Source of the DNA: Streptomyces barkulensis
GTDB lineage: Bacteria > Actinomycetota > Actinomycetes > Streptomycetales > Streptomycetaceae
DNA: 64,000 nucleotides
Direction: 5' to 3'
Assembly: GCF_002843305.1 (NCBI RefSeq)
Contig: NZ_PGSG01000105.1
Coordinates: 62,001 to 126,000 of the forward strand
Shown here: positions 1 through 64,000 of the stretch, one piece after another
Layout of the letters: each line of letters starts with the position of its first letter
Numbering within the stretch: the first letter of the stretch is position 1
The notes under the pieces: model-generated
The model's input: only the letters and a program-made list of their open reading frames with translations
Told to the model about the DNA's origin: nothing
The model's database searches: none
Position numbers and translations under genes: made by a program

Positions 1-897
1 GCGAAGGCGCAGCTGTTCACCAAGGCCCGCTCCCGCGCCGGAGTGGTCAACATCGACGACGAGTACGGGCAGCGGCTGGCCGCCGGCGTCAGCGAGGTCC
101 CCGTCACCACCTTCTCCGCCGAGGGCCACCCGGACGCCGACTGGCGCGCGAGCGACGTGGAGATCGGCCCGCTGGGCTCCACCTTCACCGTCATCGGACC
201 GGACGGTGAGACGGCCCGCGCCAGTGCCCCCCTGCCCGGCCCGTTCAACGTCGCCAACGCGCTCGCGGCCATCACCGCCCTGGTCGCCGCCGGAATCGAC
301 CTGAAGACCGCGGCCGAGGGCGTCGCGGCGGTGCCCGGCGTGCCGGGCCGCCTGGAGCGCGTGGACGCCGGCCAGCCGTACCTGGCGGTCGTGGACTACG
401 CGCACAAGCCCGACGCCGTCGACTCCGTGCTGCGCGCCCTGCGCAAGGTCACCGAGGGCCGGGTGCACGCGGTGCTCGGCTGCGGCGGCGACCGCGACCC
501 GCACAAGCGCCCCGCCATGGGCGCGGCGCTGGCCCGGCTGGCCGACACCGCCGTCCTGACCTCCGACAACCCGCGCTCGGAGGATCCGCTGGCCATTCTC
601 GCCGCCATGCTCGCGGGCGCGGCCGAGGTCCCGATCCACGAGCGCGGCACCGTGCTGGTGGAGGAGGACCGGGCCGCGGCCATCGCGGCGGCCGTCGCCC
701 GGGCCGAGCCCGGGGACACGGTGCTGGTGGCCGGCAAGGGCCACGAGGTGGGCCAGGACATCGCCGGGGTGGTCCGTCCCTTCGACGACCGCGAGGTGCT
801 GCGCGAGGCCGTCGAGCAGGCCACGGCCGCCCGGCGGAACACGGCGGGCGCCGCGGACGCGGCGGGCGACGGGGACAGCGGGGAGAGCGCGCCGTGA
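1..897 (+). CDS. murE: UDP-MurNAc-tripeptide synthetase MurE (5' truncated)
   Basis: The reading frame is open from base 1, so the N-terminal ATP-binding region lies outside the window; about 298 codons of the central and C-terminal Mur ligase domains remain. MurE adds the diamino acid (LL-diaminopimelate in Streptomyces) to UDP-MurNAc-L-Ala-D-Glu in the cytoplasm. The diamino-acid recognition motif DNPRSEDP is visible at nt 564-587, with GCGGDRD just before it and GKGHE near the end, all typical of MurE. The C-terminal about 30 residues are Ala/Gly-rich. The TGA stop overlaps the murF GTG (GTGA), indicating translational coupling inside the dcw operon. The identification is secure; only the start is missing. 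Confidence 0.97.
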   Translation, partial: AKAQLFTKARSRAGVVNIDDEYGQRLAAGVSEVPVTTFSAEGHPDADWRASDVEIGPLGSTFTVIGPDGETARASAPLPGPFNVANALAAITALVAAGIDLKTAAEGVAAVPGVPGRLERVDAGQPYLAVVDYAHKPDAVDSVLRALRKVTEGRVHAVLGCGGDRDPHKRPAMGAALARLADTAVLTSDNPRSEDPLAILAAMLAGAAEVPIHERGTVLVEEDRAAAIAAAVARAEPGDTVLVAGKGHEVGQDIAGVVRPFDDREVLREAVEQATAARRNTAGAADAAGDGDSGESAP

Positions 898-2324
898 TCC
901 CGCTGACCCCCACGGAGATCGCCGGCATCGTCTCCGGCCGGGTCCACGACATACCGGACCCGGAGCCGACCGTCACCGGTCCCGTGGTCAAGGACTCCCG
1001 GGAGGTGCGCCCCGGCGCGCTCTTCGTCGCCTTCGACGGGGCCCGGGTGGACGGCCACGACTTCGCCGCCCGCGCCGTCGCCGACGGTGCGGCGGCCGTG
1101 CTGGCCGCCCGGCCCGTCGGTGTGCCCGCGGTCGTCGTCGACGACGTGGAGACCGCCCTGGGAGCCCTGGCCCGCCACGTGGTGCGGCGGCTGGGTACCG
1201 CCGTCGTCGCCCTCACCGGCTCCGCCGGCAAGACCAGCACCAAGGACCTGATCGCCCAGCTCCTGCGGCGGCTGGGCCCGACCGTCTTCCCCCCCGGCTC
1301 GCTCAACAACGAGATCGGCCTGCCGCTGACCGCGCTGAGCGCCGAGGAGGGCACCCGCCACCTCGTGCTGGAGATGGGCGCCCGAGGCATCGGCCACATC
1401 CGCTACCTGACCGGACTGACCCCGCCGCGCATCGGCGTGGTCCTCAACGTCGGGTCCGCGCACATCGGCGAGTTCGGCGGCCGGGAGCAGATCGCCCGGG
1501 CCAAGGGCGAGCTGGTGGAGTCCCTCCCCCCGGCGGACGAGGGCGGCGTGGCCGTCCTCAACGCCGACGACCCCCTGGTGCGCGCCATGCGCGCCCGCAC
1601 CGAGGCACGCGTCCTCCTCTTCGGCGAGGCCGAGGAGGCCGACATCCGTGCCGAGAATGTCCGTCTCACCCCGAAGGGGCAGCCCGCCTTCACCCTCCAC
1701 ACCCCCACCGGGTGCAGCGATGTGACCATGCGCCTGTACGGTGAGCACCACGTGTCGAACGCGCTCGCCGCGGCCGCCGTAGCCCACGAGTTGGGCATGC
1801 CCGCCGACGGGATCGCCACCGCGCTCTCCGAGGCCGGCACGCTCTCCCGCTGGCGGATGGAGGTCACCGAGCGCTCGGACGGCGTGACCGTCGTCAACGA
1901 CGCCTACAACGCGAACCCCGAATCCGTGCGGGCCGCGCTCCGTGCGCTCGCCGCCATGGGCAAGGGGCGTCGCACGTGGGCGGTGCTCGGCGAGATGGCC
2001 GAGCTCGGCGAGGAGTCGCTCGCCGAGCACGACGCGGTCGGACGGATGGCCGTCCGGCTCAACGTCAGCAAGCTCGTGGCGGTCGGCGGCCGGGAGGCCC
2101 GCTGGATCGACATGGGCGCCAAGAACGAGGGTTCGTGGGGTGAGGAGTCGGTGCACGTGTCCGACGCGCAGGCGGCAATCGACCTGTTGCGCGACGATCT
2201 GCGGCCGGGGGATGTCGTGCTGGTGAAGGCCTCCAGGTCGGCCGGCCTGGAGAAGGTGGCGCTCGCGCTGGTCGAGGGCCGGGGTCTGTCCGCCGAAGGC
2301 AGGGGAGAGGTCGCCGGCCGATGA
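894..2324 (+). CDS. murF: UDP-MurNAc-pentapeptide synthetase MurF
   Basis: A 476-aa Mur ligase that adds D-Ala-D-Ala to UDP-MurNAc-tripeptide, completing the soluble peptidoglycan precursor. The N-terminal substrate domain is followed by the ATP P-loop GSAGKTSTKD from residue 109 and a central domain containing NNEIGLPLT. The C-terminal ligase domain has NDAYNANPES and LGEMAELG, all characteristic of MurF. The GTG start overlaps the murE stop by four bases, and the stop overlaps the mraY ATG by four. Length is normal for actinobacterial MurF. Confidence 0.97.
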   Translation: MIPLTPTEIAGIVSGRVHDIPDPEPTVTGPVVKDSREVRPGALFVAFDGARVDGHDFAARAVADGAAAVLAARPVGVPAVVVDDVETALGALARHVVRRLGTAVVALTGSAGKTSTKDLIAQLLRRLGPTVFPPGSLNNEIGLPLTALSAEEGTRHLVLEMGARGIGHIRYLTGLTPPRIGVVLNVGSAHIGEFGGREQIARAKGELVESLPPADEGGVAVLNADDPLVRAMRARTEARVLLFGEAEEADIRAENVRLTPKGQPAFTLHTPTGCSDVTMRLYGEHHVSNALAAAAVAHELGMPADGIATALSEAGTLSRWRMEVTERSDGVTVVNDAYNANPESVRAALRALAAMGKGRRTWAVLGEMAELGEESLAEHDAVGRMAVRLNVSKLVAVGGREARWIDMGAKNEGSWGEESVHVSDAQAAIDLLRDDLRPGDVVLVKASRSAGLEKVALALVEGRGLSAEGRGEVAGR

Positions 2325-3382
2325 TGAGGCAGATCCTCTTCTCCGGGGTCATCGGGCTCTTCCTGACCCTGATCGGCACTCCGCTGCTGATCAAGCTGCT
2401 GGCCCGCAAGGGCTACGGGCAGTACATCCGCGACGACGGGCCGCGGGACCACCACAGCAAGCGCGGCACCCCCACCATGGGCGGCATCGCCTTCATCCTG
2501 GCGACGCTGATCGCCTACGCGCTCACCAAGGTCGTCACCGGCGAGCAGCCGTCCTTCTCCGGCGTGCTGGTGCTCTTCCTGATGGCCGGCATGGGCCTGG
2601 TCGGCTTCCTCGACGACTACATCAAGATCGTCAAGCAGCGCAGCCTGGGCCTGCGGGCCAAGGCCAAGATGCTCGGCCAGCTCATCGTCGGCGTCGCCTT
2701 CGCGGTCCTGTCGCTGAACTTCGCCGACGCCCGCGGCCAGACCCCGGCGTCCACCAAGCTCTCCTTCACCGAGGACTTCGGTTGGTCGATCGGGCCGGTG
2801 CTCTTCGTGATCTGGGCGCTGTTCATGATCCTGGCGATGTCCAACGGCGTGAACCTCACCGACGGTCTGGACGGTCTGGCCACCGGCGCCTCGGTGATGG
2901 TCTTCGGCGCCTACACCTTCATCGGGGTGTGGCAGTACCAGGACTCCTGCGCCATCACCGGCAGCCCGAGCTGCTTCGAGGTGCGCGACCCGCTCGACCT
3001 CGCGGTCGTCGCCTCGGCCCTGATGGGCGCCTGCTTCGGCTTCCTGTGGTGGAACACCTCGCCCGCCAAGATCTTCATGGGCGACACCGGCTCGCTGGCC
3101 CTGGGCGGCGCGCTGGCCGGCCTGGCCATCGTCTCCCGCACCGAGCTGCTGCTCGCCCTGCTCGGCGGCCTGTTCGTCCTCATCACCATGTCCGTCGTCA
3201 TCCAGGTCGGCTCGTTCCGGCTGACGGGCAAGCGGGTCTTCAGAATGGCGCCGCTCCAGCACCACTTCGAGCTCAAGGGCTGGAGCGAGGTGCTGGTCGT
3301 GGTCCGCTTCTGGATCATCCAGGGCATGTGCGTGATCGTCGGAATCGGCCTGTTCTACGCCGGCTGGGCGGCCGGGAAATGA
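2321..3382 (+). CDS. mraY: Phospho-MurNAc-pentapeptide transferase MraY
   Basis: A 353-aa polytopic membrane enzyme that transfers phospho-MurNAc-pentapeptide to undecaprenyl phosphate, making lipid I at the inner face of the membrane. It shows the family motifs KRGTPTMGG near residue 47, LDDYIK near residue 97, the Asp-rich NLTDGLDGLA near residue 184, and NTSPAKIFMGDTGSLALGG near residue 245; FRMAPLQHHFE near the C-terminus is also typical. About ten hydrophobic segments are apparent. The ATG overlaps the murF stop, and the TGA overlaps the murD ATG. Length matches the family. Confidence 0.98.
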   Translation: MMRQILFSGVIGLFLTLIGTPLLIKLLARKGYGQYIRDDGPRDHHSKRGTPTMGGIAFILATLIAYALTKVVTGEQPSFSGVLVLFLMAGMGLVGFLDDYIKIVKQRSLGLRAKAKMLGQLIVGVAFAVLSLNFADARGQTPASTKLSFTEDFGWSIGPVLFVIWALFMILAMSNGVNLTDGLDGLATGASVMVFGAYTFIGVWQYQDSCAITGSPSCFEVRDPLDLAVVASALMGACFGFLWWNTSPAKIFMGDTGSLALGGALAGLAIVSRTELLLALLGGLFVLITMSVVIQVGSFRLTGKRVFRMAPLQHHFELKGWSEVLVVVRFWIIQGMCVIVGIGLFYAGWAAGK

Positions 3383-4824
3383 CGCGCGGCCCCGTCGGCG
3401 AGGAGTTCGCCGGGAAGCACGTCACCGTCGCCGGCCTCGGCGTCTCCGGGATCCCCGCCGCGCGCGTACTGCGGTCCCTGGGAGCGGAGGTGACGGTCGT
3501 CAACGACGGCGACGACGAACGCGCCCGGCGGCAGGCCGCCGAACTGGAGGAGCTGGGGGCCGCGGTGCGCCTCGGCGACGGGGCCACCCTGCCCGAGGGC
3601 ACCGAACTGGTCGTCACCACGCCCGGCTGGCGGCCGGACAAGCCGCTGTTCGCGGCGGCCGCGGCCGCGGGCGTACCGGTGTGGGGCGACGTGGAGCTGG
3701 CCTGGCGGCTGCGCGGCCCCGGCGCCGCGCCCTGGCTGGCCGTCACCGGCACCAACGGCAAGACCACCACGGTGCGGATGCTCGCCTCCGTCCTGGAGGC
3801 CGCCGGGCTGCGCACCGCGGCGGTCGGCAACATCGGCGTCTCGCTGCTGGACGCGGTCCTGGGCGGCGAACCGTACGACGTGCTCGCGGTGGAGCTGTCC
3901 AGCTACCAGCTCCACTGGTCCCCCTCGGTGCGCCCCCACTCGGCCGCGGTGCTCAACCTGGCGCCCGACCACCTCGACTGGCACGGCTCGATGGAGGCGT
4001 ACGCCGCCGACAAGGGCCGGATCTACGAGGGCAACGAGGTCGCCTGCGTCTACAACACCGCCGACCCCCGCACCGAGGAACTGGTGCGCCGCGCCGACGT
4101 GGTGGAGGGCTGCCGGGCCATCGGCTTCACCCTCGGCGCCCCCGCACCGTCCCAACTGGGCGTCGTGGACGGCGTACTGGTGGACCGGGCCTTCGTCCCC
4201 GACCGGCGCAGGCAGGCCCAGGAGCTGGCCGGGGTCGCGGACGTCGACCCGCCCGCCCCGCACAACATCGCCAACGCCCTGGCCGCCGCGGCCCTGGCCC
4301 GCGCCTACGGCGTGGAGCCGGGGGCGGTACGCGAGGGCCTGCGCGCCTTCCGGCCCGACCCGCACCGCATCGAGCATGTCGCCGACGTGGAGGAGGTGGC
4401 CTACGTCGACGACTCCAAGGCCACCAACACCCATGCCGCCCAGGCGTCGCTGAACGCCTACGACCCGGTGGTGTGGATCGCCGGAGGGCTGGCCAAGGGA
4501 GCCGTCTTCGACGAACTGGTCGCCGGGTCCGCGAAGCGGCTGCGCGCGGCGGTGCTGATCGGCGCGGACCGTCACCTGATCCGTGAAGCGCTGGCGCGAC
4601 ACGCCCCGGATGTCCCGGTCGTCGATCTCGGCCGGACCGACACTGGGGCGATGGCGGCGGCGGTCGGCGAGGCCGCCCGGCTGGCCCGCCCGGGGGACAC
4701 CGTCCTGCTGGCTCCGGCCTGCGCCTCGATGGACATGTTCACCAACTACCACGCGCGCGGGGACGCCTTCGCCGCCGCGGTCCGCGACCTGGCCGCGGAC
4801 CGCCCCGCGGCGCGGGAGCGATAA
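3379..4824 (+). CDS. murD: UDP-MurNAc-L-Ala D-glutamate ligase MurD
   Basis: A 481-aa cytoplasmic ligase that adds D-Glu to UDP-MurNAc-L-Ala. I chose the ATG at 3379, which overlaps the mraY stop as ATGA, although the open frame runs further upstream. The N-terminal Rossmann-like segment VTVAGLGVSGIPAARVL is typical of MurD. The P-loop GTNGKTTT begins at residue 124, followed by AVELSSYQL, NLAPDHLDWHGS and the C-terminal DDSKATNTHA and LLAPACASMDMF. Its position between mraY and ftsW is the standard dcw order. Confidence 0.97.
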   Translation: MTRGPVGEEFAGKHVTVAGLGVSGIPAARVLRSLGAEVTVVNDGDDERARRQAAELEELGAAVRLGDGATLPEGTELVVTTPGWRPDKPLFAAAAAAGVPVWGDVELAWRLRGPGAAPWLAVTGTNGKTTTVRMLASVLEAAGLRTAAVGNIGVSLLDAVLGGEPYDVLAVELSSYQLHWSPSVRPHSAAVLNLAPDHLDWHGSMEAYAADKGRIYEGNEVACVYNTADPRTEELVRRADVVEGCRAIGFTLGAPAPSQLGVVDGVLVDRAFVPDRRRQAQELAGVADVDPPAPHNIANALAAAALARAYGVEPGAVREGLRAFRPDPHRIEHVADVEEVAYVDDSKATNTHAAQASLNAYDPVVWIAGGLAKGAVFDELVAGSAKRLRAAVLIGADRHLIREALARHAPDVPVVDLGRTDTGAMAAAVGEAARLARPGDTVLLAPACASMDMFTNYHARGDAFAAAVRDLAADRPAARER

Positions 4825-4876
4825 CCCGCCGGTCCCCGCGCCGCGGGCCGGCGGCCGGGGAGACAGGAGGGGACGG

Positions 4877-6472
4877 ATGAGGGCCGAGCGACCCGTACCG
4901 CCGGCGGCGACCGCCACCGGCCCGGTGGGCCGCTTCCTGGCGGCCGTCGCCGCGGCCGTACCGGCCGTATCCGTACGGGCCGCCCCGGCGGTGGCGGGTA
5001 CGGCCGTGACGCCGCCGGCGCCATCGGCGCGTCCGGGGCACGGCGCCGCGCTGCGCGAGACCCAGCGCTCCCGCCCCGGCCCCCGTACGGCGCGCCCGGG
5101 CACCCCGCGCGCCCCCCGCCCGGCCTCCGCGCCCCGGACGCCCGGCACCGGACGGCCCACGCCCCGGGGCGCTCCGGCGCGCCCGGGACCCCCGGGGCGC
5201 GGCCCGCGCCGTGCCGCGGACGGTGCCCGCGGGCTGTACCTGCGGGCGAAGCACGCCTGGGACCGGCCGCTGACCGCCTACTACCTGATCCTCGGCGGCA
5301 GCCTGATGATCCTCGGCCTCGGCCTGGTGATGGTCTTCTCCGCCTCGCAGATCGAGGCGCTGGGCTCCGGGCTGCCCTCCACCTACTACTTCCGCAAACA
5401 GCTGCTGGCCGCCGTCCTGGGCGGCGTTCTGCTGCTGGCGGCCGCCCGGATGCCGGTGGCCCTCCAGCGCGGGCTGGCGTACCCGCTGCTGGCCGTCTCC
5501 GTCGCCCTGCTCTGCCTGGTCCAGGTGCCGGGGATCGGGCATGAGGTCAAGGGCAACCAGAACTGGATCCAGCTCGGCGGTCCCTTCCAGTTCCAGCCCA
5601 GCGAGTTCGCCAAGCTCGCCCTGGTGCTGTGGGGGGCGGACCTGCTGGCGCGCAAGGGCGACAGACGGCTGCTGAACCAGTGGAAGCACATGCTGGTGCC
5701 GCTCGTCCCCGTGGCCTTCCTGCTGCTCGGCCTGATCATGCTGGGCCGGGACATGGGCACCTCGCTCATCCTCGCCGCGATCCTCGTCGGACTGCTCTGG
5801 CTGGCCGGCGCGCCGCTGCGGCTGTTCGCCGGGGTGCTCGCCGTCGCCGGGGCGCTGGGAGGCCTGCTGATCGCGACCAGCGGCAACCGGATGGCCCGGT
5901 TCGCCTGCCTGGGCGCCACCGATCCCGGCCCGAACGACCAGTGCTGGCAGGCCGTCCACGGCATCTACGCCCTGGCGTCGGGCGGATGGTTCGGTACGGG
6001 ACTGGGCGACAGCATGGAGAAATGGGGACAACTGCCCGAACCGCACACCGACTTCATCTTCGCCGTGACCGGGGAGGAACTCGGCCTGGCGGGGACGCTG
6101 CCGGTGCTCGCCCTTTTCGCCGCTCTAGGCTATGCGGGTATCCGCGTGGCCGGACGCACGGAGGACCCCTTCGTCAGGTACGCCGCGGGAGGTGTGACCA
6201 CCTGGATCACGGCCCAGGCCGTGGTCAACATCGGTGCGGTGCTCGGCCTGCTGCCGATCGCCGGTGTCCCGCTCCCGCTGTTCTCCTACGGAGGTTCCGC
6301 CCTGCTGCCGACGATGTTCGCCGTCGGGCTGCTGATCTCCGCCGCGAGATCGGAACCCGCCGCGAAGGCGGCACTGGCCATGCGGCAGCCTGCTGTGAGA
6401 AAGAAGCTGGCTGGGGTGAGACGGAAGACGATGGGACGGAGCGCCGTACGGCGCCCGTCCGGAGAGCGGTGA
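4877..6472 (+). CDS. ftsW: Septal SEDS glycosyltransferase FtsW
   Basis: A SEDS-family integral membrane protein that polymerises septal peptidoglycan from lipid II together with a class B PBP. The ATG at 4877 follows a good ribosome site (ACAGGAGG) after a 52-nt gap from murD, and gives 531 aa. The first about 120 residues are an Ala/Pro/Arg-rich, probably disordered cytoplasmic extension; then about ten membrane segments follow. Family motifs include FQPSEFAK, a GRDMGTS loop, GLGDSMEKWGQLPEPHTDFIFA and PLPLFSYGGSALL. The C-terminus is basic. An RodA-type paralogue is less likely given the ftsW-murG-ftsQ-ftsZ context. Confidence 0.95.
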   Translation: MRAERPVPPAATATGPVGRFLAAVAAAVPAVSVRAAPAVAGTAVTPPAPSARPGHGAALRETQRSRPGPRTARPGTPRAPRPASAPRTPGTGRPTPRGAPARPGPPGRGPRRAADGARGLYLRAKHAWDRPLTAYYLILGGSLMILGLGLVMVFSASQIEALGSGLPSTYYFRKQLLAAVLGGVLLLAAARMPVALQRGLAYPLLAVSVALLCLVQVPGIGHEVKGNQNWIQLGGPFQFQPSEFAKLALVLWGADLLARKGDRRLLNQWKHMLVPLVPVAFLLLGLIMLGRDMGTSLILAAILVGLLWLAGAPLRLFAGVLAVAGALGGLLIATSGNRMARFACLGATDPGPNDQCWQAVHGIYALASGGWFGTGLGDSMEKWGQLPEPHTDFIFAVTGEELGLAGTLPVLALFAALGYAGIRVAGRTEDPFVRYAAGGVTTWITAQAVVNIGAVLGLLPIAGVPLPLFSYGGSALLPTMFAVGLLISAARSEPAAKAALAMRQPAVRKKLAGVRRKTMGRSAVRRPSGER

Positions 6473-6478
6473 AATTCG

Positions 6479-7573
6479 GTGCATGTCGTACTCGCCGGTG
6501 GGGGGACCGCCGGCCACATCGAGCCCGCGCTCGCCCTCGCGGACGCCCTGCGCAGGCAGGACCCGACCGTGGGGATCACGGCACTCGGCACGGAGCGCGG
6601 ACTCGAGACCCGGCTCGTCCCGGAGAGGGGTTACGAGCTGGAGCTGATCCCGGCCGTGCCCCTGCCGCGCAAACCCACTCCCGAACTGATCACCGTGCCG
6701 GGGAGGCTGCGCGGCACCATCAAGGCCGCGGAGCAGGTCCTGGAGCGGACCAAGGCCGACTGCGTGGTCGGCTTCGGCGGCTACGTGGCGCTGCCCGGCT
6801 ACCTCGCGGCCAAGCGGCTCGGCGTGCCGATCGTCATCCACGAGGCCAACGCCCGCCCGGGGCTGGCCAACAAGATCGGCTCCCGCTACACCGGCTACGT
6901 CGCCGTCTCCACCCCGGACAGCAAGCTGCGCAACGCCCGCTACGTCGGCATCCCGCTGCGCCGCTCGATCGCCACCCTGGACCGGGCGGCGATGCGCGCC
7001 GAGGGGCGGGCCGCCTTCGGCCTCGACCCCGGCCTGCCCACCCTGCTGGTCACCGGCGGCTCCCAGGGCGCCCGGCGGCTCAACGAGGTCGTCCAGGCCA
7101 TCGCCCCCAACCTCCAGCGCTCCGGCGTCCAGATCCTGCACGCGGTCGGGCCGAAGAACGAGCTGCCGCAGGTGGACAACATGCCCGGGATGCCGCCCTA
7201 CGTTCCGGTGCCGTACCTGGACCGGATGGACCTGGCGTACGCCGCGGCGGACATGATGCTCTGCCGCGCGGGCGCGATGACGGTCGCCGAACTGTCGGCC
7301 GTCGGACTGCCGGCCGCCTACGTCCCGCTGCCGATCGGCAACGGCGAACAGCGGCTGAACGCCCAGCCGGTGGTCAAGGCGGGCGGCGGACTCCTCGTCG
7401 ACGACGCCGAGCTGTCGCCGGAGTGGATCCAGTCCAACGTCCTGCCGGTGCTCACCGACCCGCACCGGCTGTACGACATGTCGCGGGCCGCCGCCGAGTT
7501 CGGGCGCCGGGACGCCGACGAACTGCTGGTCGGCATGGTGTACGAGGCGATCGCGGCACACCGCCGGGGCTGA
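6479..7573 (+). CDS. murG: UDP-GlcNAc:lipid I transferase MurG
   Basis: A 364-aa GT-B fold peripheral membrane enzyme that converts lipid I to lipid II. It starts at GTG 6479, six bases after the ftsW stop. The N-terminal Gly-rich loop [18 protein letters not shown], the segment [15 protein letters not shown], the acceptor-side [12 protein letters not shown] and the donor-site [12 protein letters not shown] and [17 protein letters not shown] are all classic MurG motifs. It lies between ftsW and ftsQ, as expected for actinobacterial dcw clusters. There is little room for a separate ribosome site, so it is probably coupled to ftsW. Confidence 0.97.
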
Positions 7574-7605
7574 GGCCGCAGGCGGGACGCGGGAGAGCGG
7601 GGAGC

Positions 7606-8490
7606 GTGGCCGGAAGGACGGCGGCCGCCGGGCGAGGCGGCCGCGACCAGCGTGACCGGCACGGACCGTCGGCGGGCTCGGCCCCGCCGACGGGCCGGTG
7701 GCCGCGGCGTTTCCGCGCGCCCCGCCTTCCGGAGGGCCGCGGGCGCCGCCGTCTGCTGCTCGCCCTCGCCCTCGGCCCGGCGCTGCTGATCGGCGGCCTC
7801 GCCCTGTGGCTGCTCTACGGCTCCGCGTGGCTGCGGGTGGAGGGCGTCACGGTCTCCGGCCGGAGCGTGCTGACGGAGCGGCAGATCCTCGACGCCGCCG
7901 ACATCCCCCTCGGCGACCCCCTGGTCTCGGTCGATCCCGGCGAGGTGGAGCGGCGGCTGCTGGAGGCGCTGCCGCGGATCGACTCCGTGGAGGCGGCCCG
8001 TTCCTGGCCGCACGGCGTGGAGTTGACGGTCAGGGAGAGGAAAGCCGTGGTCGTGATGGTGCAAGACGCCCGGAACGGGGAAGGCGAGGGGGACGAGGAC
8101 GGCAAGAGGGGGCGGCGCTATGCCGAGGTGGACGACGAGGGGGTGCTGTTCGGCACGGTCGCCGAACGGCCCGCGGGCGTCCCCCTCCTCGCGCTGGACC
8201 TCGCCGGATCCCCCAGCGGGCACCGCTTCGGGCCCGAGCGGATGCGCCGGGAGGCGGTCGGGGTCGCCGCGGCCCTCCCCGAGCGGGTACGCCGCGACAC
8301 CCGGACCATCCGGGTCCGCTCCTACGACTCCATCACCCTGGAGATGAGCGGCGGGCGCACGGTGGTGTGGGGGAGCGGTGAGGACAGCGACGCGAAGGCC
8401 GGATCGCTCACCCTGCTGATGAAAGCCGCCGACGGCGCGGAGAGATTCGACGTGAGCGTTCCCGGCGCACCTGCGGCGTCAGGGAGTTGA
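7606..8490 (+). CDS. ftsQ: Divisome protein FtsQ (POTRA domain)
   Basis: A 294-aa bitopic membrane protein of the divisome that links early and late division proteins. GTG 7606, preceded by GGGGAG, is the likely start; the open frame continues much further upstream but only as out-of-context antisense-like sequence. A basic Pro/Arg-rich cytoplasmic N-terminus of about 45 residues leads to a single membrane helix (LLLALALGPALLIGGLALWLL). A POTRA domain follows (VEGVTVSGRSVLTERQILDAA), then the FtsQ beta domain. An acidic insertion (GEGEGDEDGK) interrupts the periplasm-equivalent domain. It stands directly before ftsZ. Confidence 0.92.
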   Translation: MAGRTAAAGRGGRDQRDRHGPSAGSAPPTGRWPRRFRAPRLPEGRGRRRLLLALALGPALLIGGLALWLLYGSAWLRVEGVTVSGRSVLTERQILDAADIPLGDPLVSVDPGEVERRLLEALPRIDSVEAARSWPHGVELTVRERKAVVVMVQDARNGEGEGDEDGKRGRRYAEVDDEGVLFGTVAERPAGVPLLALDLAGSPSGHRFGPERMRREAVGVAAALPERVRRDTRTIRVRSYDSITLEMSGGRTVVWGSGEDSDAKAGSLTLLMKAADGAERFDVSVPGAPAASGS

Positions 8491-8766
8491 CGCACGTACG
8501 TGCAGGCCAGCACCCTGGTTGGCTACCGCGTTGCCTGATCACATAGGGTGAGAAGAAAAACGGGAGGTTCGGCGTGTTCATTGAACGCGAACCACTTGTC
8601 GACCTAGTGTCCGTTCCAAAGAATCCGAGGAACGACAGACATTGGTAACCCTAAACTTGAACGTTAGGGTTCGGGTCGGCGTCCGAACCGTCCCACTCGG
8701 CATAGGTCGGCGCACCGCAACCATCGTGGAGCGGCGACACGTAACTCGAGGCGAGAGGCCTTCGAC
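8491..8766 (+). promoter_or_regulatory. ftsZ promoter region
   Basis: This 276-base non-coding stretch precedes ftsZ. TTGAAC at 8581-8586 and TAGTGT at 8605-8610, 18 bp apart, form a good vegetative promoter. A second possible one is TTGGCT at 8519-8524 with TAGGGT at 8544-8549, although the 19-bp spacer is long. A perfect 8-bp inverted repeat AACCCTAA/TTAGGGTT lies at 8647-8654 and 8664-8671. A GACAC, the core of the WhiA site in Streptomyces, occurs at 8736-8740, and a ribosome site (GCGAGAGG) precedes the GTG. Several ftsZ promoters with developmental control are known in Streptomyces; the specific sites here are my inference. Confidence 0.6.
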
Positions 8767-10026
8767 GTGGCAGCACCGCAGAACTACCTCGCAGTCATCA
8801 AGGTCGTCGGTATCGGCGGCGGTGGCGTCAACGCCATCAACCGGATGATCGAGGTCGGTCTCAAGGGCGTCGAGTTCATCGCGATCAACACCGACGCACA
8901 GGCCCTGCTGATGAGCGACGCCGACGTCAAACTCGACGTCGGCCGCGAGCTCACCCGCGGCCTCGGCGCCGGCGCCAACCCCGATGTCGGACGCAAGGCA
9001 GCCGAGGATCACCGGGAGGAGATCGAGGAGGTCCTCAAGGGCGCCGACATGGTCTTCGTCACCGCCGGAGAGGGCGGCGGCACCGGCACCGGCGGCGCGC
9101 CCGTCGTCGCGAACATCGCACGTTCTCTGGGCGCCCTCACCATCGGCGTCGTCACCCGCCCGTTCACCTTCGAGGGCCGCCGCCGGGCCAACCAGGCCGA
9201 GGACGGCATCGCGGCCCTGCGCGACGAGGTCGACACCCTCATCGTCATCCCCAACGACCGGCTGCTGTCCATCTCGGACCGCCAGGTGAGCGTGCTCGAC
9301 GCGTTCAAGTCCGCGGACCAGGTGCTGCTGTCGGGTGTCCAGGGCATCACCGACCTCATCACCACCCCCGGCCTGATCAACCTGGACTTCGCGGACGTCA
9401 AGTCCGTGATGTCCGAGGCCGGCTCGGCACTCATGGGCATCGGCTCGGCGCGCGGCGACGACCGCGCGGTGGCCGCGGCCGAGATGGCGATCTCCTCGCC
9501 GCTGCTGGAGGCGTCCATCGACGGCGCCCGCGGCGTGCTGCTCTCCATCTCCGGCGGTTCCGACCTCGGCCTGTTCGAGATCAACGAGGCCGCCCAGCTG
9601 GTGAGCGAGGCCGCGCACCCCGAGGCGAACATCATCTTCGGCGCGGTCATCGACGACGCCCTCGGCGACGAGGTCCGGGTCACGGTCATCGCGGCGGGCT
9701 TCGACGGCGGGCAGCCGCCGGCCAAGAACCGCGACAAGGTGCTCGGTTCGTACGCCGGGGGCAAGGAGGAGGCCCCGGCCGCTCCGCGTCCGGTGCCCTC
9801 CGAGCCCGACCGCCCGTCCTTCGGCGGGCTCGGCTCGGTCACCCCGCGCGAGGAGGAGCCCTCCCCGGCCGTCCCGCTGACGGACTCCCCGTCCGCCTAC
9901 GGCTCGGGGTCCTCCTCGCCGCTGCCCGGTGAGACCGGCCCGTCCACCGCCCCGCAGGTTCCCCCGGCCCGTCCCTACCAGGACGGTTCGGCCGAGGAGC
10001 TCGACGTGCCCGACTTCCTCAAGTAG
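8767..10026 (+). CDS. ftsZ: Cell division GTPase FtsZ
   Basis: A 419-aa tubulin homologue that forms the Z-ring or Z-ladders in sporulating hyphae. The start is GTG 8767 after a GAGAGG ribosome site. The N-terminal [13 protein letters not shown], the GTP-binding tubulin signature GGGTGTGG at residues 103-110, and the synergy-loop region [11 protein letters not shown] are present. After about residue 320 a Pro/Ser-rich linker leads to the conserved C-terminal tail DVPDFLK, the docking site for partners such as SepF. The body is highly conserved, and the gene has its own promoter region upstream. Confidence 0.99.
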
Positions 10027-10037
10027 GCACCACGAGC

Positions 10038-10811
10038 GTGATAGGACAGCACGACATCGTCAGCGGCGCGCACTTCGCCACCACCGACAGGTGGGGCGGG
10101 GTGAGCGCCGCTCCGTATGGCGAACTCAACCTCGGCGGCGCGGTCGGGGACGACCCCGGCGCCGTACGGACCAACCGGGGACTGGCGGCGAGGGCGCTCG
10201 GCCTCGACCCGGCCGCGGTGGTCTGGATGAACCAGGTGCACGGGCGCGACGCGGCAGTCGTCACCGGGCCGTGGCGCGGCGGCGAAGCGCCGTGCGTGGA
10301 CGCGGTCGTGACCGCTCGTCGGGGCCTGGCTCTGGCCGTGCTGACCGCCGACTGCGTCCCCGTGCTCCTCGCCGACCCCGTCGCGGGAGTGGTGGGAGCC
10401 GCGCACGCCGGGCGGCCCGGGCTGGTCGCCGGGGTCGTCCCGGCGGTGGTCGAGGCGATGGGCTCTCTCGGCGCGGACCCGGCCCGCACGGCCGTCCGCG
10501 TCGGCCCCTCGGTGTGCGGGGGCTGCTACGAGGTGCCGGAACGGATGCGCGAGGAGGTCGCGGCCGCGGTGCCCGAGGCGTACGCCACCACCAGGCGGGG
10601 CACCCCGGCGGTCGACGTCGCGGCCGGGGTGCGCGCCCAACTGGCCCGCCTCGGTGTGCCGGAGCCGCCGGCGCAGCAGGTCTGCACGATGGAGTCCCCG
10701 GACCACTACTCGTACCGCCGGGAGAGGACCACCGGACGGCTGGCCGGTTACGTATGGCTGGAGGCTCCCGCCGGCGGGGCGGGAGAGGCTGACGGGGAGG
10801 CCGCCGCGTGA
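10038..10811 (+). CDS. pgeF: Peptidoglycan editing factor PgeF / YfiH family
   Basis: A 257-aa protein of the YfiH/PgeF (multicopper polyphenol oxidase fold, DUF152) family. In E. coli PgeF prevents L-Ser being misincorporated in the peptidoglycan stem, and purine-nucleoside activity is reported for relatives. The metal- and substrate-site motifs are visible: MNQVHG near residue 62, LTADCVPVLLADP near residue 108, and the C-terminal CTMESPDHYSYRRERTTGR. The usual HAGWRG motif reads HAGRPG here. The GTG lies 11 bases after ftsZ, and the stop overlaps the next GTG. This ftsZ-yfiH-yggS-sepF order is conserved in actinobacteria. Confidence 0.85.
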   Translation: MIGQHDIVSGAHFATTDRWGGVSAAPYGELNLGGAVGDDPGAVRTNRGLAARALGLDPAAVVWMNQVHGRDAAVVTGPWRGGEAPCVDAVVTARRGLALAVLTADCVPVLLADPVAGVVGAAHAGRPGLVAGVVPAVVEAMGSLGADPARTAVRVGPSVCGGCYEVPERMREEVAAAVPEAYATTRRGTPAVDVAAGVRAQLARLGVPEPPAQQVCTMESPDHYSYRRERTTGRLAGYVWLEAPAGGAGEADGEAAA

Positions 10812-11551
10812 CAGATCGCAGAACCGGCCACGGCGCGGACCGCAGAGCCGAACTGGCCGCGAACCTCGCCCGGGTGGAGGAGCGCATCGCCCGCGCTTGT
10901 GTCACCGCGGGGCGCGCGCGCGAGGACGTGACCCTGGTCGTCGTCACCAAGACCCGCCCCGCCGACGATGTGCGGCTGCTGGCCGGGCTCGGGGTGCGGC
11001 ATGTGGCGGAGAACCGGGACCAGGAGGCGGCGCCCAAGGCCGAGGCCTGTGCGGACCTCCCCCTCACCTGGCACTTCGTGGGGCAGTTGCAGACCAACAA
11101 GGTCCGGTCCGTCGCCCGCTACGCCGACTTCGTGCACTCGGTCGACCGGCCCCGGCTGGTCGGCGCGCTCTCCTCGGCCGCCGAGCGCGAGGGCCGGCGG
11201 ATCGGCTGCCTGCTGCAGGTCGCGCTCGACCGGGAGGCGGGTTCGGCCGGGGGACGCGGCGGCGCGGCGCCGGAGGAGGTGGGGGAGTTGGCCGACAAGG
11301 TGGCCGCCGCCCCCGGCCTCCGGCTCGCGGGTGTGATGACGGTCGCACCCCTGTCCGGACCGTACGCCGGAAGACCGGGGGCCGCTTTCGAGCGGCTGGG
11401 GGAGATCTCGGCCGCCCTGCGGGCGAACCACCCCGCCGCGGACATGGTCTCGGCGGGGATGAGCGGGGACTTGGAGGAGGCGGTGGCGGCCGGGGCGACA
11501 CATGTGCGTATCGGCAGTGCGGTACTCGGAGTACGACCCGGGCTCCGGTAA
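10808..11551 (+). CDS. YggS/PLPBP family PLP homeostasis protein
   Basis: A 247-aa single-domain protein of the alanine-racemase-like TIM-barrel fold, YggS/PLPBP family, which binds pyridoxal phosphate and controls its free level. The PLP lysine motif LVVVTKTRP (Lys near residue 45) is present, followed by ENRDQEAAPK, WHFVGQLQTNK, and the phosphate-binding C-terminal end SAGMSGDLEEAVAAGATHVRIGSAVLG. It begins with a GTGA overlap with pgeF. It is encoded in the ftsZ-sepF interval in most actinobacteria, where it is often named YlmE. No separate promoter is evident. Confidence 0.9.
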   Translation: MTDRRTGHGADRRAELAANLARVEERIARACVTAGRAREDVTLVVVTKTRPADDVRLLAGLGVRHVAENRDQEAAPKAEACADLPLTWHFVGQLQTNKVRSVARYADFVHSVDRPRLVGALSSAAEREGRRIGCLLQVALDREAGSAGGRGGAAPEEVGELADKVAAAPGLRLAGVMTVAPLSGPYAGRPGAAFERLGEISAALRANHPAADMVSAGMSGDLEEAVAAGATHVRIGSAVLGVRPGLR

Positions 11552-11767
11552 CGTCGCCAAGCAAGTCGGACCACAGCAGAAAATATGGTCATTCCCGCCC
11601 AGTGTGGATGACCGCGTGGGCTCAGGGGCACCGGTGACGGAGTCTTGGGTTTGGGGGCCTCCCCGTCGGAGGCACCGGAGGCAGAATGGGGTCTCCCCGC
11701 CGCAGGCAGGAGACGGGGCCTCCCCGCCGATGGCCGGGGAACCACCACAGAGCGGAGGACGCAGAGA
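11552..11767 (+). promoter_or_regulatory. sepF upstream region with inverted and direct repeats
   Basis: A 216-base gap. GGTCAT at 11587-11592 and ATGACC at 11608-11613 form a 6-bp inverted repeat. Further on, GGGGYCTCCCCG occurs three times (11654-11665, 11688-11699, 11715-11726) and could form alternative hairpins in the RNA, for example GTCTCC with GGAGAC. A strong ribosome site (GCGGAGGAC) precedes the sepF ATG. I see no clear -35/-10 pair. These are observations; no regulator is assigned. Confidence 0.35.
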
Positions 11768-12412
11768 ATGGCCGGCGCGATGCGCAAGATGGCGGTCTAC
11801 CTCGGCCTCGTGGAGGACGATGGGTACGACGGCCCGGGGTTCGACCCCGACGACGAGTTCGAGCCCGAGTCGGAGCCCGACAGGGACCGGCGGCACCAGG
11901 CGCACCAGCCTGTGGCAGCCCCCGCGGCGAAGGCCGACGGGGAGCAGGAGCCCGAGGAGCCGGTGCGGGTCGTCCACCCCCCTGCCCACCGGGAGCGGGA
12001 GCAGGCTCCTGCGCTCGCCGCCGAAAACGGACGGCACGGGAGGATTGCCCCCGTGTCATCCATCACACCCGAACGCCAGAACCTGGAGAAGAACGCACCG
12101 GTGATCATGCCCAAGGTCGTGTCCGAGAGGGAGCCCTACCGGATCACCACACTGCACCCCCGGACGTACAACGAAGCCCGTACCATCGGGGAACACTTCC
12201 GGGAGGGCACTCCGGTGATCATGAATCTGACCGAGATGGACGACACGGACGCGAAGCGTCTGGTCGACTTCGCGGCAGGTCTGGTGTTCGGTCTCCATGG
12301 GAGTATCGAGCGGGTGACACAGAAGGTCTTCCTCCTGTCTCCTGCTAACGTCGATGTCACGGCGGAGGACAAGGCCCGCATCGCAGAGGGCGGGTTCTTC
12401 AACCAGAGCTGA
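11768..12412 (+). CDS. sepF: Cell division protein SepF
   Basis: A 214-aa membrane-binding protein that tethers FtsZ filaments to the membrane in actinobacteria. I chose ATG 11768 because of the GGAGG seven bases upstream. It begins with the amphipathic membrane-targeting helix ([17 protein letters not shown]) followed by a long acidic and Pro-rich linker. The SepF domain starts near residue 118 ([25 protein letters not shown]) and runs to the end. [20 protein letters not shown] is the typical dimer-forming segment. It is part of the dcw cluster downstream of ftsZ. Confidence 0.95.
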
Positions 12413-12479
12413 GAGTCAGTGCAACCGGACGGGACGGCCGACGGGCCGGACGCGACCAAAGGGGAGAGGGAAGCGCACG

Positions 12480-12764
12480 ATGGGCGTCGTACAGCAGGTG
12501 GTCCTCATTGTGCTGCAGGTCTTCCTGGTCGTACTGATCTTCCGCCTGGTGATGGACTACGTCTTCATGTTCGCCCGCTCATGGCAGCCCGGCAAGGCGA
12601 TGGTGGTCGTCCTGGAGGCCACCTACACTGTCACTGATCCGCCACTCAAGCTGCTGCGGAGGTTCATACCGCCGCTGCGCTTCGGGGGCGTGGCGCTCGA
12701 CCTGTCCTTCTTCGTACTGATGATCATCGTCTACATCCTGATCAGTGTCGTGGCCAGGCTGTGA
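12480..12764 (+). CDS. YggT family membrane protein (YlmG-like)
   Basis: A 94-aa protein of the YggT family (YlmG in Gram-positives), with two membrane segments (residues about 5-30 and 68-92) flanking a short loop ending DPPLKLLRRFIPPLRFGGVALDLS, the family signature. ATG 12480 follows a purine-rich ribosome site (AAAGGGGAGAGG). Its exact role is unknown; its conserved location between sepF and divIVA suggests a function in division or polar growth. Confidence 0.9.
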   Translation: MGVVQQVVLIVLQVFLVVLIFRLVMDYVFMFARSWQPGKAMVVVLEATYTVTDPPLKLLRRFIPPLRFGGVALDLSFFVLMIIVYILISVVARL

Positions 12765-12812
12765 GCGATACGGTCTTGCCGATATGCCGATGACTTACGT
12801 TGAGGTGAAGAG

Positions 12813-13949
12813 ATGCCGCTGACCCCCGAGGACGTGCGGAACAAGCAGTTCACAACCGTCCGCCTGCGAGAGGGCTACGACGAGGACGAGGTCGATGCCT
12901 TCCTCGACGAGGTCGAGGCCGAACTGACGCGCCTGCTCCGGGAGAACGAGGATCTGCGCGCCAAGCTGGCCGCCGCGACGCGGGCCGCCGCGCAGAACCA
13001 GCAGCAGGGCATGCGCAAACCCGAGCCCCAGCAGCAGCAGGAACGGCCGGGTCCCGTCCCAGCCGCCATATCAGGACCGCAGCCGGTCCCGCCGGGGCAG
13101 ATGGGCGGTCCGCCCCAGCTGCCCGGCGGTGCGCCGCAGCTGCCGGCAGGTCCCGGCGGGCACGGCCCGCAGGGCGGTCCGATGGGCCCCGGTCCGATGG
13201 GCCCCGGCGGTCCCGGCGGCCCGGGTGGTCCCGGCCCGATGGGCGGTCACGGCGGTCCTGGTGGTCCCGGCGGCCCCGGCGGCCCCGGCGGTCCGGGCAT
13301 GCACCAGCAGGGCCAGGGGCCGGGCGGTGACAGCGCGGCCCGCGTGCTGTCGTTGGCGCAGCAGACCGCGGACCAGGCGATCGCGGAGGCCCGTTCGGAG
13401 GCCAACAAGATCGTCGGCGAGGCGCGCAGCCGCGCCGAGGGCCTGGAGCGGGACGCCCGCGCCAAGGCCGACGCACTGGAGCGGGACGCACAGGAGAAGC
13501 ACCGCGTCGCGATGGGCTCGCTGGAGTCCGCCCGCGCCACGCTGGAGCGCAAGGTCGAGGATCTGCGCGGCTTCGAGCGTGAGTACCGCACCCGCCTGAA
13601 GTCGTACCTGGAGAGCCAGCTCCGCCAGCTGGAGAACCAGGCCGACGACTCCCTGGCCCCGCCGCGCACCCCGGCCACGGCCTCGCTGCCGCCGTCCCCC
13701 TCGATGGCATCGGCGGGCGCGCCGGGCGGCGGCACCATGGGTGGCCACCAGTCCATGGGCGGCCCGGGCGGCGGTCACGGCGGGCATGGCGGCCACAACC
13801 AGGGCGGTGGTCAGACCTACGGCGGGCAGCAGCAGATGTCCCCGGCGATGACCCAGCCGATGGCCCCCGTACGGCCGCAGGGTCCGCAGCCGATGCAGCA
13901 GGCGCCCTCGCCGATGCGCGGCTTCCTCATCGACGAGGACGACAACTGA
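12813..13949 (+). CDS. divIVA: Polar growth determinant DivIVA (Wag31)
   Basis: A 378-aa coiled-coil protein that marks hyphal tips and recruits the polar growth machinery; it is essential in Streptomyces. The N-terminal lipid-binding DivIVA domain ([33 protein letters not shown] in two adjoining parts) is followed by a first coiled coil. Next is a Gly/Pro/Met-rich linker (residues about 75-165), then a second long coiled coil (residues about 170-285) and a Gly/Gln-rich tail ending [11 protein letters not shown]. The split coiled coil with a PQG-rich linker is the usual Streptomyces form. A 48-base gap separates it from the YggT gene. Confidence 0.97.
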
Positions 13950-13992
13950 CGCAGCCGCCGTAGGCGGCGGGCGAATCGGATCGGCATATCGC

Positions 13993-14035
13993 GCAGGGCC
14001 GGGCCCGGGATCTCAGATCCCGGGCCCGGCCCTGC
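13993..14035. terminator. Bidirectional terminator between divIVA and ileS
   Basis: A perfect 20-bp inverted repeat (13993-14012 and 14016-14035) with a 3-base loop lies between the convergent divIVA and ileS genes. Its symmetry and GC-rich stem suit termination from either side; there is no U-tract, as is common in Streptomyces. Confidence 0.85.
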
Positions 14036-14125
14036 GGTGTTCCCGTCTCGTCCGGCTGCTTCGTCCGGCCCGGCCCGGGGCCCCGGACCGGCAGGCGGTC
14101 CGGGGCCCCGGCCACGGCCGGGCGG

Positions 14126-17100
14126 TCACACGCGGCGCAGCCGGAAGACCAGGGACAGCGACTCGTCCTCGAACGGCTCCCCGAAGGACTCGTCTCCCGC
14201 ACCCTCCGCGTAGTCCGTCGCCAGGACCTCGTCCGCGATCAGGGCCTGGTGCTCGGCCAGCGCCCGGGCGACATCCTCGTCGTCCGACCGCCACCGCAGG
14301 GCGATCCGGTCGGCGACGTCCAGGCCGCTGTTCTTGCGCGCCTCCTGGATCAGCCGGATCGCGTCCCGGGCGAGTCCCGCCCGCCGCAGCTCCGGGGTGA
14401 TCTCCAGGTCCAGGGCGACCGTGGCGCCGGTGTCGGAGGCCACCGACCAGCCCTCGCGCGGGGTCTCGGTGATGATGACCTCCTCCGGGGAGAGCGCGAT
14501 GGTCTCGCCGTCGACCTCCACCGCCGCCGTACCGGCGCGCAGCGCCGCCGACAGGGCCGCCGCGTCCGCCTCGGCGATGGCCTTGGCGACCGGCTGGGTG
14601 CGCTTGCCGAACCGCCGGCCCAGCGCCCGGAAGTTGGCCTTGGCGGTGGTGTCCACCAGAGAGCCGCCGACCTCGGACAGGGAGGCGAGCGAGGTGACGT
14701 TCAGCTCCTCGGCGATCTGCTCGCGCAGATCGTCGCTGAGCAGCTCGAAACCCTGCGCCGCCAGCAGCGCACGGGACAGCGGCTGCCGGGTCTTGACCCC
14801 CGACTCCGCGCGCGTGGCCCGGCCCAGCTCCACCAGCCGTCGCACCAGCAGCATGTCGCGGGACAGGTCCGGGTCGACGGCGGACAGATCGGCCTCGGGC
14901 CAGTCGGCCAGGTGCACGGAGTCCGGCGCACCGGGGGTGACGGGGACGACCAGGTCCTGCCAGACCCGCTCGGTGATGAACGGCACCAGCGGGGCCATCA
15001 GCCGGGTGACGGTCTCCAGCACGTCGTGCAGGGTGCGCAGCGCCGCCGCGTCGCCCTGCCAGAAGCGGCGCCGGGAGCGGCGCACGTACCAGTTGGACAG
15101 ATCGTCCACGAAGGTGGACAGCAGCTTGCCGGTGCGCTGGGTGTCGTAGGCCTCCATGGCCTGGGTGCACTGGTCGACCAGGGCGTGCAGTTCGCTGAGC
15201 AGCCAGCGGTCCAGCAGCGGGCGGTCGGCGGGGGCCGGGTCGGACCCGGACGGCGCCCAGTTCGAGGTGCGGGCGTACAGGGCCTGGAAGGCGACGGTGT
15301 TCCAGTAGGTCAGCAGGGTCTTGCGGACGACCTCCTGGATCGTGCCGTGCCCGACGCGCCGCGCGCTCCACGGGGAGCCGCCGGCGGCCATGAACCAGCG
15401 CACCGCGTCCGCGCCGTGCCGGTCCATCAGCGGGATGGGCTCCAGGATGTTGCCCAGGTGCTTGGACATCTTCCGGCCGTCCTCGGCGAGGATGTGGCCC
15501 AGGCAGACGACGTTCTCGTAGGAGGAGCGGTCGAAGACGAGCGTGCCGACCGCCATCAGGGTGTAGAACCAGCCGCGGGTCTGGTCGATGGCCTCGGAGA
15601 TGAACTGCGCCGGGTAGCGCTTCTCGAAGACCTCCTTGTTGCGGTACGGGTAGCCCCACTGCGCGAAGGGCATCGAGCCCGAGTCGTACCAGGCGTCGAT
15701 GACCTCCGGGACGCGGACGGCCGTCAGCGAGCAGCCCTCGGCGGTGCAGCCGAAGACGACGTCGTCGATGTACGGGCGGTGCGGGTCCAGGCCGGACTGG
15801 TCGGTGCCGGTCAGTTCCGACAGCTCCGCCAGCGAGCCGACGCAGGTGAGGTGGCCCTCCTCGCAGCGCCAGACGGGCAGCGGGGTGCCCCAGTAGCGGT
15901 TGCGGGACAGTGCCCAGTCGATGTTGTTGTCCAGCCAGTCGCCGTAGCGGCCGTGCTTGACAGACTCCGGGAACCAGTTGGTCCGCTCGTTCTCCCGCAG
16001 CAGCTCGTCCTTGATCGCGGTGGTACGGATGTACCAGGACGGCTGGGCGTAGTAGAGCAGTGCGGTGTGGCAGCGCCAGCAGTGCGGGTAGCTGTGCTCG
16101 TAGGGCAGGTGGCGGAAGAGCAGGCCGCGGGCGTCGAGGTCGGCGACCAGCGCTTCGTCGGCCTTCTTGAAGAACTGCCCGCCGACCAGCTCCAGGCCAT
16201 CCTCGAAGGTGCCGTCGGGCCGGACGGGGTTGACCACCGGAAGCCCGTAGGCCCGGCAGGTGAGCAGGTCGTCCTCGCCGAAGGCGGGGGACTGGTGGAC
16301 CAGACCGGTGCCGTCCTCGGTGGTGACGTACTCGGCGTTCAGGACGAAGTGGGCGCCCTCGATCTCCACCAGGTCGAACGGGCGGCGGTAGGTCCAGCGC
16401 TCCATCTCGCGGCCGGTGAAGGTGTGCCCGGTCGCGCTCCAGCCCTCCCCGAGGGCCTTGGCCAGCAGCGGCTCGGCCACCACCAGCTTCTCGGCGCCGT
16501 CGGTGGCCACCACGTAGGTGACCTCGGGGTGGGCGGCCACGGCGGTGTTGGACACCAGCGTCCAGGGCGTGGTCGTCCACACCAGCAGCGAGGCCTCGCC
16601 GGCCAGCGGGCCGGAGGTCAGCGGGAAGCGGACGTAGACCGAGGGGTCCACGACGGTCTCGTAGCCCTGTGCCAGCTCGTGGTCGGACAGGCCGGTGCCG
16701 CAGCGCGGGCACCAGGGCGCCACGCGGTGGTCCTGGACGAGCAGGCCCTTGCCGAAGATCTCCTTCAGCGACCACCACACGGACTCGATGTAGCCCGGGT
16801 CCATCGTCCGGTAGGCCTCGTCCATGTCGACCCAGTAGCCCATCCGGGTCGTCAGCTCGGCGAACGCGTCGGTGTGCCGGGTCACCGACTCGCGGCACTT
16901 CGCGTTGAACTCCGCGATGCCGTAGGCCTCGATGTCCTGCTTGCCGTTGAAGCCCAGCTCCTTCTCCACCGCCAGCTCCACGGGCAGGCCGTGGCAGTCC
17001 CAGCCGGCCTTGCGCGCCACGTGGTAGCCGCGCATGGTGCGGAAGCGGGGGAAGACGTCCTTGAAGACGCGGGCCTCGATGTGGTGGGCGCCGGGCATGC

Positions 17101-17275
17101 CGTTCGCGGTCGGCGGGCCCTCGTAGAACACCCACTCGGGGCGGCCCTCGGACTGCTCCAGGCTGCGGGCGAAGACCTTGTTCTCGTGCCAGAAGTCCAG
17201 CACGGCGCGCTCCAGGGCGGGGAGATCGACCTGGGCGGGCACCGGACGGTACCGGGGCGGGGGCTGCGGGCTCAT
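14126..17275 (-). CDS. ileS: Isoleucyl-tRNA synthetase, type 2, GXHH variant
   Basis: A 1049-aa class I aminoacyl-tRNA synthetase that charges tRNA-Ile. The catalytic domain begins FYEGPPTANGMPGAHH. The usual HIGH signature is replaced by GAHH at residues 62-65, the GXHH form known from some mupirocin-resistant type 2 IleRS. The editing domain contains the CP1 region with LLVWTTTPWTLVSNTA, and the KMSKS loop reads KMSKH from residue 602, typical of the eukaryote-like type 2 enzymes. The C-terminal anticodon-binding and extra domains follow. ATG 17275 has a GGAGG ribosome site within a T-box leader. The product is certain; the resistance consequence is inferred. Confidence 0.96.
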   Translation of the reverse strand: MSPQPPPRYRPVPAQVDLPALERAVLDFWHENKVFARSLEQSEGRPEWVFYEGPPTANGMPGAHHIEARVFKDVFPRFRTMRGYHVARKAGWDCHGLPVELAVEKELGFNGKQDIEAYGIAEFNAKCRESVTRHTDAFAELTTRMGYWVDMDEAYRTMDPGYIESVWWSLKEIFGKGLLVQDHRVAPWCPRCGTGLSDHELAQGYETVVDPSVYVRFPLTSGPLAGEASLLVWTTTPWTLVSNTAVAAHPEVTYVVATDGAEKLVVAEPLLAKALGEGWSATGHTFTGREMERWTYRRPFDLVEIEGAHFVLNAEYVTTEDGTGLVHQSPAFGEDDLLTCRAYGLPVVNPVRPDGTFEDGLELVGGQFFKKADEALVADLDARGLLFRHLPYEHSYPHCWRCHTALLYYAQPSWYIRTTAIKDELLRENERTNWFPESVKHGRYGDWLDNNIDWALSRNRYWGTPLPVWRCEEGHLTCVGSLAELSELTGTDQSGLDPHRPYIDDVVFGCTAEGCSLTAVRVPEVIDAWYDSGSMPFAQWGYPYRNKEVFEKRYPAQFISEAIDQTRGWFYTLMAVGTLVFDRSSYENVVCLGHILAEDGRKMSKHLGNILEPIPLMDRHGADAVRWFMAAGGSPWSARRVGHGTIQEVVRKTLLTYWNTVAFQALYARTSNWAPSGSDPAPADRPLLDRWLLSELHALVDQCTQAMEAYDTQRTGKLLSTFVDDLSNWYVRRSRRRFWQGDAAALRTLHDVLETVTRLMAPLVPFITERVWQDLVVPVTPGAPDSVHLADWPEADLSAVDPDLSRDMLLVRRLVELGRATRAESGVKTRQPLSRALLAAQGFELLSDDLREQIAEELNVTSLASLSEVGGSLVDTTAKANFRALGRRFGKRTQPVAKAIAEADAAALSAALRAGTAAVEVDGETIALSPEEVIITETPREGWSVASDTGATVALDLEITPELRRAGLARDAIRLIQEARKNSGLDVADRIALRWRSDDEDVARALAEHQALIADEVLATDYAEGAGDESFGEPFEDESLSLVFRLRRV

Positions 17276-17525
17276 GGTGAGCTTCCTCCAACGGACGTGG
17301 TGACTTCCGCCGGAGGGACGAGACCGCCGCCAGTCGGCGCCGGTGCCCGCGGTACCACCCTCCTTGGCGCCGGACGCGTACGCGGGTACGTGTCCACCGC
17401 CCTCTCATTGGTGCGGCGATGCCGGTTCTACTCGCCGCCCGTCGCACCGCGTGCTGTCGCCGCGTGTGCGCGGGGGCTTTCTTCCGGCGGCTCCGGGGTG
17501 ATCTTCACGCCGCGCTCGCCCCCGG
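17276..17525 (-). promoter_or_regulatory. ileS T-box riboswitch, short Stem I, translational
   Basis: On the minus strand the T-box core TGGTACCGCG is at 17357-17348, in the antisequestrator position. Upstream, CGGGGGC/GCCCCCG (17524-17518 with 17477-17471) and GCGGC/GCCGC (17513-17509 with 17491-17487) form a short Stem I. Its terminal loop holds the Ile codon ATC (17502-17500) followed by a purine. A CCTCC sits between the T-box and the GGAGG ribosome site, so pairing of the two would mask translation starts. This matches the translational, ultrashort-Stem-I ileS T-boxes described in actinobacteria. The fold is from inspection and was not computed. Confidence 0.88.
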
Positions 17526-17798
17526 GCTCACACCGTCCCCGGGTCGCTCGTGGCCGCATACGGACGCTACTCGTCCCCTTCGACGCCTCTCGCTCAGCCC
17601 AAGTGTAAGGGTGCCTCCCAATGGGGGCTGACCGGTTTTCGGCCCGCGGTGCAGGGCAGAACGCTTCGCGAGGGCGCGGCGCCGCGCCCCGGGAAGCGGG
17701 AGCGGACCGGCGTGCCCTGTTGCCGCACGATCGGTGCCGATTTATCGTTCCGGTCACGATTCATACACAAGATCACAATATGTGAAGGGGTCGCGGCC
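17526..17798. other. Divergent intergenic region, ileS / DksA-like gene
   Basis: About 270 bases hold the promoters for ileS (minus) and the zinc-finger gene (plus). On the minus strand TAGCGT, a -10-like hexamer, lies about 30 bases upstream of the T-box Stem I. The section near 17735-17785 (tttatcgttcc ... gatcacaatatg) is clearly lower in GC than its surroundings. I found no convincing complete promoter and no small gene. Confidence 0.4.
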
Positions 17799-18542
17799 AT
17801 GGTGGCGAGGGAGTCCGCAGGGAGGAGAGCACGGGCCGCGCGGGAGCCCGCCGGGGACGCCGAGAACCCCGAGAACCCCGAGAACCCCGAGAACCCCGAG
17901 AACCCCGCGAGCGCCGAAGACCCCGAAGCCGCCGTGAGCGCCGGGGACGCCGCGAGCGCCGGGAAGAAGCACTCCGGAGGAAAGTCCGCCGCGAAGAGGG
18001 CGGCGGCGAGCACGGGCGCCGCAAGGGCGGCCGGCAGGAAGACAGGAGCCGAGACGGTGGTTGCCAAGAAGTCCACGACGGGAGCGCGGGCCGCCGGGCA
18101 CGCCGCCCCGGTCCCCCCGGCGCGTACGGCCGCGGCCACCGCCGCCCCCGACGAGCTGGCCGTACGGCCCGGAGAGGAGCCCTGGACCGCGCAGGAGGTG
18201 GAGGAGGCGCGCGCGGAGCTGTCCTCGGAGTCCGAGCGGCTGCGTGTGGAGATCCACGCCGCGGAGGAGGCCCTCGAGGGCCTGATGCGGGACTCGGCCG
18301 ACGGGGCCGGGGACGACCAGGCCGACACGGGGACGAAGAACATCACGCGCGAGCACGAGATGGCCCTGGCGGAGAACGCCCGCGAGATGCTCTACCAGAC
18401 CGAGCGCGCCCTGGACCGCCTGGAGGCCGGGACGTACGGCGTCTGCGAGAACTGCGGCAAGCCGATCGGCAAGGCGCGGATGCAGGCGTTCCCCCGGGCC
18501 ACGCTCTGCGTCGAGTGCAAGCAGCGGCAGGAACGCCGCTGA
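17799..18542 (+). CDS. TraR/DksA-type zinc-finger protein
   Basis: A 247-aa protein with a C-terminal DksA/TraR domain. The four-cysteine zinc finger CENC ... CVEC lies near residues 211-235, preceded by a coiled coil with EEVEEARAELSSESERLRVEI. The first about 110 residues are a low-complexity Ala/Lys-rich extension like those of histone H1-like proteins. DksA acts in the RNA polymerase secondary channel with ppGpp in proteobacteria; the role in Streptomyces is less clear. ATG 17799 follows GAAGGGG. A five-fold tandem 9-bp repeat encodes (ENP)5 near the N-terminus. Confidence 0.85.
   Translation: MVARESAGRRARAAREPAGDAENPENPENPENPENPASAEDPEAAVSAGDAASAGKKHSGGKSAAKRAAASTGAARAAGRKTGAETVVAKKSTTGARAAGHAAPVPPARTAAATAAPDELAVRPGEEPWTAQEVEEARAELSSESERLRVEIHAAEEALEGLMRDSADGAGDDQADTGTKNITREHEMALAENAREMLYQTERALDRLEAGTYGVCENCGKPIGKARMQAFPRATLCVECKQRQERR
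17862..17906 (+). repeat. Tandem repeat, GAGAACCCC x5
   Basis: Five perfect 9-bp copies in frame within the DksA-like gene encode five Glu-Asn-Pro units. Perfect copies at the DNA level suggest recent expansion and likely length variation among strains. Confidence 0.95.
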
Positions 18543-18584
18543 CCGCCGCCGCTCGCTGCCGCCCGCCGCCCCCCTGGCGTGACG

Positions 18585-18597
18585 TACCCTGCATCAC
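18585..18597 (+). promoter_or_regulatory. Putative leaderless -10 for lspA
   Basis: TACCCT at 18585-18590 ends seven bases before the lspA GTG, the spacing expected when transcription starts at the start codon. No ribosome site is seen upstream of the GTG and no good -35 is evident. Confidence 0.5.
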
Positions 18598-19215
18598 GTG
18601 ACAGAGGTGGAACGGGCCGGCGAGCAGCCGGGCGAGGCGCAGACCGAGACCGAGACCGTGGACACAGCCGCCGGCCGGGCCGCGACCGAGGCCGGCGGGC
18701 CCGGGAGCGACGACGTGCCGGCCCCCCGCGGCCGGCGGCGGACCGTGGAACTCGCCATCGTGGCGGCCGTCGCCTACGCCCTGGACCTGATCACCAAGAT
18801 TCTCGTGGTCGAGAAGCTGGAGGGCCACGACCCGATCGAGGTGATCGGCACCTGGCTGCGGTTCCAGGCCGTGCGCAACCCGGGCGCGGCCTTCGGCATC
18901 GGCGAGGCCCTCACCATCGTCTTCACCGTCATCGCGGCGGCCGTGATCGTGGTGATCGCGCGGATCGCCCGCAAGCTCTACAGCACCCCCTGGGCCATCG
19001 CGCTCGGACTGCTGCTGGGCGGGGCCCTGGGCAACCTCACCGACCGGGTCTTCCGCTCGCCCGGGGTCTTCCAGGGCCATGTGGTGGACTTCATCGCGCC
19101 CGCCCACTTCGCCGTCTTCAACCTGGCCGACTCGGCGATCGTCTGCGGCGGGGTGCTGATCGTACTGCTGTCCTTCCGGGGCCTGGACCCCGACGGGACC
19201 GTCCACAAGGACTGA
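18598..19215 (+). CDS. lspA: Lipoprotein signal peptidase LspA
   Basis: A 205-aa membrane aspartyl protease that removes signal peptides from prolipoproteins after Lgt modification (lgt is at 59817). An acidic N-terminal extension of about 45 residues precedes four membrane helices. The two catalytic aspartates are present: D149 in GNLTDR and D178 in [15 protein letters not shown] is a further signature. The start GTG 18598 appears leaderless. rluD-type synthase follows after about 110 bases, a pairing seen in many bacteria. Confidence 0.96.
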
Positions 19216-19324
19216 CCGGAGCCGGCCGCGGCGGGCCTCTCCCGGCCCGCCGGGAGGGGCCCGCCGGATGCGTGCCCCGGCCCGCCGGGCGGGGGCGCCG
19301 TGCGCTTCCGGCATACTCGACCGG

Positions 19325-20266
19325 GTGAGCCAGCTTCCCGAGATCCGCACCCTGCCCGTACCCGACGGCCTGGAGGGCGAGCGCATAGACGCGGCCCTGG
19401 CCAGGATGTTCGGCTTCTCCCGTACGAAGGCGGCCGAGCTGGCCGCCACGGGGAAGGTCCGGCTCGACGGCGGCGAGGTCGGCAAGTCCGAGCGTGTGCG
19501 CGGCGGAGCCTGGATCGAGGTCGAGATGCCCGCGCCGCCCGCACCGGTCCAGGTGGTGGCCGAGCCCGTGGCGGGCATGGAGATCGTGCACGACGACGAC
19601 GACATCGTGGTCGTCGCCAAGCCGATCGGCGTGGCCGCCCACCCCAGCCCCGGCTGGAGCGGCCCCACCGTGATCGGTGGGCTGGCCGCCGCCGGCTTCC
19701 GCGTCTCCACCTCGGGCGCGGCCGAGCGGCAGGGCATCGTGCACCGGCTGGACGTGGGCACGTCCGGCCTGATGGTGGTCGCCAAGTCCGAGCGCGCCTA
19801 CACCCTGCTCAAGCAGCAGTTCCGCGAGCGCACGGTCGACAAGCGCTACCACGCGCTCGTCCAGGGCCACCCCGACCCGCTCAGCGGCACGATCGACGCG
19901 CCCATCGGGCGGCACCCCGTCCACGACTACAAGTGGGCCGTCACCGCCGACGGCAAGCCGTCGGTCACCCACTACGACCTCATCGAGGCGTTCCGGGCCG
20001 CCAGCCTGCTCGACATCAAGCTGGAGACCGGCCGCACCCACCAGATCCGCGTCCACATGGCCGCCCACCGGCACCCGTGCGTCGGCGACACCACCTACGG
20101 AGCCGATCCGACGCTGGCCGGGCGCCTGGGACTGACCCGGCAGTGGCTGCACGCGGTACGGCTGGGCTTCGAGCACCCGGCGGACGGCCGCTGGACGGAG
20201 TTCTCCAGCGACTACCCCGACGACCTGCAGACCGCCCTGGACCGGATCCGGGCCGAGAGCGCGTAG
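19325..20266 (+). CDS. RluD-type 23S rRNA pseudouridine synthase
   Basis: A 313-aa RluA/RluD family pseudouridine synthase, likely acting on helix 69 of 23S rRNA. An S4 RNA-binding domain (residues about 12-75; [24 protein letters not shown]) precedes the catalytic domain. The catalytic aspartate is D143 in [16 protein letters not shown]. Later motifs are KRYHALVQG and the C-terminal [13 protein letters not shown] chose GTG 19325: CATACT at 19312-19317 lies seven bases upstream, pointing to a leaderless message. Upstream in-frame codons add only low-complexity residues. Confidence 0.92.
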
Positions 20267-20297
20267 CACGTACGCCGCGGGGCCGCGGCGTACGTGC
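20266..20297 (+). terminator. Terminator after the RluD-type synthase
   Basis: A 15-bp inverted repeat (20266-20280 and 20283-20297) begins in the stop codon. It lies between convergent genes, so it may serve both. Confidence 0.75.
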
Positions 20298-20355
20298 GAG
20301 GCGTACACCCCGCGGCCCCGCGGGCCCCCGCCGGGCCGGCCGCCCGGCCTGTGTC

Positions 20356-21486
20356 TCAGCCGGGCTTGCGCGCGTCCGGTATCCCCGGCCGCCCGCCGTT
20401 CGCCCGGCCGTCCACACCCGTCCCCTCCCGCTCCGGTCCCCCCTCGAAGGCCGGGGCGGGGGCCGCCTGCGCGGTGGTGACGCGGGGCAGGGCGTAGGGG
20501 TGCTCCCGGTGGAGCCAGGTGATCAGCCCCTCGCGGACCTGGCAGCGCAGCGTCCAGATGTCGTCGGGGGTGCGCGCCGTCATCGTCGCGCGGACCTCGA
20601 CCGTGGTGGGCGTGGAGTCGGTCACCACCAGGCCGTGGCCGCGGCCGTCCCAGGCATCGCTGGCACGCACGATCTCCTCGGTCTTCCGCCGGATCTCGGC
20701 GATCGGCGCCGAGTGGTCGAGGTGGAGGTAGACGGTGCCGGTCATCTGCGGATTGCCGCGGGTCCAGTTCTCGAAGGGCTTGCTGGTGAAGTAGGACACC
20801 GGCATGGTGATCCTGCGCTCGTCCCAGGTGAGGACCACCAGGTAGGAGGTGGTGATCTCCTCGACCGTCCCCCACTCGCCGTCCACGATCACCGTGTCGC
20901 CGATGCGCACCATGTCGCCGAAGGCGATCTGCAGGCCGGCGAAGAGGTTGCCCAGCGTGGACTGGGCGGCGATACCGGCGACGATGCCCAGCACACCGGC
21001 GGAGGCCAGCATGGAGGCGCCCAGCTTCTCCATCGTGGGGAACTGCAGCAGCATCGCCGCGCCGGCGATCACGGTGACCACCGCCGTGGCCAGCCGCTTG
21101 ATCAGCGTCAGCTGGGTGCGCACCCGCCGCACCCGCGCCGCGTCATGGGCGATTCCGGCGTACCGGGAGTAGGCCGTCTCCACGACGGCGGTCAGCACCC
21201 GCAGCATCAGCCACGCGGCGGCCCCGATCATTATCAGGTTCAGCCACAGGTCGACGGCCTTCTGGTGGTCCCTGGCCAGGTGCGTCTCGTCCGAGAAGGC
21301 GTTGAGCAGACCGACGAAGACCACCGCCTGAAGCGGGACCCGGCCGCTGCGCAGCAGACCCCACAGCGGAGTCTCCGGATGCCGGGCGTCCATGCGCCGC
21401 AGCGCGCGGTCCACCGCCCAGCCGACGGCGAACGCCAGGGCGATGGCGCCGCCGAAGACGATCAGCGGTCGCAGCACGTTCTCCAT
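20356..21486 (-). CDS. MscS-family mechanosensitive channel
   Basis: A 376-aa membrane protein with a hydrophobic N-terminal part of about four helices (residues 1-160) and an MscS beta domain. Pore-lining sequence ASMLASAGVLGIVAGIAAQSTLGNLFAGLQIAF matches the TM3 and following beta domain of MscS (IGDTVIVDGEWGTVEEITTSYLVV). It would release ions on osmotic downshock. I chose ATG 21486 with an AGGAG about 12 bases upstream, because the extra 23 residues of the longer frame look non-native. The C-terminus is short, variable and Pro-rich. Confidence 0.9.
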   Translation of the reverse strand: MENVLRPLIVFGGAIALAFAVGWAVDRALRRMDARHPETPLWGLLRSGRVPLQAVVFVGLLNAFSDETHLARDHQKAVDLWLNLIMIGAAAWLMLRVLTAVVETAYSRYAGIAHDAARVRRVRTQLTLIKRLATAVVTVIAGAAMLLQFPTMEKLGASMLASAGVLGIVAGIAAQSTLGNLFAGLQIAFGDMVRIGDTVIVDGEWGTVEEITTSYLVVLTWDERRITMPVSYFTSKPFENWTRGNPQMTGTVYLHLDHSAPIAEIRRKTEEIVRASDAWDGRGHGLVVTDSTPTTVEVRATMTARTPDDIWTLRCQVREGLITWLHREHPYALPRVTTAQAAPAPAFEGGPEREGTGVDGRANGGRPGIPDARKPG

Positions 21487-21626
21487 GGTGGTGTGAACTC
21501 CTCGGAAGACTCCAGGGGATGGAAAAAGAACCCCACCGACCGTACCTGGCACCATGGGAGGACTCCGCCTCCCGGCACGGCGCCGTGACGTGGATCATGA
21601 GGCTGACCTGCTAAGGAAGTGACACC

Positions 21627-22217
21627 GTGCCCACCGTTGTGATGTTCCACTCCGCCTACGGGCCGCGCCCCGCCGTCGAGGAGGCGGCCGTCAGGCTGAG
21701 GGAGGCCGGGCACGAGGTCCACACCCCCGACCTGTACGGCGGGCGGACGGCCCGGACGGTCGAGGAGGGTATGGCGATCAAGGACGGGATCGGCCGCGAC
21801 GAACTGCTGAGGAGGGCCGTCGCCGCCACCGCCGCCCTCTCCGAGCGCGGGGTGGTGTACGCCGGATTCTCCCTGGGCGGTGCGATCGCCCAGACCCTCG
21901 CGCTCGCCGACACCCGCGCCCGCGGACTGCTGCTCCTGCACGGCACCTCCGACATCCCCGAGGACGCGGCCGTCGACGACCTGCCCGTGCAGCTCCACGT
22001 CGCCGACCCCGACCCGTTCGAGCCGCACGACTGGCTGAACGCCTGGTACCTGCGGATGCGGCGGGCGGGCGCGGACGTCGAGGTGCACCGCTACCCCGGG
22101 GCCGGGCACCTGTTCACCGACCCCGGCCTGCCGGACCACGACGAGGAGGCGGCCGAGCGGACCTGGCGGACCGCACTCGGCTTCCTGGCGGAGCTGGAGG
22201 AGACGGCGGGCCGCTGA
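21627..22217 (+). CDS. Dienelactone hydrolase family alpha/beta hydrolase
   Basis: A 196-aa compact alpha/beta hydrolase. The nucleophile elbow GFSLGG (Ser near residue 77) has serine in place of the cysteine of classical dienelactone hydrolase. The acid is probably in VADPDPFEPHD, and the histidine is in GAGHLF near residue 155. The family signature HTPDLYGG follows the N-terminal strand VVMFHSAYG. GTG 21627 is preceded by AAGGAAG. Substrate unknown. It is transcribed divergently from the MscS gene. Confidence 0.85.
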   Translation: MPTVVMFHSAYGPRPAVEEAAVRLREAGHEVHTPDLYGGRTARTVEEGMAIKDGIGRDELLRRAVAATAALSERGVVYAGFSLGGAIAQTLALADTRARGLLLLHGTSDIPEDAAVDDLPVQLHVADPDPFEPHDWLNAWYLRMRRAGADVEVHRYPGAGHLFTDPGLPDHDEEAAERTWRTALGFLAELEETAGR

Positions 22218-22253
22218 CCCCCACCGGCCGCCGGCCGCCGGCCGCCGGACCGG

Positions 22254-22286
22254 GTGCGGGAGGCCCGCGCCCCGGGCCTCCCGCAC
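22254..22286. terminator. Terminator between the hydrolase and phoD
   Basis: A perfect 14-bp inverted repeat (22254-22267 and 22273-22286) with a 5-base loop separates two convergent genes, so it probably works in both directions. It is preceded by a short CCGGCCG direct-repeat run at about 22225-22249. Confidence 0.8.
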
Positions 22287-22296
22287 GAGGAGAGCC

Positions 22297-23955
22297 TCAG
22301 CGCACGGGGTCCTCCGCGCGCTCCACCCGCTGCGTACCCGAGCGGGTCCGGTAGGAGCGCACATGGACGGCGGACGCCCGCGGGTCGGTCTTGTCCGACA
22401 GCGCGTAGTAGTCCATCTGGGTCCGCTCGGCGTCCACGTCGAGGACGCCGTAGCCGTGCGAGTCCATGTCGAGCCACTTGGTGTGCCGGTTGGCGGCGCG
22501 TATGGCGGTCTCCGCGACGGAGGAGACGGTGTGCGGCGGCACCCTGAGGATGTCGTCGATGTTGTCGGAGGTGACGGAGGTGACCACGAACTCCGTGGCC
22601 ACCGGACGCTGGAGCGGGTAGGTCGCGGCCCGCAGGGGCACGTCGTTGGCGAAGGCCATGTGGATGTCGCCGGTGAGGAAGACGGTGTTGCCGATGCCGC
22701 GGTCGCGCAGATGCGTCAGCAGCTCGCTGCGGTCGTCGGTGTAGCCGTCCCACTGGTCGACGTTGACGGCCAGGCCCTCGCGGGGCACGCCGAGCAGTTC
22801 GGCCAGCGGCCCGAGCAGGTACGCCGGCACGGAGCCGAAGGCCATCGGGGAGATCATCACCGAGGTGCCCACCAGGTGCCACCGGGCGCCGGAGGAGGCC
22901 AGGGAGGACTTCAGCCAGTCCAGCTGCGCGCGGCCGGTGATGGTGCGGTCGGGATCGTCCACCTCGCCGCTGCCGATGCCCGCCTGGCGGTCGCGGAAGG
23001 AGCGCAGGTCGAGCAGGTGGAGGTCGGCGAGGTCGCCGAAGCGCAGCCGCCGGTAGACGGTGCCCTCGACGGAGGGGCGCACGGGCATCCACTCGAAGTA
23101 CGCCCGGCGCGCGGCCGCGACTCGCGCCGCCCAGTCGCCCTCCGCGCCGGGGGTGTGGTTCTCCGCGCCGCCGGACCAGGCGTCGTTGGCCGTCTCGTGG
23201 TCGTCCCAGATCGCGATCACCGGGTGCGCGGCGTGCAGCGCCTGGAGATCGGCATCGCCCTTGTAGTGGGCGTGGCGCTGCCGGTAGTCGGCCAGGGTGA
23301 CCGTCTCGTGGGCGGGGCGCATCTCGCGGACGACCCCGTCCTTGAGCGGGTACTCGCCCTTGCCGTACTCGTAGATGTAGTCGCCCAGGTGGAGGACGGC
23401 GTCCAGGTCGGCACGGGCGGCGAGGTGGCGGTAGGCGGAGAAGAAGCCGCTCTCGTAGTGGGAGCAGGAGACCACCCCGAAGCGGACGCGGTCCGCGGCC
23501 GATCCGTCGGCGGGCGCGGTGCGGGTGCGGCCGGCCGGGGAGAGGACGCCCCCGGCCGAGAAGCGGTAGTGGTACCCGGTGGCCGGGCGCAGCCCGCGCA
23601 CATCGGCCTTGACGGTGTGGTCGGCCTCCGCGGTGGCGGTGGTGCGGCCGGAGGCGACGACGCGGGTGAAGGCGCGGTCCTCGGCGACCTCCCAGGAGAC
23701 CTCCACGGGCGCGCCCACTCCGGATCCGGGCGTCGCGTCGGGGGAGGGGGTGACCCGGGTCCACAGCAGGACGCCGTCGGGCAGCGGGTCGCCGGAGGCG
23801 ACGCCGTGGGCGAAGGCCGGGCCGTCCGCGGCCCGGGCGCGCTGCGGGGTGCTCAGCGGCAGCAGCGCGGCGCCGGCGGCGGTCGCGGCGGTGGCCGCGA
23901 CGACCGTGCGCCGCGTGGGGGCAGGGGTGTGGGATGCGGTGTGGGTGTCGGTCAC
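22297..23955 (-). CDS. phoD: Alkaline phosphatase PhoD, Tat-exported
   Basis: A 552-aa secreted phosphodiesterase/alkaline phosphatase of the PhoD family (metallophosphatase fold, Ca and Fe dependent). The N-terminus has a Tat signal ([19 protein letters not shown], twin Arg at residues 15-16) and a likely cleavage after ARA near residue 42. The PhoD N-terminal domain ([23 protein letters not shown]) is followed by the catalytic domain with [34 protein letters not shown] and [10 protein letters not shown]. It would recover phosphate from extracellular esters. It starts at ATG 23955. A possible PHO box lies upstream. Confidence 0.95.
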
Positions 23956-24006
23956 GGCCGCAGATGCTACGTGCCGGTAGGGCTACGGGACAGGGCGCCG
24001 GAAAGA

Positions 24007-24039
24007 GTTCGCCAACCGGTCGAACGGTGTTGTCCTGAA
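24007..24039. promoter_or_regulatory. Possible PHO box upstream of phoD
   Basis: Three 11-bp-spaced elements GTTCGCCAACC, GGTCGAACGGT and GTTGTCCTGAA resemble the PhoP direct-repeat unit of Streptomyces (consensus starting GTTCACC). They lie about 50-85 bases upstream of the phoD start, read on the opposite strand. Only the first unit fits well, so this is tentative. Confidence 0.35.
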
Positions 24040-24130
24040 AGCGCTGTGAGCCGGACCGGGCCGTGCCGGGCCGCATCGGCGGCCCGGCGCCGGCGGCACC
24101 GGGAGCGGTGCCGCCGGACTGCCGGCCGAC

Positions 24131-24346
24131 TCACTTGACGCCGAGCTTCTCCAGTTCGGCGGGCAGCGTGCCGACCACGACGTCCTTGCCGTCGATCCGG
24201 ACGGCCGGGGTCCCGTGGCCCGGCGTCACCGGAGCAGTGGACCGACTGCTCCGGGGCCCGTCGCGGCCGATGGTGCTCAGACGCGCGCTACCCCCGGACG
24301 GCCCGTCAGGCCACACCGTCCTTGCGGTTGCAGAGGTGCGGCTCAC
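24131..24346 (-). pseudogene. C-terminal remnant of a thioredoxin-fold (DsbA-like) protein
   Basis: This short frame ends GTPAVRIDGKDVVVGTLPAE followed by LEKLGVK, resembling the cis-Pro loop and C-terminal helix of DsbA-type proteins. Compare GTPTFKMNGEKL in the intact DsbA-like gene at 24884. The N-terminal half of the frame (upstream of about 24228) looks like out-of-frame sequence, with no CxxC. A 10-bp perfect inverted repeat at 24229-24254 marks where the similarity ends. It is best read as the surviving 3' end of a deleted or rearranged gene; the family assignment rests on about 30 residues. Confidence 0.45.
24229..24254. terminator. 10-bp inverted repeat, possible terminator
   Basis: CCGGAGCAGT (24229-24238) and ACTGCTCCGG (24245-24254) form a hairpin just beyond the interrupted secreted-protein gene on the minus strand. 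It may terminate that gene and also marks the breakpoint of the DsbA-like remnant. Confidence 0.5.
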
Positions 24347-24695
24347 CGGAGGCGCCGTCCTGCAGGCAGACCGTCAGCCGCACCTTGCTGCCCTCGGGGA
24401 ACGACTCGTTCACCGCGACGCACTGATTGCCGCTGCCGTTGGCGTCCTGCAGGCTGCCGAAACGGGTCTGCGACGGAGTGAAGGCGATCCAGTCCGCCAC
24501 GACGCGCTTGCCGTCCGAGCGGGTGTCACAGACCCCGAAGTGCTCTCCTTCGGCGGTGAAAGTGGCGTAGCCTCCCTACCCCGCGTCGTTGGTGTAGACG
24601 AGGATGTCGGTCTGGGCGGCGGCAGGCGTAGTACCCACGGCCATCGCGGCCGCGGCGGTTGCGGCGATGATTCCGGCCGAGTACCTGCGCTTCAT
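24306..24695 (-). pseudogene. Small secreted protein gene with in-frame TAG
   Basis: From ATG 24695 the frame encodes a clear Sec signal peptide (MKRRYSAGIIAATAAAAMAV, cleavage probably after AAA near residue 27). Codon 40 is TAG (24578-24576), after which the same frame continues to TGA at 24308-24306, giving 129 positions in all. The downstream part (GGYATFTAEGEHFGVCDTRSDGKRVV, split here by neither gap nor frameshift) has four cysteines. It resembles the small secreted actinobacterial proteins with a TF...GE...VCD.RADG pattern. One substitution disables it; readthrough, sequence error or true decay are all possible. The function is unknown. Confidence 0.7.
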
Positions 24696-24809
24696 ATCAG
24701 GGTTCCCCTCTTTTGGTGATCAACATCGGCTATGGAACGAGAGGGTTCATGTCCCTGTCAAGTAATTAAGGATATTGGCTTGATCTGCACCTGTGGGTAC
24801 GGTGCCGGT
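24696..24809. other. Low-GC intergenic segment
   Basis: This segment contains runs such as caagtaattaaggatattgg, far below the GC content of the neighbours. It holds the upstream region of the interrupted secreted-protein gene (ribosome site AAGAGGGGAACC before the ATG) and suggests imported DNA. I see no gene in it. Confidence 0.5.
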
Positions 24810-24867
24810 GTCTCAAACGATCGGGCCGGACGAACGGGGCGCACCCTGTTCGTCCGGCCCGTGAGAC
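24810..24867 (-). terminator. Terminator of the DsbA-like gene
   Basis: A 14-bp inverted repeat (24822-24835 and 24848-24861) is extended by GTCTCA/TGAGAC (24810-24815 and 24862-24867) after an internal bulge. It lies just past the stop at 24884. Confidence 0.8.
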
Positions 24868-24883
24868 GGTGCCGCTTCGGGGC

Positions 24884-25708
24884 CTACTTCTTCAGCGCCC
24901 TGTCCACAGCCGCGTTGAGCTGGTCCGGCGTGATGATCGGGGCACCCTCCTGGGCGCCCTCGACCGTCAGCTTCTCGCCGTTCATCTTGAACGTCGGGGT
25001 GCCGGTGACGCCGCTCTCGTCGAACTTCTTCGACATCTCCAGGGCCCACCGGTCGAAGGTGCCGTTGGTGACGTCCTTCTCGAACTCGGTGTTCCCCTTG
25101 AGCTCCTTGACCTCCTCGGCGACCTCGAGGAGGTAGTCGTCGTCGGCGAACTTGTCCTCGGACTCGGCCGGGTGGTTCTCCTCCGAGTACAGGGCCTTCT
25201 TGTACTCCAGGAAGGCGTCCGGGCTGACGTTCAGGGCCGCGCCGAGAGCACTCAGGGAGTTCTTCGAACCGTTGCCCCTGGCCATGTTGTCGATGAAGGT
25301 GGCCATCGTGTAGGACGCCCGGTACTTGCCGTCCTCGACGTCCTTGATCACGGTCTCGCCCGAGGCCTGCTCGAAGGCGGCGCACGTCGGGCAGCGCATG
25401 TCCTCGTAGATCTCGAGGACCGGAGCGCCCTTCTCGCCGATCATGATCGTGGTGCCCTTGTCGCCGGAGGTGTTCGCCGGCTTGACGAGCTTCTTCTCGG
25501 CGGCCGCGCTCCAGTCGGTGCCACTGCCGCCGTCGTCCATGTTGGCGACGGCGAAGCCGACGCCGCCCGCGACCGCGAGGATCGCCAGCACCGAGCCGCC
25601 GACGACCGCCTGGCGGCGCAGCTTGTCCTTCTTGGCCTGCTTCTCCCGCTCGGCCCGCAGCCGCTCGCGGGCGGCGCGCTTGGCTTCCTGGCTGTTGCGC
25701 TTGCTCAT
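24884..25708 (-). CDS. Membrane-anchored DsbA-like thioredoxin-fold protein
   Basis: A 274-aa protein with a basic cytoplasmic N-terminus, one membrane helix (residues about 35-54, VVGGSVLAILAVAGGVGFAV) and an extracytoplasmic DsbA-like (Thioredoxin_4) domain. The active site is C106-P-T-C109 in YEDMRCPTCAAFE, and the cis-Pro loop is VTGTPTFKMNG near the C-terminus. It is expected to oxidise or isomerise thiols in exported proteins. ATG 25708 overlaps no gene; the membrane protein upstream may be co-transcribed (49-base gap). The N-terminal KRNSQEAKRAARERLRAER run is typical of the actinobacterial group. Confidence 0.9.
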   Translation of the reverse strand: MSKRNSQEAKRAARERLRAEREKQAKKDKLRRQAVVGGSVLAILAVAGGVGFAVANMDDGGSGTDWSAAAEKKLVKPANTSGDKGTTIMIGEKGAPVLEIYEDMRCPTCAAFEQASGETVIKDVEDGKYRASYTMATFIDNMARGNGSKNSLSALGAALNVSPDAFLEYKKALYSEENHPAESEDKFADDDYLLEVAEEVKELKGNTEFEKDVTNGTFDRWALEMSKKFDESGVTGTPTFKMNGEKLTVEGAQEGAPIITPDQLNAAVDRALKK

Positions 25709-25757
25709 GGGGGTGTGTTCTCCGTGTCCGGTTCGTATTGGGTGGGGACGGTGGTGC

Positions 25758-26450
25758 TCAGGCGGCGAGGGCCGCGGAGCACGGAGGTCCGCGCCGTACG
25801 ACGGAGTGGGTCAGCACAGGGAGCGCGCGGTGCGCGCGGGTGCGGTGGGCGGGGCGCGGCACACGGCCGCAGGCCTCGCCGGCCGAACTTCGGGCTCCCA
25901 CCGCCCGCAGCAGCGGCCGGAAGACGGCCGCCGCGGCGGCGCGCAGCAGCCGGGAGAGCGCCGCGTCGCCCCGGTGCAGCCACGCGGCCGCCGTCAGGCC
26001 GACGGCCACATGCGCGGCCAGCAGCAGCCACGGGGCGGCCGGGTGGGCGGCCACGGACAGCGGGGACGCGCCGGAGGCGGTCATCCGCGCCAGCGGCGTG
26101 CCGAAGTCGCCTCCCGCGCACAGCAGGTCCAGGCCGACCGCGCGCAGCGGCCCGGCCACCGGGCCGCCGGCCTGCCCGTAGCAGGCGTGCTGGCCGGTGG
26201 TGAAGACGGTGTCGGCGGCCAGTTCCAGCGGTACCAGCAGCGCGGCGATAGCCCGGAAGCCCCGCTCGCGTCCGGCGAGGGCGAAGGCGATCACGAACAC
26301 CGTCGCGCCGACCGCCAGGAGCGGCGGATACGGCAGGGGGCCGGCCGAGAGCAGCACATGGGCGCCCGCGGACAGCACGAGGCACACCGCGGTGAAGACC
26401 GCGGCGCGCACCGCCCGGATGCCTGTGTCGGTGAAGCCGGTCCTGCCCAT
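25758..26450 (-). CDS. Integral membrane protein of unknown function
   Basis: A 230-aa protein with about four predicted membrane helices (residues 13-35, 43-60, 64-85 and 140-160) and an Arg-rich C-terminal tail. I recognise no motif. ATG 26450 is chosen over the much longer frame because the upstream part is low-complexity. CACACT at 26464-26459 (minus strand) lies eight bases before it, suggesting a leaderless message. It lies upstream of, and is oriented with, the DsbA-like gene, so a role in the same envelope process is possible but unproven. Confidence 0.65.
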   Translation of the reverse strand: MGRTGFTDTGIRAVRAAVFTAVCLVLSAGAHVLLSAGPLPYPPLLAVGATVFVIAFALAGRERGFRAIAALLVPLELAADTVFTTGQHACYGQAGGPVAGPLRAVGLDLLCAGGDFGTPLARMTASGASPLSVAAHPAAPWLLLAAHVAVGLTAAAWLHRGDAALSRLLRAAAAAVFRPLLRAVGARSSAGEACGRVPRPAHRTRAHRALPVLTHSVVRRGPPCSAALAA

Positions 26451-26782
26451 CGCAGCCGAGTGTGCCACGGGCTCCGCTAAGAAGTGCCTAAAGAACGGGC
26501 GCCGGGTGAGGATCGCAACACGACCGAAGCCCGCGGCCGCGGGTGTGGGCGGTGTGACCTGTGTGGCACCGGAGGTCGCACGGCGGGGGCGCACGGGATC
26601 CCGGGAGGGCTCACGGGGGCGTGGCGGCGGCCCGGCGCGGGGCCGCCCGGCGGGACACGCGGCGGGGACACGCGGCGGGGCCCGGCGCACCCGCCGTGCG
26701 ACGGCTCCCACCGGCCCCGGGACGTAGACTTCGGACCCGTTCAGGGAACCGCCGCACGCCCGCTCGTTGGAGGACATCCGCC
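26451..26782. other. Divergent intergenic region upstream of dnaE
   Basis: About 330 GC-rich bases. TAGACT at 26725-26730 is a good -10 for dnaE but without a clear -35. A 13-bp near-tandem repeat around GGGACACGCGGCG occurs at about 26652-26678. The dnaE ribosome site GGAGG is at 26769-26773. No gene seen. Confidence 0.4.
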
Positions 26783-29700
26783 GTGGCAAAACCGCCGTTC
26801 ACACACCTGCACGTACACACGCAGTACTCCCTGCTGGACGGTGCGGCGCGGCTGAAGGACATGTTCGAGGCGTGTCAGGAGATGGGCATGACGCACATCG
26901 CCATGACCGACCACGGCAACCTCCACGGGGCCTACGACTTCTTCCAGCACGCCACCAAGGCCGGCGTCACGCCGATCATCGGCATCGAGTCCTACGTCGC
27001 CCCGCAGTCGCGGCGGTACAAGCGGCGCGTCCAGTGGGGCCAGCCCCACCAGAAGCGCGACGACGTCTCCGGCTCCGGCGGTTACACCCACAAGACGATC
27101 TGGGCCTCGAACAAGGCGGGCCTGCACAACCTCTTCCGGCTCTCCTCGGACGCCTACATGGAGGGCTTCTTCGTCAAGTGGCCCAGGACCGACCGGGAGA
27201 TGATCGCCGAGTTCTCCGAGGGCCTGATCGCCTCCACCGGCTGCCCCTCGGGCGAGGTGCAGACCAGGCTGCGGCTCGGCCAGTTCGACGAGGCGCTCAA
27301 GGCCGCCTCCGAGTACCAGGACATCTTCGGCAAGGACCGCTACTTCCTGGAGCTGATGGACCACGGCATCGACATCGAGCGCCAGGTCCGCGACGGGCTG
27401 CTGGAGATCGGCAGGAAGCTGGGCATCCCCCCGCTGGTCACCAACGACAGCCACTACACCTACTCCCACGAGGCCGAGGCGCACGACGCGCTGCTGTGCA
27501 TCCAGACCGGCAAGAACCTCTCCGACCCCGACCGCTTCCGGTTCAACGGCGCCGGCTACTACCTGAAGTCCACGGAGGAGATGTACGCCATCGACTCCTC
27601 CGACGCCTGGCAGGAGGGCTGCCGCAACACCCTCCTGGTCGCCGAGCAGATCGACACCGACGGGTGGTTCGAGAAGCAGGACCTGATGCCCCGCTTCCCC
27701 GTCCCCGAGGGCCACACCGAGGAGTCCTGGTTCCGCGAGGAGGTCCGCCGGGGCATGGCCCGCCGGTACTCCGGCAACGTCCCCGAGGACCGGCAGAAGC
27801 AGGCCGACTACGAGATGGACGTCATCGTCCAGATGGGGTTCCCCGGCTACTTCCTGGTCGTCGCCGACTTCATCATGTGGGCCAAGAACAACGGCATCGC
27901 CGTCGGCCCCGGCCGAGGCTCCGCGGCCGGCTCGATCGTGGCGTACGCCATGGGCATCACCGACCTCGACCCGATCGAGCACGGGCTGATCTTCGAGCGG
28001 TTCCTCAACCCCGAGCGCGTCTCCATGCCCGATGTCGACATCGACTTCGACGAGCGCAGGCGCGGTGAGGTCATCCGTTACGTGACCGAGAAGTACGGCG
28101 CCGACAAGGTCGCCCAGATCGGCACCTACGGCACCATCAAGGCGAAGGCCGCGATCAAGGACTCCGCCCGGGTGCTGGGCTACCCGTACGCGATGGGCGA
28201 CCGCATCACCAAGGCGATGCCCGCCGACGTCCTGGGCAAGGGCATCCCCCTGTCGGGCATCACCGACCCCAAGCACCCCCGCTACAACGAGGCGGGCGAG
28301 ATCCGGGGGATGTACGAGAACGAGCCGGACGTGAAGAAGGTCATCGACGCAGCCCGCGGTATCGAGGGCCTGGTGCGGCAGATGGGCGTGCACGCCGCGG
28401 GCGTGATCATGTCCAGCGAGCCGCTGATCGACCACGTGCCGGTCTTCAGCCCCAAGAACGACGGTGCGGTGGTCACCCAGTGGGACTACCCCACCTGCGA
28501 GTCGCTCGGCCTGCTGAAGATGGACTTCCTGGGCCTGCGCAACCTCACGATCATGGACGACGCCGTCAAGCTGGTGAAGGCCAACAAGGGCGTCGACATC
28601 ACCCTGCTCGATCTCACGCTGGACGACCCCAAGACCTTCGAGCTGCTCCAGCGCGGCGACACCCTGGGCGTCTTCCAGTTCGACGGCGGCCCCATGCGCT
28701 CCCTGCTGCGCATGATGAAGCCCGACAACTTCGAGGACATCTCCGCGGTCTCGGCCCTGTACCGGCCCGGCCCGATGGGCATGAACTCCCACATCAACTA
28801 CGCGCTGCGCAAGAACGGGCAGCAGGAGATCACCCCGATCCACCCGGAGCTGGAGGAGCCTCTCAAGGAGGTCCTCGACATCACCTACGGCCTGATCGTC
28901 TACCAGGAGCAGGTGCAGAAAGCCGCCCAGGTGCTCGCCGGGTACAGCCTCGGGCAGGCCGACCTGCTGCGCCGGGCGATGGGCAAGAAGAAGAAGGAGG
29001 TCCTGGACGCCGAGTTCGTCAACTTCCAGAAGGGCGCCCGGGAGAAGGGCTACTCCGACGAGGCCATCCAGGCCGTGTGGGACGTGCTGGTGCCCTTCGC
29101 CGGATACGCCTTCAACAAGGCGCACTCCTCGGCGTACGGACTGGTCTCCTACTGGACGGCCTACCTCAAGGCGAACTACCCGGCCGAGTACATGGCCGCC
29201 CTGCTGACCTCGGTGCGCGATGACAAGGACAAGTCGGCGGTCTACCTCAACGAGTGCCGCCGCATGGGCATCAAGGTGCTGCCGCCGGACGTCAACGAGT
29301 CCGAGGCGAACTTCACCCCGCGCGGCGACGACACGATCGTCTTCGGACTGACCGCCGTGCGCAACGTCGGCCAGAACGTGGTGGACTCGATCGTCGCCTG
29401 CCGCAGGGCCAAGGGGAAGTACACCTCCTTCCCCGACTTCCTCGACAAGGTCGACGCGGTGGTCTGTAACAAGCGCACCGTCGAGTCGCTGATCAAGGCC
29501 GGCGCCTTCGACGAACTGGGCCACACCCGCAAGGGCCTGACCGCGCACTTCGAGACCATGATCGACAACGTGGTGCAGGTCAAGCGGAAGGAGGCCGAGG
29601 GACAGTTCGACCTCTTCGGCGGGATGGGGGAGGAGTCCTCCGACAGCGGCCCCGGCTTCGGCATGGACGTGGAGTTCTCCCCCGAGGAGTGGGACAAGAG

Positions 29701-30325
29701 CTACCTGCTCGCACAGGAGCGGGAGATGCTCGGCCTCTACGTCTCCGACCACCCGCTGTTCGGGCTCGAACACGTGCTGTCCGACAAGACGGACGCGGCG
29801 ATCTCCCAGCTCACCGGCGGTGACTTCGCCGACGGCTCGATCGTCACCATCGGCGGGATCATCTCCGGCCTCCAGCGGAAGATGACCAAGCAGGGCAACG
29901 CCTGGGCGATCGCCACCGTGGAGGACCTGGCGGGCTCGATCGACTGCATGTTCTTCCCCGCCACCTACCAGCTCGTCTCCACCCAGCTCGTGGAGGACGC
30001 GGTGGTCTTCGTCAAGGGACGCCTGGACAAGCGCGAGGACGTCCCCCGGCTGGTCGCCATGGAGCTGATGGTCCCCGACCTGTCGGACGCCGCCTCCGAC
30101 GCGCCCGTCACCATCACCATCCCCACCGTCAAGGTCACCCCGCCGCTGGTGGAGAAGCTGGGGGAGGTGCTCACCCACCACCGCGGCTCCACCGAGGTGC
30201 GGGTCAGGCTCCAGGGCGGCCGCAAGACGACGGTGCTGCGCCTGGACCGGCACCGGGTCACCGCCGACCCCGCGCTCTTCGGCGACCTCAAGGCGCTGCT
30301 CGGCCCCTCCTGCCTGGCAGGCTGA
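26783..30325 (+). CDS. dnaE: DNA polymerase III alpha subunit DnaE
   Basis: The 1180-aa replicative polymerase. The PHP domain starts at once (FTHLHVHTQYSLLDGAARL) and includes AMTDHGNLHGAYDF. The catalytic aspartates D417 and D419 are in PDVDIDFD, after the Gly-rich GPGRGSAAGSIVAYA. FAGYAFNKAHSSAYGLVSYW is the typical palm/fingers segment. A helix-hairpin-helix region and an OB domain (TIGGIISGLQRKMTKQGNAWA) follow. GTG 26783 has a GGAGG ribosome site ten bases upstream. Length and order are those of DnaE1. Confidence 0.98.
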   Translation: MAKPPFTHLHVHTQYSLLDGAARLKDMFEACQEMGMTHIAMTDHGNLHGAYDFFQHATKAGVTPIIGIESYVAPQSRRYKRRVQWGQPHQKRDDVSGSGGYTHKTIWASNKAGLHNLFRLSSDAYMEGFFVKWPRTDREMIAEFSEGLIASTGCPSGEVQTRLRLGQFDEALKAASEYQDIFGKDRYFLELMDHGIDIERQVRDGLLEIGRKLGIPPLVTNDSHYTYSHEAEAHDALLCIQTGKNLSDPDRFRFNGAGYYLKSTEEMYAIDSSDAWQEGCRNTLLVAEQIDTDGWFEKQDLMPRFPVPEGHTEESWFREEVRRGMARRYSGNVPEDRQKQADYEMDVIVQMGFPGYFLVVADFIMWAKNNGIAVGPGRGSAAGSIVAYAMGITDLDPIEHGLIFERFLNPERVSMPDVDIDFDERRRGEVIRYVTEKYGADKVAQIGTYGTIKAKAAIKDSARVLGYPYAMGDRITKAMPADVLGKGIPLSGITDPKHPRYNEAGEIRGMYENEPDVKKVIDAARGIEGLVRQMGVHAAGVIMSSEPLIDHVPVFSPKNDGAVVTQWDYPTCESLGLLKMDFLGLRNLTIMDDAVKLVKANKGVDITLLDLTLDDPKTFELLQRGDTLGVFQFDGGPMRSLLRMMKPDNFEDISAVSALYRPGPMGMNSHINYALRKNGQQEITPIHPELEEPLKEVLDITYGLIVYQEQVQKAAQVLAGYSLGQADLLRRAMGKKKKEVLDAEFVNFQKGAREKGYSDEAIQAVWDVLVPFAGYAFNKAHSSAYGLVSYWTAYLKANYPAEYMAALLTSVRDDKDKSAVYLNECRRMGIKVLPPDVNESEANFTPRGDDTIVFGLTAVRNVGQNVVDSIVACRRAKGKYTSFPDFLDKVDAVVCNKRTVESLIKAGAFDELGHTRKGLTAHFETMIDNVVQVKRKEAEGQFDLFGGMGEESSDSGPGFGMDVEFSPEEWDKSYLLAQEREMLGLYVSDHPLFGLEHVLSDKTDAAISQLTGGDFADGSIVTIGGIISGLQRKMTKQGNAWAIATVEDLAGSIDCMFFPATYQLVSTQLVEDAVVFVKGRLDKREDVPRLVAMELMVPDLSDAASDAPVTITIPTVKVTPPLVEKLGEVLTHHRGSTEVRVRLQGGRKTTVLRLDRHRVTADPALFGDLKALLGPSCLAG

Positions 30326-30342
30326 GGCGGGCCGCAGACGCG

Positions 30343-30376
30343 ACGGGGCGCCCCGGTCCTTGCCGGGGCGCCCCGT
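30343..30376. terminator. Terminator after dnaE
   Basis: A perfect 14-bp inverted repeat (30343-30356 and 30363-30376) with a 6-base loop sits between dnaE and the convergent small gene, so it can serve both. Confidence 0.85.
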
Positions 30377-30413
30377 GCGGTGGCCGCCGCCGTGCCGTGC
30401 GCGGCGGCCGGTG

Positions 30414-30587
30414 TCAGTTGTGGCCGAAGCGCCTGCGGTGCCTGCGTGCCACGTCGGCGGGGGTGCCCTGCGCGGCCGGCTGCGTCCGCGCCATCCGCTC
30501 GGCGGTGGTCCTCGACTGCTCCTGGGTCTCCTCTGCGGCGGTGCGCCCGCCGCGCCGCTCACGAGCTTCCTTCTTGTGCTTGCCCAT
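30414..30587 (-). CDS. Small basic hypothetical protein (57 aa)
   Basis: A short gene from ATG 30587 to TGA 30414, with an ideal ribosome site (CAGGAGGCGACC before the ATG). The product starts MGKHKKEARERRGGRTAAEE and ends VARRHRRRFGHN; it is highly charged and basic, Gln/Thr-rich in the middle, and has no membrane segment. I recognise no domain. Support comes from the ribosome site, the terminator immediately beyond the stop and the sensible amino-acid composition. It could bind nucleic acid, which is speculation. Confidence 0.7.
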   Translation of the reverse strand: MGKHKKEARERRGGRTAAEETQEQSRTTAERMARTQPAAQGTPADVARRHRRRFGHN

Positions 30588-30898
30588 GGTCGCCTCCTGT
30601 GCGGATCACAAAACGCTGGGCCGTGCCCAGCGTCGCACGCGTCCGCACAGCGCGCATGTCGGGCGACAGCCCTCGGTAGCCGCCCCTTCCGGCGGGAAAG
30701 CGGTGCCTCCCGCACGGTGGACACCGGCCTCCCGCCACGCCGAAGATCGAGCCGGAGCCCATAAGCCCTGTACGGTCGGGCAGACTCGAAACAGACTCGA
30801 AGGAGTGGGGCCGGGGCGAACGCGCCGCGGCCGCACCAGACGTCACCGGCCCCGGCGGCCGTACCGGTCGTGCCGGTCGTACCGAGAGTGGGTGGAGC
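30588..30898. other. Divergent intergenic region, 57-aa gene / NYN gene
   Basis: About 310 bases. It holds a 9-bp inverted repeat ACGCTGGGC/GCCCAGCGT (30613-30621 and 30625-30633) near the small gene, and two direct repeats CAGACTCGAA at 30781-30790 and 30792-30801, 11 bp apart, upstream of the NYN gene. TACGGT just before these repeats could be a -10. No further gene is supported. Confidence 0.4.
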
Positions 30899-32332
30899 GT
30901 GGACCGCTGCGTCGTCCTGGTGGACGCCGGATATCTTCTGGGCGCCGCCGCGAGCCTCCTGGCGGGCGAGCCCGCGCGCTCCCGGATCACCGTGGACCAC
31001 TCCGTGCTCATCCAGGGGCTGCGTGAGCGCGCCGAGCTGGACACCGGCTGCCGGCTGCTGCGCATCTACTGGTTCGACGGCGCCCCCGACCGGGTGCCCC
31101 AGCCCGAACACCGGCGGCTGCGGGTGATGCCGCGTGTGACGGTACGGCTCGGCGCTCTCACCCGCAGCGAGGGGCGGTGGGCGCAGAAGGGCGTGGACGC
31201 CGCCATGCACGCCGAGCTGACGGAGCTGGCCCGCAACCGCGCCTGCTCCGACATCGTGCTGGTCACCGGGGACGGCGACCTGCTGCCCGGGCTGATGTCC
31301 GCCAAGGAGCACGGCGTGGCCGTCCACCTGTGGGCGGTCCAGGCCGCCGACGGCGACTACAACCAGTCCGAGGACCTGGTGGCCGAGGCCGACGAGCGGC
31401 GCGTTCTGGACCGCGCCTGGATCACCCGGGCCGTACGGGCCAGGGACCTGACCGGGGTCTGCCCGCCACAGCAGCCCGAGATCGCCGCCATCCTCTCCGC
31501 CCCGCTGCCCGAGCCCGCCCCCTCCGGCGGGAGCGCCCCGGCCACCGCCTCCGGCGGCAGCGGCGTCCCCGCGCCGGACACCACGGGCACGGCGGGTACG
31601 GCGGGTACGGCGGGTACCGCGGGCGCCGGGAGCGGTGCCGCTCCGGTCCCGGCACCCGGCGGGAACGGTGCCGCGGCCCCCGTCGCCGGGGAGTTCGGCG
31701 AGAAGGCGCCCCGGGAACCCGCGGAGGGGCTCACCGCCGGCCCCGGCGACGGCCTCGCGGAAGACCTCGGCGACGGCCTCGGGGACGGCCTCGGGGGAGG
31801 GGAGGGGCGGGCCGCCGACACCGGCCACGGCCGCGGCGTTCCCACCCCCAAGGACCTCGCCGGACTCGGCCGGCCCGCCGCGCACCCCCACAACGCCTCC
31901 TCCGCACCCGCCGGCGCCACCCTGCGCTGGTCCTCCGACAAGGGCTGGATCGACCGGGGCGCCGTCCCCGAGTCCACCGAGGCCGCCGCCCTGCCGATGC
32001 TGGCCCAGCTCACCACCGCCGAGCAGCGGTGGGCCGACCGCGAGGAGGACATCACCACCGTCAGCGGCGACCCCTTCGAGGTCGGCCAGGTCTTCGCCCG
32101 CCGCTGGATCGAGCGGCTGGGGTCCACCGCCCGGCTGAGGACGCTGTCGGGGGAGTACCCCCGCATCCCGCACCGCATCGACGGCGAGCTGCTGCGCTAC
32201 GCCGCCCGCTTCGGCCTGCTGGCGCACAAGGACGACCAGATCGACGAGCAGGACCGCTACGCGATCCGCGCGGGCTTCTGGCGCGAGGTCGACGCCCGCA
32301 CCGCGGGCGAACGCGCACCCGCCGCGGAATGA
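30899..32332 (+). CDS. NYN-domain (PIN-like) putative ribonuclease
   Basis: A 477-aa protein. Residues 1-165 form a NYN domain of the PIN-like nuclease superfamily: MDRCVVLVDAGYLLG with the first acidic residue D9, then YWFDGAPDR, QKGVDAAMHAELTELA, and DIVLVTGDGDLLPGL, which together give the acidic metal site. A long Ala/Gly/Pro-rich linker (residues about 200-335, with a TAG repeat) leads to a conserved C-terminal region of about 130 residues (DPFEVGQVFARRWIERLG, YPRIPHRIDGELLRYAARFG). That region looks like a helical or winged-helix RNA-binding module. GTG 30899 follows a GGTGGAG ribosome site. The substrate is unknown. Confidence 0.85.
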   Translation: MDRCVVLVDAGYLLGAAASLLAGEPARSRITVDHSVLIQGLRERAELDTGCRLLRIYWFDGAPDRVPQPEHRRLRVMPRVTVRLGALTRSEGRWAQKGVDAAMHAELTELARNRACSDIVLVTGDGDLLPGLMSAKEHGVAVHLWAVQAADGDYNQSEDLVAEADERRVLDRAWITRAVRARDLTGVCPPQQPEIAAILSAPLPEPAPSGGSAPATASGGSGVPAPDTTGTAGTAGTAGTAGAGSGAAPVPAPGGNGAAAPVAGEFGEKAPREPAEGLTAGPGDGLAEDLGDGLGDGLGGGEGRAADTGHGRGVPTPKDLAGLGRPAAHPHNASSAPAGATLRWSSDKGWIDRGAVPESTEAAALPMLAQLTTAEQRWADREEDITTVSGDPFEVGQVFARRWIERLGSTARLRTLSGEYPRIPHRIDGELLRYAARFGLLAHKDDQIDEQDRYAIRAGFWREVDARTAGERAPAAE

Positions 32333-32362
32333 GCCCGCGCCGGGCGCGTACCCTCGTAGCTC

Positions 32363-33400
32363 GTGAGTACGGGCACTGGGCAGGCGGTGGGCGACACGGT
32401 GGAGAGCGTGGAGACGCCGGGGGAGACCGCCGTACGCGTCCACGACCTGGTCAAGACCTACCCCGCCCGGCGCGGCCGCCGCGGCGCCCCCGCCACTGCC
32501 GCCGTACGGGCCAGCGACAACGTCAGCCTGACCGTCCGGCGGGGCGAGGTCTTCGGCCTGCTCGGCCCGAACGGCGCCGGGAAGACCACCCTGGTGCGGC
32601 AGCTCACCGGGCTGCTGCGCCCCGACTCCGGGCGCGTCGACGTCCTCGGCCACGATCTGGTCCGCCATCCGCGGCGGGCCGCGCGGCTGCTGGCCTACCT
32701 CGGCCAGGAGTCCACCGCGCTGGACGAGCTGACCGTGGCGCTGGCCGCCGAGACCACCGGGCGGCTGCGCGGTCTGGACGCGGCGGCCGCGCGGCGCGAG
32801 AGCGGCGAGGTCCTGGAGGAACTGGGACTCGGCGCGATCGCCTCACGCCCCCTGAAACGGCTCTCCGGCGGCCAGCGGCGGCTGGCCTGTGTGGCGGCGG
32901 CGCTGGTGGGGGAGCGGCCCCTGCTGGTGCTGGACGAGCCGACCACCGGCATGGACCCCGTCGCGCGGCGCGCGGTGTGGGCGGCGGTCGACCGGCGGCG
33001 GGCCGAGCGCGGGGCCACGGTGGTCCTGGTGACCCACAACGTCATCGAGGCCGAGCTGGTGCTGGACCGGGTCGCGGTGATGGACCGCGGCCGGGCGGTC
33101 GCCTGCGGCACCCCGGCCGGCCTGAAGTCCATGGTCGGCGAGGACGTACGGCTGGAGCTGGTGTGGCGCGACCGGCCGCCGCTGGAGGTCCCCGAGGTCG
33201 CCGCGCTGTGCCCGGACGCCGCGGAGACGGGCCGCCGCTGGACGCTGCGGCTGCCCCCCGAGGAGGCGCGCGCGGCGGTCGCCGCCGTCACCGGCGGCCC
33301 GGCGTTCGCCGCACTGGACGACTTCACCCTCGCCACACCGAGTCTGGAGGACGTCTACCTGGCACTGGGAGGACACACGGAAGGTCTGGTGAAGGCGTGA
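32363..33400 (+). CDS. ABC transporter ATP-binding protein
   Basis: A 345-aa ABC ATPase with an ABC-2 permease partner. Walker A GPNGAGKTT begins near residue 68, the signature LSGGQRRLA lies near residue 170, and Walker B LLVLDEPTTGMDP follows. The C-terminal about 100 residues (LELVWRDRPPLEVPEV...) form the extra domain typical of drug- or NatA-type exporters. TACCCT at 32349-32354 stands eight bases before GTG 32363, suggesting a leaderless message. The stop overlaps the permease GTG (GTGA), so the two form one exporter; substrate unknown. Confidence 0.92.
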   Translation: MSTGTGQAVGDTVESVETPGETAVRVHDLVKTYPARRGRRGAPATAAVRASDNVSLTVRRGEVFGLLGPNGAGKTTLVRQLTGLLRPDSGRVDVLGHDLVRHPRRAARLLAYLGQESTALDELTVALAAETTGRLRGLDAAAARRESGEVLEELGLGAIASRPLKRLSGGQRRLACVAAALVGERPLLVLDEPTTGMDPVARRAVWAAVDRRRAERGATVVLVTHNVIEAELVLDRVAVMDRGRAVACGTPAGLKSMVGEDVRLELVWRDRPPLEVPEVAALCPDAAETGRRWTLRLPPEEARAAVAAVTGGPAFAALDDFTLATPSLEDVYLALGGHTEGLVKA

Positions 33401-34236
33401 GCACGGCCGTGGCGAGGACCCGGCGGGAGGCCCCGGAAGCGGCCGGAACCCACGAGGAGGCGGAAGGGGCGAAGGCCGCCCCGCTCGCCCCGGGCGCGAG
33501 GCTGTGGCCCGCCCTGGGCGCCGTCTACCGGGCGCAGCTGTCCAGGGCCCGGGTGGCCCGCATCCCGCTGCTGTTCGTGGCGACCTTCCAGTCGGTCGGG
33601 ATCATGGTCCTGATGCGCGGGGTCGTCGACGGCGGCCCCGGACAGGAGGCGCGGGCGGTGGTGGCCGGCTCCAGCGTGCTGGTGGTCGCCTTCGTCGCGC
33701 TCAACCTCCTCGCCCAGTACTTCGGCCAGCTGCGCGCCTCCGGGGGCCTGGACCACTACGCCACCCTGCCGGTGCCGCCCGCCGCGGTGGTGCTGGGCAC
33801 GGCGGGCGCGTACGCCTCCTTCACGGCGCCCGGCACGGCGGTCACCGCGGTGGCCGGCTGCCTGCTCTACGGGCTTCCGCTGGACGGACTGTGGCTGCTG
33901 GCGGCGGTGGTGCCGCTGGCCGGAGCGGCGCTTGCCGGACTCGGCGCGGCTCTCGGCCTGCTCGCGCCCCGCCAGGAACTCGCCACGCTCTGCGGACAGC
34001 TGGGGATGTCGGCGGCCCTGCTGCTGGGCGTGCTTCCGGCCGGAGGCCTGCCGGAACCGGTCCGGCTGCTGCGGGACCTGCTGCCCTCGACGTACGGCGT
34101 GGAGGCGCTGGCCGCAGTCCTCGGGCCCCGGCCGGACTGGGACCGGGTGGTCCTCGACCTGGGAGTGTGCGCCGCCGTCGGAGCCGTGGCACTGGCCGCC
34201 GCCGCCTGGGCGTACCGCCGGGCCGCGGTGCGCTGA
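33397..34236 (+). CDS. ABC-2 type transporter permease
   Basis: A 279-aa membrane protein with about six hydrophobic segments (starting IPLLFVATFQSVGIMVLM near residue 53) after a charged N-terminus of about 45 residues. GTG 33397 overlaps the ATPase stop. The segment YATLPVPPAAVVLGTAGAYA and the final LRDLLPSTYGVEAL resemble ABC-2 permeases of antibiotic or heavy-metal exporters. With the preceding ATPase it should form a homodimeric exporter. Substrate cannot be deduced. Confidence 0.85.
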   Translation: MSTAVARTRREAPEAAGTHEEAEGAKAAPLAPGARLWPALGAVYRAQLSRARVARIPLLFVATFQSVGIMVLMRGVVDGGPGQEARAVVAGSSVLVVAFVALNLLAQYFGQLRASGGLDHYATLPVPPAAVVLGTAGAYASFTAPGTAVTAVAGCLLYGLPLDGLWLLAAVVPLAGAALAGLGAALGLLAPRQELATLCGQLGMSAALLLGVLPAGGLPEPVRLLRDLLPSTYGVEALAAVLGPRPDWDRVVLDLGVCAAVGAVALAAAAWAYRRAAVR

Positions 34237-34312
34237 CCGCCGCCCCGGCCGGGTGATCGCCGTGTGCGGTACCGCCCGGCGGGCCGGGGGCCGGACCTGG
34301 CACGATGGCAGG

Positions 34313-35002
34313 GTGACCGCACCGACGCCTTCCTCCCCGGACCACGGCTCGTCCCAGTCGCCCCCGCCCTACGACCCGTGGGGGAGTGCCCCGCGCGGCA
34401 AGGACCCCGGCGAGAACCCCGCGGAGGGCGGGGACGGCGGCGCCCCGGCCGGACGGGAGGTCCTCGAAGCCGCGGCGGTGGCGGCGGCCGTGGCGGTCCT
34501 GGGAGTGGCGCTCGGGCTGCTGTGGCTGTGGCTGGCCCCCAGGGTTCCGCTGATCTCGGACGGCACGGCCGTCTACCTCAAGAACTCCGAGGGCGAGGAG
34601 ACGGTCGGCGCCGACGGCACGTTCGTCCTGCTGGCCCTGGGCATCGGCGCGCTGAGCGGGGCCGCGGTCTTCCTCGCCCGGCGTCGCGGCGGCGTCGGCG
34701 TGGTGATCGGCCTGGCGGCCGGCGCGCTGGCCGGCTCGTTGCTGGCCTGGTGGCTGGGCGTACAGCTCGGCCCGGACCAGGACGTGGTCGCCCAGGCCAG
34801 GGCCGTGGGCAAGGGCAGGGTCTTCGACGCCCCGCTGGAACTCCAGGCCAAGGGGGCGCTGCTGGCGTGGCCGCTGGCCGCGCTGGGCGTCCATCTGGCG
34901 CTCACGTCCCTGTTCACCCCCCGGGAGCCCGAGCCGACACACCCGCTCCACCCCGGGTGGGGGCCGCCGCCGGGCGGCGCGGAGGACCGGCCGGGGGCGT
35001 GA
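34313..35002 (+). CDS. DUF2567-like membrane protein
   Basis: A 229-aa protein with a Pro/Ser-rich N-terminal 45 residues and four membrane helices (residues about 51-75, 103-122, 127-148 and 180-200). The extracytoplasmic loop VPLISDGTAVYLKNSEGEE between helices one and two fits actinobacterial DUF2567 proteins. GTG 34313 has CACGAT at 34301-34306 six bases upstream and no ribosome site. Function unknown. It converges with the ybaK gene. Confidence 0.7.
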   Translation: MTAPTPSSPDHGSSQSPPPYDPWGSAPRGKDPGENPAEGGDGGAPAGREVLEAAAVAAAVAVLGVALGLLWLWLAPRVPLISDGTAVYLKNSEGEETVGADGTFVLLALGIGALSGAAVFLARRRGGVGVVIGLAAGALAGSLLAWWLGVQLGPDQDVVAQARAVGKGRVFDAPLELQAKGALLAWPLAALGVHLALTSLFTPREPEPTHPLHPGWGPPPGGAEDRPGA

Positions 35003-35039
35003 GGCCCTGCCCCCGGCGGCCGGTGCGGTTTCGGAGCGG

Positions 35040-35543
35040 CTACCGGGAGCGGGCGATCGGCGCCGTCACCGCACCGGTGAGCTTCACCAGGTCGGCGGGG
35101 GTCAGCTCGATCTCCAGTCCCCGGCGTCCGGCCGAGACGCAGACGGTGGGGTGCCCCTCGGCCGAGGCGTCCACCACCGTCGGCAGCGCCCTGCGCTGGC
35201 CCAGTGGGGAGATCCCGCCGCGCACATAGCCCGTGGCGCGCTCGGCGGCGGCCGGGTCCGCCATCGCGGCCCGCTTGCCGCCGGCCGCCGCCGCCAGCGC
35301 CTTGAGGTCCAGCGATCCGGAGACGGGGACGACAGCCACGGTCAGCGTGCCGTCGACGTCCGCGACGAGCGTCTTGAACACCTGCTCCGGGTCGAGCCCG
35401 AGGGCCTCGGCGGCCTCCTCCCCGTAGGAGGGAGCGGCCGGATCGTGCTCGTAGGAGTGGAGGGTGAAGTCCACGCCCGCCCTCGTGGCGGCCACCGTCG
35501 CCGGGGTGCCCCCGGAACCCGTCTTCTGCTTCTTCCTGGCCAT
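35040..35543 (-). CDS. ybaK: Cys-tRNA(Pro) deacylase YbaK
   Basis: A 167-aa YbaK/ProX-type trans-editing protein that hydrolyses Cys-tRNA(Pro). After a short basic start, the domain runs from VDFTLHSYEHDPAA to the end. The key features are VFKTLVADVDG with the conserved Lys, the strand LTVAVVPVSGSLDLK, and TGYVRGGISPLGQRRALPTVVD, the substrate-binding loop. Length and motifs match YbaK rather than the ProXp-ala branch. Confidence 0.92.
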   Translation of the reverse strand: MARKKQKTGSGGTPATVAATRAGVDFTLHSYEHDPAAPSYGEEAAEALGLDPEQVFKTLVADVDGTLTVAVVPVSGSLDLKALAAAAGGKRAAMADPAAAERATGYVRGGISPLGQRRALPTVVDASAEGHPTVCVSAGRRGLEIELTPADLVKLTGAVTAPIARSR

Positions 35544-35619
35544 TCTCGCCGTGCCTCGCGTCGGTCGGTACTGGTGTGCGGTCGCCGTTCCCCGGCGGCG
35601 CGCCGGTTTCCGGGCGGCG

Positions 35620-36420
35620 TCAGTTCGGGCTGGTCGGTACGCGGGTGAGGTCCGCCGCGGGAACGGACGGGAGCCTGCCGATCAGCGCCGTCTCGCGCCT
35701 GAGGATCCTCAGCTCCTCGGCCAGCCGCGTGGCGGTGTCCGGAGCCTGCAGCAGCCGCTGCCTGGTCGGGGTGTCCAGGACGGTGGCGGCGGCCACCAGG
35801 TACGACACCACCGACGGCTCGTCCGGCAGCTCCTGACCGCCGGCCAGGGTCCTCTCCCGCGCGCCGGCGAGCTGCTTCTGGTAGGCGCGGAAGGCCCGCA
35901 GCACGCCGGAGGCGAGCGCACCCGCCCCCTCGCCGCCGTCCTCCGCCAGCTCCTCGACCTCGCCGACCAGATACGGCCCCGAGGCGTCGACGGACAGCAG
36001 CCGGAAGCGGGTGGTGCCGGTGGCGAGCACCTCGTAGCCGGCCCCGTTCCCGCCGGCCCGCTCCCCGTCGTCGTCCCCGTCCTCGCCGGCCTCCTCGCCG
36101 TCGCCGGAGCGCTCGCGGATGGACGTGGCGTCGGCGACGCAGCCCACCGTGTGGAAGGCGCGCATCGGGTCGGGGCCGAAGCCCGCGGCCGGCCCGGCGG
36201 CGGCCTGCGCCGTGGGGTCCGGCATCCCGACCGCGGTGGGGGCGACCTCCCGGCCGTCCCGGATGGCGACCACCCCGAAGCGGCGCGGTGCGTCCTCGGG
36301 GATCTCCAGCAGGTCGCGCATGAGGGCGCGGTACCGCTGCTCGAAGACGTTCAGCGGCAGCACCAGCCCCGGGAACAGCACGGTGTTGAGGGGGAAGATC
36401 GGTAGGCGCGTGGTGGTCAC
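35620..36420 (-). CDS. LON substrate-binding domain protein
   Basis: A 266-aa protein with the N-terminal domain of Lon protease only: LPIFPLNTVLFPGLVLPLNVFEQRYRALMRDLLE at residues 6-39, RFGVVAIRDGREV, and ATGTTRFRLLSVDASGPYLVGEVEEL. An acidic insertion (GDGEEAGEDGDDDGE, near residue 115) is unlike the family core. No ATPase or protease domain follows. Such stand-alone proteins are widespread and probably bind peptides or proteins; function is unproven. Start ATG 36420. Confidence 0.88.
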   Translation of the reverse strand: MTTTRLPIFPLNTVLFPGLVLPLNVFEQRYRALMRDLLEIPEDAPRRFGVVAIRDGREVAPTAVGMPDPTAQAAAGPAAGFGPDPMRAFHTVGCVADATSIRERSGDGEEAGEDGDDDGERAGGNGAGYEVLATGTTRFRLLSVDASGPYLVGEVEELAEDGGEGAGALASGVLRAFRAYQKQLAGARERTLAGGQELPDEPSVVSYLVAAATVLDTPTRQRLLQAPDTATRLAEELRILRRETALIGRLPSVPAADLTRVPTSPN

Positions 36421-36510
36421 AGCCGCAGCCTACGGCCTCCCCGCGGTGGGGCGCCCCGTCACCCGTCACCCGCCCGCCGCACGCGCCCCGCGTCCGGCCG
36501 CCGGGCGCGC

Positions 36511-38130
36511 TCACTGACGCCTCAGCAGCCGGGTGGCCCCGGCCGCGACCGTGGTGGCCAGCACCCAGCCGAGCATGATCAGCGCCGCGGCCGTCCACTG
36601 GTAGGCCCCCGCGGGCTTCCAGTGGCTGTCCTGCCCCAGGTCGATCACCGGCAGCAGCAGGTCCAGGACGTACAGCGGGGCGTTCCAGTGCGGCGACTCC
36701 CCCGGTTTGAGCGGGGCCGGCGGCCGCCGGGCGAACAGCACCGCGCCCGAGGCCCACAGCACCGCCATCCACAGGGCGGCCTGGCCCGGCCGGTAGCCGT
36801 AGGCGACCGTCCAGTCCTGCAGATAGCCCCACAGCTTGGCGGCCAGCGGCAGGGTCTCGCGGCGGCGGCGCTGCTTGGCCAGCAGTACCGCGCGCGCGTC
36901 CGCGTCCTCCCCGCTGTTGCGCATCACCGCCGCGAGCTGCTCGTACGGCTCCGGGGCGTACTCCGGCGTCGCCGTCTCCAGCCACCGCAGCCGCTGGGCG
37001 AGGGTGAACCGGCCGCGCGGGATCAGGTTCTGGTAGGTGAACCCGGCCATCCACAGCCCCTCGTCCACCGGCCAGCTCTCCACCCTGTCCACCAGGTTGT
37101 CCACGGTCGCCCCGGCGAGCACCACCCGGCCGCCGCCCGGCCGCTCGGGGGTGAAGCACAGCTCCGGGGTCTGGATGCGGCGCAGCGACAGCTCCTGGTC
37201 GCGCCGGAGGTCGAAGCGGGCGTCGTCCAGCACCAGCGAGTCCCCGAACTTCCCGTCGTCCAGCTTCACCCCGCCGGTGCACTCGAAGCGCTTGACGCGC
37301 CGCACCATGTGGCTGTGCTCGTCCGGAGGCGGCCAGGAGGTGCCGCCCGGCGGAGTGGTGCCGTGGACCACCGGCAGCCGACGCGGCCCGGAGGAGGCGA
37401 AGTGGGCGAAGTGCTCCACGGTCATCTGCGGCGCGTACAGCGCGTACTGTCCGTTGCCGCCGCGCAGGACGCTGCCGTACATGAACAGCGAGCCGCCGAT
37501 CTCCGCGCCGCGCAGGCTCACCTCCCCCTGGGCGAGCATCAGGCTGGCCTGGAGGTCCTGGGCGACCTGGATCCCGTCGGCGGACAGCGACCGCACGCGC
37601 TCCCCCCGGCCGACCGTCATCTCGTTGAGCATCAGGTCCGTGCCTATGGAGGCGTCGGTGAGCCGGACGCCACCGGGAATGGTGCAGCGCGGCAGGTGGA
37701 GATCGCCCTCGGTGCTCATCCGGGCGGCCTCCAGCCTGGGTATGTGGCAGTCGATCATGCGGGCGGTGACCAGCCGGCACTCGTGCAGCAGCACCTCCTG
37801 CTCGAAACGGCACTGCCGGAACTCGAAGTACGGCTCGACCGTCCCGCCGGACAGGTCCAGCTTCCCCGTCACATACACACCGGTCAGCTGCAGGGACGCG
37901 ACACGCCCGAGCAGCGGCGGCGGACCGTGCAGCAGGAGCAGGGCGACGACGCGGGCCCGCACCGTCCGCTGCGGCCCCCACTCGTGGTCGCCGTTCGGGT
38001 CGTCCAGCTCCGCCTCGCCCGAGCGCAGATCGTGCTCGCTGCCGTTGCGGAAGGCCTGCCACATGCCCCACTCCGCGGTGGTCAGCCGGATACCGGGCGG
38101 CGGATCCCCGTTGTTCGGAACATCACTCAC
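36511..38130 (-). CDS. Large membrane protein with repeat-rich N-terminal domain
   Basis: A 539-aa protein of unknown function conserved in Streptomyces (often labelled a membrane-associated oxidoreductase without visible support). Residues about 60-390 consist of short repeats of beta-helix type (LQLTGVYVTGKLDLSGG, FRQCRFEQEVLLHECRLV, VRLTDASIGTDLMLNEM, LRGAEIGGSLFMYGS), like pentapeptide or bactofilin-like solenoids. The C-terminal about 110 residues carry two membrane helices separated by a loop. I see no nucleotide or cofactor motif. ATG 38130 is in a divergent region with hisD. Confidence 0.75.
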   Translation of the reverse strand: MSDVPNNGDPPPGIRLTTAEWGMWQAFRNGSEHDLRSGEAELDDPNGDHEWGPQRTVRARVVALLLLHGPPPLLGRVASLQLTGVYVTGKLDLSGGTVEPYFEFRQCRFEQEVLLHECRLVTARMIDCHIPRLEAARMSTEGDLHLPRCTIPGGVRLTDASIGTDLMLNEMTVGRGERVRSLSADGIQVAQDLQASLMLAQGEVSLRGAEIGGSLFMYGSVLRGGNGQYALYAPQMTVEHFAHFASSGPRRLPVVHGTTPPGGTSWPPPDEHSHMVRRVKRFECTGGVKLDDGKFGDSLVLDDARFDLRRDQELSLRRIQTPELCFTPERPGGGRVVLAGATVDNLVDRVESWPVDEGLWMAGFTYQNLIPRGRFTLAQRLRWLETATPEYAPEPYEQLAAVMRNSGEDADARAVLLAKQRRRRETLPLAAKLWGYLQDWTVAYGYRPGQAALWMAVLWASGAVLFARRPPAPLKPGESPHWNAPLYVLDLLLPVIDLGQDSHWKPAGAYQWTAAALIMLGWVLATTVAAGATRLLRRQ

Positions 38131-41332
<3,202 letters not shown>

Positions 41333-41338
<6 letters not shown>

Positions 41339-41493
41339 GCGTCGCGCGCGCGGCTGCCGGGCCGCTGCCGACGATGATGCGTGTGCTGTGCCGTGCGGGC
41401 GGAGAAGCGAACGGGGAAGGTGCTGTGAGCGTCGCGCGCGCGGCTGCCGGGCCGCGGTCGGCGATGCGTGTGCTGTGCCGTGCGGGCGGAGAA
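41333..41493 (+). repeat. 90-bp-spaced direct duplication after hisB
   Basis: A first copy at about 41333-41409 and a second at about 41423-41493 share near-identical sequence: CTGTGAGCGTCGCG onwards, with a small difference in the middle and a common end TGCGGGCGGAGAAGC. A further 12-bp tandem (GAGAAGCTCACG) follows. Each copy begins with a GTGA start/stop overlap and ends with a ribosome-site-like GGAG. Confidence 0.9.
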
Positions 41494-41526
41494 GCTCACG
41501 GAGAAGCTCACGGAGGAGCGCTGTGA
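41335..41526 (+). CDS. Possible 63-aa coupled ORF built of two repeats
   Basis: GTG 41335 overlaps the hisB TGA, and the frame ends in a TGA (41524-41526) that overlaps GTG 41523 of the next gene, giving GTGA junctions at both ends. The product would be two copies of a unit starting [10 protein letters not shown] and containing [11 protein letters not shown]. No domain is known. Translation is plausible from the overlaps, but the frame could be a by-product of the duplication. Confidence 0.4.
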
Positions 41527-41687
41527 ACGGTGTCTCCATTCTGCTGATCTTCGTGGGGCTCTTCCTGCTCGGCGGCGCCATCTCCTTCTGGAAGCAGCGG
41601 ATGCCCAAGGGGGTCGTCACCCTGCTCGGCATCGGCGCCGCCCTGTCCCTGATCGCCGGAATCCTGCGCCTGGAGGTGTGGTCATGA
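41523..41687 (+). CDS. Small membrane peptide between hisB and hisH
   Basis: A 54-aa protein beginning [18 protein letters not shown], with two membrane helices separated by a short basic loop (FWKQRMPKG). GTG 41523 has a GGAGG ribosome site ten bases upstream, and the stop overlaps the hisH ATG (ATGA). A small membrane protein at this point is a recurring feature of Streptomyces his clusters. Function unknown. Confidence 0.8.
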
Positions 41688-42325
41688 CGGAGAGGAAGAA
41701 GGTCGTCGTCTTCGACTACGGCTTCGGCAACGTGCGCTCGGCCGAGCGCGCCCTGGCCCGGGCCGGCGCGGAGGTGGAGATCACCGGCGACTACGACACC
41801 GCGATGAACGCCGACGGGCTGCTCGTGCCCGGCGTCGGCGCCTTCGCCGCCTGCATGACGGGTCTGCGCAAGGCCCGCGGCGACTGGGTCGTCGAGCGCC
41901 GGCTCGCCGGCGGGCGTCCGGTGATGGGCATCTGCGTCGGCATGCAGATCCTGTTCGGCCGGGGCATCGAGCACGGGGTCGAGGCCGAGGGCCTGGACGA
42001 GTGGCCCGGCACGGTCGGCCCGCTCAAGGCGGACGTCGTACCGCACATGGGCTGGAACACCGTCGAGGCGCCCGGGGACTCCAGGCTGTTCGCGGGCCTG
42101 CCCGCCGACGCCCGCTACTACTTCGTGCACTCCTACGCCGTGCACGACTGGGAGCTTGAGATCACCAACCCCGCCATGGCCGCCCCCAGGGTCACCTGGG
42201 CCACCCACGGCGAGCGGTTCGTCGCGGCCGTGGAGAACGGCCCGCTGTGGGCCACCCAGTTCCACCCCGAGAAGTCCGGCGACGCCGGCGCGCAGCTGCT
42301 GACCAACTGGATCAGCACCCTCTAG
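41684..42325 (+). CDS. hisH: Imidazole glycerol phosphate synthase, glutaminase HisH
   Basis: A 213-aa class I glutamine amidotransferase that feeds ammonia to HisF. The nucleophile is C84 in GICVGMQ, and the His/Glu pair is in TQFHPEKSG near residue 193. The N-terminal [13 protein letters not shown] and [11 protein letters not shown] are typical. The start ATG 41684 overlaps the small membrane peptide. HisF lies 1.2 kb downstream, after priA and ridA. Confidence 0.96.
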
Positions 42326-42373
42326 CCCCACCCGCCACCACCCCGATCCCCAGGACCTTAGGACCGCCAGCTG

Positions 42374-43105
42374 ATGAGCACCCACCGTCTCGAACTCCTC
42401 CCCGCCGTCGACGTCCGCGACGGACAGGCCGTCCGCCTCGTCCACGGCGAGTCCGGCACCGAGACCTCCTACGGCGACCCGCTGGAGGCCGCCCTGGCCT
42501 GGCAGCGGGCGGGGGCGCAGTGGCTGCATCTGGTGGACCTGGACGCCGCGTTCGGCACCGGCGACAACCGCGAGCGGATCGCCGAGGTCGTCCGCACCAT
42601 GGACATCAGGGTCGAGCTCTCCGGCGGCATCCGCGACGACGCCTCCCTGGCCGCCGCGCTGGCCACCGGCTGCACCCGGGTGAACCTGGGCACCGCCGCA
42701 CTGGAGAGCCCCGAGTGGGTGGCCAAGGTGATCGCCGAGCACGGTGACAGGATCGCCGTCGGCCTCGACGTGCGCGGCACAACCCTGCGCGGGCGCGGCT
42801 GGACCCGCGACGGCGGCGACCTCTACGAGACGCTGGAGCGCCTGAACTCCGAGGGCTGCGCCCGCTACGTCGTCACCGACATCGCCAAGGACGGCACCCT
42901 CAAGGGCCCCAACCTCCAGCTGCTGAAGGACGTCTGCGCCGCCACCGACCGCCCGGTCGTCGCCTCCGGCGGCGTCTCCTCCCTTGACGACCTGCGTGCG
43001 ATCGCCACCCTGGTACCCGAGGGCGTCGAGGGAGCCATCGTGGGCAAGGCCCTCTACGCCAAGGCGTTCACCCTGGAAGAGGCCCTGGAGGCAGTGTCCC
43101 GATGA
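42374..43105 (+). CDS. priA: Bifunctional HisA/TrpF isomerase PriA
   Basis: A 243-aa TIM-barrel enzyme. In actinobacteria without trpF, this protein isomerises both ProFAR (histidine pathway) and PRA (tryptophan pathway). The catalytic pair is D11 in [11 protein letters not shown] and D130-T-type site in [27 protein letters not shown] and [12 protein letters not shown] hold the phosphates. No separate trpF is found beside trpC-trpM-trpB-trpA below, which supports the dual role. The ATG is 48 bases after hisH; the stop overlaps ridA. Confidence 0.93.
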
Positions 43106-43563
43106 CGGAGTCCGCGGCGGTGGGACGGGAAAGCGACGCAGAGGGGGAGGCGGCCGGAGACGGCCGGCGCCTCCGGCGCGTGCGCAGCGACAGCCACTGG
43201 GAGGAGACCATCGGCTCCGCCCGGGCCGTCGAGATCGGCGACCGGATCCTCGTCGCGGGCACGATGCCCCTGGCCGACGGGGCGATCCAGGGCGAGGGCG
43301 ACCCTTACGTCCAGGCCCGGACCGCCTTCGAGCGGGCCGTGGCGGCTCTGGAGCCGTTCGGCCTGGACGTCCGCTCCGTCGTCCGTACCCGCATGTACAT
43401 AACCCACGCGCGCGACGTGGAGGACGTGGGCCGCGCCCACCGTGAGGTCTTCGGCTCCGTCCGCCCCGTCGCGACGCTCGTGGTCGTCTCCGGCTTCGTC
43501 GACTCGCGCGTACTGGTCGAGGCGGAGATCGAAGCCTTCCGCACCCCGAAGGAGCACGCCTAA
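43102..43563 (+). CDS. RidA/YjgF family protein
   Basis: A 153-aa RidA-superfamily trimeric protein that deaminates reactive enamine/imine intermediates. The N-terminal about 30 residues are a charged extension. The core holds [15 protein letters not shown], the substrate Arg in [13 protein letters not shown] near residue 98, and [19 protein letters not shown]. It lacks the typical IPGT loop of the archetypal subfamily, so its exact activity is uncertain. ATG 43102 overlaps the priA stop. Confidence 0.88.
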
Positions 43564-44334
43564 GTGTCCCTGGCCGTACGAGTCATCCCCTGCCTGGACG
43601 TGGACGGCGGCCGGGTCGTCAAGGGGGTCAACTTCCAGAATCTGCGCGACGCCGGCGACCCGGTCGAGATGGCCAAGGTGTACGACGCGGAGGGCGCCGA
43701 CGAGCTGACCTTCCTCGACATCACCGCCTCCTCCGGCGACCGCGAGACCACCTACGACGTGGTGCGCCGCACCGCCGAGCAGGTCTTCATCCCGCTGACG
43801 GTGGGCGGCGGCGTGCGCACCACCGAGGACGTGGACAAGCTGCTGCGCGCGGGCGCCGACAAGGTGGGCGTCAACACCGCCGCCATCGCCCGACCGGAGC
43901 TGATCCGGGAGATCGCCGAGCGCTTCGGCAGCCAGGTGCTGGTGCTGTCGGTGGACGCCCGCCGCTGCCCGGAGGGGACGGTGACGCCGTCCGGCTTCGA
44001 GGTCACCACGCACGGCGGCCGGCGCGGCACCGGCATCGACGCGGTCCAGTGGGCGCACCGGGCCGCCGAGCTGGGGGCCGGGGAGATCCTGCTCAACTCC
44101 ATGGACGCCGACGGCACCAAGGACGGCTACGACATCGCCATGGTCGGCGCCGTCCGCAAGCACGTCACCATCCCCGTCATCGCCTCCGGCGGAGCGGGGA
44201 AGCTCGCCGACTTCGCCCCGGCGGTGGAGGCGGGCGCGGACGCGGTGCTGGCCGCGAGCGTCTTCCACTTCGGTGATCTGCGCATCGGACAGGTCAAGAA
44301 CGCCCTGCGCGAGGCCGGGCACCCGGTGCGCTGA
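43564..44334 (+). CDS. hisF: Imidazole glycerol phosphate synthase, cyclase HisF
   Basis: A 256-aa TIM barrel that cyclises PRFAR using ammonia from HisH, giving IGP and AICAR. Catalytic D11 is in [16 protein letters not shown] and D133-equivalent in [29 protein letters not shown] and [10 protein letters not shown] bind phosphate. GTG 43564 comes directly after the ridA stop. Confidence 0.97.
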
Positions 44335-44367
44335 CCCGGCGGCCCGGCGGCCGTCCGGGACGCCGGG

Positions 44368-45090
44368 TCACACGCTGTCACGGACGGCGGCCCGCGCGGC
44401 CCCGCGCAGGGCCGCGCCCGCCTCCCGGGGAATCGGGTCGCCGTGCCCGAAGCAGGCGGTCTCCGTCTCCAGGGCGGCCAGCCGGTGGAACGACTCCAGT
44501 GCGCGGGCGCGGTCGAGGTTGAACACTCCCAGTATGGTGCGGCCCTCCACGTTCGCGATCGCGTCCCCCGTGAACAGCACCCCGTGTGCGGGCAGGTGGA
44601 GCGCGATGCTGCCGTCGGTGTGACCGGGCGCGGCCACGACCCGCGCCCCGCCGCCGAAGTCGACCATGTCGCCGTCGGCCAGCTCGCGGTCGACCCGGCA
44701 CGGCGGGGCCGCGGGCAGCGGGGGCAGGCTCTCGTACAGCTCGCGCTCCCAGCCGGGCGCGTCGGTGAAGTCCGGCGGCGGACCGGGCAGCTCGCCCCGG
44801 ACGACCGGCGCGTCCAGCCGGTGCGCCATGACGGTCGCGCCGGTCAGTTCGGCGAGTTCGGCGGCGCCTCCGGCGTGGTCCTCGTGGAAGTGGGTCAGGA
44901 TGATGCGGTCGATGTCCTCCGGCTCGTGGCCCAGTTCCCGGACGGCCTCGGCGCCGACGGCCCAGGAGCCGGCGGTCCCGGTGTCCACCAGGGTCAGTGA
45001 ACCGGGATCGCGCCACAGATACGCCTGGCCGACGGTGAAGGCGAACATGTGCAGTCCGGGCAGTACCCGGGTGGTCTCCATGACGCGCAT
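44368..45090 (-). CDS. Metallo-beta-lactamase fold hydrolase
   Basis: A 240-aa MBL-fold protein. The metal motif THFHEDHAGG (residues about 65-74) is followed by VAAPGHTDGS and LFTGDAI, with GHGDP near the C-terminus supplying the last His. It resembles the glyoxalase II/quorum-quenching lactonase group, but the substrate cannot be set. ATG 45090 is used; ATG 45081 (METTRVLPG) is equally possible. It converges with hisF, and no strong terminator is seen between them. Confidence 0.88.
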   Translation of the reverse strand: MRVMETTRVLPGLHMFAFTVGQAYLWRDPGSLTLVDTGTAGSWAVGAEAVRELGHEPEDIDRIILTHFHEDHAGGAAELAELTGATVMAHRLDAPVVRGELPGPPPDFTDAPGWERELYESLPPLPAAPPCRVDRELADGDMVDFGGGARVVAAPGHTDGSIALHLPAHGVLFTGDAIANVEGRTILGVFNLDRARALESFHRLAALETETACFGHGDPIPREAGAALRGAARAAVRDSV

Positions 45091-45161
45091 CCGAACACGC
45101 GGACCGCCGGGCCGTGCCGCGCCGCGCCGTCGGCTCGACCGGAAGAGAGCCTTACGGGGGA

Positions 45162-45181
45162 CCCGGGGCCCGGGCCCCGGG
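45162..45181 (-). terminator. GC hairpin after the DinB-like gene
   Basis: CCCGGGGC (45162-45169) and GCCCCGGG (45174-45181) form an 8-bp stem just beyond the stop at 45199 of the minus-strand gene. Confidence 0.45.
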
Positions 45182-45198
45182 GATCCGGCCCCCGGGCG

Positions 45199-45831
45199 TC
45201 AGAGGCCGAGCTTCGCCTCGCGTACGCGCGCCACGGACTTCTCGTCGCCCTCCAGTTCCACCCGTGCCGAGTCCTGCCGGCCGGAGACGAAGAGGAGCAG
45301 CTCACCGGGCTCGCCGGTGACGGTGACCACCGGGGCGCCTTTGCGGGCCACCGCCACCTGGCCGTTGGGGCGGCGCAGCACCAGGCCGACCGGGCACCGG
45401 CGGCCGTAGGCGCGGGCGGTGGTCTCCAGCCGCCGCCACAGGGCGTCGGCGAGCACCGGGTCGATCTCGCGCGGCGTCCAGTCCGGCCGGGCCCGCCGGA
45501 TGTCCTCACCGTGGACGAAGAACTCCACGGTGTTGGCCGCCTCGTCGACCTGCTTGAGGGAGAAGGGCGACATCCGCGGTGGCCCGGTGCGGATGAGCTG
45601 GATCAGCTCCTCGTACGGCTTGGCCGCGAACTCCTGCTGCACACGCTCCAGCCGGGGCTGCAGTGCCTTGACCAGTATCCCGCCGGCGGCGTCCGCGCGG
45701 CGCTCGCGTACCACGACGTGAGCCGCCAGCTCCCTGGTCCGCCACCCCTCGCACAGGGTGGGCGCCTCGGGTCCGTAGGTCTCCAACAGATCGGCGAGCA
45801 GAAGGCGTTCGCGCCGGGCGTGGGTCGACAT
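45199..45831 (-). CDS. TIGR03085-type DinB/maleylpyruvate isomerase-like protein
   Basis: A 210-aa protein of the mycothiol-dependent maleylpyruvate isomerase N-terminal/DinB-like four-helix family (TIGR03085). The N-terminal LLADLLETYGPEAPTLCEGWRTRELAAHVVVRER is diagnostic, with His-type metal ligands in AAHVVV and FFVHGED. The C-terminal part (VGLVLRRPNGQVAVA...) is the SCP-like small domain. It is probably a mycothiol-linked enzyme, but the reaction is unknown. Confidence 0.85.
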   Translation of the reverse strand: MSTHARRERLLLADLLETYGPEAPTLCEGWRTRELAAHVVVRERRADAAGGILVKALQPRLERVQQEFAAKPYEELIQLIRTGPPRMSPFSLKQVDEAANTVEFFVHGEDIRRARPDWTPREIDPVLADALWRRLETTARAYGRRCPVGLVLRRPNGQVAVARKGAPVVTVTGEPGELLLFVSGRQDSARVELEGDEKSVARVREAKLGL

Positions 45832-45882
45832 ACGGCCACCCTACGGCCGTGTGCCGGCCCACGCCACGCACCGCGCCCGGGG

Positions 45883-46737
45883 TCAGCCCGGCAGCGGCGC
45901 GTCCAGATCCGGGCCGTCCACCTTGTTGCTGAGCGTCAGGGAGCAGGTGACCTGGTCCTCACCGCGCTCGTAGGTCAGGAGCGTCGGATAGATGGCGTAG
46001 TAGTAGTAGGTCCTGTCCTGCGGCATCCGGGCCAGCCGCTTCTTCACGTCCGCCCTGCACAGCGACATGACCTCCTTCTGCAGCTCCGCCTGGGTGTCGA
46101 AGTCGCCGGTGATCGTCTCGTTGGCGATCACCTCGCCGTCGTGGGGCTCGTCGCAGGGCCGCTCCTCGACCTCGGTGACATCGCTGCTCAGCGACGGGTG
46201 GTCGAAGCAGGTGCCCGGGTCGAGCACCACGTACAGCACCAGGTCGCTGGGCATCGCCGTCACGTCGGGCGTGGGCGCGCCGGTGGTCGGAGCCTCCGTC
46301 GGCTCCTCGCTCACCTCGGGTGAGGTGGGGGAGGGCTCGGGGGAGGGCGGGTCGCTGGGTGTGACGCCCGGCTTCGCCCGTTGGTCCTCACCGCTTCCGC
46401 CGTCGGCGGCCAGCAGCACGCCCCCGACGATCAGCCCCGCGACGACCACCGCGGCGATGATGATCGCGGCGATCTTCCCGCCGTTGCCCCCGCCGCCCCC
46501 GCCCGGCGGGGGCGGGTAGGGGCCGGGCGCGCCGGGGCCGCCGGGCGCGCCCGGGTAGCCGTACCCTCCGGGCCCGCCCGGGGCCCCGGGCGGGCCCGGA
46601 GGGCCTCCTGGAGTCGGATAGCCGTAACCGCCCGCGGGCGGACCGGGCTGCTCGGGCGGACCGAAGCCCTGCGGCGGACCGAAACCGCCGCCTGGACCGG
46701 GGTTGTGCGCGCCGCCACGCGGCGGTGGATAGCTCAT
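45883..46737 (-). CDS. Septum_form domain membrane protein
   Basis: A 284-aa bitopic protein. Residues 1-85 are a Gly/Pro/Tyr-rich cytoplasmic tail ([15 protein letters not shown]). A single helix follows ([21 protein letters not shown], split across residues about 90-110), then a Ser/Pro/Thr linker and an extracytoplasmic domain. That domain resembles the Septum_form family (GTCFDHP ... [22 protein letters not shown]) and holds three cysteines. It may act at the cell surface or in division, which is unproven. CATCCT at 46749-46744 lies six bases before ATG 46737, with TTGGCA 16 bp further upstream, indicating a leaderless message. Confidence 0.8.
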
Positions 46738-46793
46738 GCCGGAAGGATGCCGTACCGCACGGACATGCCAAGTCCCGGGTGCGTCACAACCCT

Positions 46794-46819
46794 GCCACAG
46801 GGCCGTACGGCCCTGTGGC
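46794..46819. promoter_or_regulatory. 26-bp perfect palindrome, divergent spacer
   Basis: The palindrome GCCACAGGGCCGT plus its complement has no unpaired centre. It lies between the divergent septum_form and hisI genes, where a terminator is not expected, so an operator is a reasonable guess. Confidence 0.5.
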
Positions 46820-46896
46820 GCGTACCGCGAACCCCGTCCGTCCCGGTCCTCGGGCGGGGTTCGCGGCGGGTGCCGCGGCGACGGCACAATGACCCC

Positions 46897-47280
46897 ATGC
46901 CCCGATCCCCACTCGACCCCGCCGTCGCCGCCCGCCTCAAGCGCAACGCCGACGGCCTGGTGCCCGCCATCGCCCAGCAGTACGACACCGGTGAGGTGCT
47001 GATGCTCGGCTGGATGGACGACGAGGCACTGCACCGCACCCTCACCACCGGCCGCTGCACCTACTGGAGCCGCAGCCGCGGCGAGTACTGGGTCAAGGGC
47101 GACACCTCCGGGCACGTCCAGCACGTGAAGTCCGTGGCCCTGGACTGCGACGGGGACACCGTGCTGGTGAGGGTCGACCAGGTGGGCGCCGCCTGCCACA
47201 CCGGGGACCGCACCTGCTTCGACGCCGGTGAGCTGCCGCTGGGCGGCCCCGCGTCGGCGCGGGAGGGGAGCCCGGCATGA
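46897..47280 (+). CDS. hisI: Phosphoribosyl-AMP cyclohydrolase HisI
   Basis: A 127-aa zinc enzyme of the histidine pathway. The substrate and metal motifs are [17 protein letters not shown] near residue 57, the Asp pair in DCDGDT near residue 84, and CHTGDRTCF near residue 100 with two zinc cysteines. The gene stands apart from the other his genes and is fused to the trp operon: its TGA overlaps the trpE ATG. CACAAT at 46885-46890 is six bases before ATG 46897, implying a leaderless transcript. Confidence 0.96.
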
Positions 47281-48824
47281 CCGCCCAGACCACTTCCCGG
47301 ACCACCTCCCACGGCACCTGCCCGGACCTGGAGACCTTCCGTACGCTGGCCAGGGACCGCCGCGTCATCCCGGTCACCCGGCGCCTGCTCGCCGACGGCG
47401 ACACCCCCATCGCGCTGTACCGCAAACTCGCCGCCGAGCGCCCCGGCACCTTCCTGCTGGAGTCGGCCGAGAACGGGCGCACCTGGTCGCGCTACTCCTT
47501 CGTCGGCGTGCGCACCTCCGCCACCCTCACCGTCCGCGACGGGCGGGCCCACTGGCTGGGCGCCCCGCCGGCCGGCGTCCCCGCGGACGGGGACCCGCTG
47601 GACGTCCTGCGCGCCACCGTCGAGGCCCTGCACACCCCCCGCGACCTGCACCGCGACGCCGATCTGCCGCCCTTCACCGGCGGCATGGTCGGCTACCTCG
47701 GCTACGACGTCGTGCGGCGTCTGGAGCGCATCGGCGACAGCACCCGCGACGACCTGGGACTGCCCGAGCTGACCATGATGCTCACCTCCGACCTCGCGGT
47801 GCTCGACCACCGCGACGGCACGGTGCTGCTGATCGCCAACGCCATCAACCACAACGACCTCGACACCGGAGTGGACGAGGCCCACGCCGACGCCGTGCGC
47901 CGTCTGGACGCCATGGCCGCCGACCTCGCCCGGCCCGCGCCCGCCATGGCCGCCCCGCTGCCGGCGCCCGAGCTGCCCGAGTACGCGGCCCTGTGGGGCG
48001 GAGCGGTCTACCGGGAAGCGGTGGAGGAGATCAAGGAGCGCATCCGAGCGGGCGAGGCGTTCCAGGTGGTGCCCTCGCAGCGCTTCCAGGCGCCCTGCCC
48101 GGCGAGCGCGCTGGACGTCTACCGCGTGCTGCGCGCCACCAACCCCAGCCCGTACATGTACCTGCTGCGCCTGGACGGCTTCGACGTCGTCGGCTCCAGC
48201 CCCGAGGCCCTGGTGAAGGTCGAGGACGGGCACGCGATGATGCACCCCATCGCCGGGACCCGCCCGCGCGGCGCGACCCCGCAGGAGGACGCGGCCCTGG
48301 CCGAGGAACTGCTGGCCGACTCCAAGGAGCGCGCCGAGCACCTGATGCTCGTCGACCTGGGCCGCAACGACCTGGGCCGGGTCTGCGAGCCCGGCAGCGT
48401 CGAGGTCGTGGACTTCATGTCCGTCGAGCGCTACAGCCATGTGATGCACATCGTCTCCACGGTCACCGGACGGCTGGCGAAGGGCCGCACCGCCTTCGAC
48501 GCGCTCACCGCCTGCTTCCCGGCCGGCACCCTCTCCGGCGCGCCCAAACCGCGCGCGATGCAGATCATCGAGGAGCTGGAGCCGACCCGGCGCGGCCTGT
48601 ACGGCGGCTGCGTGGGCTATCTGGACTTCGCCGGCGACGCCGACACCGCCATCGCCATCCGCACCGCGCTGCTGCGCGACGGGACGGCGTACGTCCAGGC
48701 GGGCGCCGGGGTCGTGGCCGACTCCGACCCCGCGGCGGAGGACACCGAGTGCCGCAACAAGGCCGCGGCGGTGCTCAGGGCGGTGCACACCGCCGGACGG
48801 CTCGGCGGTAGCGTGGTGGAGTGA
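47277..48824 (+). CDS. trpE: Anthranilate synthase component I TrpE
   Basis: A 515-aa chorismate-using enzyme giving anthranilate, partnered by TrpG (not in window). The N-terminal feedback site has [18 protein letters not shown]. The catalytic domain has [48 protein letters not shown], and [23 protein letters not shown] near residue 420. It overlaps hisI and the following membrane protein (GTGA). No attenuator is evident, as transcription starts upstream of hisI. Confidence 0.96.
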
Positions 48825-49489
48825 TTTCCCCGCACACGCCCCCTTCCTCCCCCGAGCCCGCCCCTCGTCCCGCGGACTCCCCGAGAGCGCGTCGCGCGCT
48901 CGGCGCCGCGCTGACCGCCGGCGCGCTGGGCGCCACCGCGGTGCTCGTGGCCGCCGGGCAGGTCTGGGGCGAGGGCACCGCCGTCCTGGCCCGCGGCGAG
49001 GTGCCCGTCCGGGTCGAGGGCGGCGAGGTGACCGGGTTGCCCAGCGCCCTGGCGCTGGTCGGCCTCGCCGCGCTGGTCGCCGTCTTCGCCGTACGCCGTG
49101 CCGGCCGCGCGCTGGTCGCCGCGCTGCTGGCGCTGTGCGGCGCGGGCACCGTCGCCGCCGCCCTCCTGGGGGCGGGCGACCGGAGCGCGCTGGAGGCGAA
49201 GGCGGCCGAGGCCGGCGGGCTGACCCGGGGCGTGGTCGAGGCCGTCTCCTTCGGCCCGTGGCCCTATGTCGCCGCCCTGGGCGGCGCCGGGCTGCTGGCC
49301 GCCGGGCTGCTGGCCCTGCGCCACGGGAGCCGCTGGCCCGCGATGTCGGGCCGCCACGAGCGCGCGGGCGGCGCCGGGCCGGCCGCGGGCCGCCGCGCGG
49401 CCCCCGATCCGGACCGTCCCGAGGAGCTGTGGAAGGCCCTGGACCGCGGAGAGGACCCCACCACCGGGAGCGGCGGAAACCGCTCCTGA
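48821..49489 (+). CDS. Trp biosynthesis-associated membrane protein
   Basis: A 222-aa protein of the TIGR02234 (Trp_oprn_chp) family. After a Pro-rich start there are four membrane helices (residues about 27-46, 70-88, 92-115 and 148-168). The loop [17 protein letters not shown] is typical. GTG 48821 overlaps the trpE stop and TAGCGT at 48809-48814 lies six bases before it. Function unknown; the family always sits between trpE and trpC. Confidence 0.88.
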
Positions 49490-49537
49490 CACAATGGCCG
49501 GTGAGCGAGCCCAGATCGGACCTACGAGGAGCACTCA

Positions 49538-49780
49538 ATGGCGGGCAACAACCACGGACACACCCCTGCCGCCTGGACCGGCGTCACCATCGCGTTCATC
49601 GGCTTCTGCGTCGCCTCGGTCTTCACCGTGATGGCCGAGCCGGTGTGGTTCTGGGTCGGTGTGGCCATCACCCTCCTCGGCGGTGTCGCCGGCCTGGTCA
49701 TGCGCTCGATGGGCATGGGTCAGCCGGAGGAGTCGCACGGCCGCCGCCTGGACCAGTCCAAGGAGCGGGTGGAGGCCTGA
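49538..49780 (+). CDS. HGxxPAAW family membrane protein
   Basis: An 80-aa small membrane protein. It begins [13 protein letters not shown], the signature that names the family, followed by two helices and a charged tail. The ribosome site CGAGGAGC lies ten bases before ATG 49538. It is found in actinobacterial trp clusters; function unknown. Confidence 0.88.
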
Positions 49781-50027
49781 CGGGCCGCCGGCGGGCCGCC
49801 CCGGGCGGCTCGTCCCGGCGCGGCGCCGCCCCGGGCGGCACCGCGCTTGTCCGTGTCCGGCCGCTCCGGGCGGCGGCACGGCGATACCGCCCGGTATGTG
49901 GGACCGGTCCGCCCGGATGCGGGTTCCGCGTCCCGGGCCGGATACCATCGCAGTGCGTGACCGTGTGTCCGGACAAGCCCCGCGCCCGCCGCAGGGGCCC
50001 GAGCCAGCCAGGAAGGGGGCCGCTCGC
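49781..50027. other. Intergenic region upstream of trpC
   Basis: About 250 bases with no convincing gene. The trpC ribosome site AGGAAGGGGG lies near 50010-50020. GATACCATCG at about 49941-49950 may contain a -10. No terminator-like stem was recognised. Confidence 0.35.
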
Positions 50028-50834
50028 GTGAGCGTGCTCGACGAGATCATCGACGGGGTCCGCGCCGACCTCGCCGAGCGGCAGGCGCGTGTGGGCCTCG
50101 ACGAGCTCAAGGAGCGCGCGGCCCGTGCGCCGCGCCCGCGCGACGGCGTGGCCGCCCTCAAGGGCGAGGGCGTCAAGGTCATCTGCGAGGTCAAGCGCTC
50201 CAGCCCCTCCAAGGGGGCGCTGGCCGCCATCGCGGACCCGGCCGCCCTCGCCGCCGACTACGAGGCGGGCGGCGCCGCGGTCATCTCGGTGCTGACCGAG
50301 CAGCGGCGCTTCGGAGGCTCGCTGGCCGACCTGGAGGCGGTGCGCGGACGGGTGGACGTCCCCGTGCTGCGCAAGGACTTCATCGTCACCTCCTACCAGC
50401 TGTGGGAGGCCCGGGCCCACGGAGCCGACCTCGCCCTGCTGATCGTCGCCGCGCTCGACCAGGACGCGCTGGTGTCGCTGGTGGAGCGTGCCGAGTCCAT
50501 CGGGCTGACCCCGCTGGTCGAGGTGCACGACGAGGAGGAGATCGAGCGCGCGGTGGACGCCGGGGCCAAGGTCATCGGCGTGAACGCGCGCAACCTCAAG
50601 ACCCTGGAGGTCGACCGCGGCACCTTCGCCCGGGTCGCCCCCGAGATCCCCGAGGGCGTCGTGAGGGTCGCCGAGTCGGGAGTGCGCGGCCCGCACGACC
50701 TGATCGCCTACGCCAACGAGGGCGCCGACGCGGTGCTCGTCGGCGAGTCCCTGGTCACCGGCAAGGATCCGAGGGCGGCCGTGGCCGACCTGGTCGCCGC
50801 CGGCGCCCACCCCGCCCTGCGGCACGGGAACTGA
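50028..50834 (+). CDS. trpC: Indole-3-glycerol phosphate synthase TrpC
   Basis: A 268-aa TIM-barrel enzyme converting CdRP to indole glycerol phosphate. The active-site elements are [14 protein letters not shown] near residue 52, VLRKDFIV near residue 113, [22 protein letters not shown], and [15 protein letters not shown] 50028 has a AGGAAG ribosome site. trpM follows 16 bases after. Confidence 0.96.
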
Positions 50835-50850
50835 GACGGCAGCGACCGCG

Positions 50851-51003
50851 ATGGCCCTGTCCGCCCGCCTCGCCCCCGGCTGCCGCCCCCGCGGCTGCCG
50901 CGCGCCCGCTCGCCGGGTGCTGGGGCGGCGTGTGCGCTACCACATCGGCTGCGAGCCGGGCCAGATCAACGGCAGGCGATGGCCTGCCCGGGCCGGGCGC
51001 TGA
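50851..51003 (+). CDS. trpM: TrpM-like small modulator of Trp biosynthesis
   Basis: A 50-aa basic protein starting MALSARLAPGCRPRGCRAPA and ending NGRRWPARAGR. Its core (RGCRAPARRVLGRRVRYHIG, then EPGQINGRRW) matches what I recall of TrpM (formerly TrpX) encoded between trpC and trpB in S. coelicolor. There it modulates tryptophan synthesis and differentiation. It starts at ATG 50851 with a weak ribosome site, and the stop is TGA 51001-51003. The identification is from memory of the family. Confidence 0.8.
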   Translation: MALSARLAPGCRPRGCRAPARRVLGRRVRYHIGCEPGQINGRRWPARAGR

Positions 51004-51204
51004 GCGGCGTACCCCGCCCCGGCCGCCCGCCGGGCCGCCGACGGTCCGCGACCGCACCCGCGGCCGCGGCCGCGTACCCCGCGCCCCGGCCGCACCGCCG
51101 CACCCGCTCCTCCGGGCCCTCCCGGCTCCTCCGGGCCGGTGCGGCACACCGTCTCCCGTGACCATCCCTTTCTGGGGCGTGCGCCCCGACAAGGAGCATG
51201 TCGG

Positions 51205-52454
<1,250 letters not shown>

Positions 52455-52455
<1 letters not shown>

Positions 52456-53273
52456 TGGCGGGCCGGGCGGAACTGCTGGGACGCGTCCTGGCGACGGCGA
52501 AGGACGAGGGCCGGGCCGCGCTGGTGGGCTATCTGCCCGCGGGCTTCCCCACCGTGGACGGCGGCATCGCCGCCTGCACCGCCCTGCTGGAGGGCGGCTG
52601 CGACATCGTCGAGGTCGGGCTGCCGCACAGCGACCCGGTGCTGGACGGACCGGTCATCCAGACCGCCGACGACATCGCCCTGCGCGGCGGGGTGCGCATC
52701 GCCGACGTGCTGCGCACCGTGCGCGAGACGCACGCCGCCACCGGCGCGCCGGTGCTGTGCATGACGTACTGGAACCCCGTCGACCGCTACGGCGCCGAGC
52801 GGTTCGCCGCCGAGCTGGCCGAGGCGGGCGGCGCCGGCTGCATCCTGCCCGACCTGCCGGTCGAGGAGTCCGAGGTGTGGCGCAAGGCCGCCGAGCAGCA
52901 CGGCCTGGCGACCGTCTTCGTGGTCGCCCCCAGCAGCCGCGACGAGCGGCTGGCGAGGATCACCGAGGCCGGCAGCGGCTTCGTCTACGCGGCCTCCCTG
53001 ATGGGCGTCACCGGCACCCGCGAGTCGGTGGGGCAGGAGGCACAGGAACTGGTGCGCCGCACCCGCGCCACCACCGACCTGCCGGTCTGCGTCGGACTGG
53101 GCGTCTCGAACGCGCGGCAGGCCGCGGAGGTGGCGGCCTTCGCGGACGGCGTCATCGTCGGCTCGGCCTTCGTCAAGCGGCTGCTGGACCACGAGGAAGA
53201 CCCGGACGCCGGCCTGGCCGCGGTCCGCGAGCTCGCGGGCGAGCTGGCCGGGGGCGTACGGCGCCGCGGCTGA
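52455..53273 (+). CDS. trpA: Tryptophan synthase alpha chain TrpA
   Basis: A 272-aa TIM barrel that cleaves indole glycerol phosphate and channels indole to TrpB. The catalytic Glu is in DIVEVGLPHSDPVLDGPVIQ near residue 51, and the Asp in GCILPDLPVEES near residue 135. Phosphate-binding segments are VGLGVSNARQA and VIVGSAFVKRL. It is coupled to trpB by TGATG and ends before a strong terminator. Confidence 0.96.
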
Positions 53274-53303
53274 GCGGGGCCAAAGAGGCGAACGGCACGA
53301 GAA

Positions 53304-53348
53304 CGGGCCCGGGGGCGTACGGCGAACGGCCGCGCGCCCCCGGGCCCG
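53304..53348. terminator. Terminator after trpA
   Basis: A perfect 14-bp inverted repeat (53304-53317 and 53335-53348) lies between convergent trpA and the symporter gene. Confidence 0.75.
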
Positions 53349-53393
53349 CGCGTTTCCCGGGGGCTCGCGTACCCCCTCGGGGCCGTGCGCCGG

Positions 53394-54866
53394 TCAGGGA
53401 GCGTGCAGCCGCAGCACGGCACGCTCGGACCAGTCGGCCGGAACGCCGCGCAGCGAGACCGCGGTCATGGTGAGGAACGCCAGCGGAACGGTCCAGGCGG
53501 CGGGCTGGGCCAGCAGCACGGTCAGCCAGGCCGACGACGGCTGCGTCAGGGCGGACAGCACCGCGGCCCCCGTCGCCGTGACCACCCCGGTGGCCAGCCC
53601 GGCCGCCGCGCCCGCGACCGTCAGCCGCGTCCACCAGATGCCCAGCACCAGCAGCGGGCAGAACGTGGAGGCCGCCACCGCGAACGCCCAGCCGACCACC
53701 ACGTTGATGTCCAGGTGCGCCGCCGGCAGCGACAGCAGCACCGCCACCAGCGCACCCGCCGCCACCGCCAGGCGCAGCCTGGTCACCCCGCCGCCGAACA
53801 GATCGTGGGAGAGCCCGCCGGCCAGGGCCAGCAGCAGCCCGGAGGAGGTGGACAGGAACGCGGCGAACGCGCCGGTGGCCACCAGCGCCGTCAGCACGCT
53901 CCCCAGCGTCCCCGGCACGGCCACCCCCGGCAGGACGACGGAGACGGTGTCGGTGGCGTTGCTGTGCACCAGGTGCGGGGTCAGCACCCGCCCCAGCAGC
54001 CCGTAGACGGCCGGGAACAGGTAGAACAGGCCCAGCAGGCCGATCACCAGCACGGCCACCCGCCGGGCGGCCCGGGCCGTGGGGCTGGTGTGGAAGCGCA
54101 TGATCACATGGGGCAGCCCGATGGCGCCCAGCGTGGTGGCCAGCAGCACCGACCAGGTGGACAGCAGCGGCATCCCCGCCCCCTGGATGTCGATCAGCGG
54201 GCGGGTCCACTCCTCGGCGGCCGGGCCCGTCTCCCGGACCGGCCGCAGCGCCTCGGTGCGCGTGTCCGCGCCGACGTGCACGATCAGGTAGATCGCCGGC
54301 ACGGCGATGAAGGCCAGCTTGACCAGGTAGTGGAACGCCTGCACGTAGGTGGCCGACCGCATGCCGCCCACCGCGATCGACGCGCTCACCACCAGTCCGG
54401 CCAGCACCACGCCCACCCAGTACGGAGTGCCGCTGACCAGGCTCAGGACCACCCCGGCGCCCTTGAACTGCGGCACCAGGTAGAGCCACATGATCACCAG
54501 CACGATCACCCCGCACAGCTTGCGGATCGCAGGCGAGCCCAGCCGGTACTCGGCGAAGTCGGGCACCGTGAACGCCCCCGAGCGCCGCATCGGCCCGGCC
54601 ACCAGTGCCACCACCGCGACATACCCGGCGGTGAAGCCGACGGCGTACCACATCGCCCCGACGCCGTCCTTGAGCATCAGCCCGGCCAGACCGAGCACCG
54701 AGGCGGCCGACACGTACTCCCCGGCGATCGCCATGGCGTTCCAGCCGGGGGCGATACGGCGGGAGGCGACGAGGAAGTCCGGGCTGGTGCGGGCGGCGTG
54801 GACGCCGTACAGGCCGATGGCCAGGCTGGCGGTCAGGACCAGGCCGATCGCGGTCACGGCGGTCAC
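53394..54866 (-). CDS. Sodium:solute symporter (SSS family)
   Basis: A 490-aa polytopic protein with about 13 membrane segments. Family signs are DFLVASRRIAPGWNAMAIAGEYVSAASVLG near residue 30, GAGVVLSLVSG and, later, ATTLGAIGLPHVIMRFHTSPT, close to the ActP/MctP-type carboxylate transporters. I chose GTG 54866, which overlaps the stop of the small upstream gene (GTGA). It is the last gene of the kinase-regulator operon. The substrate is probably a short organic acid, by similarity only. Confidence 0.88.
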   Translation of the reverse strand: MTAVTAIGLVLTASLAIGLYGVHAARTSPDFLVASRRIAPGWNAMAIAGEYVSAASVLGLAGLMLKDGVGAMWYAVGFTAGYVAVVALVAGPMRRSGAFTVPDFAEYRLGSPAIRKLCGVIVLVIMWLYLVPQFKGAGVVLSLVSGTPYWVGVVLAGLVVSASIAVGGMRSATYVQAFHYLVKLAFIAVPAIYLIVHVGADTRTEALRPVRETGPAAEEWTRPLIDIQGAGMPLLSTWSVLLATTLGAIGLPHVIMRFHTSPTARAARRVAVLVIGLLGLFYLFPAVYGLLGRVLTPHLVHSNATDTVSVVLPGVAVPGTLGSVLTALVATGAFAAFLSTSSGLLLALAGGLSHDLFGGGVTRLRLAVAAGALVAVLLSLPAAHLDINVVVGWAFAVAASTFCPLLVLGIWWTRLTVAGAAAGLATGVVTATGAAVLSALTQPSSAWLTVLLAQPAAWTVPLAFLTMTAVSLRGVPADWSERAVLRLHAP

Positions 54867-55294
54867 GGGCCGTCCCCCGTGCCCGCACCCGTACCGGGCA
54901 CCGCGCCCGTGTCCACGCCCGCGGAGCTCTCCGCGCGCTCGGCGCGGCGCACATGGCACAGGGCGAGCAGCAGCAGCACCGGGTAGGTGGCCACCACCAG
55001 CACCAGCCACGACACCGGCACGCCCGCCACGTGGAGCCGGTCCAGCACCGGCAGCGCCGCGATCGTCCCGCTGGAGCCGAACAGCACCGTCCCCAGCAGT
55101 GCCACCGTCCGCAGCGCGGTGCGGCGCTGCGCGGCGAACACGGCTCGGGCGGCCTCGGCGTCGGCCGGCGCGGGCAGCGGCAGCAGCTGCGGATGGCGGC
55201 GGTGCCCGCGGGCCAGGGCGATACGGGTCTGCGGACTGGTGACCTTCACCCGGCGCGGTCCGCCGAGCTGACCGCCCTTGACCGGGCTCTTCAC
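54863..55294 (-). CDS. Small membrane protein, symporter partner
   Basis: A 143-aa protein with two membrane helices (residues about 60-82 and 92-113) preceded by a basic Arg/His-rich region. GTG 55294 overlaps the response-regulator stop, and its stop overlaps the symporter GTG. It occupies the place that DUF485 proteins occupy beside ActP, but is not clearly that family. It may assist the symporter. Confidence 0.78.
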   Translation of the reverse strand: MKSPVKGGQLGGPRRVKVTSPQTRIALARGHRRHPQLLPLPAPADAEAARAVFAAQRRTALRTVALLGTVLFGSSGTIAALPVLDRLHVAGVPVSWLVLVVATYPVLLLLALCHVRRAERAESSAGVDTGAVPGTGAGTGDGP

Positions 55295-56088
55295 CGGGCC
55301 GCCCGGCCCAGCCGGCCGCTGCGCGCCGCCTCCAGCAACTGCTCCTTCAGGCTCCGGGCATGCCGGCGGCTGACCGGCACGTCACCGGCCGGAGTGCACG
55401 CCACCAGCCCCGACGAACTGGTGACCCGCAGGTCGTGGACCCAGCCGACGGCCACCAGATAGCCGCGGTGCACCCGCACGAAGCCCGCCGGAGCCCATAT
55501 CTCCTCCAGATACGACAGCGACAGCCGGATCAGATGCGTGCCCTGCCCGGTGTGCAGCCGTATGTAGTCGCCGTGCGCCTCCACGAACTGGACGTCGTCG
55601 CGCCGCACGAACACCGTCCGGCGGCCGTGGTCGATCTGCACGACCGCCAGCTCGTCGCGCGGCCCCTCCGCGCCCTCCGCGCCGTCCGCGCCGCCGGACG
55701 ACGCGGCCCGCCGGGAGGTGCCGATCCGGGCCACCGACTCGGCCAGCCGCTCGGGCCGGACGGGCTTGAGCAGGTAGTCCACCGCCCCGATGCCGAACGC
55801 CTCGATGGCGTGGGACTCCGAGGCGGTGACGAAGACGATGGAGGGCGGCGCCGAGAGCTGGCTGATGACCCGGGCCACGTCCATGCCGTCCAGCCCCGGC
55901 ATGGAGATGTCCAGGAAGACGGCGTCGAAGGCGGTCGCGCCCAGCAGCTGCACCGCCCGGGCGCCGCTGTCGGCGGCGTACACCTCGCCGACCTCGGGTG
56001 TGTCCGCCAGGAGGTCGGCGAGCTCCTCGCGGGTGGACGCCTCGTCCTCGACGACGAGGACCTGAAGGGCCCGCGGCGCGCTGCTCAT
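55291..56088 (-). CDS. LytTR-family response regulator
   Basis: A 265-aa regulator: receiver domain at residues 8-125 with phospho-acceptor D60 in FDAVFLDISMPGLDG and K108 in LLKPVRP, then a LytTR DNA-binding domain (residues about 155-252; RTVFVRRDDVQFVEAHGDYIRLHTG, FVRVHRGYLV). ATG 56088 overlaps the kinase stop (ATGA). LytTR proteins bind pairs of direct repeats of the form ACCGTTnnG spaced about 21 bp; three such sites lie at 59596-59650. Confidence 0.94.
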   Translation of the reverse strand: MSSAPRALQVLVVEDEASTREELADLLADTPEVGEVYAADSGARAVQLLGATAFDAVFLDISMPGLDGMDVARVISQLSAPPSIVFVTASESHAIEAFGIGAVDYLLKPVRPERLAESVARIGTSRRAASSGGADGAEGAEGPRDELAVVQIDHGRRTVFVRRDDVQFVEAHGDYIRLHTGQGTHLIRLSLSYLEEIWAPAGFVRVHRGYLVAVGWVHDLRVTSSSGLVACTPAGDVPVSRRHARSLKEQLLEAARSGRLGRAAR

Positions 56089-57191
56089 TCCGTAACCACT
56101 CCTCGCATGAATCGCGGCACCCTGATGGTCACCTTGGTGCCGTTGCCGGGCGCGGTCTCGATGACGAGGCCGTACTCCGGGCCGTACACGGTACGGAGCC
56201 GCCGGTCCACGTTGGCCAGACCGACGTTCTTCGCGGGAGGGCCGACTCCGGCGAGGATCGCCCGTGCGAGTTCCGGCTCCATGCCCACGCCGTCGTCCTC
56301 GATCTCGATGACGCACAGCGGGCCCTCGCCGAACCCCGAGACGCCGATGTGTCCGGGTCCGGCCTTCTTCTCCAGACCGTGGCGCACGGCATTTTCCACT
56401 ATGGGCTGGACGACGAGGAAGGGTATGGCGACGGGAAGAATCTCCGGCGCCATCCGGACGGTGATCTCCATCCGGTCGTCGAACCGGGCGCGCTGCAGCT
56501 CCAGGTACGTCTGGGTGGCCTGGAGCTCGTCGGCGACCGTCACGTAGTCGCCGGCCGTGGAGAAGCTGTAGCGCAGATAGTCGGCGAAGTCGGTGAGCAG
56601 GCGGCGGGCGCGGCCGGGATCGGTGCGGATGTGCGCGGCGATGACGGCCAGGGAGTTGTGGACGAAGTGCGGGGAGATCTGGGCCCGCAGGGTGCGCAGG
56701 TCCGCCGCCGCGATCCGGGCGCGGGCGCTGCGCAGCTCGGTGTGGTCCAGCGCCTGCGACACCAGCTCGGCCACCTCGGCCACCTCGGCCTCGTCCAGCG
56801 CCCGCTCGTCCGCCGAGCCGCTGACCACCAGGCAGCCCGTCAGCTCGTCCGCCACCAGCAGCGGGGCCGCGCACAGCGGGGACTTGCGGAAGACGGTGCC
56901 GTGCTCGTACACCTGGGCGAGTACGGCGTCCAGATCGGTGCCCGGAGGCAGCGCGCCGTGCCGGGCGACGGGCCCGTCGAGATCGGCGAGCACGACGGCC
57001 TCGGCGCCCACCAGCCGCCGGATGCGGCGGGCCGCGGCCAGGGCCCGGCTGCCGTGCAGGCCGTCCTGGAGGTCCGCGCCGATCAGCCGCACCTCCCGCA
57101 GGACGCCCATGGTCCCGGGCAGGCCGGATCCGGCCGGGCCCGCCCGGCCCGCCCGCCCGCGGCGGGCGCCGATCCACGATCTCCTGGCCAC
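56085..57191 (-). CDS. LytS-type sensor histidine kinase
   Basis: A 368-aa kinase. Residues about 35-150 form a GAF-like domain (AARRIRRLVGAEAVVLADLDG) and no membrane helix is evident, so it is probably cytoplasmic or peripheral. The phospho-acceptor is H175 in AQISPHFVHNSL (His_kinase, PF06580 type), and the HATPase_c domain follows (PIVENAVRHGLE, IEDDGVGM, VGLANVDRRLRTVYG). GTG 57191 has TATACG at 57205-57200 eight bases upstream. It is coupled to the LytTR regulator by ATGA. Confidence 0.92.
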   Translation of the reverse strand: MARRSWIGARRGRAGRAGPAGSGLPGTMGVLREVRLIGADLQDGLHGSRALAAARRIRRLVGAEAVVLADLDGPVARHGALPPGTDLDAVLAQVYEHGTVFRKSPLCAAPLLVADELTGCLVVSGSADERALDEAEVAEVAELVSQALDHTELRSARARIAAADLRTLRAQISPHFVHNSLAVIAAHIRTDPGRARRLLTDFADYLRYSFSTAGDYVTVADELQATQTYLELQRARFDDRMEITVRMAPEILPVAIPFLVVQPIVENAVRHGLEKKAGPGHIGVSGFGEGPLCVIEIEDDGVGMEPELARAILAGVGPPAKNVGLANVDRRLRTVYGPEYGLVIETAPGNGTKVTIRVPRFMRGVVTE

Positions 57192-57222
57192 AGTGCGACC
57201 GTATAACGCGACAAATGGCGAT

Positions 57223-57257
57223 GGGGAGTCCTTCGAACCTGCTTCGAAGGACTCCCC
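57223..57257. promoter_or_regulatory. 15-bp inverted repeat upstream of the LytS kinase
   Basis: GGGGAGTCCTTCGAA and its complement (57223-57237 and 57243-57257) frame a 5-base loop, about 18 bp upstream of the kinase -10 (57205-57200). A separate terminator for the upstream symporter is present at 57336-57362, so this could be an operator or a second terminator. Confidence 0.6.
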
Positions 57258-57335
57258 AAGGGCCCGGTGGCGGGACCGGCGCCATGATGTGGGGGGTCAC
57301 GCCGGTGCACAAGCACCCGCCACCGGGGGCCCGAA

Positions 57336-57362
57336 GGGCCCGCCGGGGGGATGGGCGGGCCC
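57336..57362 (-). terminator. Terminator of the ActP/MctP gene
   Basis: GGGCCCGCC (57336-57344) and GGCGGGCCC (57354-57362) form a 9-bp stem just after the stop at 57377 on the minus strand. Confidence 0.55.
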
Positions 57363-57376
57363 GGTCCGGGGTGCGG

Positions 57377-59077
57377 TCAGTGCTTGGCCGCGCCCTCGGC
57401 GCCGGCCCCGGTCAGGGCCCGCACCTGGAGCTCGGCGAAACGCCGCGGGTTGCTCTCGCCCGAGGACAGCGTGCCGACGATCGCGCACAGCAGACCGAGC
57501 GGGATGGACACCAGGCCCGGGTTGGTCAGCGGGAACCACGCGATGTCGATGCCCGGGAGCAGCGCCTTCTCGGTGCCGGAGAACACCGGCGAGAAGACCA
57601 CCAGACCGACCGCGCTGATCAGACCGCCGTAGATACCGGCGACCGCGCCCCGGGTGTTGAACCTCTTCCAGAACAGGCTCAGCAGCAGGGTCGGCAGGTT
57701 GGCCGAGGCGGCGATGGCGAAGGCCAGACCGACCAGGAAGGCCACGTTGAGGCTCTGGGCGAAGATCGCCAGGACGATCGACGCGGCGCCGATGCCGAAG
57801 GCCGACAGACGGGCGACCTTGATCTCCTCGTGCTCGGACGCCCGGCCCTTGCGCACCACGCTGTTGTAGAAGTCGTGCGCCAGGGACGAGGAGGAGGCGA
57901 TGACCAGGCCGGCCACCGTGGACAGGATCGCCGCGAAGGCGACGGCCGCGATGACCGCCAGCATCACCGAGCCGAAGAACTCGCCGCCGAAGTGCTCACC
58001 GACCTCCCGGGCCAGCTGCGGCGCGGCGGTGTTGCCCGCCGCGTCCTGGGCGGTGATGGCCTCCTTGCCCACCAGGGCCGCGGCGCCGAAGCCCAGGATC
58101 AGGGTCATCAGGTAGAACGAGCCGATCAGGCCGATGCCCCAGTTGACGGACTTACGGGCGGCCTTGGAGTCCGGGACGGTGTAGAAGCGGATCAGGATGT
58201 GCGGCAGACCCGCGGTGCCCAGCACCAGGGCCAGACCGAGGCTGATCAGGTCGAGCTTGTTCCACATCGTCTGCAGGGCGTCACCGGGCACCTCGACGCC
58301 GAACCGCAGCCCCGGTTCCAGGAAGGACTGCCCGGCGCCGCTGGCGTTCGAGGCGTCGCTCATCAGCTCGCCGAAGTCGAAGCCGTAGATGGCCATCACC
58401 AGGGCGGCCAGGACGATGGTGCCGCCCATCAGCATGCCGGCCTTGATGATCTGCACCCAGGTGGTGCCCTTCATGCCGCCGAAGGTCACGTACAGGGTCA
58501 TCAGGATGCCGACGACGACGATGCCCACGATCTTGGCGGTGTCGGCGTCCATGCCCAGGTACGTCTCGCCCGGCTGGATGCCCAGCAGAAGGGCGACGAC
58601 CGCACCGGCGCCGACCATCTGAGCCAGCAGGTAGAAGATCGACACGGTGATGGTGGACACGGCCGCGGCGGTGCGCACCGGGCGCTGCTGCATCCGGTAC
58701 GACAGCACGTCCGCCATGGTGAACCGGCCGGAGTTCCTCAGCAGCTCGGCGACCAGTAGCAGGGCCACCAGCCAGGCGACGAGGAAGCCGATGGAGTAGA
58801 GGAAACCGTCGTAGCCGAACAGCGCGATCATGCCCGCGATGCCCAGGAAGGAGGCGGCGGACATGTAGTCGCTGCCGATGGCGAAGCCGTTCTGCATACC
58901 GGAGAACTCGCGCCCCCCGGAGTGGAAGTCGGCCGCGGACTTCGTCTGGCGACCCGCCCACACCGTGACGCCGAGCGTCACGGCGATCATGACGATGAAC
59001 ACCAGGATGGTCAGGGTGCGGCTGCTGGAGCTGACCTCTTCGGCCGCCAGGAGCACGCTGGAAGCGGCGGTCGTCAT
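57377..59077 (-). CDS. Cation/acetate (monocarboxylate) symporter ActP/MctP
   Basis: A 566-aa SSS-family transporter with about 13 helices. The motifs SGGREFSGMQNGFAIGSDYMSAASFLGI near residue 53, GAGAVVALLLGIQPGE, and LVLGTAGLPHILIRFYTVPD place it with ActP/MctP carriers of acetate, propionate, lactate or pyruvate. ATG 59077 overlaps the stop of the DUF485 gene (ATGA). LytTR repeats lie upstream of that gene, so the local two-component system probably controls uptake. Confidence 0.93.
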   Translation of the reverse strand: MTTAASSVLLAAEEVSSSSRTLTILVFIVMIAVTLGVTVWAGRQTKSAADFHSGGREFSGMQNGFAIGSDYMSAASFLGIAGMIALFGYDGFLYSIGFLVAWLVALLLVAELLRNSGRFTMADVLSYRMQQRPVRTAAAVSTITVSIFYLLAQMVGAGAVVALLLGIQPGETYLGMDADTAKIVGIVVVGILMTLYVTFGGMKGTTWVQIIKAGMLMGGTIVLAALVMAIYGFDFGELMSDASNASGAGQSFLEPGLRFGVEVPGDALQTMWNKLDLISLGLALVLGTAGLPHILIRFYTVPDSKAARKSVNWGIGLIGSFYLMTLILGFGAAALVGKEAITAQDAAGNTAAPQLAREVGEHFGGEFFGSVMLAVIAAVAFAAILSTVAGLVIASSSSLAHDFYNSVVRKGRASEHEEIKVARLSAFGIGAASIVLAIFAQSLNVAFLVGLAFAIAASANLPTLLLSLFWKRFNTRGAVAGIYGGLISAVGLVVFSPVFSGTEKALLPGIDIAWFPLTNPGLVSIPLGLLCAIVGTLSSGESNPRRFAELQVRALTGAGAEGAAKH

Positions 59078-59463
59078 GCCCGTCCTCCCGCCCGGCCGGC
59101 GGACGCGCCCGCGGGCGCACCGGTCAGTTCGGCCCTCAGGCCGTCCGCGAGCGGGTCGACCTTCCGGTCGGCGTAGCGCGCGTACATGATCGCGATGCCG
59201 AAGGTGCTGACGAACTGGAGGATCCCGAACACCAGGGCCACGTTGACATCGCCGAACAGCACCGTGGACATCACGTCACGGGCATAGGCGGACATCAGCA
59301 CGTACAGCAGGTACCAGGCGAGGAAGCCGACGCTCACCGGGAGCACGAACCTCATCAGGCTCCGCCTGAGCTGGTCGAAACGCGGATCGCCGTGCATGGC
59401 CACCATGCGGTCCTCCGCGTCCCCGGCGGGGTCCAGGGTTTGTTGTGGACGGTCTGCGGACAC
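59074..59463 (-). CDS. DUF485 membrane protein, partner of ActP
   Basis: A 129-aa protein with two helices (residues about 40-60 and 75-95) in the DUF485/YjcH family, always beside acetate permeases. I chose GTG 59463: AAGGAGGCGGCA stands directly before it, an ideal ribosome site. The ATG at 59478 has none and would make that site part of the coding region. The product starts VSADRPQQTL; RFDQLRRSLMRFVLPVS is the family signature. It overlaps the symporter ATG. Confidence 0.88.
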   Translation of the reverse strand: MSADRPQQTLDPAGDAEDRMVAMHGDPRFDQLRRSLMRFVLPVSVGFLAWYLLYVLMSAYARDVMSTVLFGDVNVALVFGILQFVSTFGIAIMYARYADRKVDPLADGLRAELTGAPAGASAGRAGGRA

Positions 59464-59595
59464 TGCCGCCTCCTTCATCGACACGACGCGATACGACACG
59501 ACGTACGGGAGCGGAAAAGGAATGCGGGGAACGTAAGGTGCGTCACACTCGCGGTGAAGAAGCTGATCGCGGTGTGCGGCGAACGCCGGATACGC

Positions 59596-59650
59596 GCGCC
59601 GAACGGTAGACCGTCGTGCGCCGAACGGTCGTCTTTCCGCGCCGAGCGGT
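59596..59650 (-). promoter_or_regulatory. Three LytTR-type direct repeats
   Basis: On the minus strand, ACCGCTCGGCGC (59650-59639), ACCGTTCGGCGC (59629-59618) and ACCGTTCGGCGC (59607-59596) start 21 and 22 bp apart. They fit the LytTR binding pattern ACCGTTnnG on one face of the helix. They lie upstream of a possible promoter (TTCACC 59558-59553, TACGTT 59535-59530, 17 bp) for the DUF485-symporter pair. Confidence 0.75.
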
Positions 59651-59800
59651 CACCCCCGCGGGGGGAGCGGCGGTGGAGCGCACGCCGGACGCGGGCCGTC
59701 CCCGCACCGCCTCTCGTGCGCGCCGCGGGGCTTCACACCACCCGCACGCGCGTTACGCACCCGTTGCCGGGTGAAGCGGCCCCTTCGGGGCCCGGCACGG

Positions 59801-59816
59801 TAGCGTTCGTGGGGTC
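59801..59816 (+). promoter_or_regulatory. lgt -10 and start
   Basis: TAGCGT at 59801-59806 lies ten bases before the lgt ATG with no ribosome site between, so the message is leaderless or nearly so. The rest of the 59464-59800 spacer holds the LytTR repeats and the divergent promoter. Confidence 0.5.
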
Positions 59817-60863
59817 ATGGAAACCCTTGCCTTCATCCCCAGCCCGTCGTCGGGCGAGATCGTCATCGGACCGATCCCGCTGCGGGGCTACGCGTTCTGC
59901 ATCATCCTCGGCGTCTTCGTCGCGGTCTGGCTCGGCGGGAAGCGCTGGGTCGCCCGCGGCGGACAGCCCGGCACGGTCGCCGACATCGCCGTGTGGGCGG
60001 TGCCGTTCGGCCTGGTCGGCGGCCGTCTCTACCACGTCGTCACCGACTACCAGTTCTACTTCGGCGAGGGCCGTAACTGGGTCGACGCCTTCAAGATCTG
60101 GGAGGGCGGCCTCGGCATCTGGGGAGCGATCGCGCTGGGCGCGGTGGGCGCCTGGATCGCCTGCCGCAGGCGGGGCATCCCGCTGCCCGCCTACGCGGAC
60201 GCCATCGCGCCCGGCATCGCGCTCGCCCAGGCCATCGGCCGCTGGGGCAACTGGTTCAACCAGGAGCTGTACGGGCGCCCCACGGACCTGCCGTGGGCCG
60301 TGGAGATCGACCCGGGGAACCGTCCCCCGGAAACCCCTGAGCTGGCCACTTACCACCCCACCTTCCTGTACGAGTCGCTGTGGTGCGTGGGCGTCGCCCT
60401 GCTGGTGATCTGGGCCGACCGCCGCTTCCGCCTCGGCCACGGCCGCGCCTTCGCGCTGTACGTCGCGGCCTACACGGCGGGGCGTTTCTGGATCGAGTAC
60501 CTGCGCGTCGACGAGGCGCACCAGATCCTGGGCCTGCGCCTGAACAACTGGACCTCGATCGCCGTCTTCCTGGCGGCGGTGGCCTACATCGTCCTCTCGG
60601 CCAGGCTCCGTCCGGGGCGTGAGGACGTGGTGGAGCCGGTGGCCCAGAAGACCGGCGGCAGCGCGGATGACAGCACCGACAGCGACAGCACCGACAGTGA
60701 CATCGACGGCGGCGCCGAGGGATCCGCCGAGGGGTCCGCCGAGGGGGAGAAGGACGCCGCGAAGGGCCCGGAGGCCGGACCGGGGCGCGCGGAGTCCGCC
60801 GGGTCCGCACAGACTCCCGAATCCTCCTCCGCCGGCGGGACGTCCGCCTCCACCGCCGGCTGA
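59817..60863 (+). CDS. lgt: Prolipoprotein diacylglyceryl transferase Lgt
   Basis: A 348-aa membrane enzyme that transfers diacylglycerol to the lipobox Cys, the step before LspA. About seven helices are present. The signature GRWGNWFNQELYGRPTDLPWA lies near residue 141; PLRGYAFCIILG and GGRLYHVVTD at the N-terminus and FRLGHGRAFALYVAAYT, RFWIEYLR near the end are typical. The last about 85 residues are an acidic Ser/Asp/Glu-rich tail (DDSTDSDSTDSD) that is probably disordered. Confidence 0.95.
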   Translation: METLAFIPSPSSGEIVIGPIPLRGYAFCIILGVFVAVWLGGKRWVARGGQPGTVADIAVWAVPFGLVGGRLYHVVTDYQFYFGEGRNWVDAFKIWEGGLGIWGAIALGAVGAWIACRRRGIPLPAYADAIAPGIALAQAIGRWGNWFNQELYGRPTDLPWAVEIDPGNRPPETPELATYHPTFLYESLWCVGVALLVIWADRRFRLGHGRAFALYVAAYTAGRFWIEYLRVDEAHQILGLRLNNWTSIAVFLAAVAYIVLSARLRPGREDVVEPVAQKTGGSADDSTDSDSTDSDIDGGAEGSAEGSAEGEKDAAKGPEAGPGRAESAGSAQTPESSSAGGTSASTAG

Positions 60864-60890
60864 CCCCGGCCACGGGGAGAGAACCGCACC

Positions 60891-60925
60891 GGCCCCGGCC
60901 GCGCCCCTGTGGCGCGGCCGGGGCC
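60891..60925 (+). terminator. Terminator after lgt
   Basis: A perfect 15-bp inverted repeat (60891-60905 and 60911-60925) with a 5-base loop, followed by TTCCC. Confidence 0.85.
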
Positions 60926-60957
60926 TTCCCGTGAGGCGGCGAAAGCCCAGGTCAGCG

Positions 60958-60980
60958 AGGTAAGTTCGGCCTGCCTTGCT
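60958..60980. promoter_or_regulatory. Possible iron-box-like half site upstream of the VIT gene
   Basis: AGGTAAG at 60958-60964 equals the left half of the DmdR/IdeR iron box, but the right half is poor (about 10 of 19 positions overall). It is listed because the next gene belongs to an iron/manganese transporter family. Confidence 0.2.
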
Positions 60981-61053
60981 GGAACCGCACCCCGGGGTGG
61001 ACGTACGGTCGAGACATCGGGCACCAGACGGGGGAAACAGGAGGCGCAGACGG

Positions 61054-61809
61054 ATGTCGTCCATGGCCGGAGACGGGACCGAGATCACCCTGAGGCCCGG
61101 AGTTCCGAACTCCGCGCACCGTGACAACCACACCCACCGCGACGTGACCGGCGGCTGGCTGCGTCCGGCCGTCTTCGGGGCGATGGACGGACTGGTCTCC
61201 AACCTCGCCCTGATGACGGGCGTCGCCGGCGGCGACGTGGACCGCAACGTGATCATCATCAGCGGTCTGGCCGGACTGGCGGCCGGCGCCTTCTCCATGG
61301 CGGCCGGCGAGTACACCTCGGTGGCCTCCCAGCGCGAGCTGGTCCTGGCCGAGCTGGACGTGGAGCGGCGCGAGCTGCGCCGCAACCCCGAGGACGAGCA
61401 GCGGGAGCTGGCCGAGCTGTACGTGGGCCGGGGCGTGGAACCCAAGCTGGCGGCGGAGGTCGCCGAGCAGCTGTCCCGGGACCCCGAACAGGCCCTGGAG
61501 ATCCACGCGCGCGAGGAGCTGGGCGTGGACCCGGGCGAGCTGCCCTCGCCCGCGGTCGCCGCGGTGTCCTCCTTCGGCGCCTTCGCGGTGGGCGCGCTGA
61601 TACCGGTGCTGCCCTATCTGCTGGGGGCCGCCGCGCTGTGGCCCGCCGTGCTGGTGGCGCTGCTGGGCCTGTTCCTGTGCGGTGTGCTGGTCTCCAAGAT
61701 CACCGTGCGCCCGTGGTGGTACAGCGGACTGCGGCAGCTCACCCTGGGCGGCGCGGCCGCCGCGGTGACCTACGGGCTCGGTACCCTGTTCGGGGTGGCA
61801 GTGGGGTGA
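61054..61809 (+). CDS. VIT1/CCC1 family transporter
   Basis: A 251-aa membrane protein of the VIT1/CCC1 family (iron or manganese transport into storage or out of the cytosol). The signature is FGAMDGLVSNLALMTGVAGG near residue 40, then AGAFSMAAGEYTSVASQRELV. A cytoplasmic helical insertion (residues about 100-160, rich in Glu and Arg) and further helices follow. I chose ATG 61054 with AGGAGGCGCAGA upstream. The stop is 360 bases before gltB. Confidence 0.9.
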   Translation: MSSMAGDGTEITLRPGVPNSAHRDNHTHRDVTGGWLRPAVFGAMDGLVSNLALMTGVAGGDVDRNVIIISGLAGLAAGAFSMAAGEYTSVASQRELVLAELDVERRELRRNPEDEQRELAELYVGRGVEPKLAAEVAEQLSRDPEQALEIHAREELGVDPGELPSPAVAAVSSFGAFAVGALIPVLPYLLGAAALWPAVLVALLGLFLCGVLVSKITVRPWWYSGLRQLTLGGAAAAVTYGLGTLFGVAVG

Positions 61810-61887
61810 CGAGTCCGCCGCGCGGGCCCGGACCCGGCCCGGCCCACCCGGTGTGACCTGTTCAACTCCGGAATCCTCCGCTCATCT

Positions 61888-61925
61888 GTTACCCGCCGGT
61901 TTCAGCCGTGTCACCGTTGGGAATG
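61888..61925 (+). promoter_or_regulatory. GlnR-box-like site 1 upstream of gltB
   Basis: GTTAC-n6-GTTTC-n6-GTCAC-n6-GAATG at 61888-61925 has the 11-bp periodicity of Streptomyces GlnR boxes (GTnAC-n6-GAAAC, repeated). Both a-sites fit exactly; the b-sites fit partly. Confidence 0.55.
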
Positions 61926-62050
61926 AACAACGAGCGCTTCTGGCAGTGTCGCCGGCGCCGCCCGGATCCACGCAGCGGCCATGCGCCGTATGCCCGATTC
62001 GACCCCCATCGCAGGTCCGCATGATGGACCGAGGTGTCCGCCCTTCGGAA

Positions 62051-62079
62051 GAAACCTCATCATGTAACCTGCACGAAAA
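62051..62079 (+). promoter_or_regulatory. GlnR-box-like site 2 upstream of gltB
   Basis: GTAAC (62064-62068) - n6 - GAAAA (62075-62079) matches an a-site/b-site pair. GAAAC at 62051-62055 precedes it at an n8 distance. It lies about 95 bases before the gltB ATG. Confidence 0.5.
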
Positions 62080-62171
62080 TTTGTTCCGCAGAGGGCCAAC
62101 GTCGTCCCTCGGCGCCCTTCGGACCCGGTCCGGAAGGCGCCACCAAGCCCCACGAGACGACGGGAGAGCCG

Positions 62172-64000
62172 ATGCGTGCTGCGCCCCTGACGGCCTACCC
62201 TGCCAAGCAGGGAATGTACGACCCGCGCGACGAGCACGACGCCTGCGGCGTCGGCTTCGTGGCCACCCTCACCGGTGAGGCGAGCCACACGCTGGTCGAC
62301 CAGGCGCTGACCGTCCTGCGGAATCTGGAGCACCGCGGCGCCACCGGCGCCGAGGCCGACTCCGGCGACGGCGCGGGCATCCTGGTCCAGATCCCCGACG
62401 CCTTCCTGCGCGAGACCGCGGGCTTCGAGCTGCCCGAGGCGGGCTCGTACGCCGTGGGCATCGCCTTCCTCCCCACCGGCGAGGCCGACAGCGCCGAGGC
62501 CACCGCACGCATCGAGGCGATCGCCGCCGAGGAGGGACTGACCGTCCTGGGCTGGCGCGAGGTCCCCGTCACCCCGCAGCTGCTGGGCAACGGCGCCCGC
62601 GCCACCATGCCCGCCTTCCGCCAGCTGTTCGTCGCCGACGGTGTGAACACCGGCCTGGCCCTGGACCGCAAGGCGTTCGTGCTGCGCAAGCGGGCAGAGC
62701 GCGAGGCCGGCACCTACTTCCCGTCGCTGTCCGCGCGGACGATCGTCTACAAGGGCATGCTGACCACCGGGCAGCTCGAACCCTTCTTCCCCGACCTGTC
62801 CGACCGCCGCTTCGCCAGCGCCATAGCCCTGGTCCACTCGCGGTTCTCCACCAACACCTTCCCCAGCTGGCCGCTGGCCCACCCCTACCGCTTCGTCGCC
62901 CACAACGGCGAGATCAACACCGTCCGCGGCAACCGCAACTGGATGCGCGCCCGTGAGTCCCAGCTGGTCTCCGACCTCTTCGGCGACAAGGACGCCGGGG
63001 ACCTCGCGCGGATCTTCCCCGTGTGCACCCCGGACGCCTCCGACTCCGCCTCCTTCGACGAGGTCCTGGAACTGCTCCACCTCGGCGGCCGCTCCCTGCC
63101 CCACGCGGTGCTGATGATGGTCCCCGAGGCGTGGGAGAACCACCCCTCCATGGACCCCGCCCGCCGCGCCTTCTACCAGTACCACTCCACGATGATGGAG
63201 CCCTGGGACGGACCGGCCTGCGTCACCTTCACCGACGGCACCCGGGTCGGCGCCGTCCTGGACCGCAACGGACTGCGCCCGGGGCGCTACTGGGTCACCG
63301 ACGACGGCCTGGTCGTCCTCTCCTCCGAGGTCGGCGTCCTGGACATCGACCAGGACAAGGTCGTCCGCAAGGGCCGCCTCCAGCCCGGCCGCATGTTCCT
63401 GGTGGACACCGCCGAGCACCGCATCATCGAGGACGACGAGATCAAGGCCTCCCTCTCCGCCGAGCACCCCTACCAGGAGTGGCTCGAGGCCGGGATCATC
63501 GAGCTGGAGGACCTGCCCGAGCGCGAGCACATCGTCCACACCCACGCCTCGGTCACCCGCCGCCAGCAGACCTTCGGCTACACCGAGGAGGAACTGCGCG
63601 TCCTGCTCGCCCCGATGGCCCGCACCGGCGCCGAGCCGATCGGCTCGATGGGCACCGACTCGCCCATCGCCGCGCTCTCCACGCGCCCGAGGCTGATCTT
63701 CGACTACTTCACCCAGCTGTTCGCCCAGGTCACCAACCCGCCGCTGGACGCCATCCGCGAGGAACTGGTCACCTCGCTGATCTCCTCCCTCGGCCCCCAG
63801 GGCAACCTGCTGGAGCCCACCGCCGCCTCCTGCCGCAGCGTCACCCTGCCCTTCCCGGTGATCGACAACGACGAACTCGCCAAGCTCGTCCACATCAACG
63901 CCGACGGCGACATGCCGGGCATGAAGGCCGTCACCCTCTCCGGTCTCTACCGCGTCGGCGGCGGGGGAGCGGCCCTGGCCGAGCGGATCGACGAGATCTG
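62172..64000 (+). CDS. gltB: Glutamate synthase (NADPH) large subunit GltB (3' truncated)
   Basis: The frame is open from ATG 62172 to the window end (about 609 codons of an expected about 1500). GltB transfers the glutamine amide to 2-oxoglutarate with electrons from GltD. The glutaminase nucleophile is C25 in [16 protein letters not shown], exposed after removal of the propeptide. Later are [20 protein letters not shown], and [31 protein letters not shown], and [17 protein letters not shown] 360-base upstream region carries GlnR-like sites; the ribosome site is GGGAGAG. Confidence 0.96.

Follow-up and report, generated by a model that had tools for sequence, protein, structure and literature searches.

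A short run of direct repeats precedes a DUF485 gene and a symporter gene of Streptomyces barkulensis, which raises the question of which regulator would act through it and on which promoter. In the DNA analyzed here (the window, a stretch of 64,000 nt), the initial annotation had described three minus-strand repeats starting 21 and 22 bp apart and had assigned them to the LytTR direct-repeat type. These positions were reproduced by matching with ACCGNTCGG, which hit minus-strand starts 59650, 59629, and 59607 (offsets of 21 and 22 bp). The three copies are present as described, but the count was one short, as a fourth, weaker copy starts at 59587. The full repeat unit, ACCGYTCGNCGC, is longer than had been given.

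59639..59650, minus strand: repeat R1, ACCGCTCGGCGC (sequence match, aligned in relatives)
59618..59629, minus strand: repeat R2, ACCGTTCGGCGC, starting 21 bp past R1 (aligned in relatives)
59596..59607, minus strand: repeat R3, ACCGTTCGGCGC, starting 22 bp past R2 (aligned in relatives)
59576..59587, minus strand: repeat R4, weaker, GGCGTTCGCCGC, starting 20 bp past R3

R4 departs from the consensus at 2 to 3 positions, yet window-type Streptomyces and Nocardiopsis keep it in register. Operators of LytTR regulators are described as two repeats of 9 to 11 nt separated by spacers of 11 to 13 nt (PMC4847170), and in the array the cores measure 9 nt and the spacers 12, 13, and 11 nt. Furthermore, the consensus site of the LytTR regulator AlgR, CCGTTCGTC (PMC4064291), is found with one mismatch in R2 and R3 and exactly in many relatives. 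The assignment to the LytTR type is supported. When the genome was scanned with an extended two-repeat pattern, a single match without mismatch was obtained, the next six all having two mismatches. Pairs of ACCGNTCG at 20 to 23 bp occurred four times genome-wide, two of them being the array itself, versus once for a reversed control pattern. In the rest of the genome (6.53 Mb), the pattern scans turned up no comparable repeat cluster. Lone ACCGNTCGG sites were not enriched (5 in the window versus 7.0 expected from shuffles) and were dropped as evidence.

The genes around the array are arranged as follows.

start 59817, plus strand: lgt, divergent gene, 167 bp from the array
59074..59463, minus strand: DUF485 protein (Pfam PF04341, 100 bits)
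57377..59077, minus strand: MctC monocarboxylate symporter (NCBIfam NF058657, 849.3 bits versus a cut-off of 670)
57215..57262 (approximate limits), minus strand: strong hairpin in the gap between mctC and the kinase gene (gap fold z-score −6.0)
56085..57191, minus strand: LytS-class histidine kinase with a GAF-like N-terminus (no predicted transmembrane helix)
55291..56088, minus strand: LytTR response regulator (Pfam PF00072 and PF04397)
54863..55294, minus strand: SMALL, a small membrane protein (two hydrophobic stretches, no Pfam match)
53394..54866, minus strand: SSS2, a second SSS symporter (Pfam SSF, 138.8 bits)

The array had been placed upstream of a DUF485-ActP/MctP pair. The pair is indeed there, and its second gene encodes, with confidence, an MctC symporter, as the equivalog cut-off is passed. 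The DUF485 gene probably starts at GTG 59463 behind AAGGAGG, and the listed open reading frame extends to 59499. The description of the next operon, with a LytS-type kinase, a LytTR regulator, and a terminal SSS symporter, was likewise accurate, and the regulator, claimed as the only LytTR regulator of the window, is also the only LytTR protein found in the genome. SSS2 is a distant relative of ActP and MctC that scores below every NCBIfam cut-off. It was read as 54866-53394, since a longer open reading frame in another frame gave no Pfam match. SMALL was not accepted as a DUF485 relative, the hhalign probability being 2.3%. The near-perfect hairpin at 57215-57262 is a probable terminator or attenuator, and some inverted repeat occurs in the mctC-kinase gap of 33 of 34 relatives with the same gene order, a count made without a shuffle control (the exception is L036); the mctC and kinase genes may therefore belong to separate transcription units.

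It had been suggested to check whether the repeats are conserved only where the kinase-regulator pair is present. Relatives were searched within 300 bp before the DUF485 gene, using the consensus ACCGYTCGNCG derived from the window copies alone. The strict setting called for a properly spaced pair with at most one mismatch per repeat, and a looser one, picked after inspecting 14 strict misses, allowed up to two mismatches in the second repeat. Among 68 linked candidates (L010-L069, L072, L073, L083, L124, L125, and L170-L172), 63 were usable, after setting aside four with no DUF485 match (L019, L041, L054, and L066) and L021, which begins at the end of a contig; loci with a distant regulator and no mctC did not enter the linked-locus counts. 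The unlinked set comprised the 23 best-scoring MctC matches after seven window-type ones from 148 genomes with MctC (L130-L152), 11 being from genomes without a detected LytTR protein and 12 having one that is on a different contig or separated from mctC by at least 0.64 Mb. The array preceded mctC in 63/63 linked loci at the looser setting and in 49/63 at the strict one, versus 0/23 unlinked loci at both. As the species are related, these locus counts are not independent trials. Missing conservation would have refuted the initial reading, and the comparison did not refute it.

The kinase, regulator, and SSS2 genes stay together in Streptomyces, Nocardiopsis, Streptomonospora, and Glycomyces, and also in Amycolatopsis, Catellatospora, Phycicoccus, and Agilicoccus, with mctC nearby in varying order. 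The linked MctC proteins share 49 to 99% identity with that of the window, and two linked loci with MctC at 61 to 64% identity (L170 and L171) retain the array, so the array goes with the regulator genes and not with a transporter subtype. Autoregulation of the kinase-regulator operon through the array was discarded, since at the looser setting the array occurred upstream of the kinase gene in only 1/66, of SMALL in 0/51, and of the regulator gene in 0/67 of the same linked loci. Among the loci, L031 comes from a record titled Glycomyces fuscus and is a Nocardiopsis-type locus close to L030; this genome is possibly mislabelled.

The operator type is found before other transporter genes in the genus. 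LytTR regulators are present in 119/150 Streptomyces genomes, and a scan of these 150 genomes with the spaced-pair pattern matched 56. In 38/150, leaving out paralogues of G055 and G096, the pair lies 55 to 67 bp before an MFS gene of the OFA family and lactate type (it scores 310.6 bits against a cut-off of 320 in the model for L-lactate MFS transporters and also matches the oxalate/formate antiport family), and three further genomes have a weaker form of this array. The other targets in the 56 genomes were mctC in five (two of them also cstA) and SSS2 in one, and 12/56 had tandem runs or sites untied to such a transporter gene, some of which were not inspected; scan matches without a mapped locus were classed from coordinates alone. 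The array precedes cstA in two of six window-type genomes that carry this gene (G113 and G135), and it was looked for and not found before the cstA of the window genome itself. The occurrence of the same operator type before other lactate- and pyruvate-type transporters in relatives points to a putative uptake-control system hitherto undescribed in Streptomyces.

Sites of this kind also occur in mainline loci. Where a mainline locus carries an ECF sigma gene near the regulator, a three-repeat LytTR-like array (starts at 0, 12, and 32 bp) lies ahead of that gene. This holds for all eight such loci, namely L153 (776-820), L154-L158, L160, and L164, and hints at a cascade from LytTR regulator to sigma factor. 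None of these eight arrays has a TANNNT box. Sites between the regulator gene and SSS2 were detected in 5/17 mainline loci.

Could the array be the operator of another regulator, for example a carbon regulator of the GntR or CRP type, that merely co-occurs with LytTR genes? Further conserved elements do lie near the OFA and mctC promoters, and one genome, G079, bears the OFA array without a detected LytTR protein, its assembly being 78% complete. Against this stand the motif and spacing, which are as reported for LytTR regulators, and the manner in which the array tracks LytTR genes: to the contrast in linkage seen for mctC, the OFA gene adds an array in 40/65 genomes having a LytTR regulator versus 1/12 without a detected one (Fisher p ~0.001, for species that are not independent). 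The array is absent from 25 of those 65, which weighs against the LytTR reading. We thus consider a different owner of the array very unlikely. In several genomes without the array there, for instance at L261, L277, L281, and L290, another conserved element, AATATTGTCTACAGTATGG, was noticed before the OFA gene and suggests that a second regulator may act there.

The array was then set against the nearest promoter-like elements.

59553..59558, minus strand: weak −35-like element TTCACC, 17 bp ahead of the −10-like box (found by eye, inferred)
59530..59535, minus strand: −10-like box TACGTT of an inferred promoter, 52 bp past the R4 start

In all 30 linked mctC promoters bearing R4, the sole TANNNT box within the range searched (25 to 94 bp downstream of the R4 start) lies at 52 to 54 bp. 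The box is at 62 bp in seven Amycolatopsis mctC promoters, at 75 bp in L170 and L171, and at 84 bp in two Glycomyces loci, and it is absent from 3/19 mctC promoters without R4. For OFA promoters, it is found at 54 to 55 bp in 16/22 and at 63 to 64 bp in 4/22, the distance in the remaining two having been taken from the middle of three repeats. Such spacing is as expected for an activator bound on one DNA face, and activation is the putative mode of action. In L176 and other array-bearing OFA loci, the −10-like box ends about 8 to 10 bp before the probable ATG, and the OFA transcript may therefore be leaderless.

Orientation and distance by themselves do not prove activation, and the start of the divergent lgt gene is 167 bp from the array, so that repression of mctC by the LytTR regulator, or service to lgt, had to be weighed. 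Yet the array stops upstream of the −10-like box at a constant distance and does not overlap it; and lgt adjoins the array in 11 loci, which are all from Streptomyces, and a search of the remaining linked loci did not detect it there, whereas the array accompanies mctC in all linked loci. Hence we regard both variants as quite improbable. Chance repeats in GC-rich DNA are practically ruled out by conservation: half-sites taken singly do not exceed their frequency in shuffles, and among the matches of the genus scan were simple tandem runs (e.g., in G091 and G133), but the spaced pair appeared in just 0 to 0.3% of shuffled upstream regions, and the reversed control gave 4 matches in 150 genomes, against 56 genomes matched by the true pattern, and none in 36 genomes.

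We therefore favor, with a probability of about 0.82, the reading that the array is the operator of a LytTR-activated promoter for DUF485-mctC monocarboxylate uptake, served by the neighboring kinase-regulator pair; very probably it is the docking site predicted for this adjacent two-component system. The reading draws on what was observed for the array: its presence, near-uniqueness, conservation, dependence on linkage, promoter spacing, and target families. Points that count against it are the 25/65 LytTR-bearing genomes whose OFA gene has no array, the OFA array of G079, the array-less cstA of the window genome, the 12/56 scan-positive genomes with matches untied to such a transporter gene, and the lack of a TANNNT box at the ECF sigma arrays. 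In the mechanism that we propose from these sequences, phosphate would pass from the neighboring GAF-domain kinase to the cell's sole LytTR regulator, and the regulator would then bind all four repeats. Because the repeat starts are 20 to 22 bp apart, or about two helical turns, the regulator units would sit on one DNA face, and the bound protein would aid RNA polymerase at a promoter whose −35 element is poor and which lies about 52 bp past the final repeat, switching on the DUF485-MctC symporter. The signal would be a small monocarboxylate or its product, as the operator precedes three unrelated transporter families with overlapping substrates. CstA counts as a pyruvate transporter and YhjX as a putative one, and the same function is given for MctC, MctP, and BtsT (PMC7730263). 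Pyruvate or lactate in the first place, then acetate, or a product thereof, is most likely the ligand.

The resemblance to BtsS/BtsR-btsT and YpdA/YpdB-yhjX of E. coli, which the initial annotation had pointed out, is strengthened by OFA and CstA targets elsewhere in the genus, with the correction that the kinase is no BtsS/YpdA-like membrane receptor. The Bts system likewise has a LytS-class kinase, a LytTR regulator, a direct-repeat operator, few targets, and a small-acid transporter as target; the BtsT family is that of CstA, before whose gene two window-type genomes have the array. In BtsS, the pyruvate-binding part is the membrane domain (PMC10653868), whereas the window kinase has no 5TMR_LYT membrane sensor. 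BtsR is the best NCBIfam model for the window regulator, which nevertheless remains below the equivalog cut-off (138.8 versus 246 bits), and the window target is the SSS symporter MctC rather than a CstA-family protein, the window cstA lacking the array. The Ypd system shares a LytTR regulator and, with many Streptomyces genomes, an MFS transporter as target, YhjX being a member of the OFA family. It differs in the build of the kinase, in the target (MctC in the window, not an MFS protein), and in the repeat, which is GGCATTTCAT for YpdB (PMC4847170) and ACCGYTCGNCGC here.

Other systems are similar in one respect and dissimilar in another. Rhizobial RpuS/RpuR and MctS/MctR exert two-component control over a pyruvate symporter named MctP (PMC9100948). 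The window target is likewise a symporter of the MctP/MctC type, judged by its match to the MctC model. In RpuS, a kinase and an SLC5 transporter domain form one protein, and RpuR belongs to the LuxR family of regulators (PMC9100948), whereas in the window the soluble, GAF-like LytS kinase and the transporter are two distinct proteins and the regulator belongs to the LytTR type. AlgR of Pseudomonas aeruginosa is a LytTR regulator whose core site is the core of the window repeat; its targets are unrelated (alginate genes and others) and its sites are scattered and single, in contrast to the one phased array here. With MctC of Corynebacterium glutamicum, the window transporter has in common that it passes the MctC equivalog cut-off. 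The C. glutamicum protein is controlled by RamA/RamB, and to our knowledge no LytTR system is involved.

LytTR control of monocarboxylate uptake is known in Bacillus and streptococci, and carbon supply affects antibiotic production in Streptomyces. Such control is also known from E. coli (PMC5552118). For Streptomyces, the titles and abstract openings of the papers found by searches on LytTR and SCO1220 describe no such uptake system, and SCO1220, an unnamed orphan, is the only S. coelicolor LytTR regulator tabulated in a 2022 review (PMC9739842). If the proposed operator function is correct, actinomycetes would join the bacteria in which LytTR regulators govern monocarboxylate uptake, here by way of a differently built kinase; one operator would have moved between unrelated carriers; and Streptomyces would gain a directly testable monocarboxylate switch. 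A role would thereby be suggested for the LytTR regulators of 119/150 Streptomyces genomes.

How the kinase would perceive its signal was approached through its relatives. All 21 kinases examined match His_kinase (PF06580), and six of them match a GAF domain in Pfam (best E value 4.9e-7; the window kinase reaches only 0.025). At E values up to 1, the 21 proteins match 17 Pfam families, and 5TMR_LYT is absent from these. The N-terminus of the kinase model has no helix outside the GAF-like fold, and the domain looks like GAF, judged from the Pfam matches of relatives and the predicted order of strands and helices. A fold match for this domain was sought and given up, the Foldseek list being dominated by kinase-core matches. 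The GAF-like domain may sense an internal metabolite, or else a partner may do the sensing, for which SSS2 is the obvious candidate. In 17/17 mainline loci without mctC in the vicinity, SSS2 lies beside the kinase and regulator genes. Because SSS2 stays with the kinase-regulator pair, the window kinase lacks a membrane sensor, and SLC5-fused kinases exist, a bolder scheme can be drawn, in which SSS2 and SMALL form the sensor, as a split version of an SLC5-sensor kinase, and the LytTR regulator is a reusable monocarboxylate switch. The stand-alone transporter SSS2 would relay its occupancy to the soluble LytS kinase (compare CrbS, CbrA, and RpuS), and the operator would be placed, by lineage, before MctC, an OFA carrier, CstA, SSS2, or an ECF sigma gene. 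We offer this scheme tentatively and think it rather unlikely.

Some minor observations were made along with these analyses. The nearest relative of the regulator that was fetched is from Streptomyces pini (97% identity). In L213 (G125), the match to the OFA frame is split in two, with about 600 bp in between, so that the gene seems to be interrupted although the array is intact. By eye, a spaced pair was seen in L180 (G120) about 200 bp before a secreted SGNH-type esterase-like gene, which could be chance or a further target. Finally, a hydrophobic stretch opens the mainline kinases of L153 and L155 and might serve as an anchor.
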